Of a DNA stretch of 64,000 nt, positions 1 through 64,000 are shown in pieces. Both the position numbers and the translations under genes were made by a program. How positions within the stretch are numbered: the first letter of the stretch is position 1; each line of letters begins with the position of its first letter. The DNA lies in contig NZ_SNUQ01000003.1 of the NCBI RefSeq assembly GCF_012027555.1, forward strand, positions 124,001 through 188,000. Reading direction: 5' to 3'. The notes beneath the pieces are model-generated. The model had not been told where the DNA came from and did not search any database. It saw only the letters and a list, made by a program, of their open reading frames with translations. This stretch comes from Thermococcus sp. CX2. Lineage in GTDB: Archaea > Methanobacteriota_B > Thermococci > Thermococcales > Thermococcaceae.

Positions 1-2
1 AA

Positions 3-248
3 AAGGGAGAGGTCAGTCTGGAAACCTGGAAGGCCGTTTCCGTTAAGAAGAATGGGGATGGGACAGTTGATATTCTTTACAAGAATCTCCATGTGGGCAC
101 TGATGACGATCCAGTCTTTCTATGGATTTATGCGAACGTTGTGGAGGATGACTGGGACGTCAGGGTCTTGGAGAGGATTACGTTCAAGCGGGAAGACTTG
201 GCATGGCTTCTCCGCTATGTTGCCAAGAAAAAAGGCGAAGGTTTATAA
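3..248 (+). CDS. C-terminal part of a hypothetical protein (5' end outside window)
   Basis: An open frame enters from the left edge without a start codon and ends at TAA 246-248, giving the last 81 residues of a protein. The visible part is charged, rich in Asp, Glu, Lys and Trp (for example DDDPVFLWIY and EDLAWLLRYV), and ends in a lysine-rich tail. No motif identifies a family. Codon use (GAC, GAG, AAG) resembles the genes to the right. It runs in the same direction as the TFB gene and stops 38 bp before it, but a TATA box for TFB overlaps its end. Function unknown. Confidence 0.6.
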   Translation, partial: KGEVSLETWKAVSVKKNGDGTVDILYKNLHVGTDDDPVFLWIYANVVEDDWDVRVLERITFKREDLAWLLRYVAKKKGEGL

Positions 249-261
249 ACACTTTATAAAA
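242..261 (+). promoter_or_regulatory. TATA boxes for the TFB gene
   Basis: Two overlapping AT-rich TATA-like elements (TTTATAAA at 242-249 and CTTTATAAAA around 252-261) lie 26-45 bp before the GTG start at 287. This is the spacing expected for an archaeal promoter with a short leader. One of them overlaps the stop codon of the preceding gene. Confidence 0.6.
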
Positions 262-286
262 AAGCCGCCCCAGTGGGGGTGTTGGA

Positions 287-1186
287 GTGAGCAAGCGTAG
301 GGTCTGCCCGGTCTGCGGTTCGATGGAGTTCATCTACGACCCGGGTAGGGGCGAGGTCATTTGTAAGGTTTGCGGTTACGTTATTGAGGAAAACGTCATC
401 GATATGGGTCCAGAGTGGCGCGCTTTTGATGCATCTCAGAGGGAGAAGAGGGCTCGCGTCGGTGCTCCCGAGAGCATTCTCCTCCACGATAAAGGCCTTT
501 CCACTGACATAGGTGTCGACAGGAACCTCTCGGGTCTTATGCGTGAGAAGATGTACCGCCTGAGGAAGTGGCAGTCCAGGCTGAGGGTTAGCGACGCTGC
601 CGAGCGTAACTTGGCTTTTGCCCTGAGTGAGCTCGACAGGATAGCCTCCCAGCTTAAACTTCCAAGACATGTCGAGGAGGAGGCCGCAAGACTCTACCGT
701 GAGGCAGTGAGAAAGGGTCTCATAAGGGGCCGCTCGATTGAGAGCGTTATAGCAGCGTGTGTTTACGCCGCCTGCAGGTTGCTTAAGGTCCCCAGGACGC
801 TCGACGAGATAGCGGACATCTCCCGCGTCGACAAGAAGGAGATAGGCAGGAGCTTCCGTTTTATAGCGAGGAACCTCAACTTGACACCTAAAAAGCTCTT
901 TGTCAAGCCCACTGACTACGTTAACAAGTTCGCCGATGAACTGGGTCTGAGCGAGAGGGTCAGGAGGAGGGCCATAGCCATACTCGAGGAGGCCTATGAT
1001 AGGGGCCTCACGAGCGGAAAGAGCCCTGCTGGACTGGTCGCGGCGGCGCTATATATCGCTGGCCTGCTAGAGGATGAGAAGAGAACCCAGAGGGAAGTGG
1101 CCGAAGTAGCCCGCGTTACGGAGGTCACCGTTAGGAACCGCTACAAGGAGCTCGTCGAGAAGCTGAACCTGAAGATTCCGGTTTGA
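287..1186 (+). CDS. tfb: Transcription initiation factor TFB (TFIIB homologue)
   Basis: TFB recruits RNA polymerase to TBP-bound promoters. The 299-residue protein starts with GTG at 287 behind GGGGGTG. An N-terminal zinc ribbon has Cys7, Cys10, Cys26 and Cys29 (CPVC and CKVC). A B-finger/linker follows, including MGPEWRAF, and then two cyclin-like repeats at about 105-195 and 200-295, the second ending in a helix-turn-helix (TQREVAEVARVTEVTVRNRY). Length is typical of archaeal TFB, about 300 residues. Thermococcales often carry two TFB genes, so this need not be the only one. It is convergent with fen1, with a 25 bp gap. Confidence 0.97.
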   Translation: MSKRRVCPVCGSMEFIYDPGRGEVICKVCGYVIEENVIDMGPEWRAFDASQREKRARVGAPESILLHDKGLSTDIGVDRNLSGLMREKMYRLRKWQSRLRVSDAAERNLAFALSELDRIASQLKLPRHVEEEAARLYREAVRKGLIRGRSIESVIAACVYAACRLLKVPRTLDEIADISRVDKKEIGRSFRFIARNLNLTPKKLFVKPTDYVNKFADELGLSERVRRRAIAILEEAYDRGLTSGKSPAGLVAAALYIAGLLEDEKRTQREVAEVARVTEVTVRNRYKELVEKLNLKIPV

Positions 1187-1211
1187 TTTATGGTAATTAA
1201 ATTGGGAGGAG

Positions 1212-2237
1212 TCACCTCCTCCCGAACCAGCTCTCGAGCGTGGACTGCTTCCCCGCTTTTATTGCCTTTTTCAGTCTCTCTAAGCCGTTCTTAACGCGCT
1301 CCTCGCTGAAGTCGTGCTCGTCGCAGAGGAACTTTAAGATGCCCTCCTCGTCGGGCATCCTCCACTCTAACTTGAACTCGTCGGTAACAGGCGGATTGAG
1401 GAAGAACTCCTTTATTGCGTAGAGGTCAATCTCGCTTTCCTTCTGGTACGTCTTGAGCGGATCTTTGGTGCGTTTGACTATAGTCAGGGCTTTTTTGGGT
1501 CCTATGCCCTTGATTCCGCCCGGATTGTAGTCGGTTCCGACTAGGATTGCCATCTCAATCAGCTTTTCCCTGTCGATGCCAAGCTCCTTCAAGACCTCCT
1601 CAAGAACGATGAGTTCGGGCGTGACCTCCACGTAAACGTTTTTCCCGGGGAGCTTTCTCCTTCCTGTTATTGTGAGGTTCCTCACGAGCTTGGGCGCACC
1701 GAAGAGGAGAGAATCGTAGTCCTGACTAGCGGAGGCGTAGACCTTCTTCTTCGCCGCCATGTAGGCCGCTTGAGCTTCGCCTTCGCTTGGGGCCTGAACT
1801 ACTGGGATGCCCATCAGTTCGAGAAGCTTCTTGGCGTCGTTTATCAACCCCTCATTGACGCGCGTTGCCCTCTGGGCGTACTTCTTGGCCTCTTCAAGGT
1901 CGCCCCTCTCAAGGGCCTCGTGCCACTTCTCCTCTGCCTCTTCTCTCGCTTCCCTTCTCTTCTCGAGCTCCTTCCTTTTGAAGTCCGGTGGCTTTCCGTC
2001 GAAGACGTAGGCAGGCTTTATCCCCGCTTCCATGAGGTTTATCGTGCGGTAGAAGAGTCCCGACAGGTGGGAGGTTATTCTGCCCTGGGAATCCATCAGC
2101 GGGGTCCCATCCCTCTGGCGAATGGTTGAGAGGAACTGGTAAATCGCGTTGAGGGCATCGATGGCTACCTTTCTCCCGTAGAGGTTCTCCAGCTCGATTT
2201 CTTTCCTTGGAAGGAGCTCACCGATCTGTACTCCCAT
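1212..2237 (-). CDS. fen: Flap endonuclease 1 (FEN-1)
   Basis: This structure-specific 5' nuclease removes flaps during Okazaki-fragment maturation and base excision repair, acting with PCNA. The 341-residue protein has the complete XPG-family acid set: Asp27, Asp80, Glu152, Glu154, Asp173, Asp175 and Asp236. A helix-hairpin-helix region reads [11 protein letters not shown]. The C-terminus carries a PCNA-binding PIP box, QSTLESWF (331-338). The start ATG overlaps the stop of the upstream psiE-like gene by one base (TAATG), so the two are probably co-transcribed and translationally coupled. Confidence 0.98.
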
Positions 2238-2662
2238 TAGTCCTCACCTACCTTGGTGTAGAGATAGCCCAAAACGAACAGCAGGGCTGCTATGGATAAT
2301 AGCTTAAACGAATCCATGTGCTCGAAATCTGACGCCACGATGAGCTTCTGAATCAGGGCCACTATACCGACCTCGAGGATGTGGGTTAGACTCACACGGT
2401 GCTGTCTGAGGTAGATTATGAGGATGCGGTAGGTCTCTATCAGGATTATGGTGACCAGAACGTTGGCTATCAGAAGCTTCGGTTCGGTCGCCCTATAGGT
2501 CAGCTTGAAGTTGAGGTATATGGAGTACACGGTGAGGTACAGTATGAAAAAGAGGAACATCATCACCACGAAGTCGAAGCTAATCTCCAGCACCTTTCTG
2601 AAGAGCTTGTGCACCTGTGTGTACTGGGCCGTCTTCTCGTTTTCAATCCTCGTCATCTTCAT
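2237..2662 (-). CDS. PsiE-like four-helix membrane protein
   Basis: This 141-residue protein has about four hydrophobic segments ([69 protein letters not shown]), with Arg- and Lys-rich loops. The layout matches PsiE-family (phosphate-starvation-inducible) membrane proteins, whose biochemical role is not settled. It lies directly upstream of fen1 with a TAATG overlap. The start is uncertain: ATG 2662 lies inside the D box of a predicted C/D guide RNA on the same strand, and ATG 2656 is an alternative. Family assignment rests on topology and remembered similarity. Confidence 0.75.
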
Positions 2663-2718
2663 CAGCCTACCGTAGGTTCATCACCGCTCAGGTGAGGGGA
2701 AGGATCATCATCACTCGG
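2658..2718 (-). ncRNA. C/D-box guide sRNA (predicted)
   Basis: On the minus strand the boxes fall in order. Box C is ATGATGA (2711-2705, or GTGATGA 2714-2708), followed by a guide of 13-16 nt. D' is CTGA (2691-2688), then a 3-nt spacer, then C' GTGATGA (2684-2678). A guide of exactly 12 nt (2677-2666) leads to D CTGA (2665-2662). The 12-nt C'-D spacing and short D'-C' spacer are hallmarks of archaeal C/D sRNAs, which direct 2'-O-methylation. An AT-rich TATA-like element at about 2731-2738 sits some 20-25 bp before box C. The D guide target would be CCUACCGUAGGU; I could not place it in a known RNA. Confidence 0.8.
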
Positions 2719-2817
2719 AAGTTTGGGTGGCAGATTTTAAATGCTTTTTTTCTAAAGGTTGGAAACCAAGGGTTCCTTTGACGGATGCCGATTCGGTTAT
2801 CGTCAAAACGTGAAGAG

Positions 2818-2827
2818 AAAAGTTATA
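2818..2827 (+). promoter_or_regulatory. Probable TATA box for the acyl-CoA synthetase alpha gene
   Basis: AAGTTATAAC lies about 50 bp before the ATG at 2877 in otherwise AT-rich non-coding DNA. Initiation about 25 bp downstream would leave a leader of some 25-30 nt carrying the GGTGA ribosome site. Confidence 0.45.
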
Positions 2828-2876
2828 ACTTGTTTTACTGACGTGAAAACTGTAAATATCACCAGGGGTGAAGGAG

Positions 2877-4265
2877 ATGAGTTTGGAGGCACTTTTCAGA
2901 CCAAAAAGCATCGCCGTCATTGGGGCCTCGGAGAAGCCGGGCAAGATAGGATACGCAATTATGAAGAACCTCGTTGAGTACGGCTACGAGGGCAAAATCT
3001 ACCCGGTTAACGTCAAGGGCGTTGAAATCGAGATAAATGGCAGGAAGTTCAAGTCATACAAGAGCATCCTCGATATTCCTGATGACGTCGATATGGCTGT
3101 CGTAGTTGTTCCCGCCAAGTTTGTCCCGCAGGTCGTCGAGGAGTGCGGCAAGAAGGGCGTTAAAGTTCTCCCCATCATAAGCTCTGGCTTCGGCGAGCTC
3201 GGCGAGGAGGGCAAGAAGATCGAGAGGCAGCTCGTGGAGATCGCCAACAAGTACGGCATGAGAATCCTTGGCCCGAACATCTTCGGCGTCGTCTACACTC
3301 CAGCCAAGATGAACGCCACCTTTGGCCCAACCGACGTCATGCCAGGTAACCTCGCCCTCATCAGCCAGAGCGGTGCCCTTGGAATAGCCCTCATGGGCTG
3401 GACCATCCTCGAGAAGGTCGGCCTTTCAGCGGTTGTCAGCGTTGGAAACAAGAGCGACATCGACGACGCCGACCTGCTTGAGTTCTTCAAGACCGACGAC
3501 AACACCAAGGCTATACTCATCTACATGGAGGGCGTCAAGGACGGAAGGCGCTTCATGGAGGTTGCCAAGGAGGTCAGCATGGAGAAGCCGATTATCATCA
3601 TCAAGGCCGGAAGGAGCGAGCGCGGTGCTAAAGCTGCAGCTTCCCACACTGGCTCGCTCGCCGGTGCCGACAAGATATACGAGGCCGCCTTCAAGCAGAG
3701 CGGTGTTCTGAGGGCCTTAACCATCGGCGAGGCCTTCGACTGGGCGAGAACGCTGAGCAACCTGCCCGAGCCAGAGGGCGAGAACCTCGTCATACTCACC
3801 AACGGCGGTGGAATTGGAGTTATGGCCACCGACGCCGCTGAGGAAGAGGGTCTGCACCTCTACGACAACCTGGAAGACCTGAAGGTCTTCGCCAACCACA
3901 TGCCGCCCTTCGGTTCCTACAAGAACCCGGTTGACCTCACCGGTATGGCCGGCGCGGAGGCCTACGAGGGTGCCATAAGGGACGCCCTGGCGAACCCGAA
4001 CATGCACAGCATTGCTGTGCTCTACTGCCAGACGGCCGTGCTTGACCCGAGGGATCTCGCCAAGATAGTCATCCGCGAGTACAACGAGAGCGGCAGGAAG
4101 AAGCCACTCGTCGTTGCCATCGTCGGCGGCATAGAGGCCAAGGAAGCCATAGACATGCTCAACGAGGAGGGCATTCCAGCCTACCCAGAGCCGGAGAGGG
4201 CGATAAAGGCCCTCGCTGCCCTCTACCGCTGGAGCCGCTGGAAGAAGATACAGAAGGAGGAGTGA
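2877..4265 (+). CDS. Acetate/acyl-CoA ligase (ADP-forming) alpha subunit
   Basis: ADP-forming acyl-CoA synthetases convert acyl-CoA, ADP and phosphate to acid, CoA and ATP, the main energy-conserving step of peptide and sugar fermentation in Thermococcales. ATG 2877 behind GGGGTGAAGGAG is preferred over an in-frame GTG at 2868. The 462-residue protein has an N-terminal CoA-binding Rossmann domain (IAVIGASEKPGKIG) and a ligase-CoA region with the phospho-histidine His257 in ASHTGSLAG. His257 is the same number as the catalytic His reported for the P. furiosus alpha subunit. The beta (ATP-grasp) subunit is not in this window. Thermococcales carry several alpha isoforms, so substrate range cannot be assigned. 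Confidence 0.93.
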   Translation: MSLEALFRPKSIAVIGASEKPGKIGYAIMKNLVEYGYEGKIYPVNVKGVEIEINGRKFKSYKSILDIPDDVDMAVVVVPAKFVPQVVEECGKKGVKVLPIISSGFGELGEEGKKIERQLVEIANKYGMRILGPNIFGVVYTPAKMNATFGPTDVMPGNLALISQSGALGIALMGWTILEKVGLSAVVSVGNKSDIDDADLLEFFKTDDNTKAILIYMEGVKDGRRFMEVAKEVSMEKPIIIIKAGRSERGAKAAASHTGSLAGADKIYEAAFKQSGVLRALTIGEAFDWARTLSNLPEPEGENLVILTNGGGIGVMATDAAEEEGLHLYDNLEDLKVFANHMPPFGSYKNPVDLTGMAGAEAYEGAIRDALANPNMHSIAVLYCQTAVLDPRDLAKIVIREYNESGRKKPLVVAIVGGIEAKEAIDMLNEEGIPAYPEPERAIKALAALYRWSRWKKIQKEE

Positions 4266-4426
4266 GCCCCTTCTACCTTATATTTTTGGGTTTTGCCATC
4301 ATGGCTTTCTCTGGGCCTTTTATGGATTTTAGCTTTGTCATAATGGTTCTTTGACTTAATGTTCTTGGCTTCAGGCGTGTGCCTAGGTTTTTAATATCCT
4401 TCTGTGAACATTGGATGGGGAACGCT

Positions 4427-5125
4427 ATGCTCATCGCCTTAATAAGCGACGTTCACTCCAACTGGGAGGCTCTCCAGGCGGTGTGGGATGAGGTTAAAGA
4501 TGCCGACGTAATCCTCTGCATGGGCGACCTGGTCGGCTACGGGGCCTCACCAAACGAGGTGGTGGAGTTCTTCAGGGAGCAGATGGAGCGGAGAAAAATC
4601 CTCTGCGTCCGTGGAAACCACGACAACGCGATAGCCTTTGGCACCGAGTGGGGCTTCAACCCCTACGCGAGACAGGCCGTCAGGTGGCACCAGCGCGTCA
4701 TGAGCACCGAGAACCTCGAGTTCTTGAGGAAACTGCCCGTAAGGCAACTGTTCATCGACGAGGTCGGGAGGAGCTGCCTCTTAATCCACGGCTCGCCGAG
4801 GGCACCGCTTGATGAGTACCTCTTTCCCTGGCTTCCCGATAGCGAGTTTAGGGCCGTTCTGAGCTACGTTAAGCAGGACGACCTTCTCGTCGGCCACACG
4901 CACGTTCCAATGCTCAAGGAGATGGCCGGCAGGAGGATAATCAATCCCGGCAGCGTCGGCCAGCCGAGGGACGGCGACTGGAGGGCGAGCTACGCCATCA
5001 TAGACGCTGATACCCAAAAAATTGAGTTCCATCGTGTAGAATATGACGTTCAGGAAGCGGCCAGGAAGATAATCGAAGCTGATCTTCCGAGGTTTTTGGC
5101 GGAAAGGCTCTACGATGGGTATTAA
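4427..5125 (+). CDS. Calcineurin-like metallophosphoesterase (YfcE/MJ0936 type)
   Basis: The 232-residue protein carries the metal ligands of binuclear phosphoesterases in order: DVHSNWEAL, GDLVGYG, GNHDNA, IHGSPR and GHTHVPM, followed by INPGSVGQPRDG. The C-terminal part adds a strand-rich domain. ATG 4427 is preferred because GGATGGGG precedes it and the protein then begins directly with the first catalytic strand (MLIALISDVH). A TATA-like TTTTTAATAT at about 4388 supports a nearby promoter. It probably hydrolyses phosphodiesters; the physiological substrate is unknown. Confidence 0.88.
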   Translation: MLIALISDVHSNWEALQAVWDEVKDADVILCMGDLVGYGASPNEVVEFFREQMERRKILCVRGNHDNAIAFGTEWGFNPYARQAVRWHQRVMSTENLEFLRKLPVRQLFIDEVGRSCLLIHGSPRAPLDEYLFPWLPDSEFRAVLSYVKQDDLLVGHTHVPMLKEMAGRRIINPGSVGQPRDGDWRASYAIIDADTQKIEFHRVEYDVQEAARKIIEADLPRFLAERLYDGY

Positions 5126-5137
5126 AAGGGAGGAGAA

Positions 5138-5446
5138 TCACTCCTCGGTTGCTTCGGTCTCATTTACTGGGCCGATCCTCCTGAGCTTGGACTTGACGGC
5201 GAGCTTGCTGGAGTCTATGATAATAACCTCGCCGATGCTCTTGACGGCGCTTATCGGAATGAGCAGAAGCCCCTCGTGATCCGTAACAAACTCGCTCGTG
5301 TCGAGGTCCTCGTCGGGCTCGGCCACGATAACGAGAATATCGCCGGTTTCCTCATCGAAGCTAAGGTCGTAAACCCAGCCGAGCCTTATTCCTGTGTCGG
5401 TTATCAGCTCGACGTCCCTAAGCTTGGAAGCCATTATCTTGACCAT
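5138..5446 (-). CDS. PRC-barrel domain protein
   Basis: A 102-residue protein composed of one PRC-barrel-like beta domain (SKLRDVELITDTGIRLGWV, then acidic loops and LLIPISAVKSIGEVIIID) with a short charged tail. ATG 5446 follows GGGGTGGAGG and gives the usual family start; a longer in-frame extension to 5509 has no ribosome site. Archaeal stand-alone PRC-barrel proteins are linked to RNA metabolism and, in some lineages, cell division (CdpB), but no specific role can be read here. A TATA-like TTTTATACG at about 5490-5498 on the minus strand precedes it. Confidence 0.8.
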   Translation of the reverse strand: MVKIMASKLRDVELITDTGIRLGWVYDLSFDEETGDILVIVAEPDEDLDTSEFVTDHEGLLLIPISAVKSIGEVIIIDSSKLAVKSKLRRIGPVNETEATEE

Positions 5447-5523
5447 CTCCTCCACCCCTCGGTTTAATCGTGTAAACGATTGGACACCAACGTATAAAAC
5501 TTTTTCCAAAATGGAAATGAAAA

Positions 5524-8037
5524 TCAGAAGGTGAAGTAGTCCATCTTCTCCGCTTTTTCCTTCTGGGTCTTCCTGGTCTCCTCGAAGTTTCTGTAGTACT
5601 CTATCATGTAGGGCGTTATGCTCGGCCTGACCGTCTTCAGTGCCTCCTCGAAGTCCCTCTTTGACACCTTCAGCTGCTCGAGGAACTCTTCACTCTGCTC
5701 CTCCACGACTTCCCTCGGAAGCTTGGACATTATCCTGCGCATCGCTATAAGCGCCGCCTCCCTCACGAGGGCTTCCAGGTCGGCACCGCTGTAGCCTTCG
5801 GTCCTCTTTGCCAGCTCTTTGAGGTTGACATCCCCTGCGAGGGGAACACGCCTGGTGTGGACTTTGAGTATCTCCAGTCTGGCCTTCTCGTCCGGCGCTG
5901 GGACGAGTATCATCCTGTCGAACCTTCCTGGCCTGAGCAGGGCTGGATCGAGAATGTCCGGCCTGTTGGTAGCCGCTATGACCACTACACCGCTGTTCTT
6001 CTCGATTCCGTCCATCTCTGTCAGGAGCTGGTTGATCAGCCTGTCCGTAACGCGGTTCATGTCGCTGCCCCTTGCTGGCGCTATTGCATCAATCTCGTCG
6101 ATAAATATGACAGTCGGGGCGGCCTGTCTAGCTTTGCGGAAGATTTCCCTTACGCGCTTCTCGCTCTCACCGACCCATTTTGAGAGAACCTCTGGCCCAC
6201 GGATGCCTATAAAATTGGCTTCACTCTCCGTAGCGACGGCCTTGGCGAGGAGGGTCTTACCCGTTCCGGGCGGACCGTAGAGCAGTATGCCCCTCGGTGG
6301 GTCGATTCCGAGCCTCTGGAAGGCTTTTGGGTACTTGAGCGGCCACTCGACGGCTTCACGGAGTTTCTGCTTGACCTCCTCCAAGCCTCCGACATCTTCC
6401 CAGCGGACGTTGGGCATCTCGATGAGGACTTCCCTCAGCGCCGAGGGATCCACCATCTTCAGAGCCTCGTAAAAGTCAGCTTTCTTGACGCGCAGCTCCT
6501 GAAGAACATCGGGCGGAATCCTTTCCTGCTCGGGGCTTATCTTGCCCTCCTTGATGAGCCTCCTGAGGACGACCATCGCTGCCTCTCTCGCCAGCGCTGC
6601 CAGATCGGCTCCAACAAAGCCGTGGGTCTTCTCAGCCAGCTCATCAAGCATCTTGTCGATGAGCCTCAGCCTGACCTCCGCGTAGATCTCTCCGTCGCCC
6701 TTTAGGATTTCCTTGACTTCCTCCTCGCTCTTGGCATTTTCAACCTTTTCCATTATCTTCTTGAGCCTCTCCTCCTCGAAAGTCTCCTTCCTCAGGAGCT
6801 CTCTCAAGACCTTGAGAACGGTCTGCTTGTCGTAGTCCGGCTCAAGCGGCATTCCTCTGGTGTGTATCTGGAGTATCTCCTTCCTGCCCTTCTTGTCTGG
6901 AACCCCCACCTCTATCTCTCTGTCGAACCTTCCCGGCCTCCTCAGGGCTGGATCAAGGGCGTCTGGTCTGTTGGTAGCCGCTATGACGATGACCTTTCCG
7001 CGGCCTTTCAAGCCGTCCATAAGGGTAAGCAGCTGCGAGACGACCCTCTTCTCAACTTCTCCAACAACCTCTTCCCTTTTGGGTGCAATAGCATCGATTT
7101 CGTCGATGAAAATTATGCTTGGTGCGTTCTCCTCCGCGTCTTTAAATATCTCCCTTAAGCGCTCTTCACTCTCACCGTAGAATTTGCTCATTATCTCTGG
7201 CCCGTTGATTGCTATGAAGTGAGCGTTCGCCTCGTTGGCGACGGCTTTAGCGAGGAGCGTCTTTCCAGTTCCAGGCGGACCGTAAAGGAGCACACCCTTC
7301 GGGGGGTCTATTCCAAGGCGCTCGAAGAGCTCTGGGTGTTTGAGCGGAAGCTCGACCATCTCACGAATCTTTTGAATCGCATCGCTGAGACCGCCTATGT
7401 CCTCGTAGGTTACCTCCGGGATGGTCTCCTCACGGACTTCAACTGCCTGCGGAAGAACCTCAACCTCTGTGTTGTAGGTTATCTGGACTATGCCCTTGGG
7501 GTTGGTGTTGACGACGACGAATTTCAGCTCACCGAAGCCGAGGGGCATGGCCTCAAAAAGCCCCCTGAGTAACTCATCGAAGGGCGATCCAGTATAGTAA
7601 CCCGTCTCGCTCCGCCCGCTGGCGACGATGAGGTCTCCCTTGACGACTGGCCTGCCTAGGAGGTTCTGCTTGACCATATCACCGGGTATCTGGATGAAAA
7701 CTCCCTTCTGGGCTGGAGCAAGGACGACTTTCTTGGCCTCCTGAACCTCCGCCCTTGCAACGGTGACGTAGTCTCCTATGCTTACCCCGGCGTTCCTCCT
7801 TATGTAGCCGTCCATCCTTATGATGTCCAGGTTTCTGTCGTCGGGGTGAGGGTTTGCCACTATCGCAGCCGTTGAGCGTTCTCCAATCAGCTCGACGATG
7901 TCGCCCGGCTCAACCCCGAGCTGGCGCTGGTATTTTCTATCAAAGCGTACGATGCCCCTTCCGACGTCCCTCTTGAGAGCTTCCGCCACGCGGAGCTTTA
8001 TTTTCTCATACCTCTCCTCATCCTTACCGAAGATCAT
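5524..8037 (-). CDS. Cdc48/VAT AAA ATPase
   Basis: This hexameric unfoldase extracts and unfolds proteins, probably feeding the archaeal proteasome. The 837-residue protein has an N domain (about 1-195) with a double-psi barrel, then D1 with Walker A GPPGTGKT, Walker [13 protein letters not shown] and arginine finger [10 protein letters not shown]2 has the same motifs ([28 protein letters not shown]). An acidic, Lys/Glu-rich insert of about 60 residues lies in the D1 small domain. No intein interrupts either P-loop. Its ATG overlaps the stop of the upstream RNase H-fold-like gene by 4 bp (ATGA), so the two are translationally coupled. Confidence 0.96.
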
Positions 8038-8798
8038 CTTGATCTCCTCCCTTTCTGCTTTTCAATGGCCTCCTCCAAAGTCAGGTTTCCAAGTGCAACT
8101 TCACGGGCCAGCTTGGATGAGATGGTTATCGTTCCACTTAACTCGCGGCTCCGCCGTTTTATATCTTCAATCTCACGTTTGGTTGGCTCCTTGACTTCTA
8201 TGAGCTCACCTATCGGAACCTGTCGGCCATCGCGTAGGCCTATGTTTATGGCTGCCACGATATCTTGCACCTGCGAAACCTCTATTCCGCCCACCTTTGG
8301 CGTTGTCCTCGACTCGTTCACCACGATGACTGGATAATCGTAGCCGAGCAGATCTCCAAGCGCCTTCAACATCAGTATCCTCTGCCTCTTTGCGCCGTGC
8401 CCGATTTTGATTTTAGCTGCTGGGTACTTCTCGAGCAGATCGAGGATTATCCCGACGTCGCGCGGGCTCTTCAGGTGGTGAACCTCTACCACGCGGTTGT
8501 CCGCAACGACACTAAGGCCGGGTCTCTCCCCGGGGTCTATGGCAATGTAGACCTTTTTAAAACGCTCCCTTCCTTCAAGCTTTGCGAGCAGCTCGTCGAT
8601 GAAGTTCTCGTTCCTGACTATGACTTTAACGGGGAAGTCGATTTTATCGTAATCCTTTTCGCTAGTCAGCACGACCTCAACGTCGAAGGGAATCTTATCT
8701 CCCATGCGGAGGCTGTGGAAGGGTATCTTGTACTCCTTCAGCACCTTGGTCGCGGTGTAGTAAACACGAGCATCGCTCGTTATGATGGCCACTCTCAT
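8034..8798 (-). CDS. RuvC/RNase H-fold-like protein of unknown function
   Basis: A 254-residue protein starting at ATG 8798; an upstream in-frame extension to 8849 is unsupported. The first about 80 residues look like a receiver-like alpha/beta domain ([20 protein letters not shown]). From about 85 it resembles an RNase H-like nuclease fold: strand plus acid [15 protein letters not shown], then [12 protein letters not shown], then the helix [14 protein letters not shown]. These recall the DPG, central and C-terminal acidic motifs of RuvC, though the middle acid is not obvious. It precedes cdc48 with a 4-bp overlap. A nuclease role is inference from motif order only. Confidence 0.65.
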
Positions 8799-8887
8799 GG
8801 TCGTTAGTAGGTCTTCACAATTAAAAACCTTTCTAACCGTCCTAATCAATAATTTTGGCCACGAAAAACCCCAATTTACCAGAAAAA

Positions 8888-8898
8888 AATTTATAAGC
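8888..8898 (+). promoter_or_regulatory. TATA box for the acidic small-protein gene
   Basis: AATTTATAAGC lies 25-35 bp upstream of the start at 8923/8929 in a short divergent intergenic region. It fits an archaeal promoter with a very short leader containing GGGGCGGGG. Confidence 0.6.
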
Positions 8899-8922
8899 CA
8901 TTATTAGCAAGTAGGGGCGGGG

Positions 8923-9081
8923 ATGGGTATGCAACCTCCAAAGAAAAAGAAGAAGGTCGAGGAGTTCGAGGAGGAAGAGTTCCTCGAAGAGGATGAGTGG
9001 GACCTGGAAGATGAAGAGTGGGAGGACGAGGACTGGGAAGAGGATTGGGAGGAGGACTGGGAAGAGGACGATGAGTGGTGA
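8923..9081 (+). CDS. Very acidic tryptophan-rich microprotein
   Basis: A short reading frame of 52 codons with its own TATA box. The start is ATG 8923, or ATG 8929 two codons later. The first 12 residues include a run of five lysines; after that 30 of 40 residues are Asp or Glu, broken by six Trp, three of them spaced four apart (38, 42, 46), giving EDW/EEDW repeats. Such a protein should be disordered and strongly negative, with a basic head. I do not recognise a family. It could bind a basic protein, a metal or a DNA-binding partner; that is speculation. Stop TGA 9079-9081, 63 bp before moeA. Confidence 0.7.
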   Translation: MGMQPPKKKKKVEEFEEEEFLEEDEWDLEDEEWEDEDWEEDWEEDWEEDDEW

Positions 9082-9144
9082 GTTAAACGCTTTCTTTTAC
9101 GTAACCCATTTATAGCAACGCCCCCATCTTTTCTTGGTGATAGA

Positions 9145-10347
9145 ATGGCGTTCCTGAAGGTCGTTCCACTGGAGGAAGCACTCGAGGTCATAGAATCCTT
9201 CCCATTGGAGAGAAGAGTTGAGAAGGTCCCGCTCGAGGAGGCGCTCGGAAGGGTTCTCGCGGAGGACATTGTGAGCCCCATAGACGTTCCCCCCTTTGAC
9301 AGGGCGACGGTGGACGGCTACGCGGTCAGGGCGGAAGACACATTCATGGCAAGCGAGAGCGAGCCTGTGAAACTGAGGGTCATCGGCGAGATAAACGCCG
9401 GAGATACGCCGACGGTGGAACTCAAGCCAGGCGAGAGCGTCTACATATCCACTGGCGCCCCCCTTCCAAAGAACGCCGACGCTGTGATACAGTTCGAAGA
9501 CGTGGACAGGGAAGGAGACGAAGTAATCATCTACAAGCCCGCCTATCCAGGTCTTGGGGTCATGAAGAGGGGCACCGACATTCCAAGTGGAAAGCTCCTC
9601 CTAAGGACTGGGACGCGGCTTGGCTTCAAGGAGACTGCTCTGCTTTCAGCGATTGGCTTTTCGGAGGTTAGGGTCTTCAGGAAGCCGAGGGTGGCGGTGA
9701 TAAGCACGGGCAATGAGGTGGTTCTGCCTGGAACTGAGCTTAGATACGGCCAGATATATGATATCAACGGCAGAGCGATAGCCGACGCCGTTAGGGAACT
9801 CGGGGGAGAAGCCGTTTTCCTTGGCATAGCAAAGGATGACAAAGACAGCTTAAAGGAGCTCATCCTCAAAGGCGTTGAGTGCTGCGACATCGTAATCCTC
9901 AGCGGCGGCGCGAGCGGGGGAATAAGGGACCTAACGTCATCGATAATCGATGAGCTCGGTAAGGTTTACATCCACGGCATAGCGATACAGCCGGGGAAGC
10001 CGACGATAATCGGCCTCATTGACGGAAAGCCGATATTCGGTCTGCCAGGTTATCCGACGTCTTGCCTCACGAACTTCACCCTGCTGGTCGCTCCACTCCT
10101 GAGGAAACTCCTGGGAAGGGAAAGCGAAGTTAGAAAGGTCAAGAAGAGGCTCGCCCACAAGGTCTTCTCGGTAAAGGGCAGGAGGCAGTTCCTGCCCGTA
10201 AAAGTCGAGGGAGAAAAGGCCGTTCCGATACTCAAAGGCAGTGGAGCGGTGACGAGCTTCATTGATGCTGACGGCTTTATAGAGGTGCCTGAGAACGTTG
10301 AGATACTGGATGAGGGCGAGGAAGTCGAGGTTACGTTTTTTGGGTGA
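9145..10347 (+). CDS. moeA: Molybdopterin molybdenumtransferase MoeA
   Basis: MoeA inserts molybdate or tungstate into adenylylated pterin. In Thermococcales, tungsten enzymes such as aldehyde ferredoxin oxidoreductases depend on it. The 400-residue protein has the MoeA N-terminal pattern (PLEEALGRVLAEDI, PPFDRATVDGYAVRAEDT), the GD-containing middle and MogA-like domain motifs (VAVISTGNEVV, VILSGGASGG, PTIIGLIDGKPIFGLPGYP). Start ATG 9145 follows GGTGAT; a TATA-like CATTTATAGC lies about 40 bp upstream. Confidence 0.95.
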   Translation: MAFLKVVPLEEALEVIESFPLERRVEKVPLEEALGRVLAEDIVSPIDVPPFDRATVDGYAVRAEDTFMASESEPVKLRVIGEINAGDTPTVELKPGESVYISTGAPLPKNADAVIQFEDVDREGDEVIIYKPAYPGLGVMKRGTDIPSGKLLLRTGTRLGFKETALLSAIGFSEVRVFRKPRVAVISTGNEVVLPGTELRYGQIYDINGRAIADAVRELGGEAVFLGIAKDDKDSLKELILKGVECCDIVILSGGASGGIRDLTSSIIDELGKVYIHGIAIQPGKPTIIGLIDGKPIFGLPGYPTSCLTNFTLLVAPLLRKLLGRESEVRKVKKRLAHKVFSVKGRRQFLPVKVEGEKAVPILKGSGAVTSFIDADGFIEVPENVEILDEGEEVEVTFFG

Positions 10348-10489
10348 GTTCTTTTTCTCCTTTCCTTGCCCATCCGGAACCGCGGCCGTTGGTCGTTAAC
10401 TTGACACGACCCGGGTTCTTGCCAGAACGTCAAAATCCCCATCAAATCCTTTTTAAACTCCCGCGCCGTTCATTTCCCAGGTGAAGGCT

Positions 10490-11863
10490 ATGCTCGACAT
10501 AAAGCTCATCCGTGAAAACCCCGATCTGGTCAAGGGGGACCTAATCAAGCGCGGGGAAATTGAGAAGCTCAAGTGGATAGACGAGATCCTCGAGCTTGAC
10601 GCCAAGTGGCGCGAAAACCTCAGGAAGATAAACCAGCTCAGGCGCGACAGGAACAGGATAGCCGTCGAGATAGGCAAGAGGAAGAAGGCTGGCGAGCCCG
10701 TTGATGACCTCTTAGCCAAGAGCAAGGATATAGTCAACCAGATAGAGGCCCTCGAGAAGGAAATCGAGGAGATAAGGGCGAAGATTGACTACTACCTCTG
10801 GAGGCTTCCGAACATCACCCACGAGAGCGTTCCGATTGGTAAAGACGACACTGAGAACGTCCCCATAAGGTTCTGGGGGAAGGCTAAAGTTTGGGAAGGC
10901 TTCCTCGAGTCCTTCAAGGAGCAGAGCCTCGGAAAGATGGACTATGAGGTTCTGAGCTGGAGGCCTAAGCTCCACGTGGATATGCTGGAGCTCCTTCGTG
11001 GCGCTGACCTGGAGAGGGCCGCGAAGGTAAGCGGCTCGCGCTTCTACTACCTCCTCAACGAGCTCGTCATACTTGACCTTGCCTTAATCCGCTTCACCCT
11101 CGACAAGCTCATCGAGAAGGGCTTTACCCCTGTGATTCCGCCCTATATGGTCAGACGCTACGTCGAGGAGGGCGTCACGAGCTTCGATGACTTCGAGGAC
11201 GTTATCTACAAGGTCGAGGATGAGGATTTATACCTCATTCCAACAGCTGAGCACCCACTCGCTGGAATGCACGCCAACGAGATACTCGAGGGCAAGGATT
11301 TACCGCTCCTCTACGTTGGTGTGAGTCCGTGCTTCAGAAAGGAGGCCGGAACCGCTGGAAAGGACACGAAGGGAATCTTCCGCGTTCACCAGTTCCACAA
11401 GGTCGAGCAGTTCGTCTATGCAAAGCCGGAGGAGAGCTGGGAGTGGCACGAGAAGCTCATCCAGAACGCCGAGGAGATATTCCAAGAGCTTGAGATTCCC
11501 TACAGGGTTGTGAACATCTGTACTGGAGATTTGGGCTACGTTGCCGCTAAGAAGTACGACATAGAGGCCTGGATGGCCGGCCAGGGCAAGTTCAGGGAAG
11601 TTGTCAGCGCTTCAAACTGCACCGAGTGGCAGGCGAGGCGTTTGAACATCCGCTACCGCGACAAGACCCACGAAAAGCCGCGCTTCGTCCACACTCTCAA
11701 CTCCACCGCTATAGCTACATCGAGGGCCATAGTTGCCATCCTGGAGAACCACCAGACGGAAGAGGGTGTTGTGAAGCTTCCCAAGGTCCTCTGGAAGTAC
11801 ACTGGCTTCAAGGAGATTCTGCCGGCCAGCATGAAGGAGAAGTGCTGCCAGGGGCTTGAGTGA
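10490..11863 (+). CDS. serS: Seryl-tRNA synthetase
   Basis: A class II aminoacyl-tRNA synthetase that charges tRNA-Ser (and tRNA-Sec where present). The 457-residue protein starts at ATG 10490 just behind GGTGAAGGCT. An N-terminal antiparallel coiled-coil arm (about 25-105) binds tRNA. The catalytic core has motif 2 (CFRKEAGTAGKD and GIFRVHQFHKVEQF) and motif 3 (ATSRAIVAILENHQ). It is the common bacterial-like SerRS, not the rare methanogen type. A cysteine-containing tail (EKCCQGLE) is unusual but may be lineage specific. Confidence 0.96.
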   Translation: MLDIKLIRENPDLVKGDLIKRGEIEKLKWIDEILELDAKWRENLRKINQLRRDRNRIAVEIGKRKKAGEPVDDLLAKSKDIVNQIEALEKEIEEIRAKIDYYLWRLPNITHESVPIGKDDTENVPIRFWGKAKVWEGFLESFKEQSLGKMDYEVLSWRPKLHVDMLELLRGADLERAAKVSGSRFYYLLNELVILDLALIRFTLDKLIEKGFTPVIPPYMVRRYVEEGVTSFDDFEDVIYKVEDEDLYLIPTAEHPLAGMHANEILEGKDLPLLYVGVSPCFRKEAGTAGKDTKGIFRVHQFHKVEQFVYAKPEESWEWHEKLIQNAEEIFQELEIPYRVVNICTGDLGYVAAKKYDIEAWMAGQGKFREVVSASNCTEWQARRLNIRYRDKTHEKPRFVHTLNSTAIATSRAIVAILENHQTEEGVVKLPKVLWKYTGFKEILPASMKEKCCQGLE

Positions 11864-11874
11864 TTCCTTTTCTT

Positions 11875-12579
11875 TTAAATCCCGCCTGCTTCCCTCACTT
11901 TTCTCCTAACGTTCGGGTCGCGGTCCGCTATGAGCTTCAGCGCCTCCTCAAAGCTCATCCAGTCTGGCACTTCCTCGTTGATGTATATTCCGGTCCTCCC
12001 TATAGCGTCCCTCCTCGTCAGGACGTGAACGCGCTCGGTTACGATGTCGATGCTCACCCCTAGAATTTTCGCCACCTCGCTTTCCCTTCCGACCACTTCA
12101 CTCTCGATGTGGCCTTTCTCGGTTGGAATTATGAGGATGAGCTTTTTGTTCACCCCTGAAACTCTCTGCTTCGTCTTCACACCCCACAAATCTATGGCCC
12201 CGCCCCAGCGGTAGAACTCCAGCTCCCTGTCGGTCGGTTCTATCAGCGGAAAGGTGACGGTGGTTTCCTCGTCTATCTCGATGACGCCCTTTATGAGGTG
12301 CCACGGCGTTGCCATGACTATTTTTCTCCTGCTCACGAGTCCCTCAAGGGCGAGTTCGATTAGGTAGCTCGGAACCTTGTAGGGGATGAATATGTCTATG
12401 TCGCTGTCCTTCCTTACGTCTCCCCTCGCGACACTTCCATAGAGAAGTGGGTCAAACTGCTCAAGGCGCTCCATTATGCTCAACGCCTTCTCGCGCTTCT
12501 CCCATAGGTAGCGCCAGCGTTTGGGGGGGTAGACAACTTCCCTCTCGTCCCAGACTCTAACAACTTTTTCCCTCGGCAT
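11875..12579 (-). CDS. Nucleotidyltransferase-domain protein
   Basis: A 234-residue protein whose first half has the pol-beta-type nucleotidyltransferase signature GSVARGDVRKDSDIDIF, giving the GS motif and two catalytic aspartates. The N-terminus is basic (MPREKVVRVWDEREVVYPPK). The C-terminal third looks like a helix-turn-helix (EVVGRESEVAKILGVSIDIV and RRDAIGRTG), suggesting nucleic-acid or protein recognition. It is larger than minimal MNT antitoxins and has no HEPN partner next to it, so a toxin-antitoxin role is not supported. Convergent with serS, 11 bp apart. Confidence 0.8.
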   Translation of the reverse strand: MPREKVVRVWDEREVVYPPKRWRYLWEKREKALSIMERLEQFDPLLYGSVARGDVRKDSDIDIFIPYKVPSYLIELALEGLVSRRKIVMATPWHLIKGVIEIDEETTVTFPLIEPTDRELEFYRWGGAIDLWGVKTKQRVSGVNKKLILIIPTEKGHIESEVVGRESEVAKILGVSIDIVTERVHVLTRRDAIGRTGIYINEEVPDWMSFEEALKLIADRDPNVRRKVREAGGI

Positions 12580-12622
12580 CGTTCTTTTTAGAACCCAAAC
12601 GTTTAAAGGTCTACCGATAGCG

Positions 12623-12634
12623 TTTTATATATAG
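12623..12634 (+). promoter_or_regulatory. TATA box for the gene at 12663
   Basis: TTTTATATATAG lies about 30-40 bp before ATG 12663, with a GGTGGTGA ribosome site between them. Confidence 0.65.
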
Positions 12635-12662
12635 TCGAAACGACTTCGGGGTGGTGAAAAAA

Positions 12663-13082
12663 ATGCCAGTGCTCGGATTTAACATAACTAAGATTGAAAT
12701 GGAGAAGAAGACCATTGTAGTGCCCTCCGGCCGGATTGAGGTCAGGCTCTCACCGAAGGTTAAGGAGATGCGCCTCGGGGAGATACGCACTCCAACTGGG
12801 AAGATGAACGGTATTGAGATTCTCTTCAGGTACGAGATCGATTACAACCCCAAGGTCGCCCAGGGGGCCATTGAGGGTATTATCCTGTACGTCCCGCCCC
12901 AGAAGGACAAGATGGACGAGATACTGAACCTCTGGGAAGATGAAAAGAAGATTGACCCCGTCACCTTCGCCGAGGTAGTCAACTTCATAACCAAGGAAGT
13001 TTCCCCGATGATAATGCTCCTCGCCAAGGAGATGCGTCTTCCATACCACGTACCGCTTCCGAGGGTCGAGGTTAAGTCCTGA
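12663..13082 (+). CDS. Conserved archaeal protein of unknown function (possibly SecB-like fold)
   Basis: A 139-residue cytosolic protein starting at ATG 12663 after GGGGTGGTGA. The first about 85 residues alternate strands (VLGFNITKIEME, IEVRLSPKVKEMRL, GIEILFRYEIDYNP, GAIEGIILYV). The rest is helical (MDEILNLWEDEKKI, EVVNFITKEVSPMIMLLAKEMRLP) and ends in a proline tail (VPLPRVEVK). This strand-then-helix order with an Asn-Pro loop and C-terminal helix recalls SecB-like archaeal proteins, but I cannot confirm the fold. Convergent with the TPR gene across a T-rich gap. Confidence 0.6.
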   Translation: MPVLGFNITKIEMEKKTIVVPSGRIEVRLSPKVKEMRLGEIRTPTGKMNGIEILFRYEIDYNPKVAQGAIEGIILYVPPQKDKMDEILNLWEDEKKIDPVTFAEVVNFITKEVSPMIMLLAKEMRLPYHVPLPRVEVKS

Positions 13083-13086
13083 CCGT

Positions 13087-13103
13087 TCACTTTTTTCCTG
13101 TTT
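13087..13103. terminator. T-tract between convergent genes
   Basis: Between the stop of the gene ending at 13082 and the minus-strand TPR gene ending at 13104 lie two runs of T (CTTTTTTCC and GTTTTTAC). Archaeal termination commonly uses such U-tracts without a hairpin, here for the plus-strand gene. Confidence 0.4.
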
Positions 13104-14285
13104 TTACTGATAAATGCCCTCCGCTTCGTAGAGCATGTTCCGGATTTCCTCGAGCTCGGGCCTCTTTTGAAGGGTGTTCCCCGCTAACTCAAGAGCCCTC
13201 ATATAGTTTTTCTTGCTGGCATAGTATTCCACTTTTTCGACCTCCTCGAGGATATCCTCGTCTCCCTTTGAAGCTGCGAACTGTTTGAGGATGGCCAGAC
13301 GGATCTTGACCCTGAAGCTCAGATCGCTTTTGGTTTCTAGGGCGCTCTTGTAAGCCTGCATGGCTTCCTCAATTTTGCTGACACCAATAAGAGCCTCCGC
13401 AAGCTCTACAAGCTTCTCGGCGGCTTTTTCATCATCTCCGCGCGATCGGTGGGAGCTTATTATCTGGTAGAGCATCCTTACGGTGTTTATGCCTATCAGC
13501 TTAGACCTGTTGTAGTTCTTGGCAAGGAGGTAGGCATACTGAGCCTTTACGAGGCAAGTAGTCGTTTCATCAAGGTCGCCATTGGAGTATGCCACCTTGC
13601 TCGCCTTCTCGAAGTTCTTGCCAGCGGTGTCCATCATCTCAATGAAGTGAATGTCGTAGCCGAATATTGCCCTGATGGAGCTCGCGAGCCTATAGAAAGC
13701 TTCCGCCGCGCCCCTCGAGTCGCCCTTCTCGAGCCGCTCCTCTGCAGCCTGTCCGTACAGGGTTATCAACGTTTCCGCGATCCTCCTGTATGATTCAATG
13801 TTGTCAGTTATCTTGTAGTACCTGTACGCGGATTCATACGCCCGAATTGCCATTGGTATGTCGTCGTTGTCCTGGTACGACTTGCCGAGATCCTCGTATA
13901 TAGCCGCGAATTCCTCCGCGTATTTCCGGAGGTTTCTCTCGTCCTTTAGGGTCAAGAAAATCTCTAAAACGTTGGAGCAGTACCCGTCGAGGGCATCTAT
14001 ATCTACCTCAAGGCGGGTTATTTCCTCCTCGATGAGGTCGATGTAGAGGTAAGCGCTCTTCAGAAGGGAGGGGCGGGCTTTCTCTATTAAACCTGCCTTT
14101 TCAAGCAGAACAAAGCCGAGGTACTTATAGAGCCTTGCGGCGTCTTCTTTCTTTCTCTCCTCTTCATAACCTCTCGCAGCGCGAAGAATTAATTTAAGTC
14201 CGTCCTTAATCTTTCCCTCGTTGATCTTCTTGAAGGCAAGCTGTTCCAGCTCTTCTGGCCCCTCAAGTCCAATGGTGGTTGCCAA
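13104..14285 (-). CDS. TPR-like alpha-helical repeat protein
   Basis: About 393 residues made almost wholly of helix-turn-helix pairs resembling tetratricopeptide repeats (MAIRAYESAYRYYKITDN, AAEAFYRLASSIRAIFG, KIEEAMQAYKSALE, YMRALELAGNTLQ). Repeats run along the whole length, with no catalytic domain, signal peptide or membrane segment. It should act as a cytosolic scaffold. A TTG start at 14285 is placed 5 nt after GAGGTGAGG; the alternative is GTG at 14294, which overlaps that ribosome site. The upstream region is AT-rich (TATATTTAAA at about 14325). Partner unknown. Confidence 0.75.
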   Translation of the reverse strand: MATTIGLEGPEELEQLAFKKINEGKIKDGLKLILRAARGYEEERKKEDAARLYKYLGFVLLEKAGLIEKARPSLLKSAYLYIDLIEEEITRLEVDIDALDGYCSNVLEIFLTLKDERNLRKYAEEFAAIYEDLGKSYQDNDDIPMAIRAYESAYRYYKITDNIESYRRIAETLITLYGQAAEERLEKGDSRGAAEAFYRLASSIRAIFGYDIHFIEMMDTAGKNFEKASKVAYSNGDLDETTTCLVKAQYAYLLAKNYNRSKLIGINTVRMLYQIISSHRSRGDDEKAAEKLVELAEALIGVSKIEEAMQAYKSALETKSDLSFRVKIRLAILKQFAASKGDEDILEEVEKVEYYASKKNYMRALELAGNTLQKRPELEEIRNMLYEAEGIYQ

Positions 14286-14357
14286 ATCCCTCACCTCACA
14301 TGATTTAAGTCAGAAAGTTGTTGGTTATATTTAAAGTTTTAAATATTTAAGTATTGT

Positions 14358-15377
14358 CTATGCCCATATTATCCTGTATCCAGCCGCTTTTCTGAGCCTG
14401 TTCATCACGGCGAACCCAAGTCCCCTCTCCTCGATCCCTTCGGCGATTATTATATCCACCCCCCTCTTATCAAGCTCCCTCAGGGCTTTGAAGAGGTTTC
14501 TGGCGACTTCTTCCTCAGTGCCCCCGAGGTGGAAGAACTCATCGCACTCGTAGGGCTCCGTCGCCATCACTCCCACGCAGAGCCCCTGCCCCTGATATTC
14601 CTTAACGAGCTCTTTTATCTTCTCCCTGACACGCTCCCTCGGACCTTCCACTACGATGACCTGGGCCTCGGGAGAGTAGTGCTTGTACTTCATCCCCGGC
14701 GAGCGGGCAACATCGACGAGCTTGCCCCTGACCGCGGGATGTATCTCAACCTCGCCGATGACCCTCTCAATCTCCTCGAGTGGCAGTCCGCCGGGTCTTA
14801 GCAGGGTTGGTTTTTCACCGCTCAGGTCAATGACGGTGGACTCCACACCGATTTTAGTCTCCCCGCCGTCGATTACACACTCTATCTTCCCGTAGAAGTC
14901 GTCTATGACGTGCTCGGCCATGGTGGGACTTGGTCTGCCGCTTACGTTGGCTGATGGGGCCGCTATCGGGGTGCTGGCCCTTATGAGCGCGAGGGCTATT
15001 GGGTGAGAAGGCATCCTGACCGCGACGGTATCGAGGCCGCCAGTGGTAACCTTCGGGACCTCGTCCTTCTTAGGGAGAACCATCGTTAGGGGGCCCGGCC
15101 AGAACCTCTCAGCTAGCAGCTTTGCCTCCTCTGGGATTTCCCTTGCGAGCTTATTCAAGTCCTTGAAGTCGGCTATGTGGACGATGAGCGGGTTGTCAGC
15201 TGGCCTTCCTTTGGCCTTGAAGATTCTCTTAACGGCTTTCTCATTGAGGGCATCGGCGCCAAGACCGTAAACCGTCTCAGTTGGGAAGGCAACCAGCTTT
15301 CCCTCCAATATGAACCTCGCGGCTATCCTAACCTTTCTCTCATCCAGACCTTCTCGCATGTTGATTACTACCGTCAT
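14358..15377 (-). CDS. Threonylcarbamoyl-AMP synthase (Sua5)
   Basis: This enzyme makes threonylcarbamoyl-AMP from threonine, bicarbonate and ATP, the first step of t6A37 modification of ANN-decoding tRNAs; KEOPS completes it. The 339-residue protein has the YrdC core (FPTETVYGLGADAL, KGRPADNPLIVHI, PSANVSGRPSPT, GGETKIGVESTVIDL) and a C-terminal Sua5 Rossmann domain after the linker (SPGMKYKHYSP). Length fits Sua5, not the short TsaC. ATG 15377 follows GGTGAGAAG; an upstream GTG at 15389 is less likely. Confidence 0.95.
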   Translation of the reverse strand: MTVVINMREGLDERKVRIAARFILEGKLVAFPTETVYGLGADALNEKAVKRIFKAKGRPADNPLIVHIADFKDLNKLAREIPEEAKLLAERFWPGPLTMVLPKKDEVPKVTTGGLDTVAVRMPSHPIALALIRASTPIAAPSANVSGRPSPTMAEHVIDDFYGKIECVIDGGETKIGVESTVIDLSGEKPTLLRPGGLPLEEIERVIGEVEIHPAVRGKLVDVARSPGMKYKHYSPEAQVIVVEGPRERVREKIKELVKEYQGQGLCVGVMATEPYECDEFFHLGGTEEEVARNLFKALRELDKRGVDIIIAEGIEERGLGFAVMNRLRKAAGYRIIWA

Positions 15378-15409
15378 CTTCTCACCCAACGTTCACCGAA
15401 AAAAGCTTG

Positions 15410-16447
15410 TTAAAAACGTTGCCCAAGGACTTTGAGGTAAACCCCCTCGACCTCCTCGGCAACAACGCTCCAGGAATAGAGCGCCGCTATCCTTCTTCCG
15501 ATTCCTCCGGCTTTTCTGTTCGTCTTGGGCTTCAATAGGGATTTTACGGCATTCACGAGACCGTCGAAGTCGTTGAAGAGCAGACCGTTCTTTCCGTTCC
15601 TTATAAGCTCGGCTATTCCCCCCACGTTCCTCCCAACGGCGGGAACACCGAGGCTGTTCGCCTCAAGAATTACCAGCCCAAAGCCTTCCCTCTTGGAAGG
15701 AAGCACGAGCATAAGGCTCTTGGAGAGGACTCTATCGATGTCCTGCCTGTATCCGAGGAACCTGACGTTCTCCGGTGCTTCCATCTCAAGCTTCCGCCTA
15801 AGCGGGCCGTCGCCAACTACGAGGAACTCAAGCTCTGGGAAGACTCTCGCCAGTTCAATGAACGTCTCGGGGCTTTTGTAGTCCCTCAGTGCCCCTATAA
15901 ACGTGATGTATTTGCCCTTCCATGGTTTCTCTTCCAGGGGCCTGACACCGTTTGGGATTACGTGGACACCCTCTGCTCCCAGGGAGAGCGCCTTCTTGGC
16001 GAGGCTGTGGCTCACGGTGATAATTGCATCGGCCGAAGAGAGCGTTTTTTTGACGTAGAACCTCCCGAGGGTCAGCTTCGCCGTGTGCTCGAGGTCGCTG
16101 CCGTGGGCGGTGACGACCAGTGGGAGTCCCAACCTCTCCTTCGCTAGGACACCCGCATAGCTCGTCGTCCCGACGAAGTGGGCGTGTATCAGGTCGAATC
16201 CAAACTCCCTATGGAGGTGGACAATCTTCCTAGCACCGAGGAGCGCGAAGCTCGTCCCTCTGAGGCCATAGATTGGGGGCACCCTCACCTGGTGCACAAA
16301 CTCCCTCTCGTGCTCCCTCGGCTTAACGGGCCCGTAAGTTAGAACATGAACCTCATGGCGGTTTCTCAACTCCCTGACGAGGTTATCAAGGTGGCTTGCA
16401 ACGCCTCCCCCGTGCGGCGGATAGTGCCCGACCATTAGAATCCTCAT
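15410..16447 (-). CDS. GT4-family glycosyltransferase
   Basis: A 345-residue GT-B glycosyltransferase using a nucleotide sugar. The N-domain glycine loop reads GHYPPHGGGVASHLDNLV. The C-domain begins VIPNGVRPLEEKPWKGKYITF in style and carries the GT4 acceptor/donor motif PSKREGFGLVILEANSLGVP (E-x7-E). No membrane segment is seen, so it likely acts at the cytoplasmic face on a lipid- or protein-linked glycan. Sugar specificity cannot be told. No other glycan genes adjoin it. Confidence 0.9.
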   Translation of the reverse strand: MRILMVGHYPPHGGGVASHLDNLVRELRNRHEVHVLTYGPVKPREHEREFVHQVRVPPIYGLRGTSFALLGARKIVHLHREFGFDLIHAHFVGTTSYAGVLAKERLGLPLVVTAHGSDLEHTAKLTLGRFYVKKTLSSADAIITVSHSLAKKALSLGAEGVHVIPNGVRPLEEKPWKGKYITFIGALRDYKSPETFIELARVFPELEFLVVGDGPLRRKLEMEAPENVRFLGYRQDIDRVLSKSLMLVLPSKREGFGLVILEANSLGVPAVGRNVGGIAELIRNGKNGLLFNDFDGLVNAVKSLLKPKTNRKAGGIGRRIAALYSWSVVAEEVEGVYLKVLGQRF

Positions 16448-16486
16448 CTTGACCAGGAAAGAATGGAGAAAAGGCGTTAAAAAGCC

Positions 16487-17707
16487 TTATGGTCTTCCCC
16501 TGTCCTTTCCACCCGGCACTCTCGGAATGGGCCGCCCGAGGGTCAGCTGGGCTATCTCCGTCTTTATCCTTGGAATGAGCTCGTTCAGGAGGGTAGTGTA
16601 ATCTCCCTTGTTGAGGGCTTCCTTGGCCTGCTCTATGAGCGCTTTGATTTCAGTCACATCGTAGCCCTTCTTCTGGAGGACGTTTACCATAATCTCAAGC
16701 TGGAGTATCTCCCCAGTCATCTGCAGTTTGGCAGAACCCTGATAGATGGTGTTAATCTCGCTGTACGACCGGGATATAACGAAGTCGGCGTCGAAATTGG
16801 CCTTCATCGCCAGCTCGTAGGCCATTGCGTAATTGCCCTCGTTGTATTGAGCCCATGCCAGTGTCATAAACTTCCTCGCCTCGTCCAACTTCTTCCTAGC
16901 GTCGGGAATCTGGAGGCCGTCGAGGAGCTTCTCAGCGCGGTTGGTCTTGTTCTGGACGTCGACCAGCAGCTGATATACTGCTGTTGAGTGAGGAGCGAGC
17001 ATGCTCATAGGGGGGTAATAATCACTGCCAAAGCGCTTTTTCAGGTATGAATCTATGAGGTCGTCGTTAAGGGGGAACATCGGCTTCGAATTAATTGTTT
17101 TCGAATACGTGGCGGCGTATTTCACTTCTACGAGAGAGTTGAGCTCGTCCAGGGCCTGAATTGTCTCATCGGCCTTTCCAACATCGGTTAGAATTAGTAT
17201 GCTCTTTCCGTCACTCCAATCGCTGAAGAACTTGCTGAGAAGCCCTGTGGAGTAGGCCTCTATGGCAATTGCATCCCTGCCGTTTACTATGATGGCGTAC
17301 TTTATCTCCCCGAAAGCCTCGCGGAACTCCTCCTTCAGCATCTTTATGACTGCTAGGTTGGTTTCGTACCTCGTCTCACCGTACCATCTTTCGTAAGGTA
17401 TCCCAAAGCTCTCAAGGTCTTTGGGGTACTCCTCTGGGATTGCCACTGGGCCGCCGATTATTATCACTCTGTCTGGGTTTATTGTCAGGATCTCGGCGCT
17501 TGCCGCGGGGTCGTAGGTTCCCCAGGGGCTTACTACCACTTGGGCACCGAGGATCTCCGCTACGTTCTTGGCCACGGCCATGTCCGCCTCGTTGTCGCTA
17601 ACGAGGATGACTAGGTTCATGCTGACTTGAGCGGCATGAACTGTGAGCGTGGAACTTAATACGATCAGTACACCCATAAGCAATGCAAGGCCTTTTCTTA
17701 GGATCAC
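16487..17707 (-). CDS. Secreted protein with cell-wall-binding-2-like repeats
   Basis: A 406-residue protein with a clear signal peptide (KGLALLMGVLIVLSSTLTVHAAQ, cleavage likely after HAA). Residues about 30-215 show CW_binding_2-type units: NLVILVSDNEADMAVAKNVA, then PDRVIIIGGPVAIPEE and a Gly-Glu-Thr-Arg motif (GETRYETNLAVI), and YAIIVNGRDAIA. The C-terminal half is helical, with TPR-like spacing (YNEGNYAMAYELAMKANFDA, LNKGDYTTLLNELI). GTG 17707 follows GGTGAAAAGCC. Similar repeats occur in archaeal and Firmicute surface proteins; the ligand here is unknown. Confidence 0.78.
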   Translation of the reverse strand: MILRKGLALLMGVLIVLSSTLTVHAAQVSMNLVILVSDNEADMAVAKNVAEILGAQVVVSPWGTYDPAASAEILTINPDRVIIIGGPVAIPEEYPKDLESFGIPYERWYGETRYETNLAVIKMLKEEFREAFGEIKYAIIVNGRDAIAIEAYSTGLLSKFFSDWSDGKSILILTDVGKADETIQALDELNSLVEVKYAATYSKTINSKPMFPLNDDLIDSYLKKRFGSDYYPPMSMLAPHSTAVYQLLVDVQNKTNRAEKLLDGLQIPDARKKLDEARKFMTLAWAQYNEGNYAMAYELAMKANFDADFVISRSYSEINTIYQGSAKLQMTGEILQLEIMVNVLQKKGYDVTEIKALIEQAKEALNKGDYTTLLNELIPRIKTEIAQLTLGRPIPRVPGGKDRGRP

Positions 17708-17839
17708 GGCTTTTCACCTACTTTCTAATTGTGAAGGGGCCTATTTAAGCGTTTTTCCGGAAACCGTTCGGCCCCGTTTGCGAGGAAGGTTTAAAAAAGC
17801 TCCATGATGCTTGAAAGATTAAAAAACGTTTAAAAACGT

Positions 17840-19285
17840 TTATTCTCGTTTAAAAACCTCGTTAAATGCTTTTTGGGCGTATTCCCTGAGGGTCATGCTC
17901 TCCATCCTGGCCAGCTTTTCTAGCAGCTTCTGAGCCCTGCTCCCATACTGGGCGGCTTTCTTATCTCTGTTCGCTATCCGGAGGGGTAAGCCGAGTTCGG
18001 TGGCGACTTCTCTCAAAATGGCCTTTCGGACTCCGTTCTGTATCTTATATTCAAGCGGCGTTCTCAGCGATGTAGACACTACTGCCAGGTCGAGGAAGGG
18101 CACTCTTCCCTCGACGGAGTTGAGCATCGCTATCTTGTCATCCCTCGCGAGGTTTTTCTCCCCCATATCGAGCAGATCGCTCTCCATGAGTTCCGGCCTC
18201 TCAAGGTACTTCGCGTAGCCGCCGAAGAGCTCGTCCGCTCCCTGGCCGCTCAGAAGAAGCTTGCAGCCATCTTCGCGGGCGAGCTTTGTGGCAAAGTAGA
18301 GGGGAATTCCTATGGCCAGGTTCATTGGGTTCGGATCCTCTATCGCGAATGCTACCCTCGGAACGGCCTCCCTAACATCATCAAAATCGAAGACGTACTC
18401 CTTGAGTGGAAGGCCCAGCTCGTCGCTGACCTTTCTTGCCCATTCTAGATCGGGGCTTCCTTCGGCTCCCGCAGTGTAGAGCGTAACTTTCGAGTAGTTA
18501 GACGCTATGAGAGCTATAAGTGAACTGTCCAGTCCGCCCGAGAAGAGCACCCCCGTCCTCTTTCCAACTCTGACCCTGACAGCATGGACGAGTGTTTTCA
18601 TGAGGGCGAGCTTTGCCCTCTTCAGCGGGAGCGGCTCTCCTCTGAGTTCGAGAACGTTGAAGACCCTTCTTCTGTAAACCCCTTCGCGCGAGAGAACTAC
18701 CAGCTCGCCAGGCTGAACGGGCGTGGCTTCCTCCCCTATCGCCCAGAGCACCTTCTTCTCGGAGGCAAAGAAGCCGTTCGGTGAGTAGTAGAGCGGCCTT
18801 ACTCCAATCGGGTCGCGGAACAGGTATATCCTCTCGCCGTCGCTGAAGGCAACGGCGTAGTCACCCTCAAGCATCAGCATGGCCTTCCTAATGGCTTCTT
18901 CCACCCCCATGCCCTTCCTCATCAGGAAGTATTCGAGGAGCCTCAGGATGGCCTCGCTGTCCACATCGCTCTCAAAAGAAACGCCCTTTCCTTCCAAATA
19001 GGCCCTGAGGTGGCGATGGTTGTATATCTCCCCATTGTGAACGAGGGAGAAGTCGTTGTAGAAGGGCTGGTTGTGGTCAAGCGAGCCGGTCATGGCCAGC
19101 CTGCACTGGATGAGGCCTATCCTTCCATCGGGAATCACACTAACTTCCGAGAAGTCGTGGCTCTTCAGCACTCCACCGTCGGTCCACACACCGAAAGAAT
19201 CCTCTCCCCTGTGCTTTCCAGCGATTATCATGCTGATAAAGCGCTCTCTTATGTTCTCACCAATCCCACCCGCTATGAGACACAT
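17840..19285 (-). CDS. asnB: Asparagine synthase (glutamine-hydrolysing)
   Basis: It converts aspartate, glutamine and ATP to asparagine and glutamate. The start ATG 19285 is chosen because Cys2 (MCLIAGGIG) must be the N-terminal nucleophile after Met removal and GGTGGGAGC precedes it. The N-terminal Ntn glutaminase domain (about 1-190) contains SLVHNGEIYNHR. The synthetase domain has the pyrophosphate loop SGGLDSS and LSGQGADELFGGYAKY. At 481 residues it is shorter than E. coli AsnB but typical of archaeal forms. The 3' end lies in AT-rich sequence with repeated CGTTTAAAAA. Confidence 0.93.
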   Translation of the reverse strand: MCLIAGGIGENIRERFISMIIAGKHRGEDSFGVWTDGGVLKSHDFSEVSVIPDGRIGLIQCRLAMTGSLDHNQPFYNDFSLVHNGEIYNHRHLRAYLEGKGVSFESDVDSEAILRLLEYFLMRKGMGVEEAIRKAMLMLEGDYAVAFSDGERIYLFRDPIGVRPLYYSPNGFFASEKKVLWAIGEEATPVQPGELVVLSREGVYRRRVFNVLELRGEPLPLKRAKLALMKTLVHAVRVRVGKRTGVLFSGGLDSSLIALIASNYSKVTLYTAGAEGSPDLEWARKVSDELGLPLKEYVFDFDDVREAVPRVAFAIEDPNPMNLAIGIPLYFATKLAREDGCKLLLSGQGADELFGGYAKYLERPELMESDLLDMGEKNLARDDKIAMLNSVEGRVPFLDLAVVSTSLRTPLEYKIQNGVRKAILREVATELGLPLRIANRDKKAAQYGSRAQKLLEKLARMESMTLREYAQKAFNEVFKRE

Positions 19286-19406
19286 GCTCCCACCCAACGC
19301 CATTCAAAGCGCAGTCCCAAAAGGCTTCCCCCTTATCCCTTGGAGGAGTTTTCAAAATGGTCTCCCCATGCTGAAACGATGGCCATAAACCCAGGCGAAG
19401 ACTGAA

Positions 19407-20150
19407 CTAGGTCAAATCTCCGCAGGTGCAGTAATGCTCGTATGCCAGTGTTTCCAGCTCGTCGAATCCCTCACGGGTTTTGGCCGAGACATAGACAACC
19501 CTTGTCGGAGGGGTGAGTTCCGAGAGCATCGAGCACAGCTTGTATGCCAAGAGGCCCTGCGTGGACGGGTCGAGCTTCAGCCTCGCGGTCAGGTAGTCTG
19601 TGTCCTCGAGGTATTTCCTGTACCTTTCGATGTCCCTGACGGTGTCCACCTTGCTCAGGACGGGAACGGTTGTTGTTCCGAGGCGCAGATCTATCATCAG
19701 GCTGAAGAACTTGACGAAGCAGAAGTCGTGGGGCTTCTTGAGAATGTCTGGGCTGAAGAGATACGCCGCGAGTGGCTCTGGGAGGTTTTCCATCAGCCGT
19801 ACTCCAAACTCATGGAACAGGAAGGTCTCCATCTGGCCGGGAGTGTCGAGCAGAACGTAGTCGTTTTCCTCGTTGAGCCGGAGAATGGCATCTATATAGA
19901 ACTCCACGTGGGGCAAAAGCCTATCATAGCTCTCAACTATGGCCCCGTTCGGTCCATAGCCCTCTTCCATAATTTCCCAGGCTGTGACCTTTTCCCTAAC
20001 GTCGAGACTTGGATTATAGGGAATGTGTCTAACCCCCGTGTCCAGATTCACATAGGCAACTCTGTAGCCGTTTTCTTCGAGATACCGCCCAAATTCTCTG
20101 GTTAGGGTCGTCTTTCCGCTTCCTGCCGTCCCCACAAAAGTCAATATCAC
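19407..20150 (-). CDS. GPN-loop GTPase
   Basis: A 247-residue SIMIBI-class GTPase. The P-loop is GTAGSGKTT, the family-defining Gly-Pro-Asn loop is seen in EGYGPNGAIVES, the switch is LLDTPGQME and the base-specificity motif is SKVD. Archaeal members (structure known from Pyrococcus PAB0955) are homodimers; the eukaryotic homologues help RNA polymerase II assembly and import. The archaeal role is unclear. GTG 20150 overlaps the stop of the upstream minD-like gene (GTGA), so the two are translationally coupled. Confidence 0.92.
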   Translation of the reverse strand: MILTFVGTAGSGKTTLTREFGRYLEENGYRVAYVNLDTGVRHIPYNPSLDVREKVTAWEIMEEGYGPNGAIVESYDRLLPHVEFYIDAILRLNEENDYVLLDTPGQMETFLFHEFGVRLMENLPEPLAAYLFSPDILKKPHDFCFVKFFSLMIDLRLGTTTVPVLSKVDTVRDIERYRKYLEDTDYLTARLKLDPSTQGLLAYKLCSMLSELTPPTRVVYVSAKTREGFDELETLAYEHYCTCGDLT

Positions 20151-20887
20151 GATCCCATCACCCTCGCCTTAAAACCGGCTATTTTTGCTATCCTCTGTGC
20201 GAGCTCCATGTAGGCCCTGGCACCTTCGGAGTCTGGTTTGTATTCGACAACCGGAACACCCTCCAGGGTGGCTTCCCTCACCGCTGGATCCTCCGGAATA
20301 ACCGCGAGCAGGGGTACCTCCATAACTTCTTCAGCAACATCGGGGGGAATATCGTTCTCGCTTCTTCCGTACCGATTGAGCACGAACCCGAGGATCGCCA
20401 GACCGGCCTTCTTAAGAACTATGCCAACCTTCATCGTGTCGGTGATGCACGAAATCTCGGGGTTGGTTACGAGAAGTACCTCCTCGCCGCTCAGCATGGC
20501 GTTCATGGCGTCCATCTGGAGTCCCGCTGGGGAGTCGATGATGACGTAATCAAACTGGCTCTTCAGTTCCCTTATGGTGTCGGGAAGCTTTCTGGGGTCG
20601 GCCCTTATAACGTGCTCCCAATCTATCGCCGCGGGGATGAGATGAACGTTTTCATAAGCAGTGGCATAGATCGAATCGGTTATGCTTGCCTTTCCGGCGA
20701 GAACATCGTGGATAGTTGTATACGCATCGTCGATACCCATGACTAGGCTTAGGTTTGCCATAGTTAAGTCGGCATCGACCGCACAGACCTTGTAACCCAT
20801 CTTACCGAGGGCTATTGATAAATTGGCAGCCGTTGTGGTCTTCCCTGTCCCTCCTTTGCCGGAAGCGATAGATATGAGTCTGCCCAT
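20147..20887 (-). CDS. MinD/ParA-type ATPase (copy 1)
   Basis: A 246-residue deviant-Walker ATPase: SGKGGTGKTT (signature lysine present), switch I VCAVDADLTMANLSLVMG, switch II YVIIDSPAGLQ. ATG 20887 follows GGTGGGAC. There is no clear amphipathic C-terminal membrane-targeting helix like bacterial MinD, though the tail is basic (RIAKIAGFKARVMGS). Archaeal MinD paralogues position surface machinery or lack known roles. It forms an operon with the GPN GTPase. A second, similar MinD lies at 46185-46973. Confidence 0.9.
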   Translation of the reverse strand: MGRLISIASGKGGTGKTTTAANLSIALGKMGYKVCAVDADLTMANLSLVMGIDDAYTTIHDVLAGKASITDSIYATAYENVHLIPAAIDWEHVIRADPRKLPDTIRELKSQFDYVIIDSPAGLQMDAMNAMLSGEEVLLVTNPEISCITDTMKVGIVLKKAGLAILGFVLNRYGRSENDIPPDVAEEVMEVPLLAVIPEDPAVREATLEGVPVVEYKPDSEGARAYMELAQRIAKIAGFKARVMGS

Positions 20888-20948
20888 TGTCCCACCCATC
20901 GTATTTTTGGCTAAACCTTTATGAACCTTTAGTCAGAACACCAAGTTA

Positions 20949-20961
20949 GGAAGTCTTATAA
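20949..20961 (+). promoter_or_regulatory. TATA box for the PIN-ATPase gene
   Basis: GGAAGTCTTATAA at 20949-20961 lies about 40 bp before ATG 20999, leaving a leader with the GAGGTGAG ribosome site. Confidence 0.5.
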
Positions 20962-20998
20962 ACAGACGGGAGTCTTTTGGACTTCTGAGGTGAGAGAA

Positions 20999-22807
20999 AT
21001 GAGAGTGTTCGTTGCTGATACGAGTGTTATAGTTGATGGCCGCCTTACGCAGTTCCTGTCAACACTTGAGGACAAAGTTAAGGTCGTCATCCCTGAAGCA
21101 GTCATTGCCGAGATAGAGCATCAGGCCAATGAAGGGAAGGCTATAGGTCATGTGGGACTTGAGGAGCTCAAGAAGCTCCGTGAGATGTCCACCCAAGGAA
21201 AGATACTCCTCGAGTTCTACGGCGAGCGGCCCGAGCTCTGGCAGATAAGTAGAGCGAAGGCTGGAGAGATAGACCACATGGTTAGGGAGGTCGCTCAAAC
21301 GCTGGGCGCAACGCTCATAACTGGTGACCAGGTGCAGAGAGACATAGCCCTCGCCAAGGGTATAGACGTGATTTACCTGACGGCCAAGAAAGAAGTCAGG
21401 CACCGCTTGGAGGACTTCTTTGACGAGACCACGATGAGCGTTCACCTGAAAGCTGGCTTAAGGCCGATGGCAAAGAAGGGAAAGCCAGGTGAGTGGATGC
21501 TCATTCCAGTTCGCGACGAGGTTCTGACCGATGAAGAGCTCGAAGAGATCGCCGATGACATAGTCGAGCGCGCGAGGCGTGACCCAGAATCCTTTATAGA
21601 ACTCGACGAGCCTGGAGCGACCGTCGTCCAGCTAAGGAACTACCGTATAGTTATCGCCAAGCCGCCCTTTGCCGACAGGATTGAGATAACCGCCGTTAGA
21701 CCAGTCACGAAGCTGAGTATAGAGGACTACGATCTGAGCGAGAAGCTCTTGGAGAGGCTCACGGACAAGGCGGAGGGTATCCTGATAGCCGGCGCCCCTG
21801 GAGAAGGCAAGACCACCTTTGCCCAGGCTTTGGCTGAGTACTACGCCTCTATGGGCAAGATAGTGAAAACCATGGAGAAGCCGAGGGACCTGCAGGTGAG
21901 CGACGAGATAACCCAGTACACGGCTTTGGCCGGTAGAATGGAAAAGACTGGAGACATACTCCTCCTCGTCAGGCCGGACTACACGATATTCGACGAGATG
22001 AGAAAGACCAGCGACTTCAAGATATACGCTGATCTGAGACTGGCCGGCGTCGGAATGGTCGGTGTCGTGCATGCCACAAAGCCGATAGATGCAATTCAGA
22101 GGTTCATCGGAAGGGTCGAGCTGGGAATGATACCCCAGATAGTCGACACGGTAATCTTCATTAAGGCCGGAAGGGTCGCCAAGGTTCTGACCCTTGAATA
22201 CCTCGTTAAGGTGCCAACCGGCATGAAGGAGGAGGACTTGGCCAGGCCCGTCATAGAAGTCAGGGACTTTGATACCGGCGAGCTGGAGTACGAGATTTAC
22301 ACTTACGGCGAGGAGATAAGTGTTGTCCCAGTGAAGAAGGAGGAGAAGGCTCCAGCTTTACGGCTCGCGGAGAAGAGGCTCAAGCAGGAGATAAAGAAGT
22401 TCCTGCCAGATGTTTACGCCGAGGTCGAGATAGTCAGCCCGCACAAGGCGGTAATCTACGCCGACGAGTTCGACATTCCGGCGATAATAGGCAAGAAGGG
22501 CAAGCGCATCACTGAGCTTGAGAAGCGCATAGGAATAAGCATAGACGTCAAGAGCTTCGCCGAGAGGGAAGCGGCAAAGCCGAAGGAGAAGATACCCGTA
22601 GATGTGGAGGAAAAGAAGAAGACGATAGTGCTCAGGGTTTCCCCAGACTACGCCAAGAAGCCGCTCAAGTTCTACGGCGGCGAGCAGTACGTCTTCACCG
22701 CAACGCCAAGCAAGAAGGGCCTCGTCAAGGTAAGCAAGAGCACACCGATAGGGAAGGAGCTGAAGAGGCTCCTTGATGCGGGCATTCCGATATGGGCCTC
22801 GGCCTGA
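20999..22807 (+). CDS. PIN domain-VirB11/PilT-like ATPase-KH protein
   Basis: A 602-residue fusion conserved in Archaea. An N-terminal PIN nuclease-like domain (VFVADTSVIVDGRL, then acids in IDHMVRE and TLITGDQVQRDIA) occupies about 1-140. A RecA-like secretion-type ATPase follows (about 250-440) with Walker A GAPGEGKTTFAQAL and Walker B-like YTIFDEMRKTSD. A KH RNA-binding domain (about 480-545) has the loop IIGKKGKRI, and a basic C-terminal segment ends the protein. ATG 20999 follows GAGGTGAG. The combination suggests an ATP-driven RNA-processing or remodelling factor. Divergent from the MinD-GPN pair. Confidence 0.88.
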   Translation: MRVFVADTSVIVDGRLTQFLSTLEDKVKVVIPEAVIAEIEHQANEGKAIGHVGLEELKKLREMSTQGKILLEFYGERPELWQISRAKAGEIDHMVREVAQTLGATLITGDQVQRDIALAKGIDVIYLTAKKEVRHRLEDFFDETTMSVHLKAGLRPMAKKGKPGEWMLIPVRDEVLTDEELEEIADDIVERARRDPESFIELDEPGATVVQLRNYRIVIAKPPFADRIEITAVRPVTKLSIEDYDLSEKLLERLTDKAEGILIAGAPGEGKTTFAQALAEYYASMGKIVKTMEKPRDLQVSDEITQYTALAGRMEKTGDILLLVRPDYTIFDEMRKTSDFKIYADLRLAGVGMVGVVHATKPIDAIQRFIGRVELGMIPQIVDTVIFIKAGRVAKVLTLEYLVKVPTGMKEEDLARPVIEVRDFDTGELEYEIYTYGEEISVVPVKKEEKAPALRLAEKRLKQEIKKFLPDVYAEVEIVSPHKAVIYADEFDIPAIIGKKGKRITELEKRIGISIDVKSFAEREAAKPKEKIPVDVEEKKKTIVLRVSPDYAKKPLKFYGGEQYVFTATPSKKGLVKVSKSTPIGKELKRLLDAGIPIWASA

Positions 22808-22866
22808 TTTTGAAAACTTTTTATAATTTGATTTCTTCTTTTCTTTATTGGTACTGGCCGCTGGGA

Positions 22867-23064
22867 GTGTGTCACAAGGTATGGAAGGATAAGGTGTTCT
22901 GGATCCTTGCCGTTGGAGGCTTCCTCGTGGCACTAGCGGGGATATTCGTGGAGAGCAGCCTAACGGTTATAGTCGTTGGAAACACGATGATGTTCTTTGC
23001 TCTGGTCTATCTGGCCATCAAAACTTTCGAAAAGCGTTGTGGTGGCCAAAAAGAGAAATCTTGA
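22867..23064 (+). CDS. Small two-helix membrane protein, unknown function
   Basis: About 65 residues from GTG 22867 (MCHKVWKDKVF...), with two hydrophobic segments (FWILAVGGFLVALAGIFV and LTVIVVGNTMMFFALVYLAI) and a basic cytosolic tail. A TATA-like TTTTTATAATTT at 22816-22827 implies transcription from about 22850 and disfavours longer starts. No family recognised. Its 3' end meets a predicted C/D guide RNA on the other strand. Confidence 0.55.
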   Translation: MCHKVWKDKVFWILAVGGFLVALAGIFVESSLTVIVVGNTMMFFALVYLAIKTFEKRCGGQKEKS

Positions 23065-23126
23065 TGGCTCAGCTGCGAGGGTACTCATCACACCTCAGCT
23101 AGCGAAATTGTCGTCATCGCCGGATT
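23064..23126 (-). ncRNA. C/D-box guide sRNA (predicted), D' guide fits 23S rRNA
   Basis: On the minus strand: box C GCGATGA (23120-23114, one change from consensus), a 15-nt guide, D' CTGA (23098-23095), a 3-nt spacer, C' GTGATGA (23091-23085), a guide of exactly 12 nt (23084-23073) and D CTGA (23072-23069). Short GGC/GCC flanks could form the terminal stem. The D' guide is complementary to UAGCGAAAUU, which I know as a highly conserved stretch of 23S domain IV. By the box-plus-five rule the target would be the C in that stretch, near E. coli C1934. The D guide would pair with CUGCGAGGGUAC. Confidence 0.82.
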
Positions 23127-23169
23127 TAGTTCTCGGAAGCTTTTTTAACCCTTTTCCGAAGGCCCAATC

Positions 23170-23724
23170 ATGTTAGTGCTGGCCTCCGCAAGTCCGAGGA
23201 GAAGGGAAATACTTGGCAGGTTCATAAAGGAGTTCAAGGTTGTCCCGAGCAATGCGAGCGAGGAGTGCTCTCTGACTGAGCCGAAGGCTTACGTCGTTGA
23301 GCTTGCGAGGAGGAAGGCGAGGGAGGTCTATGGGCGAACGGGTGGCACAGTCATCGGCGCCGACACCGTAGTATCAATAGACGGCCACATACTTGGCAAG
23401 CCAAGGGATGAGGAAGAGGCCTACAAAATGCTCAGGCTCCTCAGCGGCAGGGTTCACCGCGTTACAACCGGCTACTGCATAATCCACGAGGGGAAAGAGC
23501 ACTGCGGGGCGGTCGTTACCGAGGTGAAGTTCCGCGAGCTTAGCGACGAGCTCATATGGGCCTACATAAGGACGGGCGAGCCCATGGACAAGGCCGGGGC
23601 GTATGGAATTCAGGGGAAGGGCGGGCTTTTGGTCGAATGGATTAAGGGTGACTACTACAACGTGGTCGGCTTTCCTATCGAGATAATACTGAAGTTGAGG
23701 GAGCTTGGCTTTGAGGTTTTATAA
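23170..23724 (+). CDS. Maf-family nucleotide pyrophosphatase
   Basis: Maf proteins hydrolyse dTTP/UTP or modified NTPs to monophosphates, cleaning the nucleotide pool. The 184-residue protein has the family start MLVLASASPRRREIL, the metal- and substrate-binding GADTVVSIDGHILGKP and the C-terminal KAGAYGIQGKGG and YYNVVGFPI. Length is normal. Its stop overlaps the convergent PHP gene by 6 bp at TTATAA. Confidence 0.93.
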   Translation: MLVLASASPRRREILGRFIKEFKVVPSNASEECSLTEPKAYVVELARRKAREVYGRTGGTVIGADTVVSIDGHILGKPRDEEEAYKMLRLLSGRVHRVTTGYCIIHEGKEHCGAVVTEVKFRELSDELIWAYIRTGEPMDKAGAYGIQGKGGLLVEWIKGDYYNVVGFPIEIILKLRELGFEVL

Positions 23725-24363
23725 CAGCTCCGAGAAGAGGAGGTCCTCCTTTTTCCCTCCCGCCTTTTTGAAGACCTTCTCACTCCAGGAAACGTTTCCA
23801 ACACCCTTCGGCCAGTGGGCGTCGCTGGCAAACGTCAGCTTTATCCCCCTCTTTATGCACTCTCTCACGAAGTCCAGCTCGGGAACCCTATACCTTGAGC
23901 TTATCTCGAAGGCCTTCCCGTTCGCCTCGGCCAGCTCAAGGATTTCCATCAGCTCATCTCTGCTCGGGTAGCCTATGTAGGGGAAGTTTGCGCCGAAGTG
24001 GCCGATTACGTCCACATTATCGTCCATCAGGGCGGTTTTGACAAGCTCGATGTATTCCCGGGGGGTTTCCACCCACTTGTGGACGCTTGCTATGACGTAA
24101 TCAAGCCGCTCTGCGAAATATTCAACGATATCTGGCCCGTTCGGCTCAATGTTGGCTTCGATTCCCGATAAGAGGACAACTTCAGAGTCCTCCCCTGCAG
24201 TGTTGATATCCCGCAGATACGCGTTGAAGCTCTTTGGGGTAAAGTAGTGAATGTGGTCACTTATCCCCAGCAGCCTGAGCCCTTTCCGCTCCGCCTCGGC
24301 AAGGTTTTCTAGTATCGTCCCCACCCCGTCGGAGTAGCTGGTGTGGGTGTGCATGTCCATCAT
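23719..24363 (-). CDS. PHP-domain metal-dependent phosphoesterase
   Basis: A 214-residue PHP protein. Metal-binding motifs are MHTHTSYSDG near the N-terminus, GISDHIHYF, a Glu in SGIEANIEPNG, SVHKW, GHFGANFPY and SDAHWPKGVG at the end. ATG 24363 places motif I at the N-terminus as in the family; a longer frame up to 24465 is not needed. It resembles histidinol-phosphatase-type PHP enzymes, but no histidine genes adjoin, so the substrate is open. Confidence 0.85.
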   Translation of the reverse strand: MMDMHTHTSYSDGVGTILENLAEAERKGLRLLGISDHIHYFTPKSFNAYLRDINTAGEDSEVVLLSGIEANIEPNGPDIVEYFAERLDYVIASVHKWVETPREYIELVKTALMDDNVDVIGHFGANFPYIGYPSRDELMEILELAEANGKAFEISSRYRVPELDFVRECIKRGIKLTFASDAHWPKGVGNVSWSEKVFKKAGGKKEDLLFSELL

Positions 24364-24484
24364 GGTTTTGACTGCTCGGGAGAGATTAAAAAGGATTATG
24401 GACAAAATATCCAACGTAAAGTTCAACCTTGAGCTTTGACAACCTTTAAATACCACTCGAAACAAAATCCCGACGGTGGTGAAA

Positions 24485-24919
24485 GTGGTCGAGCGCTCAA
24501 AAGTTAGGGTTCTCGTCGCAAAGCCTGGCCTTGACGGTCACGACAGGGGAGCAAAGGTCGTTGCGAGGGCCTTGCGCGATGCTGGTTTTGAAGTCATATA
24601 CACTGGAATAAGGCAGACTCCTGAGCAGATAGTGGAGAGCGTTATCCAGGAGGATGTGGACGTTCTTGGCATAAGCATCCTCTCGGGAGCCCACATGGTC
24701 CTCATACCGAAGATACTCAAGCTCTTGGAGGAAAAGGGACTAAAGCCCAACGAAGACGTCCTCGTCATTGCCGGCGGAATAATACCTCCTGACGACGCCG
24801 AAGAACTTGAAAAAATGGGCGTTGCTGAAGTCTTTGGCCCCGGCAGTCCAATCGGCGACATCATAAAGTTCATAGACGACAACGTTCCAAAGCTCAAGAA
24901 GTTCTCATCTGAGAACTGA
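24485..24919 (+). CDS. Methylmalonyl-CoA mutase, B12-binding (small) subunit
   Basis: This stand-alone cobalamin-binding subunit pairs with a separate catalytic subunit to interconvert succinyl-CoA and (R)-methylmalonyl-CoA. The 144-residue protein has the B12 signature DGHDRG (DxHxxG), SILSGAHM and the GG segment [14 protein letters not shown] 24485 follows GGTGGTGA. It heads a three-gene operon with MeaB and the epimerase. The catalytic subunit is not in this window, so mutase genes are split here. Confidence 0.92.
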
Positions 24920-24967
24920 GCCCAACGTTTATAATTTCTTTCTGGATAATTTGTCCGAGTGGTGACG

Positions 24968-25927
24968 ATGATAGACGAACTAATTGAGCGCATGCTTAAT
25001 GGTGACAAGAGGGCCACCGCGCGTTTGATAACCCTCGTCGAGAACGACGAGGAAAAAGCCCGGGAGATAATCAAGCGTATCTATCCCTACACGGGCAACG
25101 CTTACATAGTCGGCATCACCGGTCCTCCTGGCGCGGGGAAATCGACCCTCCTCGACAAGCTTATCCGCGTTGCGAGGGAGGAAGGTAAACTCGTCGGTGT
25201 TATCGCCATAGATCCAACTTCTCCGTTCACCGGTGGTGCCCTTCTCGGCGACAGGATAAGGATGCAGCGCCATTCGACAGATCCGGGCGTTTTCATAAGG
25301 AGCATGGCCACACGCGGTTCCCTTGGCGGTTTGGCTAAGGCCACGAGCGACGCCATAAAGGTTCTCGACGCCTACGGCTGCGATGTCATCTTCGTAGAGA
25401 CTGTTGGCGTTGGCCAAATCGAGATTGACATAGTGAAAACCGCCGACACTGTAGTTCTCGTAACCGTTCCTGGCCTCGGGGACGACATTCAGGCCATAAA
25501 GGCCGGGCTGATGGAGATAGCGGACATATTCGTCATAAACAAGGCCGACAAAGAGGGGGCTGACGCTACCTACTTCGAGCTCAACCTCATGCTCGACCTC
25601 GAGAAGGAGCGCTGGGAAAAGAGAGGCTGGAGACCGCCCATAATCGAGACCGTTGCGACGACGATGAAGGGGATACGGGATCTCTGGAAGGCAATAAACG
25701 ACTACATGGAGTTTCTTGAGGAGAGCGGCGAGATAGAACGCAAGAGAAAGTTCCGCGCCGAGGAGGAGATAAAGACCATAATCTCCGGTACTATAGTGAG
25801 AAAGATAAGCGAGAGGCTCAACGAGGATGAGGTCACTGCCCTAATAGATAGAATCGTGCGGCGTGAGATGGATCCGTATTCTGCCGCGGATTTGGTTCTC
25901 GAAAAAGCCCTGGGGGTGAAAGTGTGA
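24968..25927 (+). CDS. meaB: Methylmalonyl-CoA mutase-associated GTPase MeaB
   Basis: MeaB is a G3E-type GTPase chaperone that loads and protects the cobalamin cofactor of the mutase. The 319-residue protein has Walker [15 protein letters not shown], the [15 protein letters not shown] region, Walker B-like [11 protein letters not shown] and base motif NKADKEG, with a helical C-terminus. ATG 24968 follows GGTGAC. It sits 48 bp after the B12-binding subunit and overlaps the epimerase start, consistent with one transcript. Confidence 0.95.
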
Positions 25928-26328
25928 TAAAGAAGATCGACCACGTTGGAATTGCTGTGAAAAACCTTGAGGATGCTATAAAGGTCTGGGAGGGTCTTGG
26001 CCTTAGCGTTGAAGAGATTGAAGAAGTGCCGGATCAGAAAGTTAGAACCGCCATAATACACGTTGGAGAGAGCAGGATTGAGCTTCTTGAGCCGACTGCG
26101 GAGGATTCTCCAATAGCTAAGTTCATTGCTAAGCGCGGAGAGGGAATACACCACATTGCACTTGGAGTTGATAACATTGAGGAACACCTTGCAAAACTCA
26201 AGGATGCTGGGTATAGGCTGATAGACGAACAGCCCAGAATAGGGGCCGGTGGTGCGAAAATAGCATTCGTCCACCCCAAGGCAGTAACCGGAGTTCTGCT
26301 CGAATTATGTGAAAGGAATGAAGAGTAA
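25924..26328 (+). CDS. mce: Methylmalonyl-CoA epimerase
   Basis: It interconverts (S)- and (R)-methylmalonyl-CoA. The 134-residue vicinal-oxygen-chelate protein has two beta-alpha-beta-beta-beta modules: [18 protein letters not shown] with its metal His, then [19 protein letters not shown] and a final metal Glu in GVLLELCE. The GTG start overlaps the meaB stop (GTGTGA), implying translational coupling. With the two genes before it, it completes all but the catalytic mutase subunit. Confidence 0.95.
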
Positions 26329-26423
26329 TCGATTATAACTTTCAAGAGTTTTTAATTATTTGCTGTTTTTCCACCTTTTGATTGAACTTGGGGATTTATT
26401 ACAGAATTTTTTAATAACGAACA

Positions 26424-26436
26424 GTAATACTTATAA
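26424..26436 (+). promoter_or_regulatory. Possible TATA box upstream of the DUF835 gene
   Basis: AGTAATACTTATA at 26424-26436 precedes ATG 26518 by about 80 bp in an AT-rich 190-bp gap. It is the best promoter candidate, but it would give a leader of about 55 nt, long for this genome. Confidence 0.35.
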
Positions 26437-26517
26437 GTTCCTTACCGGACATATGCCGACGATAGTTTGGAAAGGAGACTCTAATACTGTTTAGTAAAAA
26501 CGTGCGAAGTGATAAGT

Positions 26518-26943
26518 ATGCCCCTCAAGGAAAAGACCATACAGACTGGGCCCCGAATAATAAACTACCGGTATCTCAATGAGGTACTCAAGAGGGACCC
26601 GGACCGGATAAAGATCCTCATAACTCGAAAGCCTCCCTTTGATATCATGGGAAACAACATCTATCAGATATGGCTCACCAAGGTGCCCCATTCAAACGCA
26701 GTTCATCCCTCAAGGTTGCATGTGATAGAGCAGATGGTCTGGGAGCATCTCCAAAATGGGAAGGTGGATGTCATTCTTGATGCTGTTGAATATCTCATGA
26801 TTGAACACGGTGTTGAACCAACCCTTCGTTTTGTTAGCAAGCTCCGCGACATGGCTCTTCTCATGGACTCGAACTTCTACGTGACCGTCAGTGATGGGCT
26901 CGATAATAAGGTTCTCATCCTTCTCAAGAGAATCGTTGAGTAG
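26518..26943 (+). CDS. DUF835-domain protein
   Basis: A 141-residue soluble protein resembling DUF835: ILITRKPPFDIMGNNIYQIW, LTKVPHSNAVHPSRLHVIEQ, VDVILDAVEYLMIEHG, LRDMALLMDSNFYVTVSDG. In other Thermococcales proteins this domain sits behind membrane segments; here it stands alone, and none are present. The fold recalls the regulatory MEDS/DICT type, but function is unknown. ATG 26518 follows GTGATAAGT; GTG 26509 is the alternative. Confidence 0.75.
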   Translation: MPLKEKTIQTGPRIINYRYLNEVLKRDPDRIKILITRKPPFDIMGNNIYQIWLTKVPHSNAVHPSRLHVIEQMVWEHLQNGKVDVILDAVEYLMIEHGVEPTLRFVSKLRDMALLMDSNFYVTVSDGLDNKVLILLKRIVE

Positions 26944-26982
26944 CTGACTTCCTCCCTAAAGGGCGAGGCTTTCAAGCAGTAA

Positions 26983-26993
26983 AGTTATATAAC
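26983..26993 (+). promoter_or_regulatory. TATA box for smc
   Basis: AGTTATATAAC lies about 34-44 bp before the smc ATG at 27027, standard archaeal promoter spacing. Confidence 0.65.
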
Positions 26994-27026
26994 CCTCTCC
27001 ACCAATCCCTAACTTAGGTGTAGGGC

Positions 27027-30000
27027 ATGCCATACATCGAGAAAATTGAAATGAAAGGTTTCAAATCCTACGGTAACCGAAAGGTCGTCGTTCCGCTTTC
27101 TAAGGGCTTTACAGCGATAGTTGGCGCCAACGGTTCTGGAAAGAGCAACATCGGTGACGCTGTTCTCTTCGTTCTCGGTGGTCTCTCTGCCAAGGCCATG
27201 CGCGCGACGAGGATAAGCGATTTAATCTTCGCCGGCACGAAGACTGAGCCCCCAGCTAAGTACGCCGAAGTTGCCATGTACTTCAACAACGAGGACAGGG
27301 GCTTCCCCATAGACGAGGATGAAGTCGTCATCAAGCGCCGCGTTTACCCCGATGGCAGGAGCACCTACTGGCTCAACGGGAAGAGAACTAGCAGGAGCGA
27401 TATTCTCGACGTCCTCAGCGCTGCGATGATATCCCCTGAAGGATACAACCTTGTTCTCCAGGGAGACATAACCAAGTTCATCAAGATGAGCCCTACCGAG
27501 AGAAGGATGATCATCGACGAGATCTCTGGAATAGCCGAGTACGACGCCAAGAAGGAGAAGGCTTTGAAGGAGCTCAAGCAGGCCGAGGAAAACTTGGCGA
27601 GGGTCGATCTGCTCATAAGGGAAGTAAAGGCCCAGCTGGATAAGCTCGAGAAGGAGCGCAACGATGCTTTGAGGTACCTCGACCTAAAGGAGCGCGTTGA
27701 GAGGGCGAAGGTTACCCTTCTCCTAGGAGAGATTAGAAAACTCGAAAACCTTATCGAGGAAAGCCACGTTCGCGACAAGGGCATAGAAGCGGAAATAGCC
27801 GCCATAGAGGAGCGCCTTAAGGATGTTGCCAGAGAAATAATCGCCAAAGAGAGGGAGCTGAACGCGGTCGAGAAGGAGCTCGAAGAGAAGAGCGAGGACG
27901 GCATCCTTGAAGTAACGAGAAAGATAAGCGAGGTTAAGTCGAAGATAGAGATGGCCAAGAAGAACATCGAACTCGCCCAGAAGGAGATAGAAGACAGCCA
28001 GCGCCGCCTTGCCAAGGCCAAGGAGGAACTCAAGAAAGTTTCAGAGGAGATAGAGAAGAGCAAAAGCGCGATCCAGCGCTGGAGCAAGAGAAGGGAGAAG
28101 CTCAAGGCCGAGATAAAGGAGAAGGAAGTCGTCAATAACGAGCTGGTCATTAAACTGGGGGAGATAGACAAAAATTTCGCCATAGCCAAGCAGGACTTTG
28201 ACCGGGTCGTTGACGAGCTTGAGAATGCTAAGAAGGAACTTTACATGAAGGAGGGCGACGTTAAGAAGTTCGAGGAGGAAATAGAGCGCCTTAAGACTAA
28301 GATCGCCCAGGACAATACAAAGAGGGTTGCCCTTAAATCCAAGATCGAGGAAGCGAAGAACTCCCTGGAAAACAAACGCTCCGAACTTGGTGAGATAGAT
28401 GGCAAAATGGCAAAGGCCGAGGCTCGCCTGAGGAAAGCCGAGAAAGAACTCGAGGAGAAGACGAAGAAGCTGAGCAAGGTGACGAGTGAACTGAGCAAGG
28501 CCAGGGAGGAGCTGATAAAGGCCGAGGCCCAGAAGGAGGTAAGGGGCAACCGGGCGATAGAGTTCCTCAAGGCCCAGAACATTCCGGGCCTCTACGGTTC
28601 TCTGGGAGAGCTTATCAAGGTGGCAGATGAGGATTATGCTTTAGCCGTTGAAGTCGCTCTCGGCGGCAACTACGACAACGTTGTGGTAGAAGACGATAGG
28701 GTGGCCGAGAAGGCGATCAAGCTTCTTAAGGAGAAAAAGCTCGGAAGGCTAACCTTCCTCCCGCTCAACAAGATAAAGCCGCGCTCGATGAAGGAAAAAC
28801 CAAGCCTTGGAGTTCCAGCGATGGACGTCGTCCAGTACGACCCGAGGTTCAAAAACGCAGTGGCATACGCCCTTGGCGACACGCTGATAGTCAACGACAT
28901 GGATGAGGCCAGAACTGTTGGTATTGGCAGGGTCAGGATGGTGACCCTCGGCGGCGAGCTCCTCGAGAGGAGCGGAGCGATTACCGGCGGCCACTACAGG
29001 CCGAGGGGCAAGCTCTCAATCAACACCGACGAGCTTAGGAGAAAGGTCGAAGCCCTCGATAGGGAAAGGGAAGCCCTCGAGTCTGCAATCAACGCTCTCA
29101 AGCTCGAGATTAAGGGCCTTCAGAACGAGCTCTTTGAGATGCGCATGAGGAGAAGCGACCTCAGTAAGGATCTGCAGGTTATTCAGCGCGAGCTCGACAG
29201 GCTCCTCGCGGAAGACAAAGCTTTGAAGGAGGAAATCGAGGAGAGCGAGAGGCTCATCGAGGTTCTCGAGAAGAAGATAAGCGACACCAAGGGCGAGATG
29301 GCCAAGCTGAGGGGCAGGGTAGAGAGGCTTGAGAAGAAGAAGGATAAGCTCAAGAAGGCCCTGGAAAATCCTGAGGCGAGGGAGCTCAACCAGAAGATAC
29401 GCGAGGTCGAGCACGAGATAAGCTCTCTCAGGGAGGAGCTGAGCAAGGTCGAGTCAAAGCTTGAGGGCCTTGAAGTAAGAATTAATGAGGAGCTCCTTCC
29501 AAGGAAGGCTGACCTTGAGGAGGAGATAGAGGGCCTCATCAACAGAATAAATGCCCTCAGGAGCAACATAGCGGAGAACGAGAAAGCCATAGCGGAGTTC
29601 GAGAAGGAGCTTGAGGAGCTCAGGAAAGCTGAGGAGAACGTTAAGGATGAACTCAAAGAGCTCCGCGAGAGGCGCGAGAGGCTTAGGAACGAGATAGTTG
29701 AGCTCCGCGCTGAGAAGGAAGAGCTCACGAACAAGCTCCAGAACCTCAGGATAGAGGCCAACACGCTGAAGATACGCCTCGCCCAGTACGAAGCCACGCT
29801 GAAGGAGAAGCAGACCGAGCTTAAGCACTTCGATGCGAAGCTCATCAAGTCTATAAAGGAGATACCGCTCGAGCTCGAGGCTCTGAAAGAGGAAATAGAG
29901 CGCATGGAGGAGGAGATACGCTCGCTCGAGCCAGTCAACATGAAAGCCATTGAGGACTTTGAGGTAGTTGAGCGCAGATACCTCGAGCTCAAGAGCAAGC

Positions 30001-30593
30001 GCGAGCAGGTCGTTGCAGAGAAGGAGAGCATAGAGGAGTTCATCGAGGAGATAGAGGGCCAGAAGAGGAACGTCTTCATGCAGACACTCAACGAGATCGC
30101 CAAGAACTTCTCCGAGCTCTTCGCCAAGCTCTCGCCGGGTGGAAGCGCGAGGCTCATCCTCGAAAATCCCGATGACCCCTTCGCAGGTGGACTGGAGATA
30201 GAAGCCAAGCCAGCCGGCAAGGACGTCAAGAGGATTGAAGCCATGAGCGGTGGCGAGAAGGCCTTAACCGCTTTAGCGTTCGTCTTCGCCATACAGCGCT
30301 ACAAACCCGCCCCGTTCTACCTCTTCGATGAGATAGACGCCCACCTGGACGATGCAAACGTCAAGCGCGTTGCTGACCTGATAAAAGAGGCCTCAGAGAA
30401 CAGCCAGTTCATCGTCATAACGCTCAGGGATGTCATGATGGCCAACGCAGAGAAGATAATAGGTGTCTCCATGAGGAACGGTGTTTCCAGGGTCGTCGCG
30501 CTCAGCCTTGAGAAGGCCATGAAGATACTCGAGGAGGCAAGGAAGAAGAGCGAGGCCGAGCACGCCGAGATGTTCGGCCATCTAAGCGGGTGA
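27027..30593 (+). CDS. smc: Chromosome segregation protein SMC
   Basis: SMC dimers with ScpA compact and segregate chromosomes. The 1188-residue protein has the N-terminal ATPase half (GANGSGKSNIGDAV) and a long heptad coiled coil (about 165-500). A hinge (about 515-680) includes GLYGSLGELIKVADED and a Gly-rich dimer loop GRVRMVTLGGELLERSGAITGG in two parts. A return coil (about 680-1020) leads to the C-terminal signature AMSGGEKALTALAF and Walker B FYLFDEIDAHLDD. Full length, no intein or frameshift. It overlaps the leader of scpA by the last codons. Confidence 0.98.
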   Translation: MPYIEKIEMKGFKSYGNRKVVVPLSKGFTAIVGANGSGKSNIGDAVLFVLGGLSAKAMRATRISDLIFAGTKTEPPAKYAEVAMYFNNEDRGFPIDEDEVVIKRRVYPDGRSTYWLNGKRTSRSDILDVLSAAMISPEGYNLVLQGDITKFIKMSPTERRMIIDEISGIAEYDAKKEKALKELKQAEENLARVDLLIREVKAQLDKLEKERNDALRYLDLKERVERAKVTLLLGEIRKLENLIEESHVRDKGIEAEIAAIEERLKDVAREIIAKERELNAVEKELEEKSEDGILEVTRKISEVKSKIEMAKKNIELAQKEIEDSQRRLAKAKEELKKVSEEIEKSKSAIQRWSKRREKLKAEIKEKEVVNNELVIKLGEIDKNFAIAKQDFDRVVDELENAKKELYMKEGDVKKFEEEIERLKTKIAQDNTKRVALKSKIEEAKNSLENKRSELGEIDGKMAKAEARLRKAEKELEEKTKKLSKVTSELSKAREELIKAEAQKEVRGNRAIEFLKAQNIPGLYGSLGELIKVADEDYALAVEVALGGNYDNVVVEDDRVAEKAIKLLKEKKLGRLTFLPLNKIKPRSMKEKPSLGVPAMDVVQYDPRFKNAVAYALGDTLIVNDMDEARTVGIGRVRMVTLGGELLERSGAITGGHYRPRGKLSINTDELRRKVEALDREREALESAINALKLEIKGLQNELFEMRMRRSDLSKDLQVIQRELDRLLAEDKALKEEIEESERLIEVLEKKISDTKGEMAKLRGRVERLEKKKDKLKKALENPEARELNQKIREVEHEISSLREELSKVESKLEGLEVRINEELLPRKADLEEEIEGLINRINALRSNIAENEKAIAEFEKELEELRKAEENVKDELKELRERRERLRNEIVELRAEKEELTNKLQNLRIEANTLKIRLAQYEATLKEKQTELKHFDAKLIKSIKEIPLELEALKEEIERMEEEIRSLEPVNMKAIEDFEVVERRYLELKSKREQVVAEKESIEEFIEEIEGQKRNVFMQTLNEIAKNFSELFAKLSPGGSARLILENPDDPFAGGLEIEAKPAGKDVKRIEAMSGGEKALTALAFVFAIQRYKPAPFYLFDEIDAHLDDANVKRVADLIKEASENSQFIVITLRDVMMANAEKIIGVSMRNGVSRVVALSLEKAMKILEEARKKSEAEHAEMFGHLSG

Positions 30594-30598
30594 GAACC

Positions 30599-31261
30599 AT
30601 GGAATCCCGCAGGGAAGAGGAAATCACTCCCGTTGATATACTCCTTCAGCTCGTCCAGATGGGAAAGGTGGATCCGTGGAACATTGACATAGTCGATCTT
30701 ACAGAAAAGTACATCGAAAGGCTCAGGGAGATGAAGGAGCTCGACCTCCGTGTTTCCGCGAGGGCCATCTTAGCTGCTTCAATCCTCGTCAGGATGAAGA
30801 GCGAAGCTTTGCTGTACGCGGACGAGAAAGAGGAGGAAGAGAAGCACGAGGAGCACATCCGCGTCGAGGTCGAGCCTCTGGCACCTCCGCTCAGGAGGGT
30901 GGAGCGCTACTACACCTTCGATGACCTGCTGGATGCCCTCATGGACGCGCTGGAGGAGGCGGAAAAGCGGAAGCCGAGGAAAAAGAAGAAGGTCGAGATA
31001 GAGGAGGAGATATTCGTCGTCGATGACTTCAGAGTTGACATTGAGAAGCACGTCAACAGGCTCCACGAGATAGTCAGGAAACTCTACAGCGAGACCAGGG
31101 AGCCGATAAGGTTCTGGGACCTGGTCTTTGACCCCAGTCCGAAAATAGTTGCCAGGACCTTCCTCTACCTTCTCTTTCTCTCCAACATGGGCAAGGTCGA
31201 GCTGATTCAAGAGGAGCCCTTCGGGGAGATACTGGTGGTGCCGGTGGAGGAGAGCGCTTAG
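30599..31261 (+). CDS. scpA: Kleisin ScpA
   Basis: The kleisin subunit that bridges the two SMC heads. The 220-residue protein has the N-terminal kleisin helix region (VDILLQLVQMGKVDPWNIDI, LRVSARAILAASILVRMKSEALL). An acidic/basic linker follows (EEEEKHEEHI, KRKPRKKKKVEIEEE), then a C-terminal winged helix (FWDLVFDPSPKIVARTFLYLLFLSNMGKVEL). ATG 30599 follows GGTGAG, 5 bp after the smc stop, so smc-scpA is an operon. No ScpB is adjacent. Confidence 0.94.
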   Translation: MESRREEEITPVDILLQLVQMGKVDPWNIDIVDLTEKYIERLREMKELDLRVSARAILAASILVRMKSEALLYADEKEEEEKHEEHIRVEVEPLAPPLRRVERYYTFDDLLDALMDALEEAEKRKPRKKKKVEIEEEIFVVDDFRVDIEKHVNRLHEIVRKLYSETREPIRFWDLVFDPSPKIVARTFLYLLFLSNMGKVELIQEEPFGEILVVPVEESA

Positions 31262-31426
31262 CCTTGTCCCTAGGAACAGAGCACTGAACAAGCTCGACGT
31301 AGTGAAGGCGTTGAGAAGTTAAGTTTTTGGTCTTTGGTTTTTCTCTCTACACTATCAAAAATCAAAAAGATAAGTGGGGATATTAGAGGTTGGGACTTTT
31401 GATAGGTTCCTTCAGGAAAGAAGTAT

Positions 31427-34400
31427 TTACCGGAACTTTATCCCATAATATTCACTTAGCTCTTTAATTTCAAACTCGTTCTCTTTGGCCCAAGCGAGAG
31501 CTTTTGACAGCTCATAAGCCAGGTTTGCATCTAAAACAATTGGGACGTTTAAGTCTACTGCAGTTCTCCTTACCTTGTAATCCCTGTCTTTTGCATAGCC
31601 AGAGGTCATCACCAAGTCGATCTTACTGTTTTTCATTAACGCTACTGCCTTCTCTTTGCTTATGGGGTTTCCGATGCTTAGGCTGTTCTCCAGCGTAAAT
31701 ACTTCGTAGCCGAGAGATTCAAGAATCTTAGCTGTTTCGCTTAGCTTATCTTTTTCTCTTCCATAGCCGTAGACTAATATGCTCTTTTCGGGCATTCTGT
31801 TCGGCTTCACTGAGAGCCAGCTCTTAAGCAGTGCATCCTCGAATTCGCTACCGAGAGCTGCTACCTCTCCCGTGGAACGCATTTCTGGGCCTAAGAATGG
31901 ATAAGCGTTTTGGAGCTGAGACCACGAGAACTGTGGACTTTTCACAGCGAAAGCCTTTGGAGGTATCTCATAGTATTTGTACTTCTCACCAATTGAGAGC
32001 TTCCCATCAAATACCGCCTGAGCCGCTAACTCCATTAAATTTACGCCTCTTGCTTTGCTTGAGAATGGCATTGATCTGCTCGTTCTTAAGTTTAGTTCAA
32101 GGACATAGACGTCATCGTTTACCAAGAACTGTATGTTGAACGGCCCTCTAATTCCTAAAGCCAAAGCAAGTTCTAAAGCGATTTCCTGCATCTTTTTAAC
32201 TTGCTTGGGTTTTAGATAGCGGTAAGGCGTCACCATCGTAGCGTCTCCACTGTGAACACCGGCTTTTTCTATGTGCTCCAGAGTAACGCCGACAACCCTC
32301 TTTCCATCTGACACAGCATCTATCTCAGCTTCCATGGCATCTAAGAATTTTGAAACCACCACTGGGTGTTCTGGAGACACATTTGCCGCTAAGGAGAGGT
32401 ATTCTCTCAGCTCTTTCTCATTGTAGGCAACTTTCATTGCAGTTCCGCTCAAAACGTAGCTTGGCCTTATCATAACTGGATACCCAACTTCCTCGGCGAA
32501 CTTTAAGACCTCTTTGACGCTCCTCGCAGTTGTCCAAGGCGGCTGCTTTATTCCCAAATCTTCGAGGAGTTTGGAGAACTTCGCTCTGTTTTCAGCTACA
32601 TCAACACTCGTTCCTCTCGTTCCCAAAAGCCTAACTCCATTCTGCTCAAGCTTTTTAGCCAAGGAATTAGCTAACTGTCCGCCAGCAAAGGCAACGACAC
32701 CTTTGGGCTTCTCAAACTTGTAGATGTCCAAAACTCTCTCAAGGGTTATCTCCTCGAAATAGAGCTTATCATTAATGTCCCAGTCTGTTGAAACTGTTTC
32801 GGGGTTATAATTAAGCACGATAACCTCATACCCCATCTTCTTTGCTGAATTTGCAAAATTCACAACTGCCCAATCAAACTCAACGCTGACACCTATCCTA
32901 AAGACTCCAGCACCCAAAACCAAAACTTTTGGCTTTTCCGTGTGAGGAATGTCGTTTTCTTGGGCATCATAGGTCATGTACAGATAATTTGTCTTTGCAG
33001 GAAATTCTCCAGCCAAAGTGTCAATCTGCTTCACGAAGATTTTTGGCTTCGTGAATTCCTTCAACTTCTTACCCACTAACCTCTCTATTTGCTTATCGCT
33101 GAAGCCGAGCTTCTTCGCTTCACTTATAAGCTCTTCAGTTGGGTTCCTCTTTAGCTCTTCCGCCACTCTAACAAGGTCTTCGATTATGTAGAGATAAAAG
33201 CGGTCTATTCCAGTGACTTCATAAATCTCATCAATGCTTGCCCCCAGCTTTAATGCTTTAGCTATGTGCATTGGCATGTAAGGTTCATAGTTCTTTATTC
33301 TCTTCATAACTTCTTCCAAGGGTTCTTCCTTTTCGTAATATTCACCAATCAGCTCATCTCCAATATCAACCATTCTAATTGCCTTTTGGAATGCCTCGTG
33401 CAAGTTTCGTCCTATTGCCATAACTTCTCCAATGCTCTTCATCTCCGAATTTATCCTCTTGTTTGCGTTCTCAAACTTCTCTAGGTCCCATCTCGGAACT
33501 TTAACGACAACATAATCTAAGCTCGGCTCAAAGGCCGCTGTAGTAACTCCAGTTACACCATTCAAGAGCTCATCTAAGGTGTAGCCCAAAGCAAGCTTTG
33601 CCGCTATATAGGCTAAAGGATAACCCGTTACCTTGCTCGCTAACGCAGATGAGCGGCTCATCCTTGGATTTGTCTCGATTATGTAAAACTCCTCAGATTT
33701 CGGGTTTAAAGCCAACTGGACGTTGCACTCGCCAACTAAACCTATTGCTTCAGCAACCTTTATTGCCGCGCTCCTTAGGAGTTGATACTCCCTGTTAGTA
33801 AGGGTTTGAGAGGGAGCGACAACTATGGAATCTCCAGTATGAACTCCCATCGGGTCAAAGTTCTCTAAGCATGCAACGGCAACGGCATTTCCGTTTTTAT
33901 CCCTCACAACTTCAAACTCTATCTCTTTCCAGTGATAGAGGTATTTCTCGACCAAAACCTCGCCAATCTCACTCTGAGCGAAAGCCCTAATTATATAGTT
34001 TTCAAACTCTTTCCTATTCCAAGCAACGAAAGAGCCTCTACCGCCGAGGTTGAAGCTCACCCTAACGATGACAGGGAAGCCAATCTTCTCCGCTATTTCA
34101 ATTGCTTCTTCAACGCTTTTAGCCGCTCCGCTTGGTGGTATTGGGAGACCAGCTTTTATCATTGTCTCCCTAAACCTTTCTCTATCCAAGGCTTTCTTTA
34201 TGCCTTCTATGGGTGTGCCAAGGACTTTAACACCGTATTTATCCAAAATTCCGCTTTCATAGAGTGCTACACCCAAAGATAAGGCACTTTGCCCACCAAA
34301 GCCTAACAAAATTCCATCCGGCCTCTCTTTCTTTATAACTTCCTCAACAAATTTGACATCCAGAGGAAGGAGGTAAACTTTGTCCGCCATCTCATGGCTA

Positions 34401-34552
34401 GTCTGGATTGTAGCAACGTTTGGGTTTACTAAGATGGTTTCAATGCCTTCTTCTTTTAGGGCTTTTAACGCCTGACTCCCGCTGTAATCGAATTCAGCAG
34501 CCTCACCAATCTTTATTGCACCGGAACCCAAAACTAAGACTTTAGAAACCAT
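31427..34552 (-). CDS. carB: Carbamoyl-phosphate synthase large subunit
   Basis: With CarA it makes carbamoyl phosphate from glutamine, bicarbonate and two ATP for arginine and pyrimidine synthesis. About 1041 residues: carboxyphosphate ATP-grasp half (about 1-400; GSGAIKIGEAAEFDYSGSQA, NPNVATIQTS), oligomerisation domain (about 400-545), carbamate ATP-grasp half (about 545-920; VLGAGVFRIGVSVEFDW) and a C-terminal MGS-like allosteric domain. Start ATG 34552 follows GGTGATG and overlaps the carA end. Codons are markedly AT-richer than in neighbours (many AAA, TTA, GTT, CCA), suggesting recent acquisition. Confidence 0.96.
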   Translation of the reverse strand: MVSKVLVLGSGAIKIGEAAEFDYSGSQALKALKEEGIETILVNPNVATIQTSHEMADKVYLLPLDVKFVEEVIKKERPDGILLGFGGQSALSLGVALYESGILDKYGVKVLGTPIEGIKKALDRERFRETMIKAGLPIPPSGAAKSVEEAIEIAEKIGFPVIVRVSFNLGGRGSFVAWNRKEFENYIIRAFAQSEIGEVLVEKYLYHWKEIEFEVVRDKNGNAVAVACLENFDPMGVHTGDSIVVAPSQTLTNREYQLLRSAAIKVAEAIGLVGECNVQLALNPKSEEFYIIETNPRMSRSSALASKVTGYPLAYIAAKLALGYTLDELLNGVTGVTTAAFEPSLDYVVVKVPRWDLEKFENANKRINSEMKSIGEVMAIGRNLHEAFQKAIRMVDIGDELIGEYYEKEEPLEEVMKRIKNYEPYMPMHIAKALKLGASIDEIYEVTGIDRFYLYIIEDLVRVAEELKRNPTEELISEAKKLGFSDKQIERLVGKKLKEFTKPKIFVKQIDTLAGEFPAKTNYLYMTYDAQENDIPHTEKPKVLVLGAGVFRIGVSVEFDWAVVNFANSAKKMGYEVIVLNYNPETVSTDWDINDKLYFEEITLERVLDIYKFEKPKGVVAFAGGQLANSLAKKLEQNGVRLLGTRGTSVDVAENRAKFSKLLEDLGIKQPPWTTARSVKEVLKFAEEVGYPVMIRPSYVLSGTAMKVAYNEKELREYLSLAANVSPEHPVVVSKFLDAMEAEIDAVSDGKRVVGVTLEHIEKAGVHSGDATMVTPYRYLKPKQVKKMQEIALELALALGIRGPFNIQFLVNDDVYVLELNLRTSRSMPFSSKARGVNLMELAAQAVFDGKLSIGEKYKYYEIPPKAFAVKSPQFSWSQLQNAYPFLGPEMRSTGEVAALGSEFEDALLKSWLSVKPNRMPEKSILVYGYGREKDKLSETAKILESLGYEVFTLENSLSIGNPISKEKAVALMKNSKIDLVMTSGYAKDRDYKVRRTAVDLNVPIVLDANLAYELSKALAWAKENEFEIKELSEYYGIKFR

Positions 34553-35663
34553 GGGCATCACCTTTGATTAGTTTTGCAAAAAGGTCAAAGACCCAAGTTG
34601 AATCTAAAGGCCCGGGAGAAGCCTCGGGGTGGAATTGGGTCGCTATAATCGGTTTATTTGGATGATAAATTCCCTCAACGCTCTTATCGTCGAGATTAAT
34701 CATCCAGACTTTAAATTCGTTCAAGCTTTCGGGCTTTACCGCGTAGCCGTGGTTTTGCGTCGTTACAAAGACCTTTCCTGTTTTTAGGTCTTTGACTGGC
34801 TTGTTAATTCCTCTGTGGCCGTATTTAAGCTTGTAAATCTCCGCACCGTCAGCTAAAGCCAATATTTGACTGCCTAAGCATATCCCCATTGTAGGGACGT
34901 TGTACTCAATTACAGCTTTAGCCTTCTCCACCAACGTCTCTAGCAGAGCTGGATTTCCTGGTCCATTGCTTAGGAATATCCCATCGGCGTTAAATTCCTC
35001 GAAGGCCTTTATTGGGTCGTAGGTGTAAGGTATCCTTATGACCTTAAAGCCTCTCTTTAAGAATTCTCGCAGGATACCATACTTAATCCCACAATCAACC
35101 ACAACAACGGTCTTATCTGCTTTTTTGGGTTCATGAATTATTATTTCTTTTGGAGTCACCTTATCAACGAAATTTGCTTCATCATAACTTAGCTTTCTGA
35201 CCTTCTCCATGATCTTTTCAAGCTCTTCCTTCTCATAATCACCAACGGCTAAAGCTCCCATCATAACTCCTTTTTCCCTTATCTTCTTAACTAACGCCCT
35301 TGTATCAACGCCCTCTATCCCTGGAATTCTTTCTTTTTTGAGCCACTCGTCTAAGCTCATTTCGCTTGCCCAGTGGCTTGGTCGCATGAGTTTTGAAATC
35401 ACGTAACCTTCAACTTGAATTTTATCTGACTCATAGTGGAGGGGAATGCCATTTTCCCTGATTTCTTTACTTGGCACGCCGTAGTTTCCAATTAGTGGAT
35501 AGGTCATGACCAGAATTTGTCCCTTGTATGATGGATCCGTTAATGACTCTGGATAACCGACCATTGCTGTTGTAAAGACCACCTCTCCGAACTTGACTCC
35601 CTCGGCCCCGAATCCCTTTCCCTCTACAATGGTCCCATCTTCTAATAAGAGATAAGCTTTCAC
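34542..35663 (-). CDS. carA: Carbamoyl-phosphate synthase small (glutaminase) subunit
   Basis: It hydrolyses glutamine and channels ammonia to CarB. The 373-residue protein has an N-terminal CarA domain (LLLEDGTIVEGKGFG, FTTAMVGYPESLTDPSY) and a class I amidotransferase domain with nucleophile Cys in MGICLGSQ and His/Glu in FHPEASPGP. GTG 35663 lies after GTAGGTGGTC. carA precedes carB with an 11-bp overlap, the usual order. Its base composition matches carB, not the flanks. Confidence 0.96.
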   Translation of the reverse strand: MKAYLLLEDGTIVEGKGFGAEGVKFGEVVFTTAMVGYPESLTDPSYKGQILVMTYPLIGNYGVPSKEIRENGIPLHYESDKIQVEGYVISKLMRPSHWASEMSLDEWLKKERIPGIEGVDTRALVKKIREKGVMMGALAVGDYEKEELEKIMEKVRKLSYDEANFVDKVTPKEIIIHEPKKADKTVVVVDCGIKYGILREFLKRGFKVIRIPYTYDPIKAFEEFNADGIFLSNGPGNPALLETLVEKAKAVIEYNVPTMGICLGSQILALADGAEIYKLKYGHRGINKPVKDLKTGKVFVTTQNHGYAVKPESLNEFKVWMINLDDKSVEGIYHPNKPIIATQFHPEASPGPLDSTWVFDLFAKLIKGDAHGF

Positions 35664-35740
35664 TTAGACCACCTACTAATTTTTGCTCTCATAATTATAG
35701 ACGTAAATCCGTCCAATTATTCATTTTTGCAATGCTAATA

Positions 35741-36040
35741 TCAACAGGTTAATGTTAAAAGTTTAAGCTTGTTGAAGTCTTCTTCGAGCGTTTTTTCTAC
35801 CATTTCAATGTATTCTATGACTTTCTCTGGATTTGGGAGCCTATAACGGGCTTTTAATTCCCTCCTCTAGACTAACTTCAATTCCATATTTCTCCCTAAC
35901 CTTAGGTTGGGAATCCTCTTCCCGCCGCGTTCAACGTAGTCCTTTATCAGCTCCCGGCGGTTGTAGCCTTTCGTAATGGTCTTGAGAATAGTGACGTTTG
36001 GCTCAGAACACGAAGTATAGGTTATGGCACCGTTACTAAG
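35741..36040 (-). pseudogene. Decayed reading frame beside carA
   Basis: On the minus strand a single frame runs from after TAA 36043 to TGA 35741, broken once by an in-frame TAG at 35869-35867. Its two parts look protein-like (ITKGYNRRELIKDYVERGG and KARYRLPNPEKVIEYIEMVE). The second part vaguely recalls the tail of HEPN-domain proteins. No start or ribosome site is convincing. I read it as the remnant of a small gene in the 390-bp gap 35664-36055; chance openness cannot be excluded. Confidence 0.35.
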
Positions 36041-36055
36041 TTACGCCCCAGTTAC

Positions 36056-36490
36056 CTAAGTGCTTTTCGCTCCTCTCTCTTCCCTCTTCGCCGGTCTCAG
36101 TGTTATCACCAGCAAGGGCTCCTCGCTGCCAACGTACAGCGAGCGCTTCTCTCTGTTGAGGTAGAAGCAGTATTCGCCCTCCGGAATTAGCTCAAGGAAC
36201 TTTCTCGGGAGTGTTTCCCTCACGAGCTTGTCATCGAGAAAGACGCACTCGTAGGGCCTGCTTATCCCATCCACGCGCTCCTTTATCTCTTCTAGCGTGA
36301 GCCTCTCGCAGTCCAGCCTCGAGCAGACGAGGGACTTCCTCCCATCTGTGAAGATCACTATCCGCTCGTTCACCTCTATCCTCCTGGAGCGGTCGAGGAA
36401 GTCCCAGAGCTTTTCATAAATCCGTTCGAGCCTTCTCCTCTTGGCGAGCCTCTTGGCTAACCTCTCCTTCGCGTGATGGGTGAGGAGCAT
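36056..36490 (-). CDS. Hypothetical protein divergent from hef
   Basis: A 144-residue soluble, basic protein beginning [21 protein letters not shown] His/Arg-rich N-terminal helix is followed by strands ([53 protein letters not shown]). The opening 'THHAKER' plus later strands resembles the small RelE/BrnT-like class that starts with a similar His-containing helix, but this is weak. Codon use is like the core genome. It diverges from hef, sharing a 49-bp start-to-start region. Confidence 0.6.
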
Positions 36491-36539
36491 GCCTGGAGTT
36501 CGTCCGAGAGTTTATAAACTTCGCCGGGGAGGTAGGAAT

Positions 36540-38909
36540 ATGTATCTCCGCAGGGACCTCATCCAGCCCAGGGTTTATCAGGAGGTCATCTACGCGCGGT
36601 GTAAGGAAAAGAACTGTCTCGTTGTCCTGCCGACAGGGTTAGGAAAGACTCTCATCGCCATGCTCATAGCAGACTACCGCCTCTCCAAATACGGTGGCAA
36701 AGTCCTCATGCTCGCTCCGACGAAGCCGCTTGCGGTTCAGCACGCTGAGAGCTTCAGAAAGCTCTTCAACCTCCCAGCAGATAAGATAAACGTTCTCACG
36801 GGCGAGCTTTCCCCGAAGGAGAGGGCCGAAATCTGGGAGAAGAGCGTTGTAATCACGGCAACCCCGCAAACGATAGAGAACGACGTTTTAACGGGGCGGA
36901 TTTCTCTTGAGGACGTTGTCCTGCTCGTCTTCGATGAGGCCCACCGGGCAGTGGGCAACTATGCCTACGTTTTCATAGCTAAGGAATACCTCAAAACTGC
37001 CAGAAATCCCCTCGTCCTTGGCTTAACGGCCTCCCCTGGAAGCGACGAGGGGAGGATAAGGGAGATAATTGAAAACCTCGGCATCGAGCACGTCGAGGTT
37101 AGAACCGAGAGCTCACCCGACGTGAAGCCCTACGTCCAGAGGGTGGCCTTCGAGTGGGTTAAGGTAGAGCTCCCTGGCATCTACAAGGAGGTTCGCTCCC
37201 TGCTCAGGGAGATGCTCAAGGAAAGCCTCAAGCCCCTCGCCCAGTTCGGGCTGGTCAGTTCTTATTCGCCGGACATCTCGAAGAGAGAAGTTCTTCAGGC
37301 GGGCTCGAAGATAAACGCGGAGGTAGCAAAGGGCAACTATGAAGTTGGAAGGCTGAGGATGTACCAGGCTAAAGCAGTCAAGCTCCAGCACGCGATTGAG
37401 CTCTTGGAAACGCAGGGTTTGACGGCTCTGCAGGCCTACCTCAAAAAGCTCCGCGAGGACAAGAGGACGAAATCGAGCAAAGAGCTCATGGATGACCCCC
37501 GCATGAGGAAGATTATCTACCTCCTCGTCCAGGCGAAGGAGCTTGGCGTAGACCACCCAAAGATGGAGAAACTGAAGGGGCTCGTCAAGGAGCAGCTGAG
37601 CAAAAAGCCGAACTCTAAGATAATCGTCTTCACGAACTACAGGGACACTGGTAAGAAGATAGTGGAAGAGCTGAGGAGCATGGGAATCAGCGCCGAGCGC
37701 TTCATAGGCCAGGCAAGCAGGAGCAACGACAAAGGAATGAGCCAGAGGCAGCAGAAAGAGGTTCTCGAGAGGTTCTCACGCGGGGAGTTCAGCGTTCTGG
37801 TCGCCACGAGCGTCGGTGAGGAAGGCCTGGACGTTCCCGAAGTGGATTTGGTCGTATTCTATGAACCAGTGCCTTCCGCTATAAGGAGCATCCAGAGGCG
37901 CGGGAGGACAGGCAGACACAGGCCCGGAAGGGTAGTAATCCTCATGGCCAAAGGAACGCGCGACGAGGCCTACTACTGGAGCTCCAGGCGGAAGGAGAAG
38001 GGCATGTTTGAGGCGATTAGGAAGATCGCCCGTGAGCTTGAGGCCGAGATGAAGGAGAGGGAGGATATGAAGAGGGGTAAGATTACTTCCCTCGATGCTT
38101 TTCTAAAGCCCAAGAAGAAGCCGGCTGAAGAAAAAGCCGAGGGAATTGAGGAGGCTGAGAAGCCCTCTGAGGAGAAAGTGGAGAAACACGAAAAGGCCGA
38201 GCCCTCGAAGGAGGGAATCTACGAGAAGCTCCCGATAAAGCCCGTTTTCGTTAGAAAGCCGAAGGGGATAGTCGTTTACGTTGACAGCAGGGAGCTAAGA
38301 AGCGGCGTGCCAAAGCATCTCAGGGAGCTCGGCGCCGAGGTTGAGGTGAAAACGCTTGACGTTGCCGATTACGTGGTGAGCGAGGAGGTCGGAATAGAGC
38401 GCAAGAGCGCCAACGACTTCATCCAGTCCATAATAGACGGCCGCCTCTTCGACCAGGTGGAGAGGTTGAAGAGGGCCTACGAGAAGCCCGTGATAATCAT
38501 CGAGGGGCAGCTCTACGGCATAAGAAACGTCCATCCCAATGCGATTAGAGGCGCTATAGCGGCTGTTACGCTCGACTGGGGAGTTCCGATACTCTTCTCC
38601 TCGGGTCCGGAAGAAACTGCCCAGTTTATCTATCTCCTAGCCAAGCGCGAGCAGGAGGAGAGGAAGAAGGAGGTAAGGCTCAGGAGCGAGAAGAAGGCCC
38701 TAACTCTCGCCGAGAGGCAGCGGTTGATAGTCGAGGGACTGCCCAACGTCTCGGCCACCCTGGCGAAGAGACTCCTTAAGCACTTCGGCAACGTCGAGAG
38801 GGTTTTCACCGCCACGGAGGAGGAGCTCCAGGAAGTTGAGGGCATCGGGCCGAAGAAGGCGAGGGAGATAAGGAAGGTGATAACGGCACCTTATGTGGAG
38901 GAAGATTAA
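36540..38909 (+). CDS. hef: Hef helicase/nuclease (XPF/FANCM family)
   Basis: Hef processes stalled replication forks. The 789-residue protein joins an SF2 helicase to an XPF-type nuclease. The helicase has Walker A LPTGLGKTLIAM, DEAH in VFDEAHRAVG, TASPG, and motif VI QRRGRTGRHRPG, with an inserted helical domain (about 200-330). An acidic, Glu/Lys-rich linker (about 520-580) follows. The nuclease shows VYVDSRELR, DVADYVV and the catalytic GIERKSANDF. Tandem helix-hairpin-helix motifs close it (GLPNVSATLAKRLL, VEGIGPKKAREI). ATG 36540 follows GGGGAGGT. Confidence 0.97.
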   Translation: MYLRRDLIQPRVYQEVIYARCKEKNCLVVLPTGLGKTLIAMLIADYRLSKYGGKVLMLAPTKPLAVQHAESFRKLFNLPADKINVLTGELSPKERAEIWEKSVVITATPQTIENDVLTGRISLEDVVLLVFDEAHRAVGNYAYVFIAKEYLKTARNPLVLGLTASPGSDEGRIREIIENLGIEHVEVRTESSPDVKPYVQRVAFEWVKVELPGIYKEVRSLLREMLKESLKPLAQFGLVSSYSPDISKREVLQAGSKINAEVAKGNYEVGRLRMYQAKAVKLQHAIELLETQGLTALQAYLKKLREDKRTKSSKELMDDPRMRKIIYLLVQAKELGVDHPKMEKLKGLVKEQLSKKPNSKIIVFTNYRDTGKKIVEELRSMGISAERFIGQASRSNDKGMSQRQQKEVLERFSRGEFSVLVATSVGEEGLDVPEVDLVVFYEPVPSAIRSIQRRGRTGRHRPGRVVILMAKGTRDEAYYWSSRRKEKGMFEAIRKIARELEAEMKEREDMKRGKITSLDAFLKPKKKPAEEKAEGIEEAEKPSEEKVEKHEKAEPSKEGIYEKLPIKPVFVRKPKGIVVYVDSRELRSGVPKHLRELGAEVEVKTLDVADYVVSEEVGIERKSANDFIQSIIDGRLFDQVERLKRAYEKPVIIIEGQLYGIRNVHPNAIRGAIAAVTLDWGVPILFSSGPEETAQFIYLLAKREQEERKKEVRLRSEKKALTLAERQRLIVEGLPNVSATLAKRLLKHFGNVERVFTATEEELQEVEGIGPKKAREIRKVITAPYVEED

Positions 38910-39178
38910 AGCAGACAGAGTCCGTGGGTTTCGCCGCCGACGCTTACTGCAACCTTTGGCCCATCATCCATTGCTGGCATGTACCCATTGGTCCTGAAGA
39001 CCAAAACGAGGTAGTTGTTCATCTTAAAGGTTGAAAAGCTCACTTTAATTGGGTTGCCATTCTCTATTTCCCCACTGCTCTCCCTGTAAACCAGCTCCCA
39101 CTCCGCCGGTGGCTGGAAGCTCAGCCAGTTGATGTTGTTAAGCCCGTTGAGGTCAGATAGGCTTATGAAGAAAACCAC
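38906..39178 (-). CDS. Possible fragment of a larger protein, unknown
   Basis: A 90-codon open frame with protein-like composition (WELVYRESSGEIENGNPI, NNYLVLVFRTNGYMPAMDD). It begins with GTG just two codons after an in-frame TAA and has no convincing ribosome site, so it may be the C-terminal remnant of a beta-rich protein. Its stop overlaps the hef stop by 4 bp. A predicted H/ACA guide RNA lies just upstream on the same strand. Family not recognised. Confidence 0.4.
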   Translation of the reverse strand: MVFFISLSDLNGLNNINWLSFQPPAEWELVYRESSGEIENGNPIKVSFSTFKMNNYLVLVFRTNGYMPAMDDGPKVAVSVGGETHGLCLL

Positions 39179-39234
39179 CCATTAGAACAGTCAACAACAT
39201 TCCGCCAGCGCTTGCCGAAGGCAAGGGCTGTTAG

Positions 39235-39304
39235 TGTGCCCCCGGGGAGCGAAGGGAGGTCACAGCTCGCCGAGGCGCTCTCCTCCCCGCGGTTTCCCGG
39301 GGGC
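39235..39304 (-). ncRNA. Candidate single-hairpin H/ACA guide sRNA
   Basis: In this gap, GC content rises sharply. The minus-strand RNA 39304 to 39235 has a perfect 9-bp basal stem (GCCCCCGGG with CCCGGGGGC) followed immediately by ACA. Above it is an internal loop (AAACCGC / TTCGCTC) that could be the pseudouridylation pocket. An upper stem GGGAGG/CCTCCC follows, then a GA-containing asymmetric loop (AGA / TGTGA) compatible with a kink-turn, and a small capped stem (AGC-GCC). Stem of 9 bp plus ACA and 70-nt size match archaeal H/ACA guides. Target not identified. Confidence 0.6.
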
Positions 39305-39336
39305 GTTATGGTGTTAGCCATCCGGAAACTTAAGCT

Positions 39337-40179
39337 TTACCTCGTGACGATGGCGTTCACTCCAGCCGCCGCGAGGGTTAGTAGCTCGAAGACCTTGTAG
39401 GCTTCCTCCACGGTTTTTGCCTCGAACTCGACAGTCTTTCCGTCCAGTCTCTTGATGAACGGGAGAAGTTCAGCGGTATCTGCCATGTCGCTCCTCAGGA
39501 AGCGGACCCTAACGTTCACTGGCTCCTCCGTTTTCAGCGGCTTTGCCTCACCGTTCTTGAGCCTCTCAACGGCCCTGGCAATCCCCTCCTGGAGCTCCCC
39601 TCTGAGCCTCACCATGCTTGGACTTTTGGCTGCATAGCGTGAGGGCGATTCCTTGAATGCCACTCCCTCAACCCACGGGGTGAACCTCTTAACGTCCTCC
39701 TCGATGAGCCTCCTGTCACCGCCGACGAGGATTACGGGAACTCCCCAGCTCCCGAGGAGGTAGGCGTTCAGGAGGAACTCGCTGACCTCGACGCCGTTTA
39801 TCTCGAGCCTGTCTATCGAAGCCCCGCTGTAGGTGTGGTCAAAGGTTGCGTAGCTCGTTCCGGCTTTGGCGTGGTAGCCGAGGAAGAGCGCTGCATCGCT
39901 TCCCTTGGCGAAGGCCACCATGCTCAGGGGCCTTGGAAAGCCCCTAACAAGCTCTACGTACTCGGGCATTTCCTCTGGGATGACGTTCACCATCGGGCCG
40001 TGGCTGTCGGCAACTACGACCTCATCGAAGCCGTTCCTGTGGAGGGCCTCTGCGGTTACCTTAACTATCTCGGTCGCTATCCTTCTGGCCTCGTTGTAGA
40101 GGGCCCCTTTAACGAAGAGGTGCTCCCTGCTGACGATGTAGGGGAGCCCCTCAAGATCGACGGAAATAAAAGCGCGCAT
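39337..40179 (-). CDS. M55-family D-aminopeptidase (DppA-like)
   Basis: A 280-residue zinc aminopeptidase of the M55 family, which cleaves D-amino-acid or small peptides. Metal ligands lie in ISVDLEGLPYIV (near the N-terminus), the ADSHGPMVN segment, FLGYHAKAGTSYATFDHTYSG and a late Glu-rich region. ATG 40179 is placed after GGTGAT so that the first catalytic strand starts the protein (MRAFISVDLEG); a frame extending to 40311 is not supported. The substrate in this peptide-fermenting lineage is likely a scavenged peptide (inference). Confidence 0.88.
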   Translation of the reverse strand: MRAFISVDLEGLPYIVSREHLFVKGALYNEARRIATEIVKVTAEALHRNGFDEVVVADSHGPMVNVIPEEMPEYVELVRGFPRPLSMVAFAKGSDAALFLGYHAKAGTSYATFDHTYSGASIDRLEINGVEVSEFLLNAYLLGSWGVPVILVGGDRRLIEEDVKRFTPWVEGVAFKESPSRYAAKSPSMVRLRGELQEGIARAVERLKNGEAKPLKTEEPVNVRVRFLRSDMADTAELLPFIKRLDGKTVEFEAKTVEEAYKVFELLTLAAAGVNAIVTR

Positions 40180-40290
40180 GGGCATCACCAAGATAAAAAT
40201 CGAAACGATAAAAGAAAAGTCTTGCGGTGGCTTTTCATAACCTCTGGGAATATTCCTGATAGGATTCGATAATCCACGCTCATGAAAAAG

Positions 40291-40300
40291 GTTATATAGA
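40291..40300 (+). promoter_or_regulatory. TATA box for the gene at 40332
   Basis: GTTATATAGA lies 32-41 bp before ATG 40332, giving a very short leader that contains GGTGATGG. Confidence 0.65.
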
Positions 40301-40331
40301 CCTTCTTTCATAAAATAAAGCGGTGATGGGT

Positions 40332-40571
40332 ATGCAAATTGTTGAACTTGACATAAGATTGCCCTATGAGGGCAGGGGAAAAATTTTAGGCCGGTTGTAT
40401 GAAAAGGTTAGGGGCAAGATTCGCGACATACACTTCTTCCCGCCCGATGTGGAGGGTATAAGTGAAATTAGAATGGAGATAGTCGAGGACGACGCTCCCA
40501 AGCTTCTCTCGGAGCTCAGAAAGATAATTAAGAAAGGAACCGTCACTTTTAAGGTCCTCTCCGAGGCTTGA
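40332..40571 (+). CDS. Small conserved protein, ACT-like, unknown function
   Basis: A 79-residue protein with an alternating beta-alpha-beta-beta-alpha-beta pattern (MQIVELDIRLPYEGRGKILG, RDIHFFPP, EIRMEIVEDDAPKLLSELRK, TVTFKVLSE), much like a single ACT or ferredoxin-like domain. ATG 40332 follows GGTGATGG; ATG 40326 is also in frame but overlaps the ribosome site. It may bind a small ligand or another protein. Convergent with the GGGPS gene, 2 bp apart. Confidence 0.65.
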   Translation: MQIVELDIRLPYEGRGKILGRLYEKVRGKIRDIHFFPPDVEGISEIRMEIVEDDAPKLLSELRKIIKKGTVTFKVLSEA

Positions 40572-40573
40572 CT

Positions 40574-41335
40574 TTATCCTTTGATTCCTCTTATTATGCT
40601 CTCCAGCCTCTTCTTAGCCTCTTCCAGCGAGCCGGCTTTCTCTATTGCAGTTCCCGTAACGATTATATCTGCCCCCGCCTTTACCGCAGTTCTGGCCTGC
40701 TCCCCGCTCCTTATTCCCCCGCCAACTATTAGCGGGACGTCTATAACCTTCTTGACGACGGCTATCATCTCCGGCGGAACTGGCTCGGGGGCACCGCTTC
40801 CTGCCTCGAGGTAAACGAGGCGCATCCCTAAGTACTGGCCGGCCAAAGCGTAGGCCGCAGCCAGTTTTGGCTTGTGCCTTGGGATAGGCTTTGCATCGCC
40901 GACCCATCCGACGGTTTCTCCAGGCTCGATTATGAGGTAGGCCATTGGAATCGGCTCTATTCCGTAGCGTTTCACCTGGAAGGCCCCAAGAGCCTGGGCA
41001 CCGGTTATGAAGAAGGGATTCCTCGAGTTAAGCAAGCTCATGAAGAAGATAGCATCTGCGTACTTGTTTATGCCTCCGTGGGAGCCCGGAAAGAGTATGA
41101 CCGGAAGGCTGGAGCTCTCCTTTATCGCCCTTACAACACCGTCGAGGACGTCCCCCTCGGCCCCAGTTGAGCCCCCTATCATAATCGCATCGACTCCAAC
41201 TTCCTCGCTCATCTCTGCTATTTTTCCGGCCGTTTCTGGGCCAATGTCGTCTGGATCGAGGAGAACGAAGTGGAGCTTTTCCTTCTCAAGCTTCTCATGA
41301 ATGTAAGATTCAACCTTTCCGAGTTTGAGATTCAT
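40574..41335 (-). CDS. Geranylgeranylglyceryl phosphate synthase
   Basis: It forms the first ether bond of archaeal lipids, joining sn-glycerol-1-phosphate to geranylgeranyl diphosphate. The 253-residue TIM-barrel protein has LLDPDDIGPETAG, GGSTGAEGDVLD, LFPGSHGGINKYADA, YLEAGSGAPEPVP and the phosphate-binding VGGGIRSGEQA, all typical of GGGPS. ATG 41335 follows GGTGAGGAAA and lies inside the end of the upstream GIY-YIG gene (26-bp overlap), so they are co-transcribed. Its substrate is made by EgsA (54817-55857). Confidence 0.95.
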   Translation of the reverse strand: MNLKLGKVESYIHEKLEKEKLHFVLLDPDDIGPETAGKIAEMSEEVGVDAIMIGGSTGAEGDVLDGVVRAIKESSSLPVILFPGSHGGINKYADAIFFMSLLNSRNPFFITGAQALGAFQVKRYGIEPIPMAYLIIEPGETVGWVGDAKPIPRHKPKLAAAYALAGQYLGMRLVYLEAGSGAPEPVPPEMIAVVKKVIDVPLIVGGGIRSGEQARTAVKAGADIIVTGTAIEKAGSLEEAKKRLESIIRGIKG

Positions 41336-41774
41336 TTTCCTCACCGAATTCCATAATCTCCTCCCCACTTTTAACCCTTTTCCACTTCAGGCCGAGCTTC
41401 CTTAGAATTTCCATCAAAATCTCGTCGGGCTCTCTCTCGAAGCGGTAGAGGTTTGTGCTGACCTTAACATCTCCAGCGCCGAAGCCCTCAACGGGTTCAC
41501 CATGGAGCGAGACCTCCACAGAAAGCTTCTCTTCCAGTTTCTCATCACTCGGTATCAAGTATGCCCTCAGCAACTCGGCATCCTTCAGCAGGAAGTCTAT
41601 GTGCCAGTGGAGCTTCTTCTCCCTTCTGAAGTGCCTCGCAACGCGTTTTTCCAGGGAGTTCATGGCCGAGCCGACGTAAACGTAGTAGCCCCCCTTCAGA
41701 GAAAACGTCCTGCCTTTCGTCGCTATTTCCTTATCCTTGTCGAGCAATATAACCAAAAAGTAAGAGCCCTTCAT
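41310..41774 (-). CDS. GIY-YIG/DUF123-family protein
   Basis: A 154-residue protein of the archaeal DUF123 group of the GIY-YIG nuclease superfamily. The signature appears as GGYYVYVGSAMNSLEKRVARHFRREKK in two neighbouring pieces, and LHWHIDFLL follows. The family is thought to be a nuclease, but activity is rarely shown. ATG 41774 is chosen because it begins with the first strand (MKGSYFLVIL). The gene overlaps the GGGPS start by 26 bp, an unusual coupling of a nuclease-like gene with a lipid gene. Confidence 0.82.
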   Translation of the reverse strand: MKGSYFLVILLDKDKEIATKGRTFSLKGGYYVYVGSAMNSLEKRVARHFRREKKLHWHIDFLLKDAELLRAYLIPSDEKLEEKLSVEVSLHGEPVEGFGAGDVKVSTNLYRFEREPDEILMEILRKLGLKWKRVKSGEEIMEFGEENESQTRKG

Positions 41775-41834
41775 GTTAGGGGCTCCCACTCAGGGTTTAT
41801 AAACCCTCGACCCGTAGTCCAGTTAGGTGTTGGT

Positions 41835-42227
41835 ATGGACGAGCAGAAGAAGAAACGCCCCATTGACGAGTTCGCTTGGCAGGAGTACGATAAGGAGGAA
41901 TTCAAGGAGACCTTTCCTAACCTCTATGAGGAGCTTGAGGGGGGAGGCGTTCCGATAGACGCTTACAGAACCGACGAAAGGGAGGCCATTGTCGAGGAAG
42001 ACGAGCTCATGGATTTCACCGGCTACAACCCAACCATCATCGATTTTCTGAGGAGGTGCGAGACTGACGAGGAAGCGCTCGAAATCATCAATTGGATGGA
42101 GGAGCGCGGTGAGATAACCCACGAGATGGCCAAGGAGCTCAGGATAACCCTCGTCGAGAAGGGTGTTAGGGCCTTCGGTCCCAAGAAGGAGTGGGGTTGG
42201 TACGAGCGGCACAGGAAGCGGGAGTGA
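41835..42227 (+). CDS. Conserved acidic protein (DUF2095-like), unknown function
   Basis: A 130-residue acidic protein starting at ATG 41835 behind GGTGTTGGT. It shows an N-terminal charged segment (DEFAWQEYDKEEFKETFP), an acidic middle (TDEREAIVEEDELMDF), helices (TIIDFLRRCETDEEALEIIN) and a Trp-rich end (KKEWGWYERH). I associate it with the archaeal DUF2095 family from memory, without confirmation. It ends 6 bp before the CRISPR array. Confidence 0.65.
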   Translation: MDEQKKKRPIDEFAWQEYDKEEFKETFPNLYEELEGGGVPIDAYRTDEREAIVEEDELMDFTGYNPTIIDFLRRCETDEEALEIINWMEERGEITHEMAKELRITLVEKGVRAFGPKKEWGWYERHRKRE

Positions 42228-42232
42228 AGGGT

Positions 42233-43472
42233 CTTTTTAATTCTCTGGGGCCTTATTGCAACCTTCCACGGCCCCAAACCAGCCTTTGACCGCGGCCGTC
42301 TCTTTCAATTCTTCTGGGGTCTTATTGCAACAGGAAGGTGGGGGAATGAAAGGAGACACGCGCGGGTTTCAATTCTCCTAGAGTCTTATTGCAACAGACT
42401 ATAGCCGGGAACGAAAGACAGCTTAAGAAATACTTTCAATTCTCCTAGAGTCTTATTGCAACACCCTGAAGCCTAAATACTTCAAGAGGCGTCAGCTTAC
42501 TTTCAATTCTCCTGGAGTCTTATTGCAACGCTCACTGACGACGACCTCTTTGACATCATCAACTACCTCATCTTTCAATTCTCCTAGAGTCTTATTGCAA
42601 CGTCAATGCCCACATCCGGATTAGCCATCGTAACAATCCTTTCAATTCTCCTAGAGTCTTATTGCAACTATAGCAAATGACGAACCACCACCCTACGCAC
42701 TACTACTTTCAATTCTCCTAGAGTCTTATTGCAACTGTCATTGTGCATGATGTCAGGGGCCATGACTAGCTTCTTTCAATTCTCCTAGAGTCTTATTGCA
42801 ACAAGGACTAGACTCTTGTCAGGGCTTTTAACGATCTGCTTTCAATTCTCCTAGAGTCTTATTGCAACTGTACGTCCCAGCCGTGTCGTAGACCCTGATG
42901 TAGTCCTTTCAATTCTCCTAGAGTCTTATTGCAACCTTATTTTATTTTTTCTCGTGGAACACTTACTATCACTTTCAATTCTCCTAGAGTCTTATTGCAA
43001 CAATTATGTCTTGAAGGCGCTTTTTTATGCCCTCAATACTTTCAATTCTCCTAGAGTCTTATTGCAACCATCTACAGAGACAGGAGAGTGATACAATGAT
43101 AACCGCTTTCAATTCTCCTAGAGTCTTATTGCAACTTGGTGTAGTTGGTTGTGATGTTCGAGACGACAGTCCCGCTTTCAATTCTCCTAGAGTCTTATTG
43201 CAACACATCGAAGTCGTTGAGGCCTTTGAGGTATTGGGTGCTTTCAATTCTCCTAGAGTCTTATTGCAACGTTGTTTTTGCGTTTTAGGAAGTCGTTAAT
43301 GAACTCGACTTTCAATTCTCCTAGAGTCTTATTGCAACAGTTATCACAAGAATTCAACTGAGTCTTTTAAGGTGCTTTCAATTCTCCTAGAGTCTTATTG
43401 CAACCGACAAGAACGATGACCGCCTGTGGATCCACGTCCTTGCTTTCAATTCTCCTAGAGTCTTATTGCAAC
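42233..43472 (-). CRISPR. CRISPR array, 19 repeats and 18 spacers, transcribed leftward
   Basis: Thirty-base repeats read on the plus strand as CTTTCAATTCTCC then TAGAGTCTTATTGCAAC. In crRNA sense (minus strand) they begin GTTGCAATAAGACTC and end GAATTGAAAG, the Thermococcales form. Repeats start at 42233, 42302, 42366, 42433, 42500, 42572, 42639, 42706, 42773, 42839, 42906, 42972, 43039, 43106, 43175, 43241, 43309, 43375 and 43443. Spacers are 34-42 nt, mostly 36-38. The first two repeats are degenerate (TGGGG for TAGAG; the first also lacks a base), the third begins with G and the fifth has one change, marking the leader-distal end at the left. No cas gene is in the window. Confidence 0.98.
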
Positions 43473-43956
43473 AGGGCGGCTTTTTCCCTCATTTGTCTCT
43501 AAAAGCTGTAAGCGACCTTGAATCTTATAAGTCTTTTGATAATGGTGCAGTTTCGGGGGTTGGAGATGCCTCCATTCGGGTACCATTCGTAGGTTAATTT
43601 CCGGTTCTCTCCAACGTTGCGACTCTAAAGACTTCATGCACACCCATGTCCATGAGACTTCCAACGGCTTGTGAGGTCTTGAAATTTGAAAACTGGCTCT
43701 CCTGCCGGTTTAATGCCTCAAATATTCGCTTTTGTTGGGGAACGGCGCTAAAGCCCTATCCAGATGCCCTTTTGCAGATTTTCGAAAAATATTAGTTACA
43801 CTTTTCCTGGAAGTTGTTACATTTTGTTCGATTGTTATGAAATGCTCCTGGGGGCTTCCAGCGCTCTCTGATGAACTTAAATGGCAAAAAGCGGACTAAA
43901 AACACGGAACTCCAGAAATAGGGTGATAAAAACGAGAAACGAAAATTCTGCGGCCC
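43473..43956 (-). promoter_or_regulatory. CRISPR leader and promoter region
   Basis: This 484-bp non-coding, AT-rich stretch separates the undegraded end of the array from AMP phosphorylase. Its position beside the perfect repeats marks it as the leader. On the minus strand a TATA-like CTTATAAGA at 43532-43524 would start transcription near 43500, about 30 nt before the first repeat. Poly-A/T runs lie at 43780-43830. No credible gene is seen here. Confidence 0.75.
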
Positions 43957-45468
43957 TCAGATATTGCCGATCCGCTGGAGAACCATTCCCTCAATTCTTA
44001 TTGGCTCGGCCCTCCTGGCAAAGACTATCGCCTGGTCGAGTCTCACCTCGCTCTCGGCGTAGATGGTGAAGAGCGGGTCTCCTTCCTTGACTTTCTCACC
44101 GACCTTGACGTAGAGCTCTATTCCAGCCCCCTTGTCCTCCGGTGCTCCGGCAGCTCTCGCTATACCCGTTATTGCCTTGTTGTCTATCGAGGTGATATAA
44201 CCGCTCGTCGGCGCGGTAAAGGTGTAGGTCTTGTCACCGATTAGAATGTCGTCGGGCTTGATGTCTGGGTTTCCGCCCTGTTCCTCGATGATTTCACGCA
44301 TCTTCTGGTATGCCTTACCGCTTTCGAGTATCTCACGTGCCATCTTCTTACCCATTCCCGCTGGTGCAACACCGCCCATCTCAAGGAGGATTCCTGCAAG
44401 CCCGGTGGCCTTCTCTATTAGGCTTCCGGGGCCTTTGCCGGTCATCAGAGCCTGAAGGGCCTCTCTTGCCTCAAGAGCCGGGCCGACCGTGTGGCCTATC
44501 GGCTGGCCTCCGTAGGTTATGGCAACCTCGACGTACTGGCCGAGCCTCTTTCCAAGCTCTATGAAGTCCCTCGCCAGTGAGCGGGCCTCATCAACGGTCT
44601 CGACCTTGACACCCTTGCCGGTGGGGATGTCTATAAGGACGTACTGGCTGCCCATGGCGTATTTCTTTGACATTATGCTCGCCAGCATGAGGCCAGTCGG
44701 GTCAATGCTGAGCGCGCGCTCGGACTTTATCGTGATGTCATCGGCTGGGGCGAGGTTCAGAGCCCCTCCCCAGACAAGGCAAGCCCCTATCTTCTCGACT
44801 ATTCTCTTTATCTCGTCTAGGCTGAAGCTGACCTCCGCAAAGACCTCGACAACGTCGGCCGTCCCTGCAGCGCTGGTGATGGCCCTCGAAGAGGTCTTTG
44901 GTATGGTCAGGCCTGCTGCTGCCACTATCGGGACAACCAGGATGTTGGTCTTGTTTCCTGGGACACCACCGATGCTGTGAACGTCCATGATGGGCTTTCT
45001 GTCTATGTCGAGCATGTCTCCAGTTTCTGCCATCGCTATTGTTAGGGCAGCTATCTCATCCATGTCGAGGCCGTTTATCTCAAGTGAGGTAACAAACGAG
45101 CTTATCTCTATGTCCCTGAGCTTTCTGTCGACGATGTCCTTGACTATTGCCTCTATCTCGACCTTTCTGAGCTTCTCTCCCCTCATCTTTTTCTTTATGT
45201 AGCGGACACTCTCCGGGGTTCCCCCGGGCACTACAGTGACGATTTCACCATCGGAGAAGTTGTGGAGCTGAAGTATGTCCTTGCTGACTCCTATCTCCCC
45301 CTCTTTTACGAGGTTGCTGATAACAACACTACCATAGACGGTCTTCTTTCCGGCTTCAAGTTTGACGAGGTCATCTGGGTGGAGTTTTACCTTTTTTGCC
45401 TCCTTCTCGTTGATAAAGACCGAGTATCTACCGCTGTACATGTCCAATATCCTGACCTTTGCCTTCAT
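43957..45468 (-). CDS. AMP phosphorylase (DeoA-like)
   Basis: It splits AMP (and CMP/UMP) with phosphate to ribose-1,5-bisphosphate and base, the entry to the archaeal AMP pathway that ends in type III Rubisco. The 503-residue protein is homologous to thymidine phosphorylase. An extra N-terminal domain (about 1-84, [18 protein letters not shown]) marks the archaeal AMP form. The phosphorylase core has [14 protein letters not shown] and [17 protein letters not shown]. Length equals that known for the T. kodakarensis enzyme. R15P isomerase and Rubisco genes are not in this window. Confidence 0.93.
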
Positions 45469-45597
45469 TTTTATCCCTCCCGTCTGCTCACGAGTTTCCC
45501 ATATTGGACAGAAGAGTACTTAAATGTTTTCAACGAAAAATGGGTTAAAATGTGCTCAGTCGTCCATAAAGCTAACAGACAAATGTAAAAAGATGGG

Positions 45598-45846
45598 TTA
45601 GCTGCTGAGGCCATGTCCGTACTCTGCAATAGAAGGAACTTCTCCATGGAATTCCCCAGTGTTCAGGAGAACTCTGATGATGTCCGGCACGAGAGCCTTA
45701 ATGGCTGGAGGTAAGAGGCCCTCCCCTTTAAGATAGTAGTTCACGACCTCACTCAGTGGGGCGCTTACAAGCTTTCCATTGAAGACGTGAACTACTTTAT
45801 CATCGATCTCGACTATTCTGTCTGAATAGCCGAGCCTAACCTTCAT
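45598..45846 (-). CDS. Small conserved protein, unknown function
   Basis: An 82-residue protein (MKVRLGYSDRIVEIDDKVVH...) with two N-terminal strands and a helical middle (PPAIKALVPDIIRVLLNTGE) and no membrane segment. ATG 45846 follows GAGGTGGGGCG. It is 90 bp downstream of the small membrane protein on the same strand and may share its transcript. No family recognised. Confidence 0.6.
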   Translation of the reverse strand: MKVRLGYSDRIVEIDDKVVHVFNGKLVSAPLSEVVNYYLKGEGLLPPAIKALVPDIIRVLLNTGEFHGEVPSIAEYGHGLSS

Positions 45847-45936
45847 AGCGCCCCACCTCCACTATGGGATTAGTAGAAGAGGGTTTTTAAAATTTAACGC
45901 CACAGAAATGTTTAATAACAAAAGTACCAAAAAGGC

Positions 45937-46188
45937 TCAGAGGTTTCGAACTTCTTCGTCTATAGACTCCTCGAGGGTTCTTTCCCACTCCTCGATATCA
46001 AAGTCAACGAGCTCGCTTTCAAGGTCTTCCTTGAGGCTGGTAACACGTCTCTTGAGGGCGTTCTTGGTCTCTTCGTCGTAGACGACGTAGTATGGGTTGT
46101 TCTTGGCGGAGAAGTAGAGCATTGTCAGCACAATGTTGAGGACTATGAGTATGACCACTACCCCATAGAGGATAACATTATCCATCAT
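45937..46188 (-). CDS. Single-pass membrane protein downstream of MinD copy 2
   Basis: An 83-residue protein with one N-terminal membrane helix (VILYGVVVILIVLNIVLTML) and an acidic cytosolic helix rich in Glu/Asp (EDLESELVDFDIEEWERTLE). Its ATG overlaps the MinD stop (ATGA), so the two are translationally coupled. This suggests it anchors or contacts the MinD ATPase. Function otherwise unknown. Confidence 0.7.
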   Translation of the reverse strand: MMDNVILYGVVVILIVLNIVLTMLYFSAKNNPYYVVYDEETKNALKRRVTSLKEDLESELVDFDIEEWERTLEESIDEEVRNL

Positions 46189-46973
46189 CTCTTCCCTCCA
46201 AACAGTGCTTTGAACACCCTCTTAATAGGACTCTCTGGTTCTGGGGCCTGCCACCTAATGCCAGCAAGCTTTGCTGCGAGCTGTTTGATTGCTATTGCCG
46301 CTGGGCTGGTTGGGTTCTTGATAACGAGCGGGACGCCGTAGGCACTCGCCCTTTTGACCTCGGGGTCCTCTGGTATCATGGCCAGCACTGGAACCTCGAG
46401 GATCGCCTCTATCTCTTCCTGGGTGAGCTCCGTCTTCTCGTTGGTAACCCTGTTGAGGATGGCACCGAGCGGGAGGGTTCCGAGTTTCTCGGCTATGAGT
46501 TTTGTCTTGAGCGAGTCAGTGATAGCTGAGATTTCAGGGTTAGTAACGATTATGAGCTCCTTACCTATGAGGAGAGCCGTAACAGATGTCATCTCAAGTC
46601 CTGCCGGAGCATCGATGAGAACAAAATCCGCCATCTGGCCTATCTCTCTGATGAGCTGCCTGAGTTTCTCCGGCTTGGCCTTCTTTATCTTCTCAAGGCT
46701 GAGACCGCCGGGAATTACTTTAACACCAGCGGGGCCCTCATATATCGCGTCCTTAAGGTCCGCCTCTCCAGCCAAGACGTCGTGGAGCGTTATTGGAATG
46801 TCCTCCATGCCGAGGACGAGGCTCAGGTTTGCCATTGTGATATCCGCGTCCAGCAGGATAACCTCCTTCCCGAACTGAGCCAGTGCAACACCCAGATTTG
46901 CAACCGTCGTTGTTTTACCGGTTCCACCCTTTCCTGACGCAAAAACAATTGAACGGCCTTCCAAAGTTAACAC
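46185..46973 (-). CDS. MinD/ParA-type ATPase (copy 2)
   Basis: About 260 residues with deviant Walker A SGKGGTGKTTTVAN, switch I ILLDADITMANLSLVLG and switch II FVLIDAPAGLEM. A basic C-terminal tail (SPIKRVFKALFGGKR) could be a membrane-targeting amphipathic helix, unlike copy 1. The start is GTG 46973 or, better spaced behind GGAGGTG, TTG 46964. It is coupled to a small membrane protein that may be its anchor. Role likely spatial positioning (inference). Confidence 0.88.
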   Translation of the reverse strand: MLTLEGRSIVFASGKGGTGKTTTVANLGVALAQFGKEVILLDADITMANLSLVLGMEDIPITLHDVLAGEADLKDAIYEGPAGVKVIPGGLSLEKIKKAKPEKLRQLIREIGQMADFVLIDAPAGLEMTSVTALLIGKELIIVTNPEISAITDSLKTKLIAEKLGTLPLGAILNRVTNEKTELTQEEIEAILEVPVLAMIPEDPEVKRASAYGVPLVIKNPTSPAAIAIKQLAAKLAGIRWQAPEPESPIKRVFKALFGGKR

Positions 46974-47139
46974 CTCCAGTATAAGCGGTAACTGCGCCCG
47001 TTCCTATTAAGCCTTTCTGGGTTTCCAATTTTATATGGAGTACAGTTTTTGCGTGTATGGAGTAGGATAACAATACTTTTATTTTTTGCGGTTCATCCAG
47101 CCGAGGAAAAGAAAAGATGGAAGAAAAGCCATTCGTTCC

Positions 47140-47946
47140 TTACTCTTTCTCAGCTTCTTTTTCGAGTTTTGCTCTGGCAACATCTGCGGTCTCAGCTAGA
47201 CTCCTGAAGAGCTTGAGCATCTCCATTGGCAGCGTTAGTACTATTATATTGCTCTTGTCACTGGAGACGTCGCTTATCGTCTGGAGCGTCCTGAGCTGGA
47301 GTGCCATCGGATGTTCGGAGATTATCTCGGCAGCTTCTCTAAGCTTCTCGGCGGCCTGCCTCTCGGCCTCTGCCAGAAGGATTCTTGCTCTCCTCTCCCT
47401 CTCGGCTTCTGCCTGCCTTGCCATGGCCCTCTGCATTCCACTCGGCAGTTCGACATCCTTGATCTCGACGGTGCTGACCTTTATTCCCCACGGATCAGTT
47501 GCCTCGTCGATGATCTTTTGGAGCTGAATGTTGAGCTTATCCCTCTCACTGAGGAGCTCGTCGAGGTGGGCCTGGCCGATCACGCTCCTCAGCGTCGTCT
47601 GGGCAATCTGGCTGGTGGCCATTATGTAGTTGCGGACCTGGGTGACGGCCTTGATCGGGTCAATAACACGGAAGTAAACGACCGCGTTGACCCTGACCGG
47701 GACGTTGTCCCTGGTTATGGTTTCCTGAACCGGAACGTCGAGGACGCGCGTTCTGAGGTCCACTATAATGGCCTTTTCGAATATTGGTATGATGAAGAAC
47801 AGACCTGGGCCTCTTGCTCCGACGATCCTACCAAGCCTGAAGATAACGGCCCTTTCGTACTCCTTGACTATCTTTATGGCGGAGGCCACAATAATCAAAA
47901 CAAACAATAAAACAACGCCCAAAACCATTGTACTAACTGCCACCAT
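47140..47946 (-). CDS. Stomatin-like SPFH protein (p-stomatin)
   Basis: A 268-residue protein with an N-terminal membrane helix ([19 protein letters not shown]), the SPFH domain ([59 protein letters not shown]) and a C-terminal coiled coil ([21 protein letters not shown]). The homologue in Pyrococcus horikoshii (PH1511) is cleaved by its neighbour PH1510. ATG 47946 follows GGAGGGAG and overlaps the protease gene by 14 bp. It probably organises membrane microdomains. Confidence 0.95.
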
Positions 47947-49273
47947 CTAAATCTCCCTCCTTCGATACTATAAGTGTGAGTCCTTTAACCTCAACAACCC
48001 TGACCTTCTCCCCCGCTGGAATCCTGCTTCCGTCCTTGCTGATGGCCTTCCAGATCTCCCCGTGGATCCTGACTAGGCCTTCGGGGTTAAGCTCCTGGAT
48101 GACTTTCCCTTCGGCTCCAACTAGCTCCTCCTTGCCTGCTTCCGGTTTTTTCCTCTGGGCCCTCACAACTGCTGCAGCGCCAAAGGCAAAGAAAAGCCCC
48201 AGCAGTATTGCCATGACGATGATGATTATCCTGAGCGTTTCATAAAGGGCGCCGCTCACCAAGTACTCACCCCCTCCTTTGCCAAAGAGCATTGTACCTC
48301 CAAGGATGAACGTAATAGTCCCTGCCACAGTGAAAAGGCCAAAGGTTGGCGTCAGGGCTTCGGCTATGAAGAATATCATCGCGAGGGCTATCAGAAGAAG
48401 CCCGGCGCTACTGTAGCCGAAGTATCCGAGGCCTATCAACCCAAGCACCAGCATTATGGCACCGATGGTCTCGGGCACATGCCATCCTGGAGTAAGAAAG
48501 CCGAATATTAGTCCTATGAAGCCGAGGTTCAGCAGTACGTAAGCTATCGTCGGGTCGGTTATGTATTTGATAACAGTATCCTTGAAGGACGGCTCCAGGT
48601 ATACGACACGGGCGTCCCTGAGGTGCAGAACCACCTTTCCTCTGTCTTTAACTGGAATCTTCGTCTCCATTCCATCCGCCTTCTGGAGAAGGTCGTTAAC
48701 GTCCGTTGCTATGACCTCTATGACACCATACTTAAGGGCCTCTTGCGATGTAACACTTCTGTCTTCAGTTATGAACTGTTCTGCAAGGGTAGCGTTCCTT
48801 CCGCTCATCTCGGCCAGCTCGCGCAGGTACGCTATGTAGAAGTTGACTATCTTGGGGGGTGCCTCTACTATGCTTCCGTTTGCACCGTAGCCGAGTATTG
48901 GCCTGCAGGCCCCAATGACGGTTCCGGGAGCCATGGCTATCAGGTGAGAGCCCAGGGCTATATACGTCCCCGCGGAAGCGGCCATTCCCCCTGAGGGATA
49001 GACGTAGATTATAACTGGAACCTTGGCGTTCTGTATCCTCATCACTATCTCCTGCATGGCGTCGGCCCTTCCTCCGGGAGTGTTGAGCTCGATGATGATC
49101 GCCGATGCATTGGCCTTCTCCGCCTCGGTGATGTACCTGTCGAACTGATCCACGGTGTAGCCGGTTATCATGCCGTCTATTTTGGCAACATAAACCGTGT
49201 TGCCCTGAGCGTGTGCAGTGGGGAGAAGCATTGCAAACAAGATGAGTACTATCAGTGCAGTTTTGAACCTCAT
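47933..49273 (-). CDS. STOPP/NfeD membrane serine protease
   Basis: A 446-residue protease specific for stomatin partners. It has a signal peptide ([18 protein letters not shown]) and a ClpP-like domain with nucleophile Ser100 ([10 protein letters not shown]) and Lys141 (APPKIVNFY). These are three residues offset from the Ser97/Lys138 dyad of P. horikoshii PH1510. Several membrane helices (about 235-370) follow, then a cytosolic NfeD OB-fold ([16 protein letters not shown]). Start ATG 49273. It forms an operon with the stomatin gene. Confidence 0.95.
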
Positions 49274-49364
49274 CCCAACCGCCTATTATTAATACCACTA
49301 CATAGTTTAAATCTTTTGCCTATCTTCCAAAAGTGATTTATAGGTTCAAGGCCAACCCCAGACC

Positions 49365-49673
49365 ATGAGCCTGAGAACGCTCGTCAAACTTTACAGGGTC
49401 TCCAAGGGCGGGGAGAAAATAAGGAAAGCCTGGGAGCTCGTCCGTGAAGCGGCCAAATACTCTCACAACGAGCCCTACTGGGACTTTCTGAGGGAGACCT
49501 TCGACGTCCGCGCCGAGGAAATTAAGGATGCGATGCGCTTTCTGGAAGAATCCGGCGAGCTTGAAATCAAACGCTCCGTCGACGGCAAGAGGCTCTATGT
49601 TTCGACGCTAAAGGATATAAAGGAGAATCCAGTAAGGCTCGACCGATGGCTGAGGTTGACCTCAAAAAAGTAA
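49365..49673 (+). CDS. Small winged-helix-like protein
   Basis: A 102-residue basic protein (MSLRTLVKLYRVSKGGEKI...). The middle reads like a winged helix-turn-helix (FDVRAEEIKDAMRFLEESGELEIKRS, then a hairpin VDGKRLYVST). It could be a DNA-binding regulator. Its 3' end overlaps the start of the AlkA-like gene by 28 bp, so the two are co-expressed. Confidence 0.7.
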   Translation: MSLRTLVKLYRVSKGGEKIRKAWELVREAAKYSHNEPYWDFLRETFDVRAEEIKDAMRFLEESGELEIKRSVDGKRLYVSTLKDIKENPVRLDRWLRLTSKK

Positions 49674-50476
49674 CCCACGAGATGATAAGGAACGGCACGT
49701 GGAAGTACGAGAGTGGAGTATTTTGGCAGGCCTTAGAGATAGGCATGGTCGGCTTCGATGGGGAGAACGTCATATTTCCAGACGAGTGGGGTAGAAAAGA
49801 GCGGAAAGATGCAAGGAAAAAGCTGGTCTTCATCCTCGGCCTTGATACTGACTTGGACTCCTTCTACAATGAAATAGCCGACTCAAAGTTCGCCTTTCTC
49901 ATCGAGGAATTTTATGGCCTAACCGTTCCGGCGGCGCCGAGCCCTTACCAGGCCTTGGTTGAGGTCATAGCCCAGCAGCAGGTTAACTTCGAATTTGCCC
50001 AAAGGACTATAGCGAACCTCGTTCAGCTGGCCGGCAAAAGGATTGGTGACCTTTACGCCTTCCCGAGCGCTGAAAAGATAACGTCGCTGAGTGAAGAGGA
50101 GCTTAAGAAGGCAAAGCTCGGCTACCGCGCGGGATACATAAAGTCCCTCACGGAGCTCTACCTCAATGGCGAGCTGAACCTCGAGCTGTGGGACTGGAGC
50201 GAGGAGGACGCTATTAAATACCTCACGAAGTTCCGCGGAATCGGGAGGTGGAGCGCCGAGCTGTTCTTAGCCTATGGGCTGAGGAAGAACACATATCCCG
50301 CGGGCGACCTGGGGCTGAGAAGGGGGATAGCAAAGATTTTTGGAATGAGGGTAAAAGAGGTCAAGGAGAAGGACGTGAGAGAGCTCATCGAACCCCACGG
50401 TAAGTGGAAAGGGTTGCTGGCTTTCTACGTTCTCTGCTACGACAGGAAGACGGAGATGGAGCGGAAGAGAAAATGA
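49646..50476 (+). CDS. AlkA-like DNA glycosylase (HhH-GPD)
   Basis: A 276-residue base-excision-repair glycosylase. The helix-hairpin-helix GPD motif is KFRGIGRWSAELFLAYGL, with the catalytic aspartate in YPAGDLGLRRG. QALVEVIAQQQVNFEFA is the conserved helix before it. There is no FeS cluster, so it resembles AlkA (alkylated bases) more than Nth/MutY. The start overlaps the preceding wHTH gene, and its stop overlaps the next start (ATGA). Confidence 0.9.
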   Translation: MAEVDLKKVTHEMIRNGTWKYESGVFWQALEIGMVGFDGENVIFPDEWGRKERKDARKKLVFILGLDTDLDSFYNEIADSKFAFLIEEFYGLTVPAAPSPYQALVEVIAQQQVNFEFAQRTIANLVQLAGKRIGDLYAFPSAEKITSLSEEELKKAKLGYRAGYIKSLTELYLNGELNLELWDWSEEDAIKYLTKFRGIGRWSAELFLAYGLRKNTYPAGDLGLRRGIAKIFGMRVKEVKEKDVRELIEPHGKWKGLLAFYVLCYDRKTEMERKRK

Positions 50477-50805
50477 ACGAAATTCGGATAGTCTTACCCC
50501 GTGAGAAGTTCAAATCTCTGAAGGGCAAAGACATTGAAGCCCTTATCAAAGAACACCTTCCAAAAGTTGAGGAAACGTTGAAAGCCGAGCGCGAAGAGAT
50601 TTTGGGGGAGAAAGTTAAAGCGCTGGAGGAGAAGCTCCGCGAGATGGAGAGCGAGCTTGAGGAGCTGAGAGAGTTTTACGAGAAGGCTTTGAAGGACAAA
50701 GAGCTCATGATGGCCGAGAGGGACAAGCTAAGGAAGGAGAACAAGGAGCTGAGGAAGCAGCTTGAAGAGAAAAAGAAAGAACTGGAGAAAGTTCACAAAT
50801 CGTGA
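50473..50805 (+). CDS. Coiled-coil protein following the glycosylase
   Basis: A 110-residue protein starting at ATG 50473, overlapping the glycosylase stop (ATGA). The first about 40 residues (MNEIRIVLPREKFKSLKGKD, IEALIKEHLPKVEETLK) have a strand-helix-helix look. The rest is an unbroken charged coiled coil (about 45-108) of Glu/Lys heptads (VKALEEKLREMESELEEL). A dimer is likely. It shares its start motif MNE(I/V) and general plan with the next gene. No family known to me. Confidence 0.7.
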   Translation: MNEIRIVLPREKFKSLKGKDIEALIKEHLPKVEETLKAEREEILGEKVKALEEKLREMESELEELREFYEKALKDKELMMAERDKLRKENKELRKQLEEKKKELEKVHKS

Positions 50806-50823
50806 ACGATTCGTTTATGGAGT

Positions 50824-51228
50824 GTGAACGAGGTGAAGCTCGTCATTAAACCCGAGAAGGGCTTCGGCAAAATCGAAATCGAGCTTGGCGAGGAGCTCTG
50901 GAGTGGAATTAAGAAGCTGAGCGAGAAGTATGCTGTCCCGCCGGAGAGGGTAATTGAAATCGCTCTCCTTGGTGAGTTTAAGATGCCCAAAGGGGAGCTT
51001 GAGGAGCTTGAGAAGAAGGTTGAGGAGCTTGAGGAGAAGGTGTGGGAGCTGGAGAAGGAGTACGCTCCGCTGCGCTTCAAGGCTTACGGCGTGAGCGAGG
51101 ACAACAAAATCCTGGCAATCGAGCTATCCGGCCTTATCGCCGAGAACAACCAGCTCAAGCGCTTTTTGAGGCTCAAGCCAGAGCGCAACCTCGAGCTGAG
51201 AAAGCTTATATCCTACTACCTCCAATGA
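50824..51228 (+). CDS. Ribbon-helix-helix-like protein with coiled coil
   Basis: A 134-residue protein from GTG 50824. Residues about 15-50 fit a ribbon-helix-helix DNA-binding fold: strand KIEIELGEELWSGIKKLSE, turn YAVPPERVIEIAL. A short coiled coil (KGELEELEKKVEELEEKVWE) and a helical C-terminal domain follow. It is 18 bp after the previous coiled-coil gene, in the same operon as the glycosylase. It could be an autoregulator (inference). Confidence 0.7.
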   Translation: MNEVKLVIKPEKGFGKIEIELGEELWSGIKKLSEKYAVPPERVIEIALLGEFKMPKGELEELEKKVEELEEKVWELEKEYAPLRFKAYGVSEDNKILAIELSGLIAENNQLKRFLRLKPERNLELRKLISYYLQ

Positions 51229-51232
51229 ACGA

Positions 51233-51294
51233 CCGCGGATGATGACAGCGAATTGCACCGAGCTTAGTGATGACGAGGACTGGCCCTGACGCCG
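51233..51294 (+). ncRNA. C/D-box guide sRNA (predicted)
   Basis: On the plus strand: box C ATGATGA (51239-51245), a 17-nt region, D' CTTA (51263-51266, a common variant), directly followed by C' GTGATGA (51267-51273), a guide of exactly 12 nt (51274-51285) and D CTGA (51286-51289). GCGG before box C and CGCC after D could pair as the terminal stem. The D guide would pair with GGCCAGUCCUCG and the D' guide with CUCGGUGCAAUUCGCUG. It lies just after the RHH gene and may be processed from that transcript. Confidence 0.82.
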
Positions 51295-51349
51295 CCCGGG
51301 GAGGCGGGTGACGAATCCAAGACGGGATGAGGAGAACCGATGATATACC

Positions 51350-51841
51350 CTATGAGCGCCGACGCCTCCTCGGGCGCTTTCTTGGAATGAGCCTCACGGG
51401 GCTTCCGCAGTCTGGGCAGATTCCGTCAGGAGGCTCACTTGTGAACTTCCTCCCGCAGCCGATGCAGACGTAGCTCCATCTTATAACGCGCTTTATGCCC
51501 CTTTTGAGCGTTTTGAACTCGATGCCAAGCGTTTTGGCGATGTTCTGCAGGTTGTAGTCGTCGGTGAAGAGGACAGCCCTGAGCTCATAGGCCAAGGCGA
51601 GGATTTCTACATCTGCCTCGCTCAGCTCCCCGAGCTCGCCGGTTCTTTTGGCCGCTTCCTTAACTGCCTCGATGCTCTCACGCGAAGGCATCAGCACTCT
51701 AACCTTCCCCGCGTTGATCAGGCCCTCCAAGAAGAGCTTCGACTCGGGGTCTTTGACCTCCTCCACCACCTTGGGGGTAGTTACACCTTCGACGTCAATC
51801 CCCTGGATGAATATCGCGGCATCGATGACCTGAACCTTCAT
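51350..51841 (-). CDS. nob1: rRNA maturation endonuclease Nob1
   Basis: Nob1 cleaves the 3' end of 16S rRNA precursor in archaea. The 163-residue protein has a PIN domain ([41 protein letters not shown]) with the acid cluster, and a zinc ribbon [21 protein letters not shown] very basic tail ([11 protein letters not shown]) probably binds RNA. ATG 51841 begins the first strand. It sits beside a predicted guide RNA, but on the other strand. Confidence 0.94.
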
Positions 51842-51900
51842 GGTCAAAACTCGGAGAAACCCTTTTTTAGATTTCTGTCGAAATGAACCCGGTGATGGAA

Positions 51901-52668
51901 ATGAGGGTCGACCTTAACTCAGACCTGGGTGAGAGCTTCGGCCGCTACAAACTCGGCCTCGACGAGGAGGTCATGAACCACATAACCAGCGCCAACGTTG
52001 CCACCGGCTGGCACGCTGGAGACCCAATCGTCATGAGGAAGACCGTCAGACTTGCGAAGGAGAAAGGCATTGCCGTCGGTGCCCATCCGGGTTATCCAGA
52101 CCTCATGGGCTTCGGGAGGAGGTACATGAAGCTTGCCCCCGAGGAGGCCAGGAACTATATCCTGTACCAGATCGGCGCGCTTTATGCCTTCATAAAGGCT
52201 GAAGGAATGGAACTCCAGCACGTCAAGCCCCACGGCGCGCTCTACAACGCCCTCGTGAAGGACGAGGAACTCGCTAGGGCGGTCATGGAGGGAATAGCGG
52301 ACTTCGACAAAGGGCTGATCTTCGTAACGCTCTCGGGTTCAAGGGCGGCCGAAATAGCTGAAGAGATTGGACTAAAGGTTGCGCACGAGGTTTTCGCAGA
52401 CAGGGCCTACAACCCGGACGGCACGCTTGTTCCAAGGGGGAAACCAGGGGCGGTGATACACGACAAAGAGCTCATAGCCGAGCGCGTTATCTCTATGGTG
52501 AAGGACGGCGGCGTTAAGGCCATCAACGGGGAGTGGATTGAGCTCAGAGCCGACACAATCTGCGTCCATGGGGACAACCCGAAGGCTGTGGAGATAGCAG
52601 CTTATATCAGGCGCATCCTCGAAGAGGAAGGCGTCAAGGTAGTACCGATGGGTGAGTTCATAAGGTGA
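51901..52668 (+). CDS. pxpA: 5-oxoprolinase subunit PxpA (LamB/YcsF)
   Basis: PxpABC hydrolyses 5-oxoproline, a damage product of glutamine/glutamate that forms readily at high temperature. The 255-residue protein has the LamB/YcsF start [54 protein letters not shown] and [15 protein letters not shown] 51901 follows GGTGATGGAA. It is the first gene of a three-gene operon. Confidence 0.95.
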
Positions 52669-52672
52669 GAGC

Positions 52673-53359
52673 ATGGTGGAGTTTAAACCGGCCGGCGACT
52701 CAGCGCTCGTTATTTCCTTCGGCGAGGTCATAGATGAGGAAATAAACAAAAAAGCCCACGCCGTGGCGAGAGCCATTGAAAAGGCCAGTCCGGAGTGGCT
52801 CGTTGAGGTAGTCCCGACGTACTCAACCGTTTACGTATACTACGATCCGCTCATGGTGAGCTATACAGAGGTCGTCGAGGCAGTGAAACCTTTCCTCTCC
52901 GCTGAGCCGGATGATGAGAAGTCGAGAATAGTCGAGATTCCAACGGTTTACGGCGGTGACTTCGGGCCCGACATCGAGTTCGTCGCTCAATACAATGGCC
53001 TCAGCGTGGATGATGTCATCGAGATTCACTCGAGGCCACTCTACAGGGTCTACATGCTCGGCTTCACTCCGGGCTTTGCCTACCTGGGTGGAATGGACGA
53101 GAGGATAGCCACTCCCCGCCTAGAAAAACCGAGGCTGAAGGTTCCCGCCGGGAGCGTGGGCATAGCTGGAAAGCAGACGGGCATATATCCCCTCGAAAGT
53201 CCCGGCGGCTGGCGGCTTATCGGCAGAACTCCCCTGAAGCTTTTCGATCCGAGGAAAGACCCACCAACGCTTCTCCAGCCTGGCGACTACGTGAAGTTCG
53301 TACCGATAAGTGAGGAGGAGTTCTGGGAGCTATACAGCGGAGGGATGATAAATGATTGA
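52673..53359 (+). CDS. pxpB: 5-oxoprolinase subunit PxpB (KipI-like)
   Basis: The 228-residue KipI-type subunit, with family motifs FKPAGDSALVISFGE, IPTVYGGDFGPDIEFVA, GFTPGFAYLGGMD, RVPAGSVGIAG-like VPAGSVGIAGKQTGIYP and SPGGWRLIGRTPLKLFD. It starts 4 bp after pxpA and its end overlaps pxpC by 8 bp. Acts with PxpC as the ATP-dependent ring-opening part. Confidence 0.95.
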   Translation: MVEFKPAGDSALVISFGEVIDEEINKKAHAVARAIEKASPEWLVEVVPTYSTVYVYYDPLMVSYTEVVEAVKPFLSAEPDDEKSRIVEIPTVYGGDFGPDIEFVAQYNGLSVDDVIEIHSRPLYRVYMLGFTPGFAYLGGMDERIATPRLEKPRLKVPAGSVGIAGKQTGIYPLESPGGWRLIGRTPLKLFDPRKDPPTLLQPGDYVKFVPISEEEFWELYSGGMIND

Positions 53360-54347
53360 GCTCCTTAATGTCCCATCACTCCTAACTATTCAGGATCTCG
53401 GTAGATTCGGCTATAGAAAGCTCGGTGTCTCCACGAGCGGCGTCATGGACGAGGTGAGCGCGAGGTTAGCTAACTACATAGTTGGTAATCCGGATAACGC
53501 CCCGGTTCTCGAGTTTCTTCTGGCCGGGCCGACCATCCGCTTCAACGCCTCAGCCGTCTTTGCCGTCGCTGGGGACGTGGAGGTTAAGCTCAACGGCGTT
53601 CCCATAGAACCCTGGAGGAGTTACTGGGCAAAGCGCGGCGACGTTCTGGAAGTTGGAACGCTGAGGAGCGGTCTATACGGCTATATCGCTTTCGCTGGAG
53701 GGATTAAGTGCGAAAGGCTCCTCGGCAGCTGCTCGACCTATACGCGGGCAGGCCTTGGCAGGCCTTTAAAGGCAGGCGATAGGCTAACGCTCGGATACGC
53801 CCTTCTAACGGGTAAGGAAGGTAGAGTTCTTCCCCGGGAGCTGAGGCCCGATTATTCGGCAAAGGAGAAAGTTATCCGAGTGATCCTCGGACCGAACCTC
53901 GACCACTTCACTGGGGAGGGAATAGAAACTTTCCTGAGCGGGTCCTACGCCGTAACGCCCGAATCGGATCGGATGGGTTACCGCCTCGACGGGCCTCAAA
54001 TAGAGCACTCGGAGAAAGGCGCCGACATTGTGACAGACGCCGTTCCAATCGGCTCAATTCAGGTTCCAGCAAACGGAAAGCCGATAATCATGATGGCCGA
54101 CTGCCAGACCACTGGCGGCTACGCGAAGATAGGGGTGGTTGCCCGCGTTGATGTCCCCCTCGTCGCCCAGAGCAGGCCAGGTGAGAGGCTGAGGTTCAAA
54201 GCGGTGAGCGTTGAGGAGGCACAGGAGCTCTTGAGGAGACGTGAGAGAACCATGAAGGCAATCAGAAAGGCCTTTGAAGGAGAGGCAAGGGTCTACAAAG
54301 TTTTGGCTGGTGGAAAAGAGTTCGTGGCTTTTGTGGAAAAAGATTAA
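53352..54347 (+). CDS. pxpC: 5-oxoprolinase subunit PxpC (KipA, biotin-carboxylase-like)
   Basis: The 331-residue subunit has LTIQDLGRFGYRKLGVSTSG, VLEFLLAGPTIRF, FAGGIKCERLLGS, VTPESDRMGYRLDGP and QTTGGYAKIGVVARVD, all typical of the KipA/AHS2 family. Overlap with pxpB and the shared strand show one operon. Its stop is 7 bp from the convergent UPF0179 gene. Confidence 0.95.
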   Translation: MIELLNVPSLLTIQDLGRFGYRKLGVSTSGVMDEVSARLANYIVGNPDNAPVLEFLLAGPTIRFNASAVFAVAGDVEVKLNGVPIEPWRSYWAKRGDVLEVGTLRSGLYGYIAFAGGIKCERLLGSCSTYTRAGLGRPLKAGDRLTLGYALLTGKEGRVLPRELRPDYSAKEKVIRVILGPNLDHFTGEGIETFLSGSYAVTPESDRMGYRLDGPQIEHSEKGADIVTDAVPIGSIQVPANGKPIIMMADCQTTGGYAKIGVVARVDVPLVAQSRPGERLRFKAVSVEEAQELLRRRERTMKAIRKAFEGEARVYKVLAGGKEFVAFVEKD

Positions 54348-54354
54348 AGGAGGG

Positions 54355-54789
54355 TTAGTCCTTTTTCCTCATGACCTTGACGATCTTGTAGTGCTTCCCA
54401 TTGCACTCGATGTCGCCTAAGACTTCGATTATCTTGACGCTGTCCCCCTCAAAGAGCCCCTCTGGCCTGAAGAGATCCTGCTTTTCTGGGTCGTCGCAGT
54501 CGGCGAAGCCGAGCTTTATCACCGAGCCTGCTATGGCCAGCCTCGGCTCTATCGCTATCTCCACCGATGGTTCCACCACTTCAACGACCCTTACCTTGCC
54601 CTCGTGGAGCGGACAGGAGTGCGAGGGCATGCTCCTTACGCGCAGAATCTTGTAGCGCCTTCCTGGCTCAAGGTTTCCAACGCAGACCCCTGCGAGCTTA
54701 CAGGTCCTGCACGGTTCTGCTGGGCCGTAATATATGAATTCAACACCAGGCCTTGCCAGCTTTTCTCCGACTAACGTGATTATTGCCAT
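54355..54789 (-). CDS. UPF0179-family protein
   Basis: A 144-residue archaeal protein. Cysteines [10 protein letters not shown] and a later Cys/His pair (SHSCPLHEG), plus [10 protein letters not shown], suggest a metal site, possibly zinc or iron-sulfur. The rest is beta-rich ([26 protein letters not shown]). Assignment to UPF0179 is from memory of the Cys spacing and length. Function unknown. ATG 54789 begins the first strand. Confidence 0.8.
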
Positions 54790-54816
54790 TCCAAACACCT
54801 CCGTGAGTGATGATCG

Positions 54817-55857
54817 TCAGATGACTCCAGTGATTTTAGCGGCTTTCTCGGCCGCCTCTCTGGTAAGACCCTCTTTTCCGAGTATCGTGTAGCGCTCGGG
54901 CCTTATGGTGTGTGCAATCGTGAGCGCCTCGATGATATACTCGGGGTCGATTCCCAACTCGTATGCGTTAGTTGGCGCCCCCACCTTCTTTAAGGTTTCC
55001 CTAATTGTCTCCCACTTGAGGCCGTGGAGGTAGGCCATTATTATCGTCCCGACGCCACACTGCTCGCCGTGGAGTGCTGGTTTAGGTGCTATCATGTCGA
55101 GCGCGTGGCTGAATAGGTGCTCGGCACCACTCGCTGGCCTTGAGGAGCCCGCTATGCTCATCGCAACGCCGCTTGAGATTAGCCCCTTTATGACCTTCCT
55201 CACGCTCTCCTCGTTGCCGAGCCTTATTATGTCGGCGTTTTTTATCACCATCTTGGCGCTCATCAAAGAGAGAGACGCCGCATACTCGCTGTAGTATTCC
55301 CCCCTGAGCCTGTGGGCCAGCTGCCAGTCCTTCACTGCGGTCAGGTTAGAGATTATGTCGCCAACCCCCGCGGCCAGGTAGCGGTAGGGGGCCGTTTTGA
55401 TGACCTTCACGTCCGCTATGACCGCTACGGGCGGAACGGCCTTGATGGACGTCTTTGTCTCTAGGTCCTTTATTGATGCGTTCGCGCTCGCTATTCCGTC
55501 GTGGGAAGCGGTGGTCGGAAAGCTGATAAAGGGAATCCCAGCCTTGAAGGAGGCGAGCTTGGCGACGTCGATTATGCTTCCGCCGCCAACGGCTATGAGC
55601 CAGTCAATACCCTCATCCCTTATTCTATCCAGCGTCCTCTTGACTTCCTCCATGCTGGCCTCTTTCACCGTGAGCGCACACACCTCGAACTCTCCACGGA
55701 GGTTCTTCTCTACGTCCTTCCCCGCTATTTCCCTCGTCTTGGACCCATAAAGAACAAGGACTCTCCGCCCCAATTTGAGCCTTCTCGCGACGTTAACAAC
55801 TTCTCCCTTGAGGTTCTCGCCCAGCAATACTTCCCTCGGCAGCTGCATCAGGTGCAT
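54817..55857 (-). CDS. egsA: sn-Glycerol-1-phosphate dehydrogenase
   Basis: It reduces dihydroxyacetone phosphate to sn-glycerol-1-phosphate, setting the archaeal lipid stereochemistry. The 346-residue protein has the dinucleotide site WLIAVGGGSIIDVAKLAS, FISFPTTASHDGIAS, the metal-binding region RPASGAEHLFSHALDM and LHGEQCGVG with its His ligands. ATG 55857 follows GGTGATGAGG. Its product is used by GGGPS (40574-41335). Confidence 0.95.
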   Translation of the reverse strand: MHLMQLPREVLLGENLKGEVVNVARRLKLGRRVLVLYGSKTREIAGKDVEKNLRGEFEVCALTVKEASMEEVKRTLDRIRDEGIDWLIAVGGGSIIDVAKLASFKAGIPFISFPTTASHDGIASANASIKDLETKTSIKAVPPVAVIADVKVIKTAPYRYLAAGVGDIISNLTAVKDWQLAHRLRGEYYSEYAASLSLMSAKMVIKNADIIRLGNEESVRKVIKGLISSGVAMSIAGSSRPASGAEHLFSHALDMIAPKPALHGEQCGVGTIIMAYLHGLKWETIRETLKKVGAPTNAYELGIDPEYIIEALTIAHTIRPERYTILGKEGLTREAAEKAAKITGVI

Positions 55858-55929
55858 CCTCATCACCGTCCGTAGAAATTATGTGGGAAAAGCTTTAAGG
55901 CTATCGGAACAACCGTCTATGGTGGTCAA

Positions 55930-56742
55930 ATGGGTCTCTGGGAGTTCTTTTACAGGTACTTCATCGAACCCATCGTGAACAACGAGGGCTACAACGTAGT
56001 GAACACGCTCACCTACGCGGTAATCCTTGGTATAGGTGTGGTGGTCGTGTACAGGGCACTGAAGAGAGCTGGAATCAGTACCGACAGGCAGTTCTTCAAG
56101 GCGCTCCTTCCGTATATAGCACTTGGCGCGTTGATGAGGGCCATGACCGACGCGACCATCTATCCGAGAACTTATCTAACGGTAACTCCCGGCATCTATT
56201 TCGTGGTTACCGCCTTCACGTCGCTCGCCCTCTACGTGAGCCACAGGCATTGCAGGGGGTGTGACTGGCAGAGGGCTTTCTTCGGGTTCGGGATGGTGCT
56301 GCTGCTCTTCAACGTCTTCGTGCTTGGGATAAGCTACTCCAAAGTTTCTTTCAACTGGGAGGTTCTGAAGTACTTCATCCCTGCCCTGGTAGTGGCCGAG
56401 ACTTCCATCTGGCTGCTCACGAAGAAGGTCAAGATTATAGCGGATAACAGCTGGCTTTTCTACGCCCACTTCTACGACGCGACAACGACCTTCGTCGGCG
56501 TTGACTTCATGGGTTACTGGGAGCAGCATGTCCTGCCCCGCTTCCTCATCGAGCATACTGGAACGGCGGCCACGATGTACCTCCTCAAGTTCGTCATGCT
56601 CCTGCTCGTCGTTTACCTAATTGACTACGTAGTTGAGAACGAGGATGAGCGGGACATGGGAGAGTTCGTGAAGCTTGTGATATTCCTCCTCGGGTTTGCT
56701 CCCGGAACGAGGAACCTGTTGAGAATGCTTATGGGGGTTTGA
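55930..56742 (+). CDS. DUF63-family membrane protein
   Basis: A 270-residue integral membrane protein with about seven to eight hydrophobic segments and charged loops. Typical pieces are GYNVVNTLTYAVILGIGVVV, ALLPYIALGALMRAMTDAT, HFYDATTTFVGVDFMGYWE and EHTGTAATMYLLKF. I associate this pattern with DUF63, archaeal, of unknown function. The conserved Asp/His/Glu within membrane loops hints at an enzyme. It is 2 bp before the phosphatase gene and probably in one operon through rhomboid. Confidence 0.82.
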   Translation: MGLWEFFYRYFIEPIVNNEGYNVVNTLTYAVILGIGVVVVYRALKRAGISTDRQFFKALLPYIALGALMRAMTDATIYPRTYLTVTPGIYFVVTAFTSLALYVSHRHCRGCDWQRAFFGFGMVLLLFNVFVLGISYSKVSFNWEVLKYFIPALVVAETSIWLLTKKVKIIADNSWLFYAHFYDATTTFVGVDFMGYWEQHVLPRFLIEHTGTAATMYLLKFVMLLLVVYLIDYVVENEDERDMGEFVKLVIFLLGFAPGTRNLLRMLMGV

Positions 56743-56744
56743 CT

Positions 56745-57509
56745 ATGGAATGGAACGAAGTGGCCATAGAGATGGCCAAGGAAGTTGAGAAGGTTGTGAT
56801 GCCCCTCTTCGGGACCCCGAAGGCTGGAGAAACGGTTGGAACCAACGTGAGCGGCGACGTCACGAAATACGTCGATAAGGTGGCTGAGGAGATAGTGCTG
56901 AGCAGGCTCCAGCCGCTTGGCGTTAATATCGTCAGCGAGGAGATAGGCGTCATCGACAACGGGAGCGACTATACGGTGGTCATTGACCCGATAGACGGTT
57001 CCTACAACTTTGCCGCTGGAATACCCATCTTCGCCTTCAGCTTCGCTGTTTTCGAGGGTAAAAAGCCCCTCTACGGCGCAATATATGAGTTCGTCACGGG
57101 ACACTTCTACGAGGGAATTCCAGGTACTGGAGCGTTCATGAACGGGAGGCAAATCCACGTCAGGAAGCCCGAGCGCGGGAAAGAAGCGCTGAGCTTCTAC
57201 ACGAGGGGAGAATATTCGGGGCTGATCAAAAAGGTAAAGCGTGTCCGCGTCCTCGGGGCTATAGCAGTTGAGCTCACCTATCTTGCCAAGGGCGCCCTTG
57301 ATGGAGTGCTTGACATCAGGAACTACGTCCGCCCCACGGACATAGCGGCTGGGGTTATAATAGCGAGGGAAGCTGGGGCAATAGTCACGGACGAGAGGGG
57401 GAAGGAGCTCAAGCTTGACTTGAGTGCGACCAAAAAGACCAACATCATAGCCGTGAATGAACGCTACCTGCTCGAGTTAATCTTGGAGGAGCTGGCCAAT
57501 GAGCCTTAA
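56745..57509 (+). CDS. Inositol monophosphatase / fructose-1,6-bisphosphatase
   Basis: A 254-residue magnesium-dependent phosphatase of the IMPase superfamily. Metal motifs are IVSEEIGVID (E..), VIDPIDGSYNF (DPxDG) and late TDIAAGVIIAREAG, with KYVDKVAEEIVL early. Archaeal members hydrolyse both inositol phosphate and fructose-1,6-bisphosphate; Thermococcales also have a type V FBPase, so this one may favour inositol phosphates (di-myo-inositol phosphate, inference). ATG 56745 follows the DUF63 stop by 2 bp. Confidence 0.92.
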   Translation: MEWNEVAIEMAKEVEKVVMPLFGTPKAGETVGTNVSGDVTKYVDKVAEEIVLSRLQPLGVNIVSEEIGVIDNGSDYTVVIDPIDGSYNFAAGIPIFAFSFAVFEGKKPLYGAIYEFVTGHFYEGIPGTGAFMNGRQIHVRKPERGKEALSFYTRGEYSGLIKKVKRVRVLGAIAVELTYLAKGALDGVLDIRNYVRPTDIAAGVIIAREAGAIVTDERGKELKLDLSATKKTNIIAVNERYLLELILEELANEP

Positions 57510-58110
57510 AGGCTTCACGATGAAATACGGCAGGGTAACGACTCTGCTCTTTGGCATCAACGTGCTCGTTTACATCTTCGAGGCCGTACTGAGCGGTAAC
57601 CCGATAGACATAAGCATCGAGGTTCTTGCAAGGCTCGGCCAGTGGAACTACGCGGTCATAAACGGCGCCTGGTGGCAGCTCCTCACTGCCATGTTCGTTC
57701 ACGTGGGAATACTCCACATAGCCTTCAACATGTACTTCCTCCTTATGCTCGGCAGTCAGCTCGAACGCCTCTTCGGTGGCAGGGTTCTCGTCTTTACTTA
57801 CCTGGTCGCTGGTCTCGTCGGCAACCTGGTCACGCTCTTCCTCCTCCCGCCTAACTCCGTGAGCGCTGGGGCAAGTGGTGCCCTCTTTGGGATAGTGGGC
57901 CTTTTGATAATGACCTCTGGAATAATCGGGGGTAATATTGGAAGGGCCCTCACAAACGCTTTCGTCCTCTTCCTCATAAACAGCCTGTTCCCTGGTGTGA
58001 ACGCCTTCGCCCACCTCGGCGGGCTTATAACAGGCATCCTGCTCGGTCTCTACTATGGCAAGAAGCTCAGAAGAAAGCTCATGGCAATGACCTATGGCTA
58101 TGCCTGGTGA
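57499..58110 (+). CDS. Rhomboid intramembrane serine protease
   Basis: A 203-residue six-helix protease. The catalytic serine is in SAGASGALFGIVG, the histidine in NAFAHLGGLITG and the oxyanion His/Asn region in HVGILHIAFNMYFL. The L1 Trp-Arg-type loop is ITINGAWWQLLTAMF-like (AWWQLLTAMF). It overlaps the phosphatase end by 11 bp, completing a DUF63-phosphatase-rhomboid operon. Substrates unknown. Confidence 0.95.
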   Translation: MSLKGFTMKYGRVTTLLFGINVLVYIFEAVLSGNPIDISIEVLARLGQWNYAVINGAWWQLLTAMFVHVGILHIAFNMYFLLMLGSQLERLFGGRVLVFTYLVAGLVGNLVTLFLLPPNSVSAGASGALFGIVGLLIMTSGIIGGNIGRALTNAFVLFLINSLFPGVNAFAHLGGLITGILLGLYYGKKLRRKLMAMTYGYAW

Positions 58111-58116
58111 ACGAAA

Positions 58117-58127
58117 GATTTAAAAAT
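58117..58127 (+). promoter_or_regulatory. TATA box for tRNA-Met
   Basis: GATTTAAAAAT at 58117-58127 lies 32-42 bp before the mature tRNA-Met 5' end. Confidence 0.6.
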
Positions 58128-58158
58128 GGACTTTGGGAGGTATAACGCGGGCGCTTGT

Positions 58159-58266
58159 GCCGGGGTAGCTTAGCCTGGTCAGAGCGCTCGGCTCATAGGG
58201 CTGCTCCCCTTCGGGGGAGCCTGAGAAACCGAGAGGTCCGGGGTTCAAAGCCCCGCCCCGGCACCA
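58159..58266 (+). tRNA. Elongator tRNA-Met (CAU), with intron, CCA encoded
   Basis: Acceptor GCCGGGG (58159-58165) pairs with CCCCGGC (58256-58262), followed by A-CCA. The D arm is GCTTAGCCTGGTCAGAGC. The anticodon stem is CTCGG/CCGAG with anticodon CAT at 58194-58196, and the T arm is CGGGGTTCAAAGCCCCG. The anticodon loop is split after base 37 by a 30-nt intron. The cloverleaf, with a G1-C72 pair, fits elongator tRNA-Met. The CCA end is in the DNA. Confidence 0.96.
58198..58227 (+). other. tRNA-Met intron with bulge-helix-bulge splice sites
   Basis: The pre-tRNA can form the canonical archaeal bulge-helix-bulge: central helix CTCA/TGAG, 3-nt bulge TAG on the 5' side and AAA on the 3' side, flanked by the anticodon stem and by GGCT/AGCC. 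Cuts after the second base of each bulge release 58198-58227 and restore the loop CTCATAA. The intron hairpin has a GCTCCCC-TTCG-GGGGAGC core. Confidence 0.93.
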
Positions 58267-58392
58267 CATTCTAACAAACTTCGCCTTCTTGCAGTTGGAA
58301 AGCTTTGGTCAAACTTTGCCCTGCAAAATTTACTGGCGCAAAGGTTGCTCCATGGAGGTTTCCTTTATAACTCCCACTGACGATTTAATGTC

Positions 58393-59574
58393 ATGATGAG
58401 AAGGGCAGTCTTCGCGCTGGTAATCGCACTCATGATGTTCGTCTCAGGATGTATCACTGTAGTTCAGCAAACTGAAACTTCATCCACTACTTCCCACTCA
58501 ACGTACCCTTCAACGTCCCCAACACCACAGACTACAACTACCACAACAACCACAACCCCGCCCGCAACTTGGACAAACCCGGAGGTTCAGTGGAACAACT
58601 TGACGGTTTTCCTGCCCAGCCAGGATGCCCAGTTGAACTGCAGCGGCGTTCTATGGCGCTACATACTCAAGGACGCCCTTCCTTGCATGCTGAGCGGGCC
58701 GGAGCTTGAGGTCATCTCGCCCCTCGCCGCTGAGCTGAAGGGCGCGACTCTCGAAGAGAGCGCCTGGAACGTTCTTGACTGGGAAGGGCAGTGGGTAACA
58801 TACGACCGGGAGAAGGCGAAAGAGCCTTTTGCCAAGATTATCATTTACCCCGACGGAAGACAGGAAGTAGTTGAGGGGCAGAACAACACGATACAGACGC
58901 CCTACGAGACTATTATGCGAGGAAAGGGCATATGCACCGACTACACGGTTCTCACCGACGCCCTGCTCTTGGCCATGAACTACTCGCCAGTTTACGCGAT
59001 GGGGATAAACCTCACCGACCTTGGCCACGCAGCGGCACTCGTCAGGATAGACGGCTGGTTCTTCGTCCTCGACCAGCGCCTGCCTCCGATGGATCTCGGC
59101 TCCTACTACCGCTACTGGGAGAGGCAGGGGAGTAGGGTCATCAACGCGACTCTCTACGAGATTCGACCGGGCAACGATTTGGCCTCCGTGAAGACCCTCG
59201 GTATTTTAAGGGGAGAGGACTTCCTCAAGCAAGACTATAATATGACGGAGAACGACGCAACAGCGCTCGCCTACAGAATGGTTGGGCTGCTTTCCAAGGA
59301 GTTCAACCTGGCGGTTGACAATTCCCTCTCGCTGCTCTCCGACGGAAAGCTTCCCGAGGGCTACAAATCGGGCAAAGCCTGGGTCATAACCTACCAGAAT
59401 CTTGCGGATTACTACCACCCAATATTCCACGAACAGTATGCAGAATGGCTTGTTGGGCGGATAACTTCCGACGAGGAACTCCTCGGCGATATTGAGAAGA
59501 GCGACGCAGTATGGATCGAGGTGAAAGCCGAGGGAAACGACCTGGCCGTAACCCTCTACCTCGGAGAACGCTAA
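58393..59574 (+). CDS. Transglutaminase-like lipoprotein
   Basis: A 393-residue extracytoplasmic protein anchored by a lipobox (FALVIALMMFVSGC, Cys20). A Ser/Thr-rich tether (about 28-60) follows, typical of archaeal surface proteins. The domain at about 110-260 has the Cys-His-Asp triad of transglutaminase/papain-like proteins: Cys in GKGICTDYTVL, His in LGHAAALVRIDGW, Asp in FVLDQRLP. It is probably a peptidase or peptide-crosslinking enzyme on the cell surface. ATG 58393. Confidence 0.85.
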   Translation: MMRRAVFALVIALMMFVSGCITVVQQTETSSTTSHSTYPSTSPTPQTTTTTTTTTPPATWTNPEVQWNNLTVFLPSQDAQLNCSGVLWRYILKDALPCMLSGPELEVISPLAAELKGATLEESAWNVLDWEGQWVTYDREKAKEPFAKIIIYPDGRQEVVEGQNNTIQTPYETIMRGKGICTDYTVLTDALLLAMNYSPVYAMGINLTDLGHAAALVRIDGWFFVLDQRLPPMDLGSYYRYWERQGSRVINATLYEIRPGNDLASVKTLGILRGEDFLKQDYNMTENDATALAYRMVGLLSKEFNLAVDNSLSLLSDGKLPEGYKSGKAWVITYQNLADYYHPIFHEQYAEWLVGRITSDEELLGDIEKSDAVWIEVKAEGNDLAVTLYLGER

Positions 59575-60788
59575 TAGCGCCTCGAATAGCCGCGGTGATA
59601 CCTGCCGTTCCTTCTCCCGTTTTTCCTGTACTCCCTTTGCTTCTCCTCGCGTTCGTACCTTTCACGGTATTCCCTTGGTATCTCCTCGCTCAGCTCGGAC
59701 TTCTTGATTTCGACACCTGCGACGCTTGCTATGTAGCGGAGCCTCCTGTACTCCCCAGGCATTATGAAGGTGACGGCCTTTCCTCGCTTACCCATCCTTC
59801 CGGTTCTGCCTATCCTGTGGACGTAGTCTTCGGCCGTCATGGGCAGGGAGTAGTTTACGATGTGGCTTATGTCCTGAACGTCCAGCCCCCTAGCGGCGAC
59901 GTCCGTCGCCACTAAAATTCTTGTCCTCTTGGTCTTGAAGCGCCAGAAGGTTCTCTCCCTTGCGCTCTGGCTCATGTCCCCGTTGAGGGCTTCGGCGCTG
60001 TAGCCCTGCCTTCTGAGCTTCTCGCTCAGTTCCCTCGTTTCCCTCTTCGTCGCGCAGAAGACTATGCCGTAGAAGTCGTCGCTCAGGATTTTCTTCAGCA
60101 TCGTGAACTTCCTCGCCGGAACGACCTCAACATATTCCTGCTCGACCATTTCAGGAACGAGCTCGTCGCTGCTTACCTTCACGACTTCATAGTTCCCCAT
60201 GTAGCGCTGGGCAAGTCTGAGGATTTCACGCGGCATCGTTGCTGAGAACATCAGCACTCGCTTGTTCCTCGGCGTCTGCCTGAAAATGGCCTCTATGTCG
60301 TCTATGAAGCCCATGTCGAGCATTCTATCGGCCTCGTCGAGAATGAAGAACTTCACCCCGCTTAAATCGAGGGTCCCGCGCCTTATGTGGTCGAGCACCC
60401 TTCCCGGGGTTCCAACGACGACGTGAGTACCTCTCTCAAGGGCCCTTATCTGGGGCCCTATCGGCTGGCCACCGTAAACGGCATAGATATAGACCCTCTT
60501 CCTCCCTCTGAGGCTCTTCATCTCGTCCGCCACCTGAAGGGCGAGCTCCCTCGTGGGCGTCAGGACGATTGCTTGAACGCTCTTTTCCTTCTCATCAATT
60601 GCCTCGATTATGGGTAAGGCAAAAGCGGCCGTCTTTCCGGTTCCGGTCTGGGACTGCCCAATTATATCTGCATCGCCAGATAAAAGACGTGGAATGACCT
60701 CCCTCTGGATGTCAGTGGGCTGTGAGAAGCCCTTCCTTCTAACGGCAACTAACGTCGCCTCAGATAAGCCTAAGCTTTCAAAACTCAT
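59571..60788 (-). CDS. DEAD-box RNA helicase
   Basis: A 405-residue ATP-dependent RNA helicase. The Q motif lies in GFSQPTDIQREVIP, motif I is QTGTGKTAAFALP, Ia TPTRELALQ, II DEAD (LDEADRMLD), III SAT, IV-VI include TDVAARGLD and HRIGRTGRMG. An Arg/Gly/Tyr-rich tail (RKNGRRNGRYHRGYSRRY) probably binds RNA. ATG 60788 begins with the Q-motif Phe region (MSFESLGLSEATL). Convergent with the lipoprotein gene, overlapping by 4 bp. Confidence 0.96.
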   Translation of the reverse strand: MSFESLGLSEATLVAVRRKGFSQPTDIQREVIPRLLSGDADIIGQSQTGTGKTAAFALPIIEAIDEKEKSVQAIVLTPTRELALQVADEMKSLRGRKRVYIYAVYGGQPIGPQIRALERGTHVVVGTPGRVLDHIRRGTLDLSGVKFFILDEADRMLDMGFIDDIEAIFRQTPRNKRVLMFSATMPREILRLAQRYMGNYEVVKVSSDELVPEMVEQEYVEVVPARKFTMLKKILSDDFYGIVFCATKRETRELSEKLRRQGYSAEALNGDMSQSARERTFWRFKTKRTRILVATDVAARGLDVQDISHIVNYSLPMTAEDYVHRIGRTGRMGKRGKAVTFIMPGEYRRLRYIASVAGVEIKKSELSEEIPREYRERYEREEKQREYRKNGRRNGRYHRGYSRRY

Positions 60789-60860
60789 TTTTCTTGACTC
60801 CTTTTCAACGATTAACACGCGCTCCTTCAAGACTCGAACGCGTCGAGAAGAACCGCGATT

Positions 60861-60938
60861 TGGCGGGCCGGGGGGGATTCGAACCCCCGACCACGGGATT
60901 AAGAGTCCCGCGCTCTAACCATGCTGAGCTACCGGCCC
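60861..60938 (-). tRNA. tRNA-Lys (CUU), CCA encoded
   Basis: On the minus strand the acceptor GGGCCGG (60938-60932) pairs with CCGGCCC, then G-CCA to 60861. The D arm is GCTCAGCATGGTTAGAGC, the anticodon stem-loop CGGGACTCTTAATCCCG with anticodon CTT, and the T arm CGGGGGTTCGAATCCCCC. No intron. Confidence 0.97.
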
Positions 60939-60966
60939 TCAACCCGAAGACATAGACGGGAGGTGG

Positions 60967-60977
60967 CTTTATAAATT
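60967..60977 (-). promoter_or_regulatory. TATA box for tRNA-Lys
   Basis: CTTTATAAATT on the plus strand reads as AATTTATAAAG on the minus, 29-39 bp before the tRNA-Lys 5' end. Confidence 0.65.
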
Positions 60978-61010
60978 TTTTGGTCAGGGTCGGGAAGGGC
61001 TCCACAGAAA

Positions 61011-61020
61011 ACTTTATAAA
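61011..61020 (+). promoter_or_regulatory. TATA box for tRNA-Leu
   Basis: ACTTTATAAA lies 30-39 bp before the tRNA-Leu 5' end, mirroring the tRNA-Lys box in the shared divergent region. Confidence 0.7.
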
Positions 61021-61049
61021 GTCCCCCTGAGCGTTATAGTTTGGCTTGC

Positions 61050-61137
61050 GCGGGGGTTGCCGAGCCTGGTCAAAGGCGCGGGATTGAGGGTCCCGTCCCG
61101 TAGGGGTTCCGGGGTTCAAATCCCCGCCCCCGCACCA
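61050..61137 (+). tRNA. tRNA-Leu (GAG), CCA encoded
   Basis: A class II tRNA with long variable arm. Acceptor GCGGGGG (61050-61056) pairs with CCCCCGC (61127-61133), then A-CCA. The anticodon stem CGGGA/TCCCG holds loop TTGAGGG, giving anticodon GAG for CUC/CUU Leu codons. The variable arm is CCCGTAGGGG-like. T arm CGGGGTTCAAATCCCCG. No intron. Confidence 0.96.
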
Positions 61138-61140
61138 TAA

Positions 61141-61164
61141 GAAACTTTTCTGAGGAGAAGTTTC
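61141..61164 (+). terminator. Hairpin after tRNA-Leu
   Basis: GAAACTTTTCTGAGG and the following AGAAGTTTC form an imperfect hairpin (GAAAC/GTTTC and TTCT/AGAA around GAGG) starting just 3 bp after the tRNA CCA end. It may help 3' end formation. Confidence 0.35.
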
Positions 61165-61265
61165 ATCAAAAGTTTCTGACTGTTCTAACAGGCTGTTTTG
61201 AAGTTGCATTCGACACAATAATAGCTCTATTTTGCGGTGAATTCCTTTTAATCGGCCCTTTAAAC

Positions 61266-61608
61266 AGTGAGTTCACCCAAAACTGATGTCCTTAGGGCGT
61301 CTAAAGGAAAAGGACTCGGACTGAGATTGCTTTTCTCATTAGTGAATTCCCTGCTAAATACTCAGGATAGCTAGGAATGCACTCTAAACTCGCCACTTCT
61401 GCAGTGTCTAACTTTTCGCCCGCCTTTCATAAAGGCTGTTTGCCGAGCAAAGGTTTGATCGGAGCTCGTCCATCTTCTTGAAGTGCCTCCTTTGAGAGTG
61501 AGCTCACCTTCAGTGGGCAGTTTTAGAGTGTTCAACTCCAAGTGAGCGCCCGAAGGACGTCAAAAAGAAAGGGAATCCACATTAAGCGCTTCTTCATTTA
61601 AGAAATCC
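61266..61608. repeat. Diverged imperfect repeat in the 510-bp gap before the XPD-like helicase
   Basis: Two copies, about 61266-61350 and 61527-61608, align with gaps. Both open AGTG..TTCA, share GGGCGTCTAAAGGAAAAGG against GGACGTCAAAAAGAAAGGG and end in CTTTTCTCATTAGTGAATTCC against GCTTCTTCATTTAAGAAATCC (cut to size). A partial third unit (GTGAGCTCACC) lies at about 61498-61508. No coding frame, TATA-flanked gene or IS ends are seen in 61165-61650. It may be a remnant of a dispersed intergenic element. Confidence 0.45.
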
Positions 61609-61650
61609 TCTCTAGAAAGACCCCAGAGAGTCGCACACTGATAAAAGGGA

Positions 61651-63600
61651 TCATCTAAAAGCAGTCCCTTCTTTGGTCGCTTTGCCTTGCAAAGGTTGCT
61701 GCCAGAACCGCCTCAGATACAGTCTCATTCTTCCCAGGTCAACGGGCCTCATCGTCTCCCGCATCCAGTCCGGCAGGTCCTTCTTTATGCTGTTCCACAG
61801 CAGGCGGTAGTCAAGGACTATTATCGACCCTTTCTCCTCGGTCGAGCGGTGCACCCTCCCCGCGGCCTGGACGAGCTTCCTGTGGGCGGGCAAATAATAA
61901 CCGTAGTATCTGCCTTTGCCAGGGAACTTCCTCTCGAAATACCTTATCTGTGCCTGAACCCTTGGCGTGGGCCTCGCGTAGGGGATGCCAACTAAAACGA
62001 CTCCGTTCATCTCGTCACCGCTGTAGTCCTGCCCCTCGCTGTTCCTACCTCCCATCACTCCAAGGAGAACCGCCCCCCTATCTCTCGCGTGGGCCTTGAA
62101 CTTGGCAACGAGGAGGTCGTTCTCCTTCGAGCTTGCGCCCTGCTTCTCGATGAAGATGGCCTTTCCGGTCTCCTCCAAGCGAACTTCAAGGTTGGCCGAG
62201 AGCAGGCCCTGCAGAACCTCGTAGGAAGCTGCAAAAACTCCGACGTTTTTCGGTATGAGCTTGACGGCCTCGACTATGTAGTCCACCATCTTCCTGTAGG
62301 ACTCCATCGAGCGCTCGTCTCCGCGCGTCGAGACGTCCCTTGCAACTAAAACCTGCGCGTTTTCCCTCTTGACCATGCGCGGGAACTTCTTCAGCCTGGC
62401 GTTCTCGATTCCCATGACGTCGTGGAAGGCTTCGAGAGGCGTTAATGTTCCAGACATGAATATCGCCGACTGCACATTCTTGATGAAGCTCAATGCCTTG
62501 GCCGGATCGAGGGCGACCAGCTCAAGGCTGAGGCCCTTCTCCCTGCTCATGAGGAAGAGATAGTCTTCCCGCCCGATGAGCGAGAGCCAGAAGAGGAGGA
62601 ACTCGCCGACCCTTCCGACATAGCTCCTCGGCGGTTTGCCCTTCTCTATTCTGTCTTCCCTTATGGAATCGCCCACCTCGACCATCTCGTTGAGGGTCTT
62701 CACGAGGTAGCGGCCGTCGAGGTTGAGTATATCAACGACGTGGGCAAAGATTAGTTCGGGCTGAATCGGAACCTCCTGGACGTCCCTCTCCCTGAGCTTC
62801 TCCTCGTAGAGAATCTCCAGGCCCCTGGCAAAGATGCTCAGGAAGTTGGCTATCTCGTGCTCCCTGTACTCGTCGGCCTCCTTTATGGCCCTGCTGATGG
62901 TGTGTATACTCAGCCTGTCGCTGAGAGCGCTTATGGCCTGGTCTGGAAGGTTGTGGGCCTCGTCGAAGACCACTATCAAGTCCGAATACTCGATGTCGAG
63001 CGAGCTGAGGAAGTTTTCCCTTATCGTTGGGCTGAGAAGATAGAGGTAGCTCGCGACTATGACGTTAGCTTTCTCCGCTATCCTTCTCGTCATATCGTAA
63101 GGGCAGAGCTCCAGCGTTTGAGCGTAGTCGAGTATCTCCATTGGGTGACTCGGCTCCTGCAGAAAGAACCTCACTACCTCATTGAACTCCTCTCGCTTCT
63201 TCTTTTCGTTCTCGTAATAGGGGCACTTTCCGAGCTTCTTGAGGTTCTTGCAGACTACCATGGCGTTATAGGCGTCAGTGGTGTAGTTCACAAGGTATGT
63301 GTGGAGGCACAGATCCTTTCTGCTCCTCAGCTCGACGCCAGAAACGGGCGTTTTCCTGTTTATGGCCTTCAACTCCTCTATAACGCGGTCCATCTGCTTG
63401 TGAGTTCTGGCTAGGTAAATCACCTTGTAGCCCATTTCTATCGCGTGGGGCAGAATTCCAGCTAAAACGCTTACCGTCTTTCCAAAGCCTGTTGGGGCTT
63501 CAATTATAACGTTTTCACCCTTTCGGACGGCTTCATTAACGAGATTTATGAATTCCTGCTGATGAGGTCTGAGCTTATTGTAGGGGAAGTATTCACTCAT
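61651..63600 (-). CDS. XPD/Rad3-like FeS helicase
   Basis: A 649-residue SF2 5'-3' helicase of the XPD/DinG group. Walker A EAPTGFGKTVSV, DEAH in VFDEAHNLPD, and motif VI region QAAGRVHRSTEEKG are present. Four cysteines, Cys98 (KDLCLH), Cys117 (VVCKNL), Cys126 (GKCPYY) and Cys166 (LELCPYD), match the 4Fe-4S ligands of XPD. An Arch-type helical insert lies about 220-370. It unwinds DNA in repair or transcription. ATG 63600. Length fits archaeal XPD. Confidence 0.95.
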   Translation of the reverse strand: MSEYFPYNKLRPHQQEFINLVNEAVRKGENVIIEAPTGFGKTVSVLAGILPHAIEMGYKVIYLARTHKQMDRVIEELKAINRKTPVSGVELRSRKDLCLHTYLVNYTTDAYNAMVVCKNLKKLGKCPYYENEKKKREEFNEVVRFFLQEPSHPMEILDYAQTLELCPYDMTRRIAEKANVIVASYLYLLSPTIRENFLSSLDIEYSDLIVVFDEAHNLPDQAISALSDRLSIHTISRAIKEADEYREHEIANFLSIFARGLEILYEEKLRERDVQEVPIQPELIFAHVVDILNLDGRYLVKTLNEMVEVGDSIREDRIEKGKPPRSYVGRVGEFLLFWLSLIGREDYLFLMSREKGLSLELVALDPAKALSFIKNVQSAIFMSGTLTPLEAFHDVMGIENARLKKFPRMVKRENAQVLVARDVSTRGDERSMESYRKMVDYIVEAVKLIPKNVGVFAASYEVLQGLLSANLEVRLEETGKAIFIEKQGASSKENDLLVAKFKAHARDRGAVLLGVMGGRNSEGQDYSGDEMNGVVLVGIPYARPTPRVQAQIRYFERKFPGKGRYYGYYLPAHRKLVQAAGRVHRSTEEKGSIIVLDYRLLWNSIKKDLPDWMRETMRPVDLGRMRLYLRRFWQQPLQGKATKEGTAFR

Positions 63601-63650
63601 GGGAAAGAGTTTTAACGGCTCGCTTTTAACCTTTCCCCAGGTGGAAAGGG

Positions 63651-63971
63651 ATGGAAGATAAGGACAAGAGGCTCATTGAATACACCATTGAGGCAATGCT
63701 GATGGCCTGGCTCGGCTATCTGTTCTTCTACCAGAACTACCTCCTCTACACGTGGCACCGCGGTCTGCCGCTCCCATCCAAGTGGCCTTTCGTCCTGCTG
63801 GGCATCGGCCTCGGTGCGCTGTTTTTCTGGTACGAGTTGAGGAAATTAGAAAGAGAGCTTTTAGAAAAAGAGAAGAGAGAATCAGGGTTTGCTGGGGTTC
63901 CAGTCGTTGCCGAGAATGAGCCGCCGTCTAAAGAGGGCCTTGAAAAAGCCTCTGTGAACGAGGAGTCCTGA
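63651..63971 (+). CDS. Small membrane protein, unknown function
   Basis: A 106-residue protein with two membrane helices (AMLMAWLGYLFFYQNYLLY and WPFVLLGIGLGALFFWYEL) joined by a short loop, then a charged helix (RKLERELLEKEKRES) and a disordered acidic tail. ATG 63651 follows GGTGGAAAGGG. Divergent from the XPD-like helicase. No family recognised. The remaining 29 bp of the window are non-coding. Confidence 0.6.
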   Translation: MEDKDKRLIEYTIEAMLMAWLGYLFFYQNYLLYTWHRGLPLPSKWPFVLLGIGLGALFFWYELRKLERELLEKEKRESGFAGVPVVAENEPPSKEGLEKASVNEES

Positions 63972-64000
63972 CCCTCACAGCGCCTCGATTTTAATTATAT

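Follow-up and report, generated by a model that had tools for sequence, protein, structure and literature searches.

The small RNA gene encoded upstream of maf in Thermococcus sp. CX2 is an ortholog of sR39, an RNA family already known in Rfam, and it very probably serves as a double guide on domain IV of 23S rRNA, directed to C2039 and G2011. Thermococcaceae likely keep two such double-guide sRNAs, which have a D' guide for C2039 in common and D guides three nucleotides out of register (G2011 and G2008). This pair appears to turn over, with sR39 lost, decayed or split by an insertion in 21 of 74 near-complete genomes, these 21 keeping the second RNA, and with the D' guide of the second RNA slid by two bases to A2037 in Pyrococcus, where sR39 is always retained.

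The sR39 gene of Thermococcus sp. CX2

Within the window (the whole stretch of 64,000 nucleotides that was analysed), the gene occupies positions 23067..23121 of the minus strand. It matches the Rfam model RF01122 (sR39) over its full length, model positions 1-56, with 75.7 bits against a gathering score of 50 and an E-value of 1.3e-16 for the whole 64-kb window; a standard Rfam scan detects it. The first-pass annotation had proposed a C/D sRNA with four boxes and a 12-nt C'-D spacing on this strand at 23064-23126. All of these features were found, and the RNA does lie inside these bounds, the best bounds being narrower. Box C, GCGATGA (23114..23120), is followed on the minus strand by the 15-nt D' guide spacer CGACAATTTCGCTAG (23099..23113), box D' CTGA (23095..23098), a D'-C' gap of 3 nt (GGT), box C' GTGATGA (23085..23091), the 12-nt D guide spacer GTACCCTCGCAG (23073..23084) and box D CTGA (23069..23072), and closing GGC/GCC flanks make up a terminal stem. 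The complete minus-strand sequence reads GGCGATGA-CGACAATTTCGCTAG-CTGA-GGT-GTGATGA-GTACCCTCGCAG-CTGA-GCC. The locus thus has what characterizes an archaeal C/D box sRNA, namely boxes C, D', C' and D in order, guide-bearing spacers that measure at least about 12 nt, and guides complementary to rRNA with a Watson-Crick pair at the box-plus-five position. The secondary-structure z-score was uninformative, as expected for C/D RNAs.

Box C had been described as deviating at one base. In the Rfam alignment it is the normal box C of the family (GGCGAUGA), and we regard it as typical because the RF01122 consensus GGCGAUGAaGAcAAUUUCGCUAGCUGAaaaguUGAUGAgUACCCUCGCAACuGAGC includes the same box C together with both guides found in CX2. 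Both guide sequences are kept in the Rfam alignment and in the 50 sR39 loci compared, and the CX2 RNA differs from the family only in the D'-C' gap, in single spacer bases and at position N+1 of the D guide, which is ordinary variation between species. The general Pyrococcus C/D model RF00095 (snoPyro_CD) shares the architecture and the terminal stem with the CX2 RNA, but its guides are unrelated, and the score of 39.5 bits is below its gathering score of 45. The RNA named sR39 in PMC4644070 was rejected as the same RNA, being an unrelated RNA of Methanopyrus. When a pattern combining box C with the D' guide was searched for, 90 of 94 family genomes had it, with one or two copies each, and none had the reversed pattern, which is far beyond chance. 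Gene, boxes, spacing, conservation and complementarity are established by these observations, and the small RNA, though real, is an ordinary one for Thermococcus-like archaea.

Target of the D' guide

Targets were sought in the genome's own 16S, 23S and tRNA sequences. This alignment, which had been proposed as a check of the first reading, places both guides on 23S domain IV and yields no comparable tRNA site for the D guide. The D' guide AATTTCGCTA forms ten contiguous Watson-Crick pairs with 23S positions 2036-2045 (UAGCGAAAUU), so that the domain IV target given in the first-pass annotation holds in the organism's own 23S, and N+5 falls on C2039. Since the position is counted from the U of AAAUUCC, which we take to be E. 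coli m5U1939, C2039 corresponds to E. coli C1934, the base for which methylation had been predicted by the box-plus-five rule. The description of a 15-nt D' guide stands for its inner part, as 10-11 nt of the spacer can pair and the outer part is variable and unpaired.

The D' match is by itself suggestive only, because 5.7% of permuted D' guides reach the observed score somewhere in 16S plus 23S (p ~0.06). The target is nevertheless convincing, since the 11-nt guide core AATTTCGCTAG is 100% invariant in the 50 sR39 loci, in which the D'-C' gap and the flanks vary; since the target is invariant as well, the 23S stretch around both targets showing no difference among 30 of 31 family genomes and differing outside the targets in the remaining one; and since the D guide fits 28 nt upstream. 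A longer D' pairing, in which CGAC pairs with GUCG over a 4-nt bulge in the target, was rejected, as the bases outside AATTTCGCTAG vary across the 50 loci.

The D guide and the double-guide reading

The D guide, for which the first-pass annotation gave no target, fits the same 23S domain. The segment TACCCTCGCA of its spacer is nearly invariant. The guide TACCCTCGC pairs with 23S 2009-2017 (GCGGGGGUA) by eight Watson-Crick pairs and one G.U, with G2011 (E. coli G1906) at N+5, and this site precedes the D' site by 28 nt. Of permuted D guides, 0.2% have a match not more than 32 nt from the D' site and 1.7% one within 100 nt. In four sR39 loci of Methanocaldococcus, scoring 63-73.5 bits, TACTCCCGC takes the place of TACCCTCGC as D guide; both changes pair, in the same register and again with exactly one G.U, as judged from one Methanocaldococcus 23S with a target identical to that of CX2. 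No comparable D-guide target was present among 44 distinct tRNA sequences, and tRNA targets were rejected on this ground. An exact genome search with TGCGAGGGTA gave four matches, one of them the sRNA gene itself, and the reversed control gave three, so that there is no excess.

Dennis et al. (2015, PMC4644070) define double guides by targets within 100 nt, with relaxed pairing rules. With its D and D' targets 28 nt apart, sR39 is a double guide by this definition, resembling the double-guide C/D sRNAs of other archaea described there, which likewise have two targets not more than 100 nt apart. The same authors name helices 68-71 of domain IV a methylation hotspot, and the domain IV methylation cluster has been placed at the subunit interface (PMC7994747).

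Genomic context and candidate promoter

The gene is flanked on the plus strand by a small open reading frame of 90 aa (22792-23064), hydrophobic-looking and with no Pfam match, and by maf (23170-23724; Pfam Maf, E 7e-61), in keeping with the previously suggested location between a small membrane gene and maf. The 3' end of sR39 abuts the stop of the small reading frame, and some 50 nt separate its start from the start codon of maf, the two genes being divergent. At every checked locus outside genus g3 of the genome set, which we take to be Pyrococcus, sR39 adjoins maf.

Upstream of sR39 lies an AT-rich, TATA-like element GGTTAAAAAAGCTTCC (23135..23150, minus strand) that is conserved among relatives, with a conserved TTAAA about 25-30 nt from the RNA. 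Because the reverse of this element is upstream of maf, it may serve both divergent genes; in most genomes devoid of sR39 a TATA-like stretch is still present at maf. According to the review of Breuer, Gomes-Filho and Randau (PMC7994747), only ~20% of archaeal C/D genes have a TATA-like motif of their own, so sR39 would belong to a minority. A sigma-70 promoter scan, which does not cover archaeal promoters, found nothing. Elsewhere in the window, the minus strand carries an H/ACA guide RNA at 39235-39304 (Rfam Pab160, 84.4 bits) and a CRISPR array of 17 repeats at 42366-43472 (Rfam type CRISPR-DR6).

A second C/D sRNA with the same D' guide

The sR39 scan of the CX2 genome also gave a sub-threshold match outside the window, at G000:C3:84964-85035 on the minus strand, which represents a second C/D sRNA ('type 2') directly downstream of a CDP-alcohol phosphatidyltransferase gene. 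It scores 36.9 bits with RF01122, under the cut-off, and is not called by Rfam. Its sequence, GGGATGACGAAAATTTCGCTAGCTGA-AACCGCGCTTCGCGCGGCACC-GTGATGAGCCCTGCCGTTACCGACC, has a hairpin between D' and C'. The D' guide AATTTCGCTA for C2039 is common to both RNAs and their D guides lie on the same G-rich stretch, whereas the locus is different and the D guide CCCTGCCGTT is shifted by 3 nt, forming ten pairs including one G.U with 23S 2005-2014, with N+5 at G2008. The pairing of the second sRNA with the same two 23S segments supports the double-guide reading of sR39. For comparison, the text of PMC4644070 names no Thermococcales and lists same-site redundancy for only two of its seven species.

The second sRNA is variable among relatives. 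Its D' box is degenerate in many of them (GCGA, GTGA, ACGA), and some have a short stem between D' and C', either GGC/GCC or GCC/GGC, that is, in both orientations. The wobble U of its D guide is replaced by C in two relatives, which results in full pairing. Almost all D guides directed to the GGGGG run (23S 2005-2017), in sR39 as well as in the second sRNA, keep exactly one G.U. Where in the duplex it lies varies from family to family and from lineage to lineage, and a few genomes depart from the single wobble. Perhaps this G.U prevents slipping of the register.

Distribution and turnover in Thermococcaceae

A model of the second sRNA was built and used, together with the D' pattern, to search 94 Thermococcaceae genomes, and presence was counted in the 74 near-complete ones. 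Both RNAs are found in 44 of these genomes, the second alone in 21, sR39 alone in eight and neither in one. All eight genomes counted as having sR39 alone are Pyrococcus-like, and the second RNA is still there, with the D' guide TTTGCTACC (TCGCTACC in one). This guide has slid by two bases on the same 23S target, and N+5 has moved from C2039 to A2037. With the general Pyrococcus model RF00095 these RNAs score 41-57 bits, most of them above the cut-off of 45.

Among the relatives, one genome (G042) retains a decayed copy of 29.9 bits, and in another (G077, C1:1694700-1695600) an insertion of ~400 nt splits the gene exactly between D' and C'. A CRISPR-DR6 array is located close to the decayed copy and maf on contig C1 of G042. 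We considered whether genomes are never without both guides as a sign of selection and rejected the argument: one genome in 74 lacks both against ~2.7 expected under independence. This difference is not significant, nor do the genomes represent independent samples.

Alternative readings

The decay and splitting of sR39 in several relatives, in addition to its loss, would fit a fortuitous box pattern or a dead gene that yields no functional RNA in CX2 either. We consider this extremely improbable, since the CX2 gene has every box and both guides intact and a conserved TATA-like element upstream of it. The D' guide could also act mainly on 16S, with the 23S match being secondary: CUGGCGAAAU, at positions 544-553 of the organism's own 16S, pairs with it from N+1 to N+10 by nine Watson-Crick pairs and one G.U (N+5 = C548), and this stretch is conserved in 30 16S sequences of the family. 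The 23S duplex, however, has one Watson-Crick pair more and lacks a wobble. The N+1 base, for which 16S but not 23S offers a partner, varies freely in the second sRNA, and both sRNAs have D guides that land next to the 23S site and not near 16S 544, all of which makes a primary 16S target very unlikely.

A larger, still minor, chance must be given to a D guide that is empty or aimed at a tRNA or another rRNA site, which would leave sR39 a single guide for C2039. The D duplex is just nine base pairs long with one wobble, isolated sites at 23S 2366, 23S 2956 and 16S 610 score equally well, and in most species N+1 and N+2 of the guide form no pair or a mismatch. We nevertheless find this reading unlikely, as no tRNA comes close among the 44 distinct sequences, the nearness of the D site to the D' site is improbable by chance according to the permuted guides, the changes in the Methanocaldococcus D guide preserve the register, and the D guide of the second sRNA lands on the same 23S stretch. 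The double guide on C2039 and G2011 remains the preferred interpretation of sR39.

Proposed mechanism and significance

As far as can be judged from sequence, expression, protein partners, methylation and a possible role in folding would be as follows. A TATA-like promoter of its own, divergent from maf, probably drives transcription of the short non-coding RNA, whose C/D and C'/D' motifs would bind L7Ae, Nop5 and fibrillarin. The D' guide on UAGCGAAAUU, in the H71 region, is predicted to direct 2'-O-methylation of C2039 (E. coli C1934), and the D guide, on GCGGGGGUA 28 nt upstream at the junction of H68 and H69, that of G2011 (E. coli G1906). By holding both 23S segments simultaneously, the RNA may also aid folding of the subunit-interface region.

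Taken alone, the sR39 of CX2 confirms an expected rRNA-modification guide, a finding of low interest because the RNA belongs to a known family. Less ordinary is that most of these genomes possess another guide RNA at a different place, likewise directed to C2039. The redundant pair provides a natural series, comprising genomes with both guides, with either one alone, and with one guide slid by two bases. Such a series could show whether methylation at the subunit interface persists as the guide RNA changes, and whether selection preserves the bridging of two segments by two guides rather than the methyl group.
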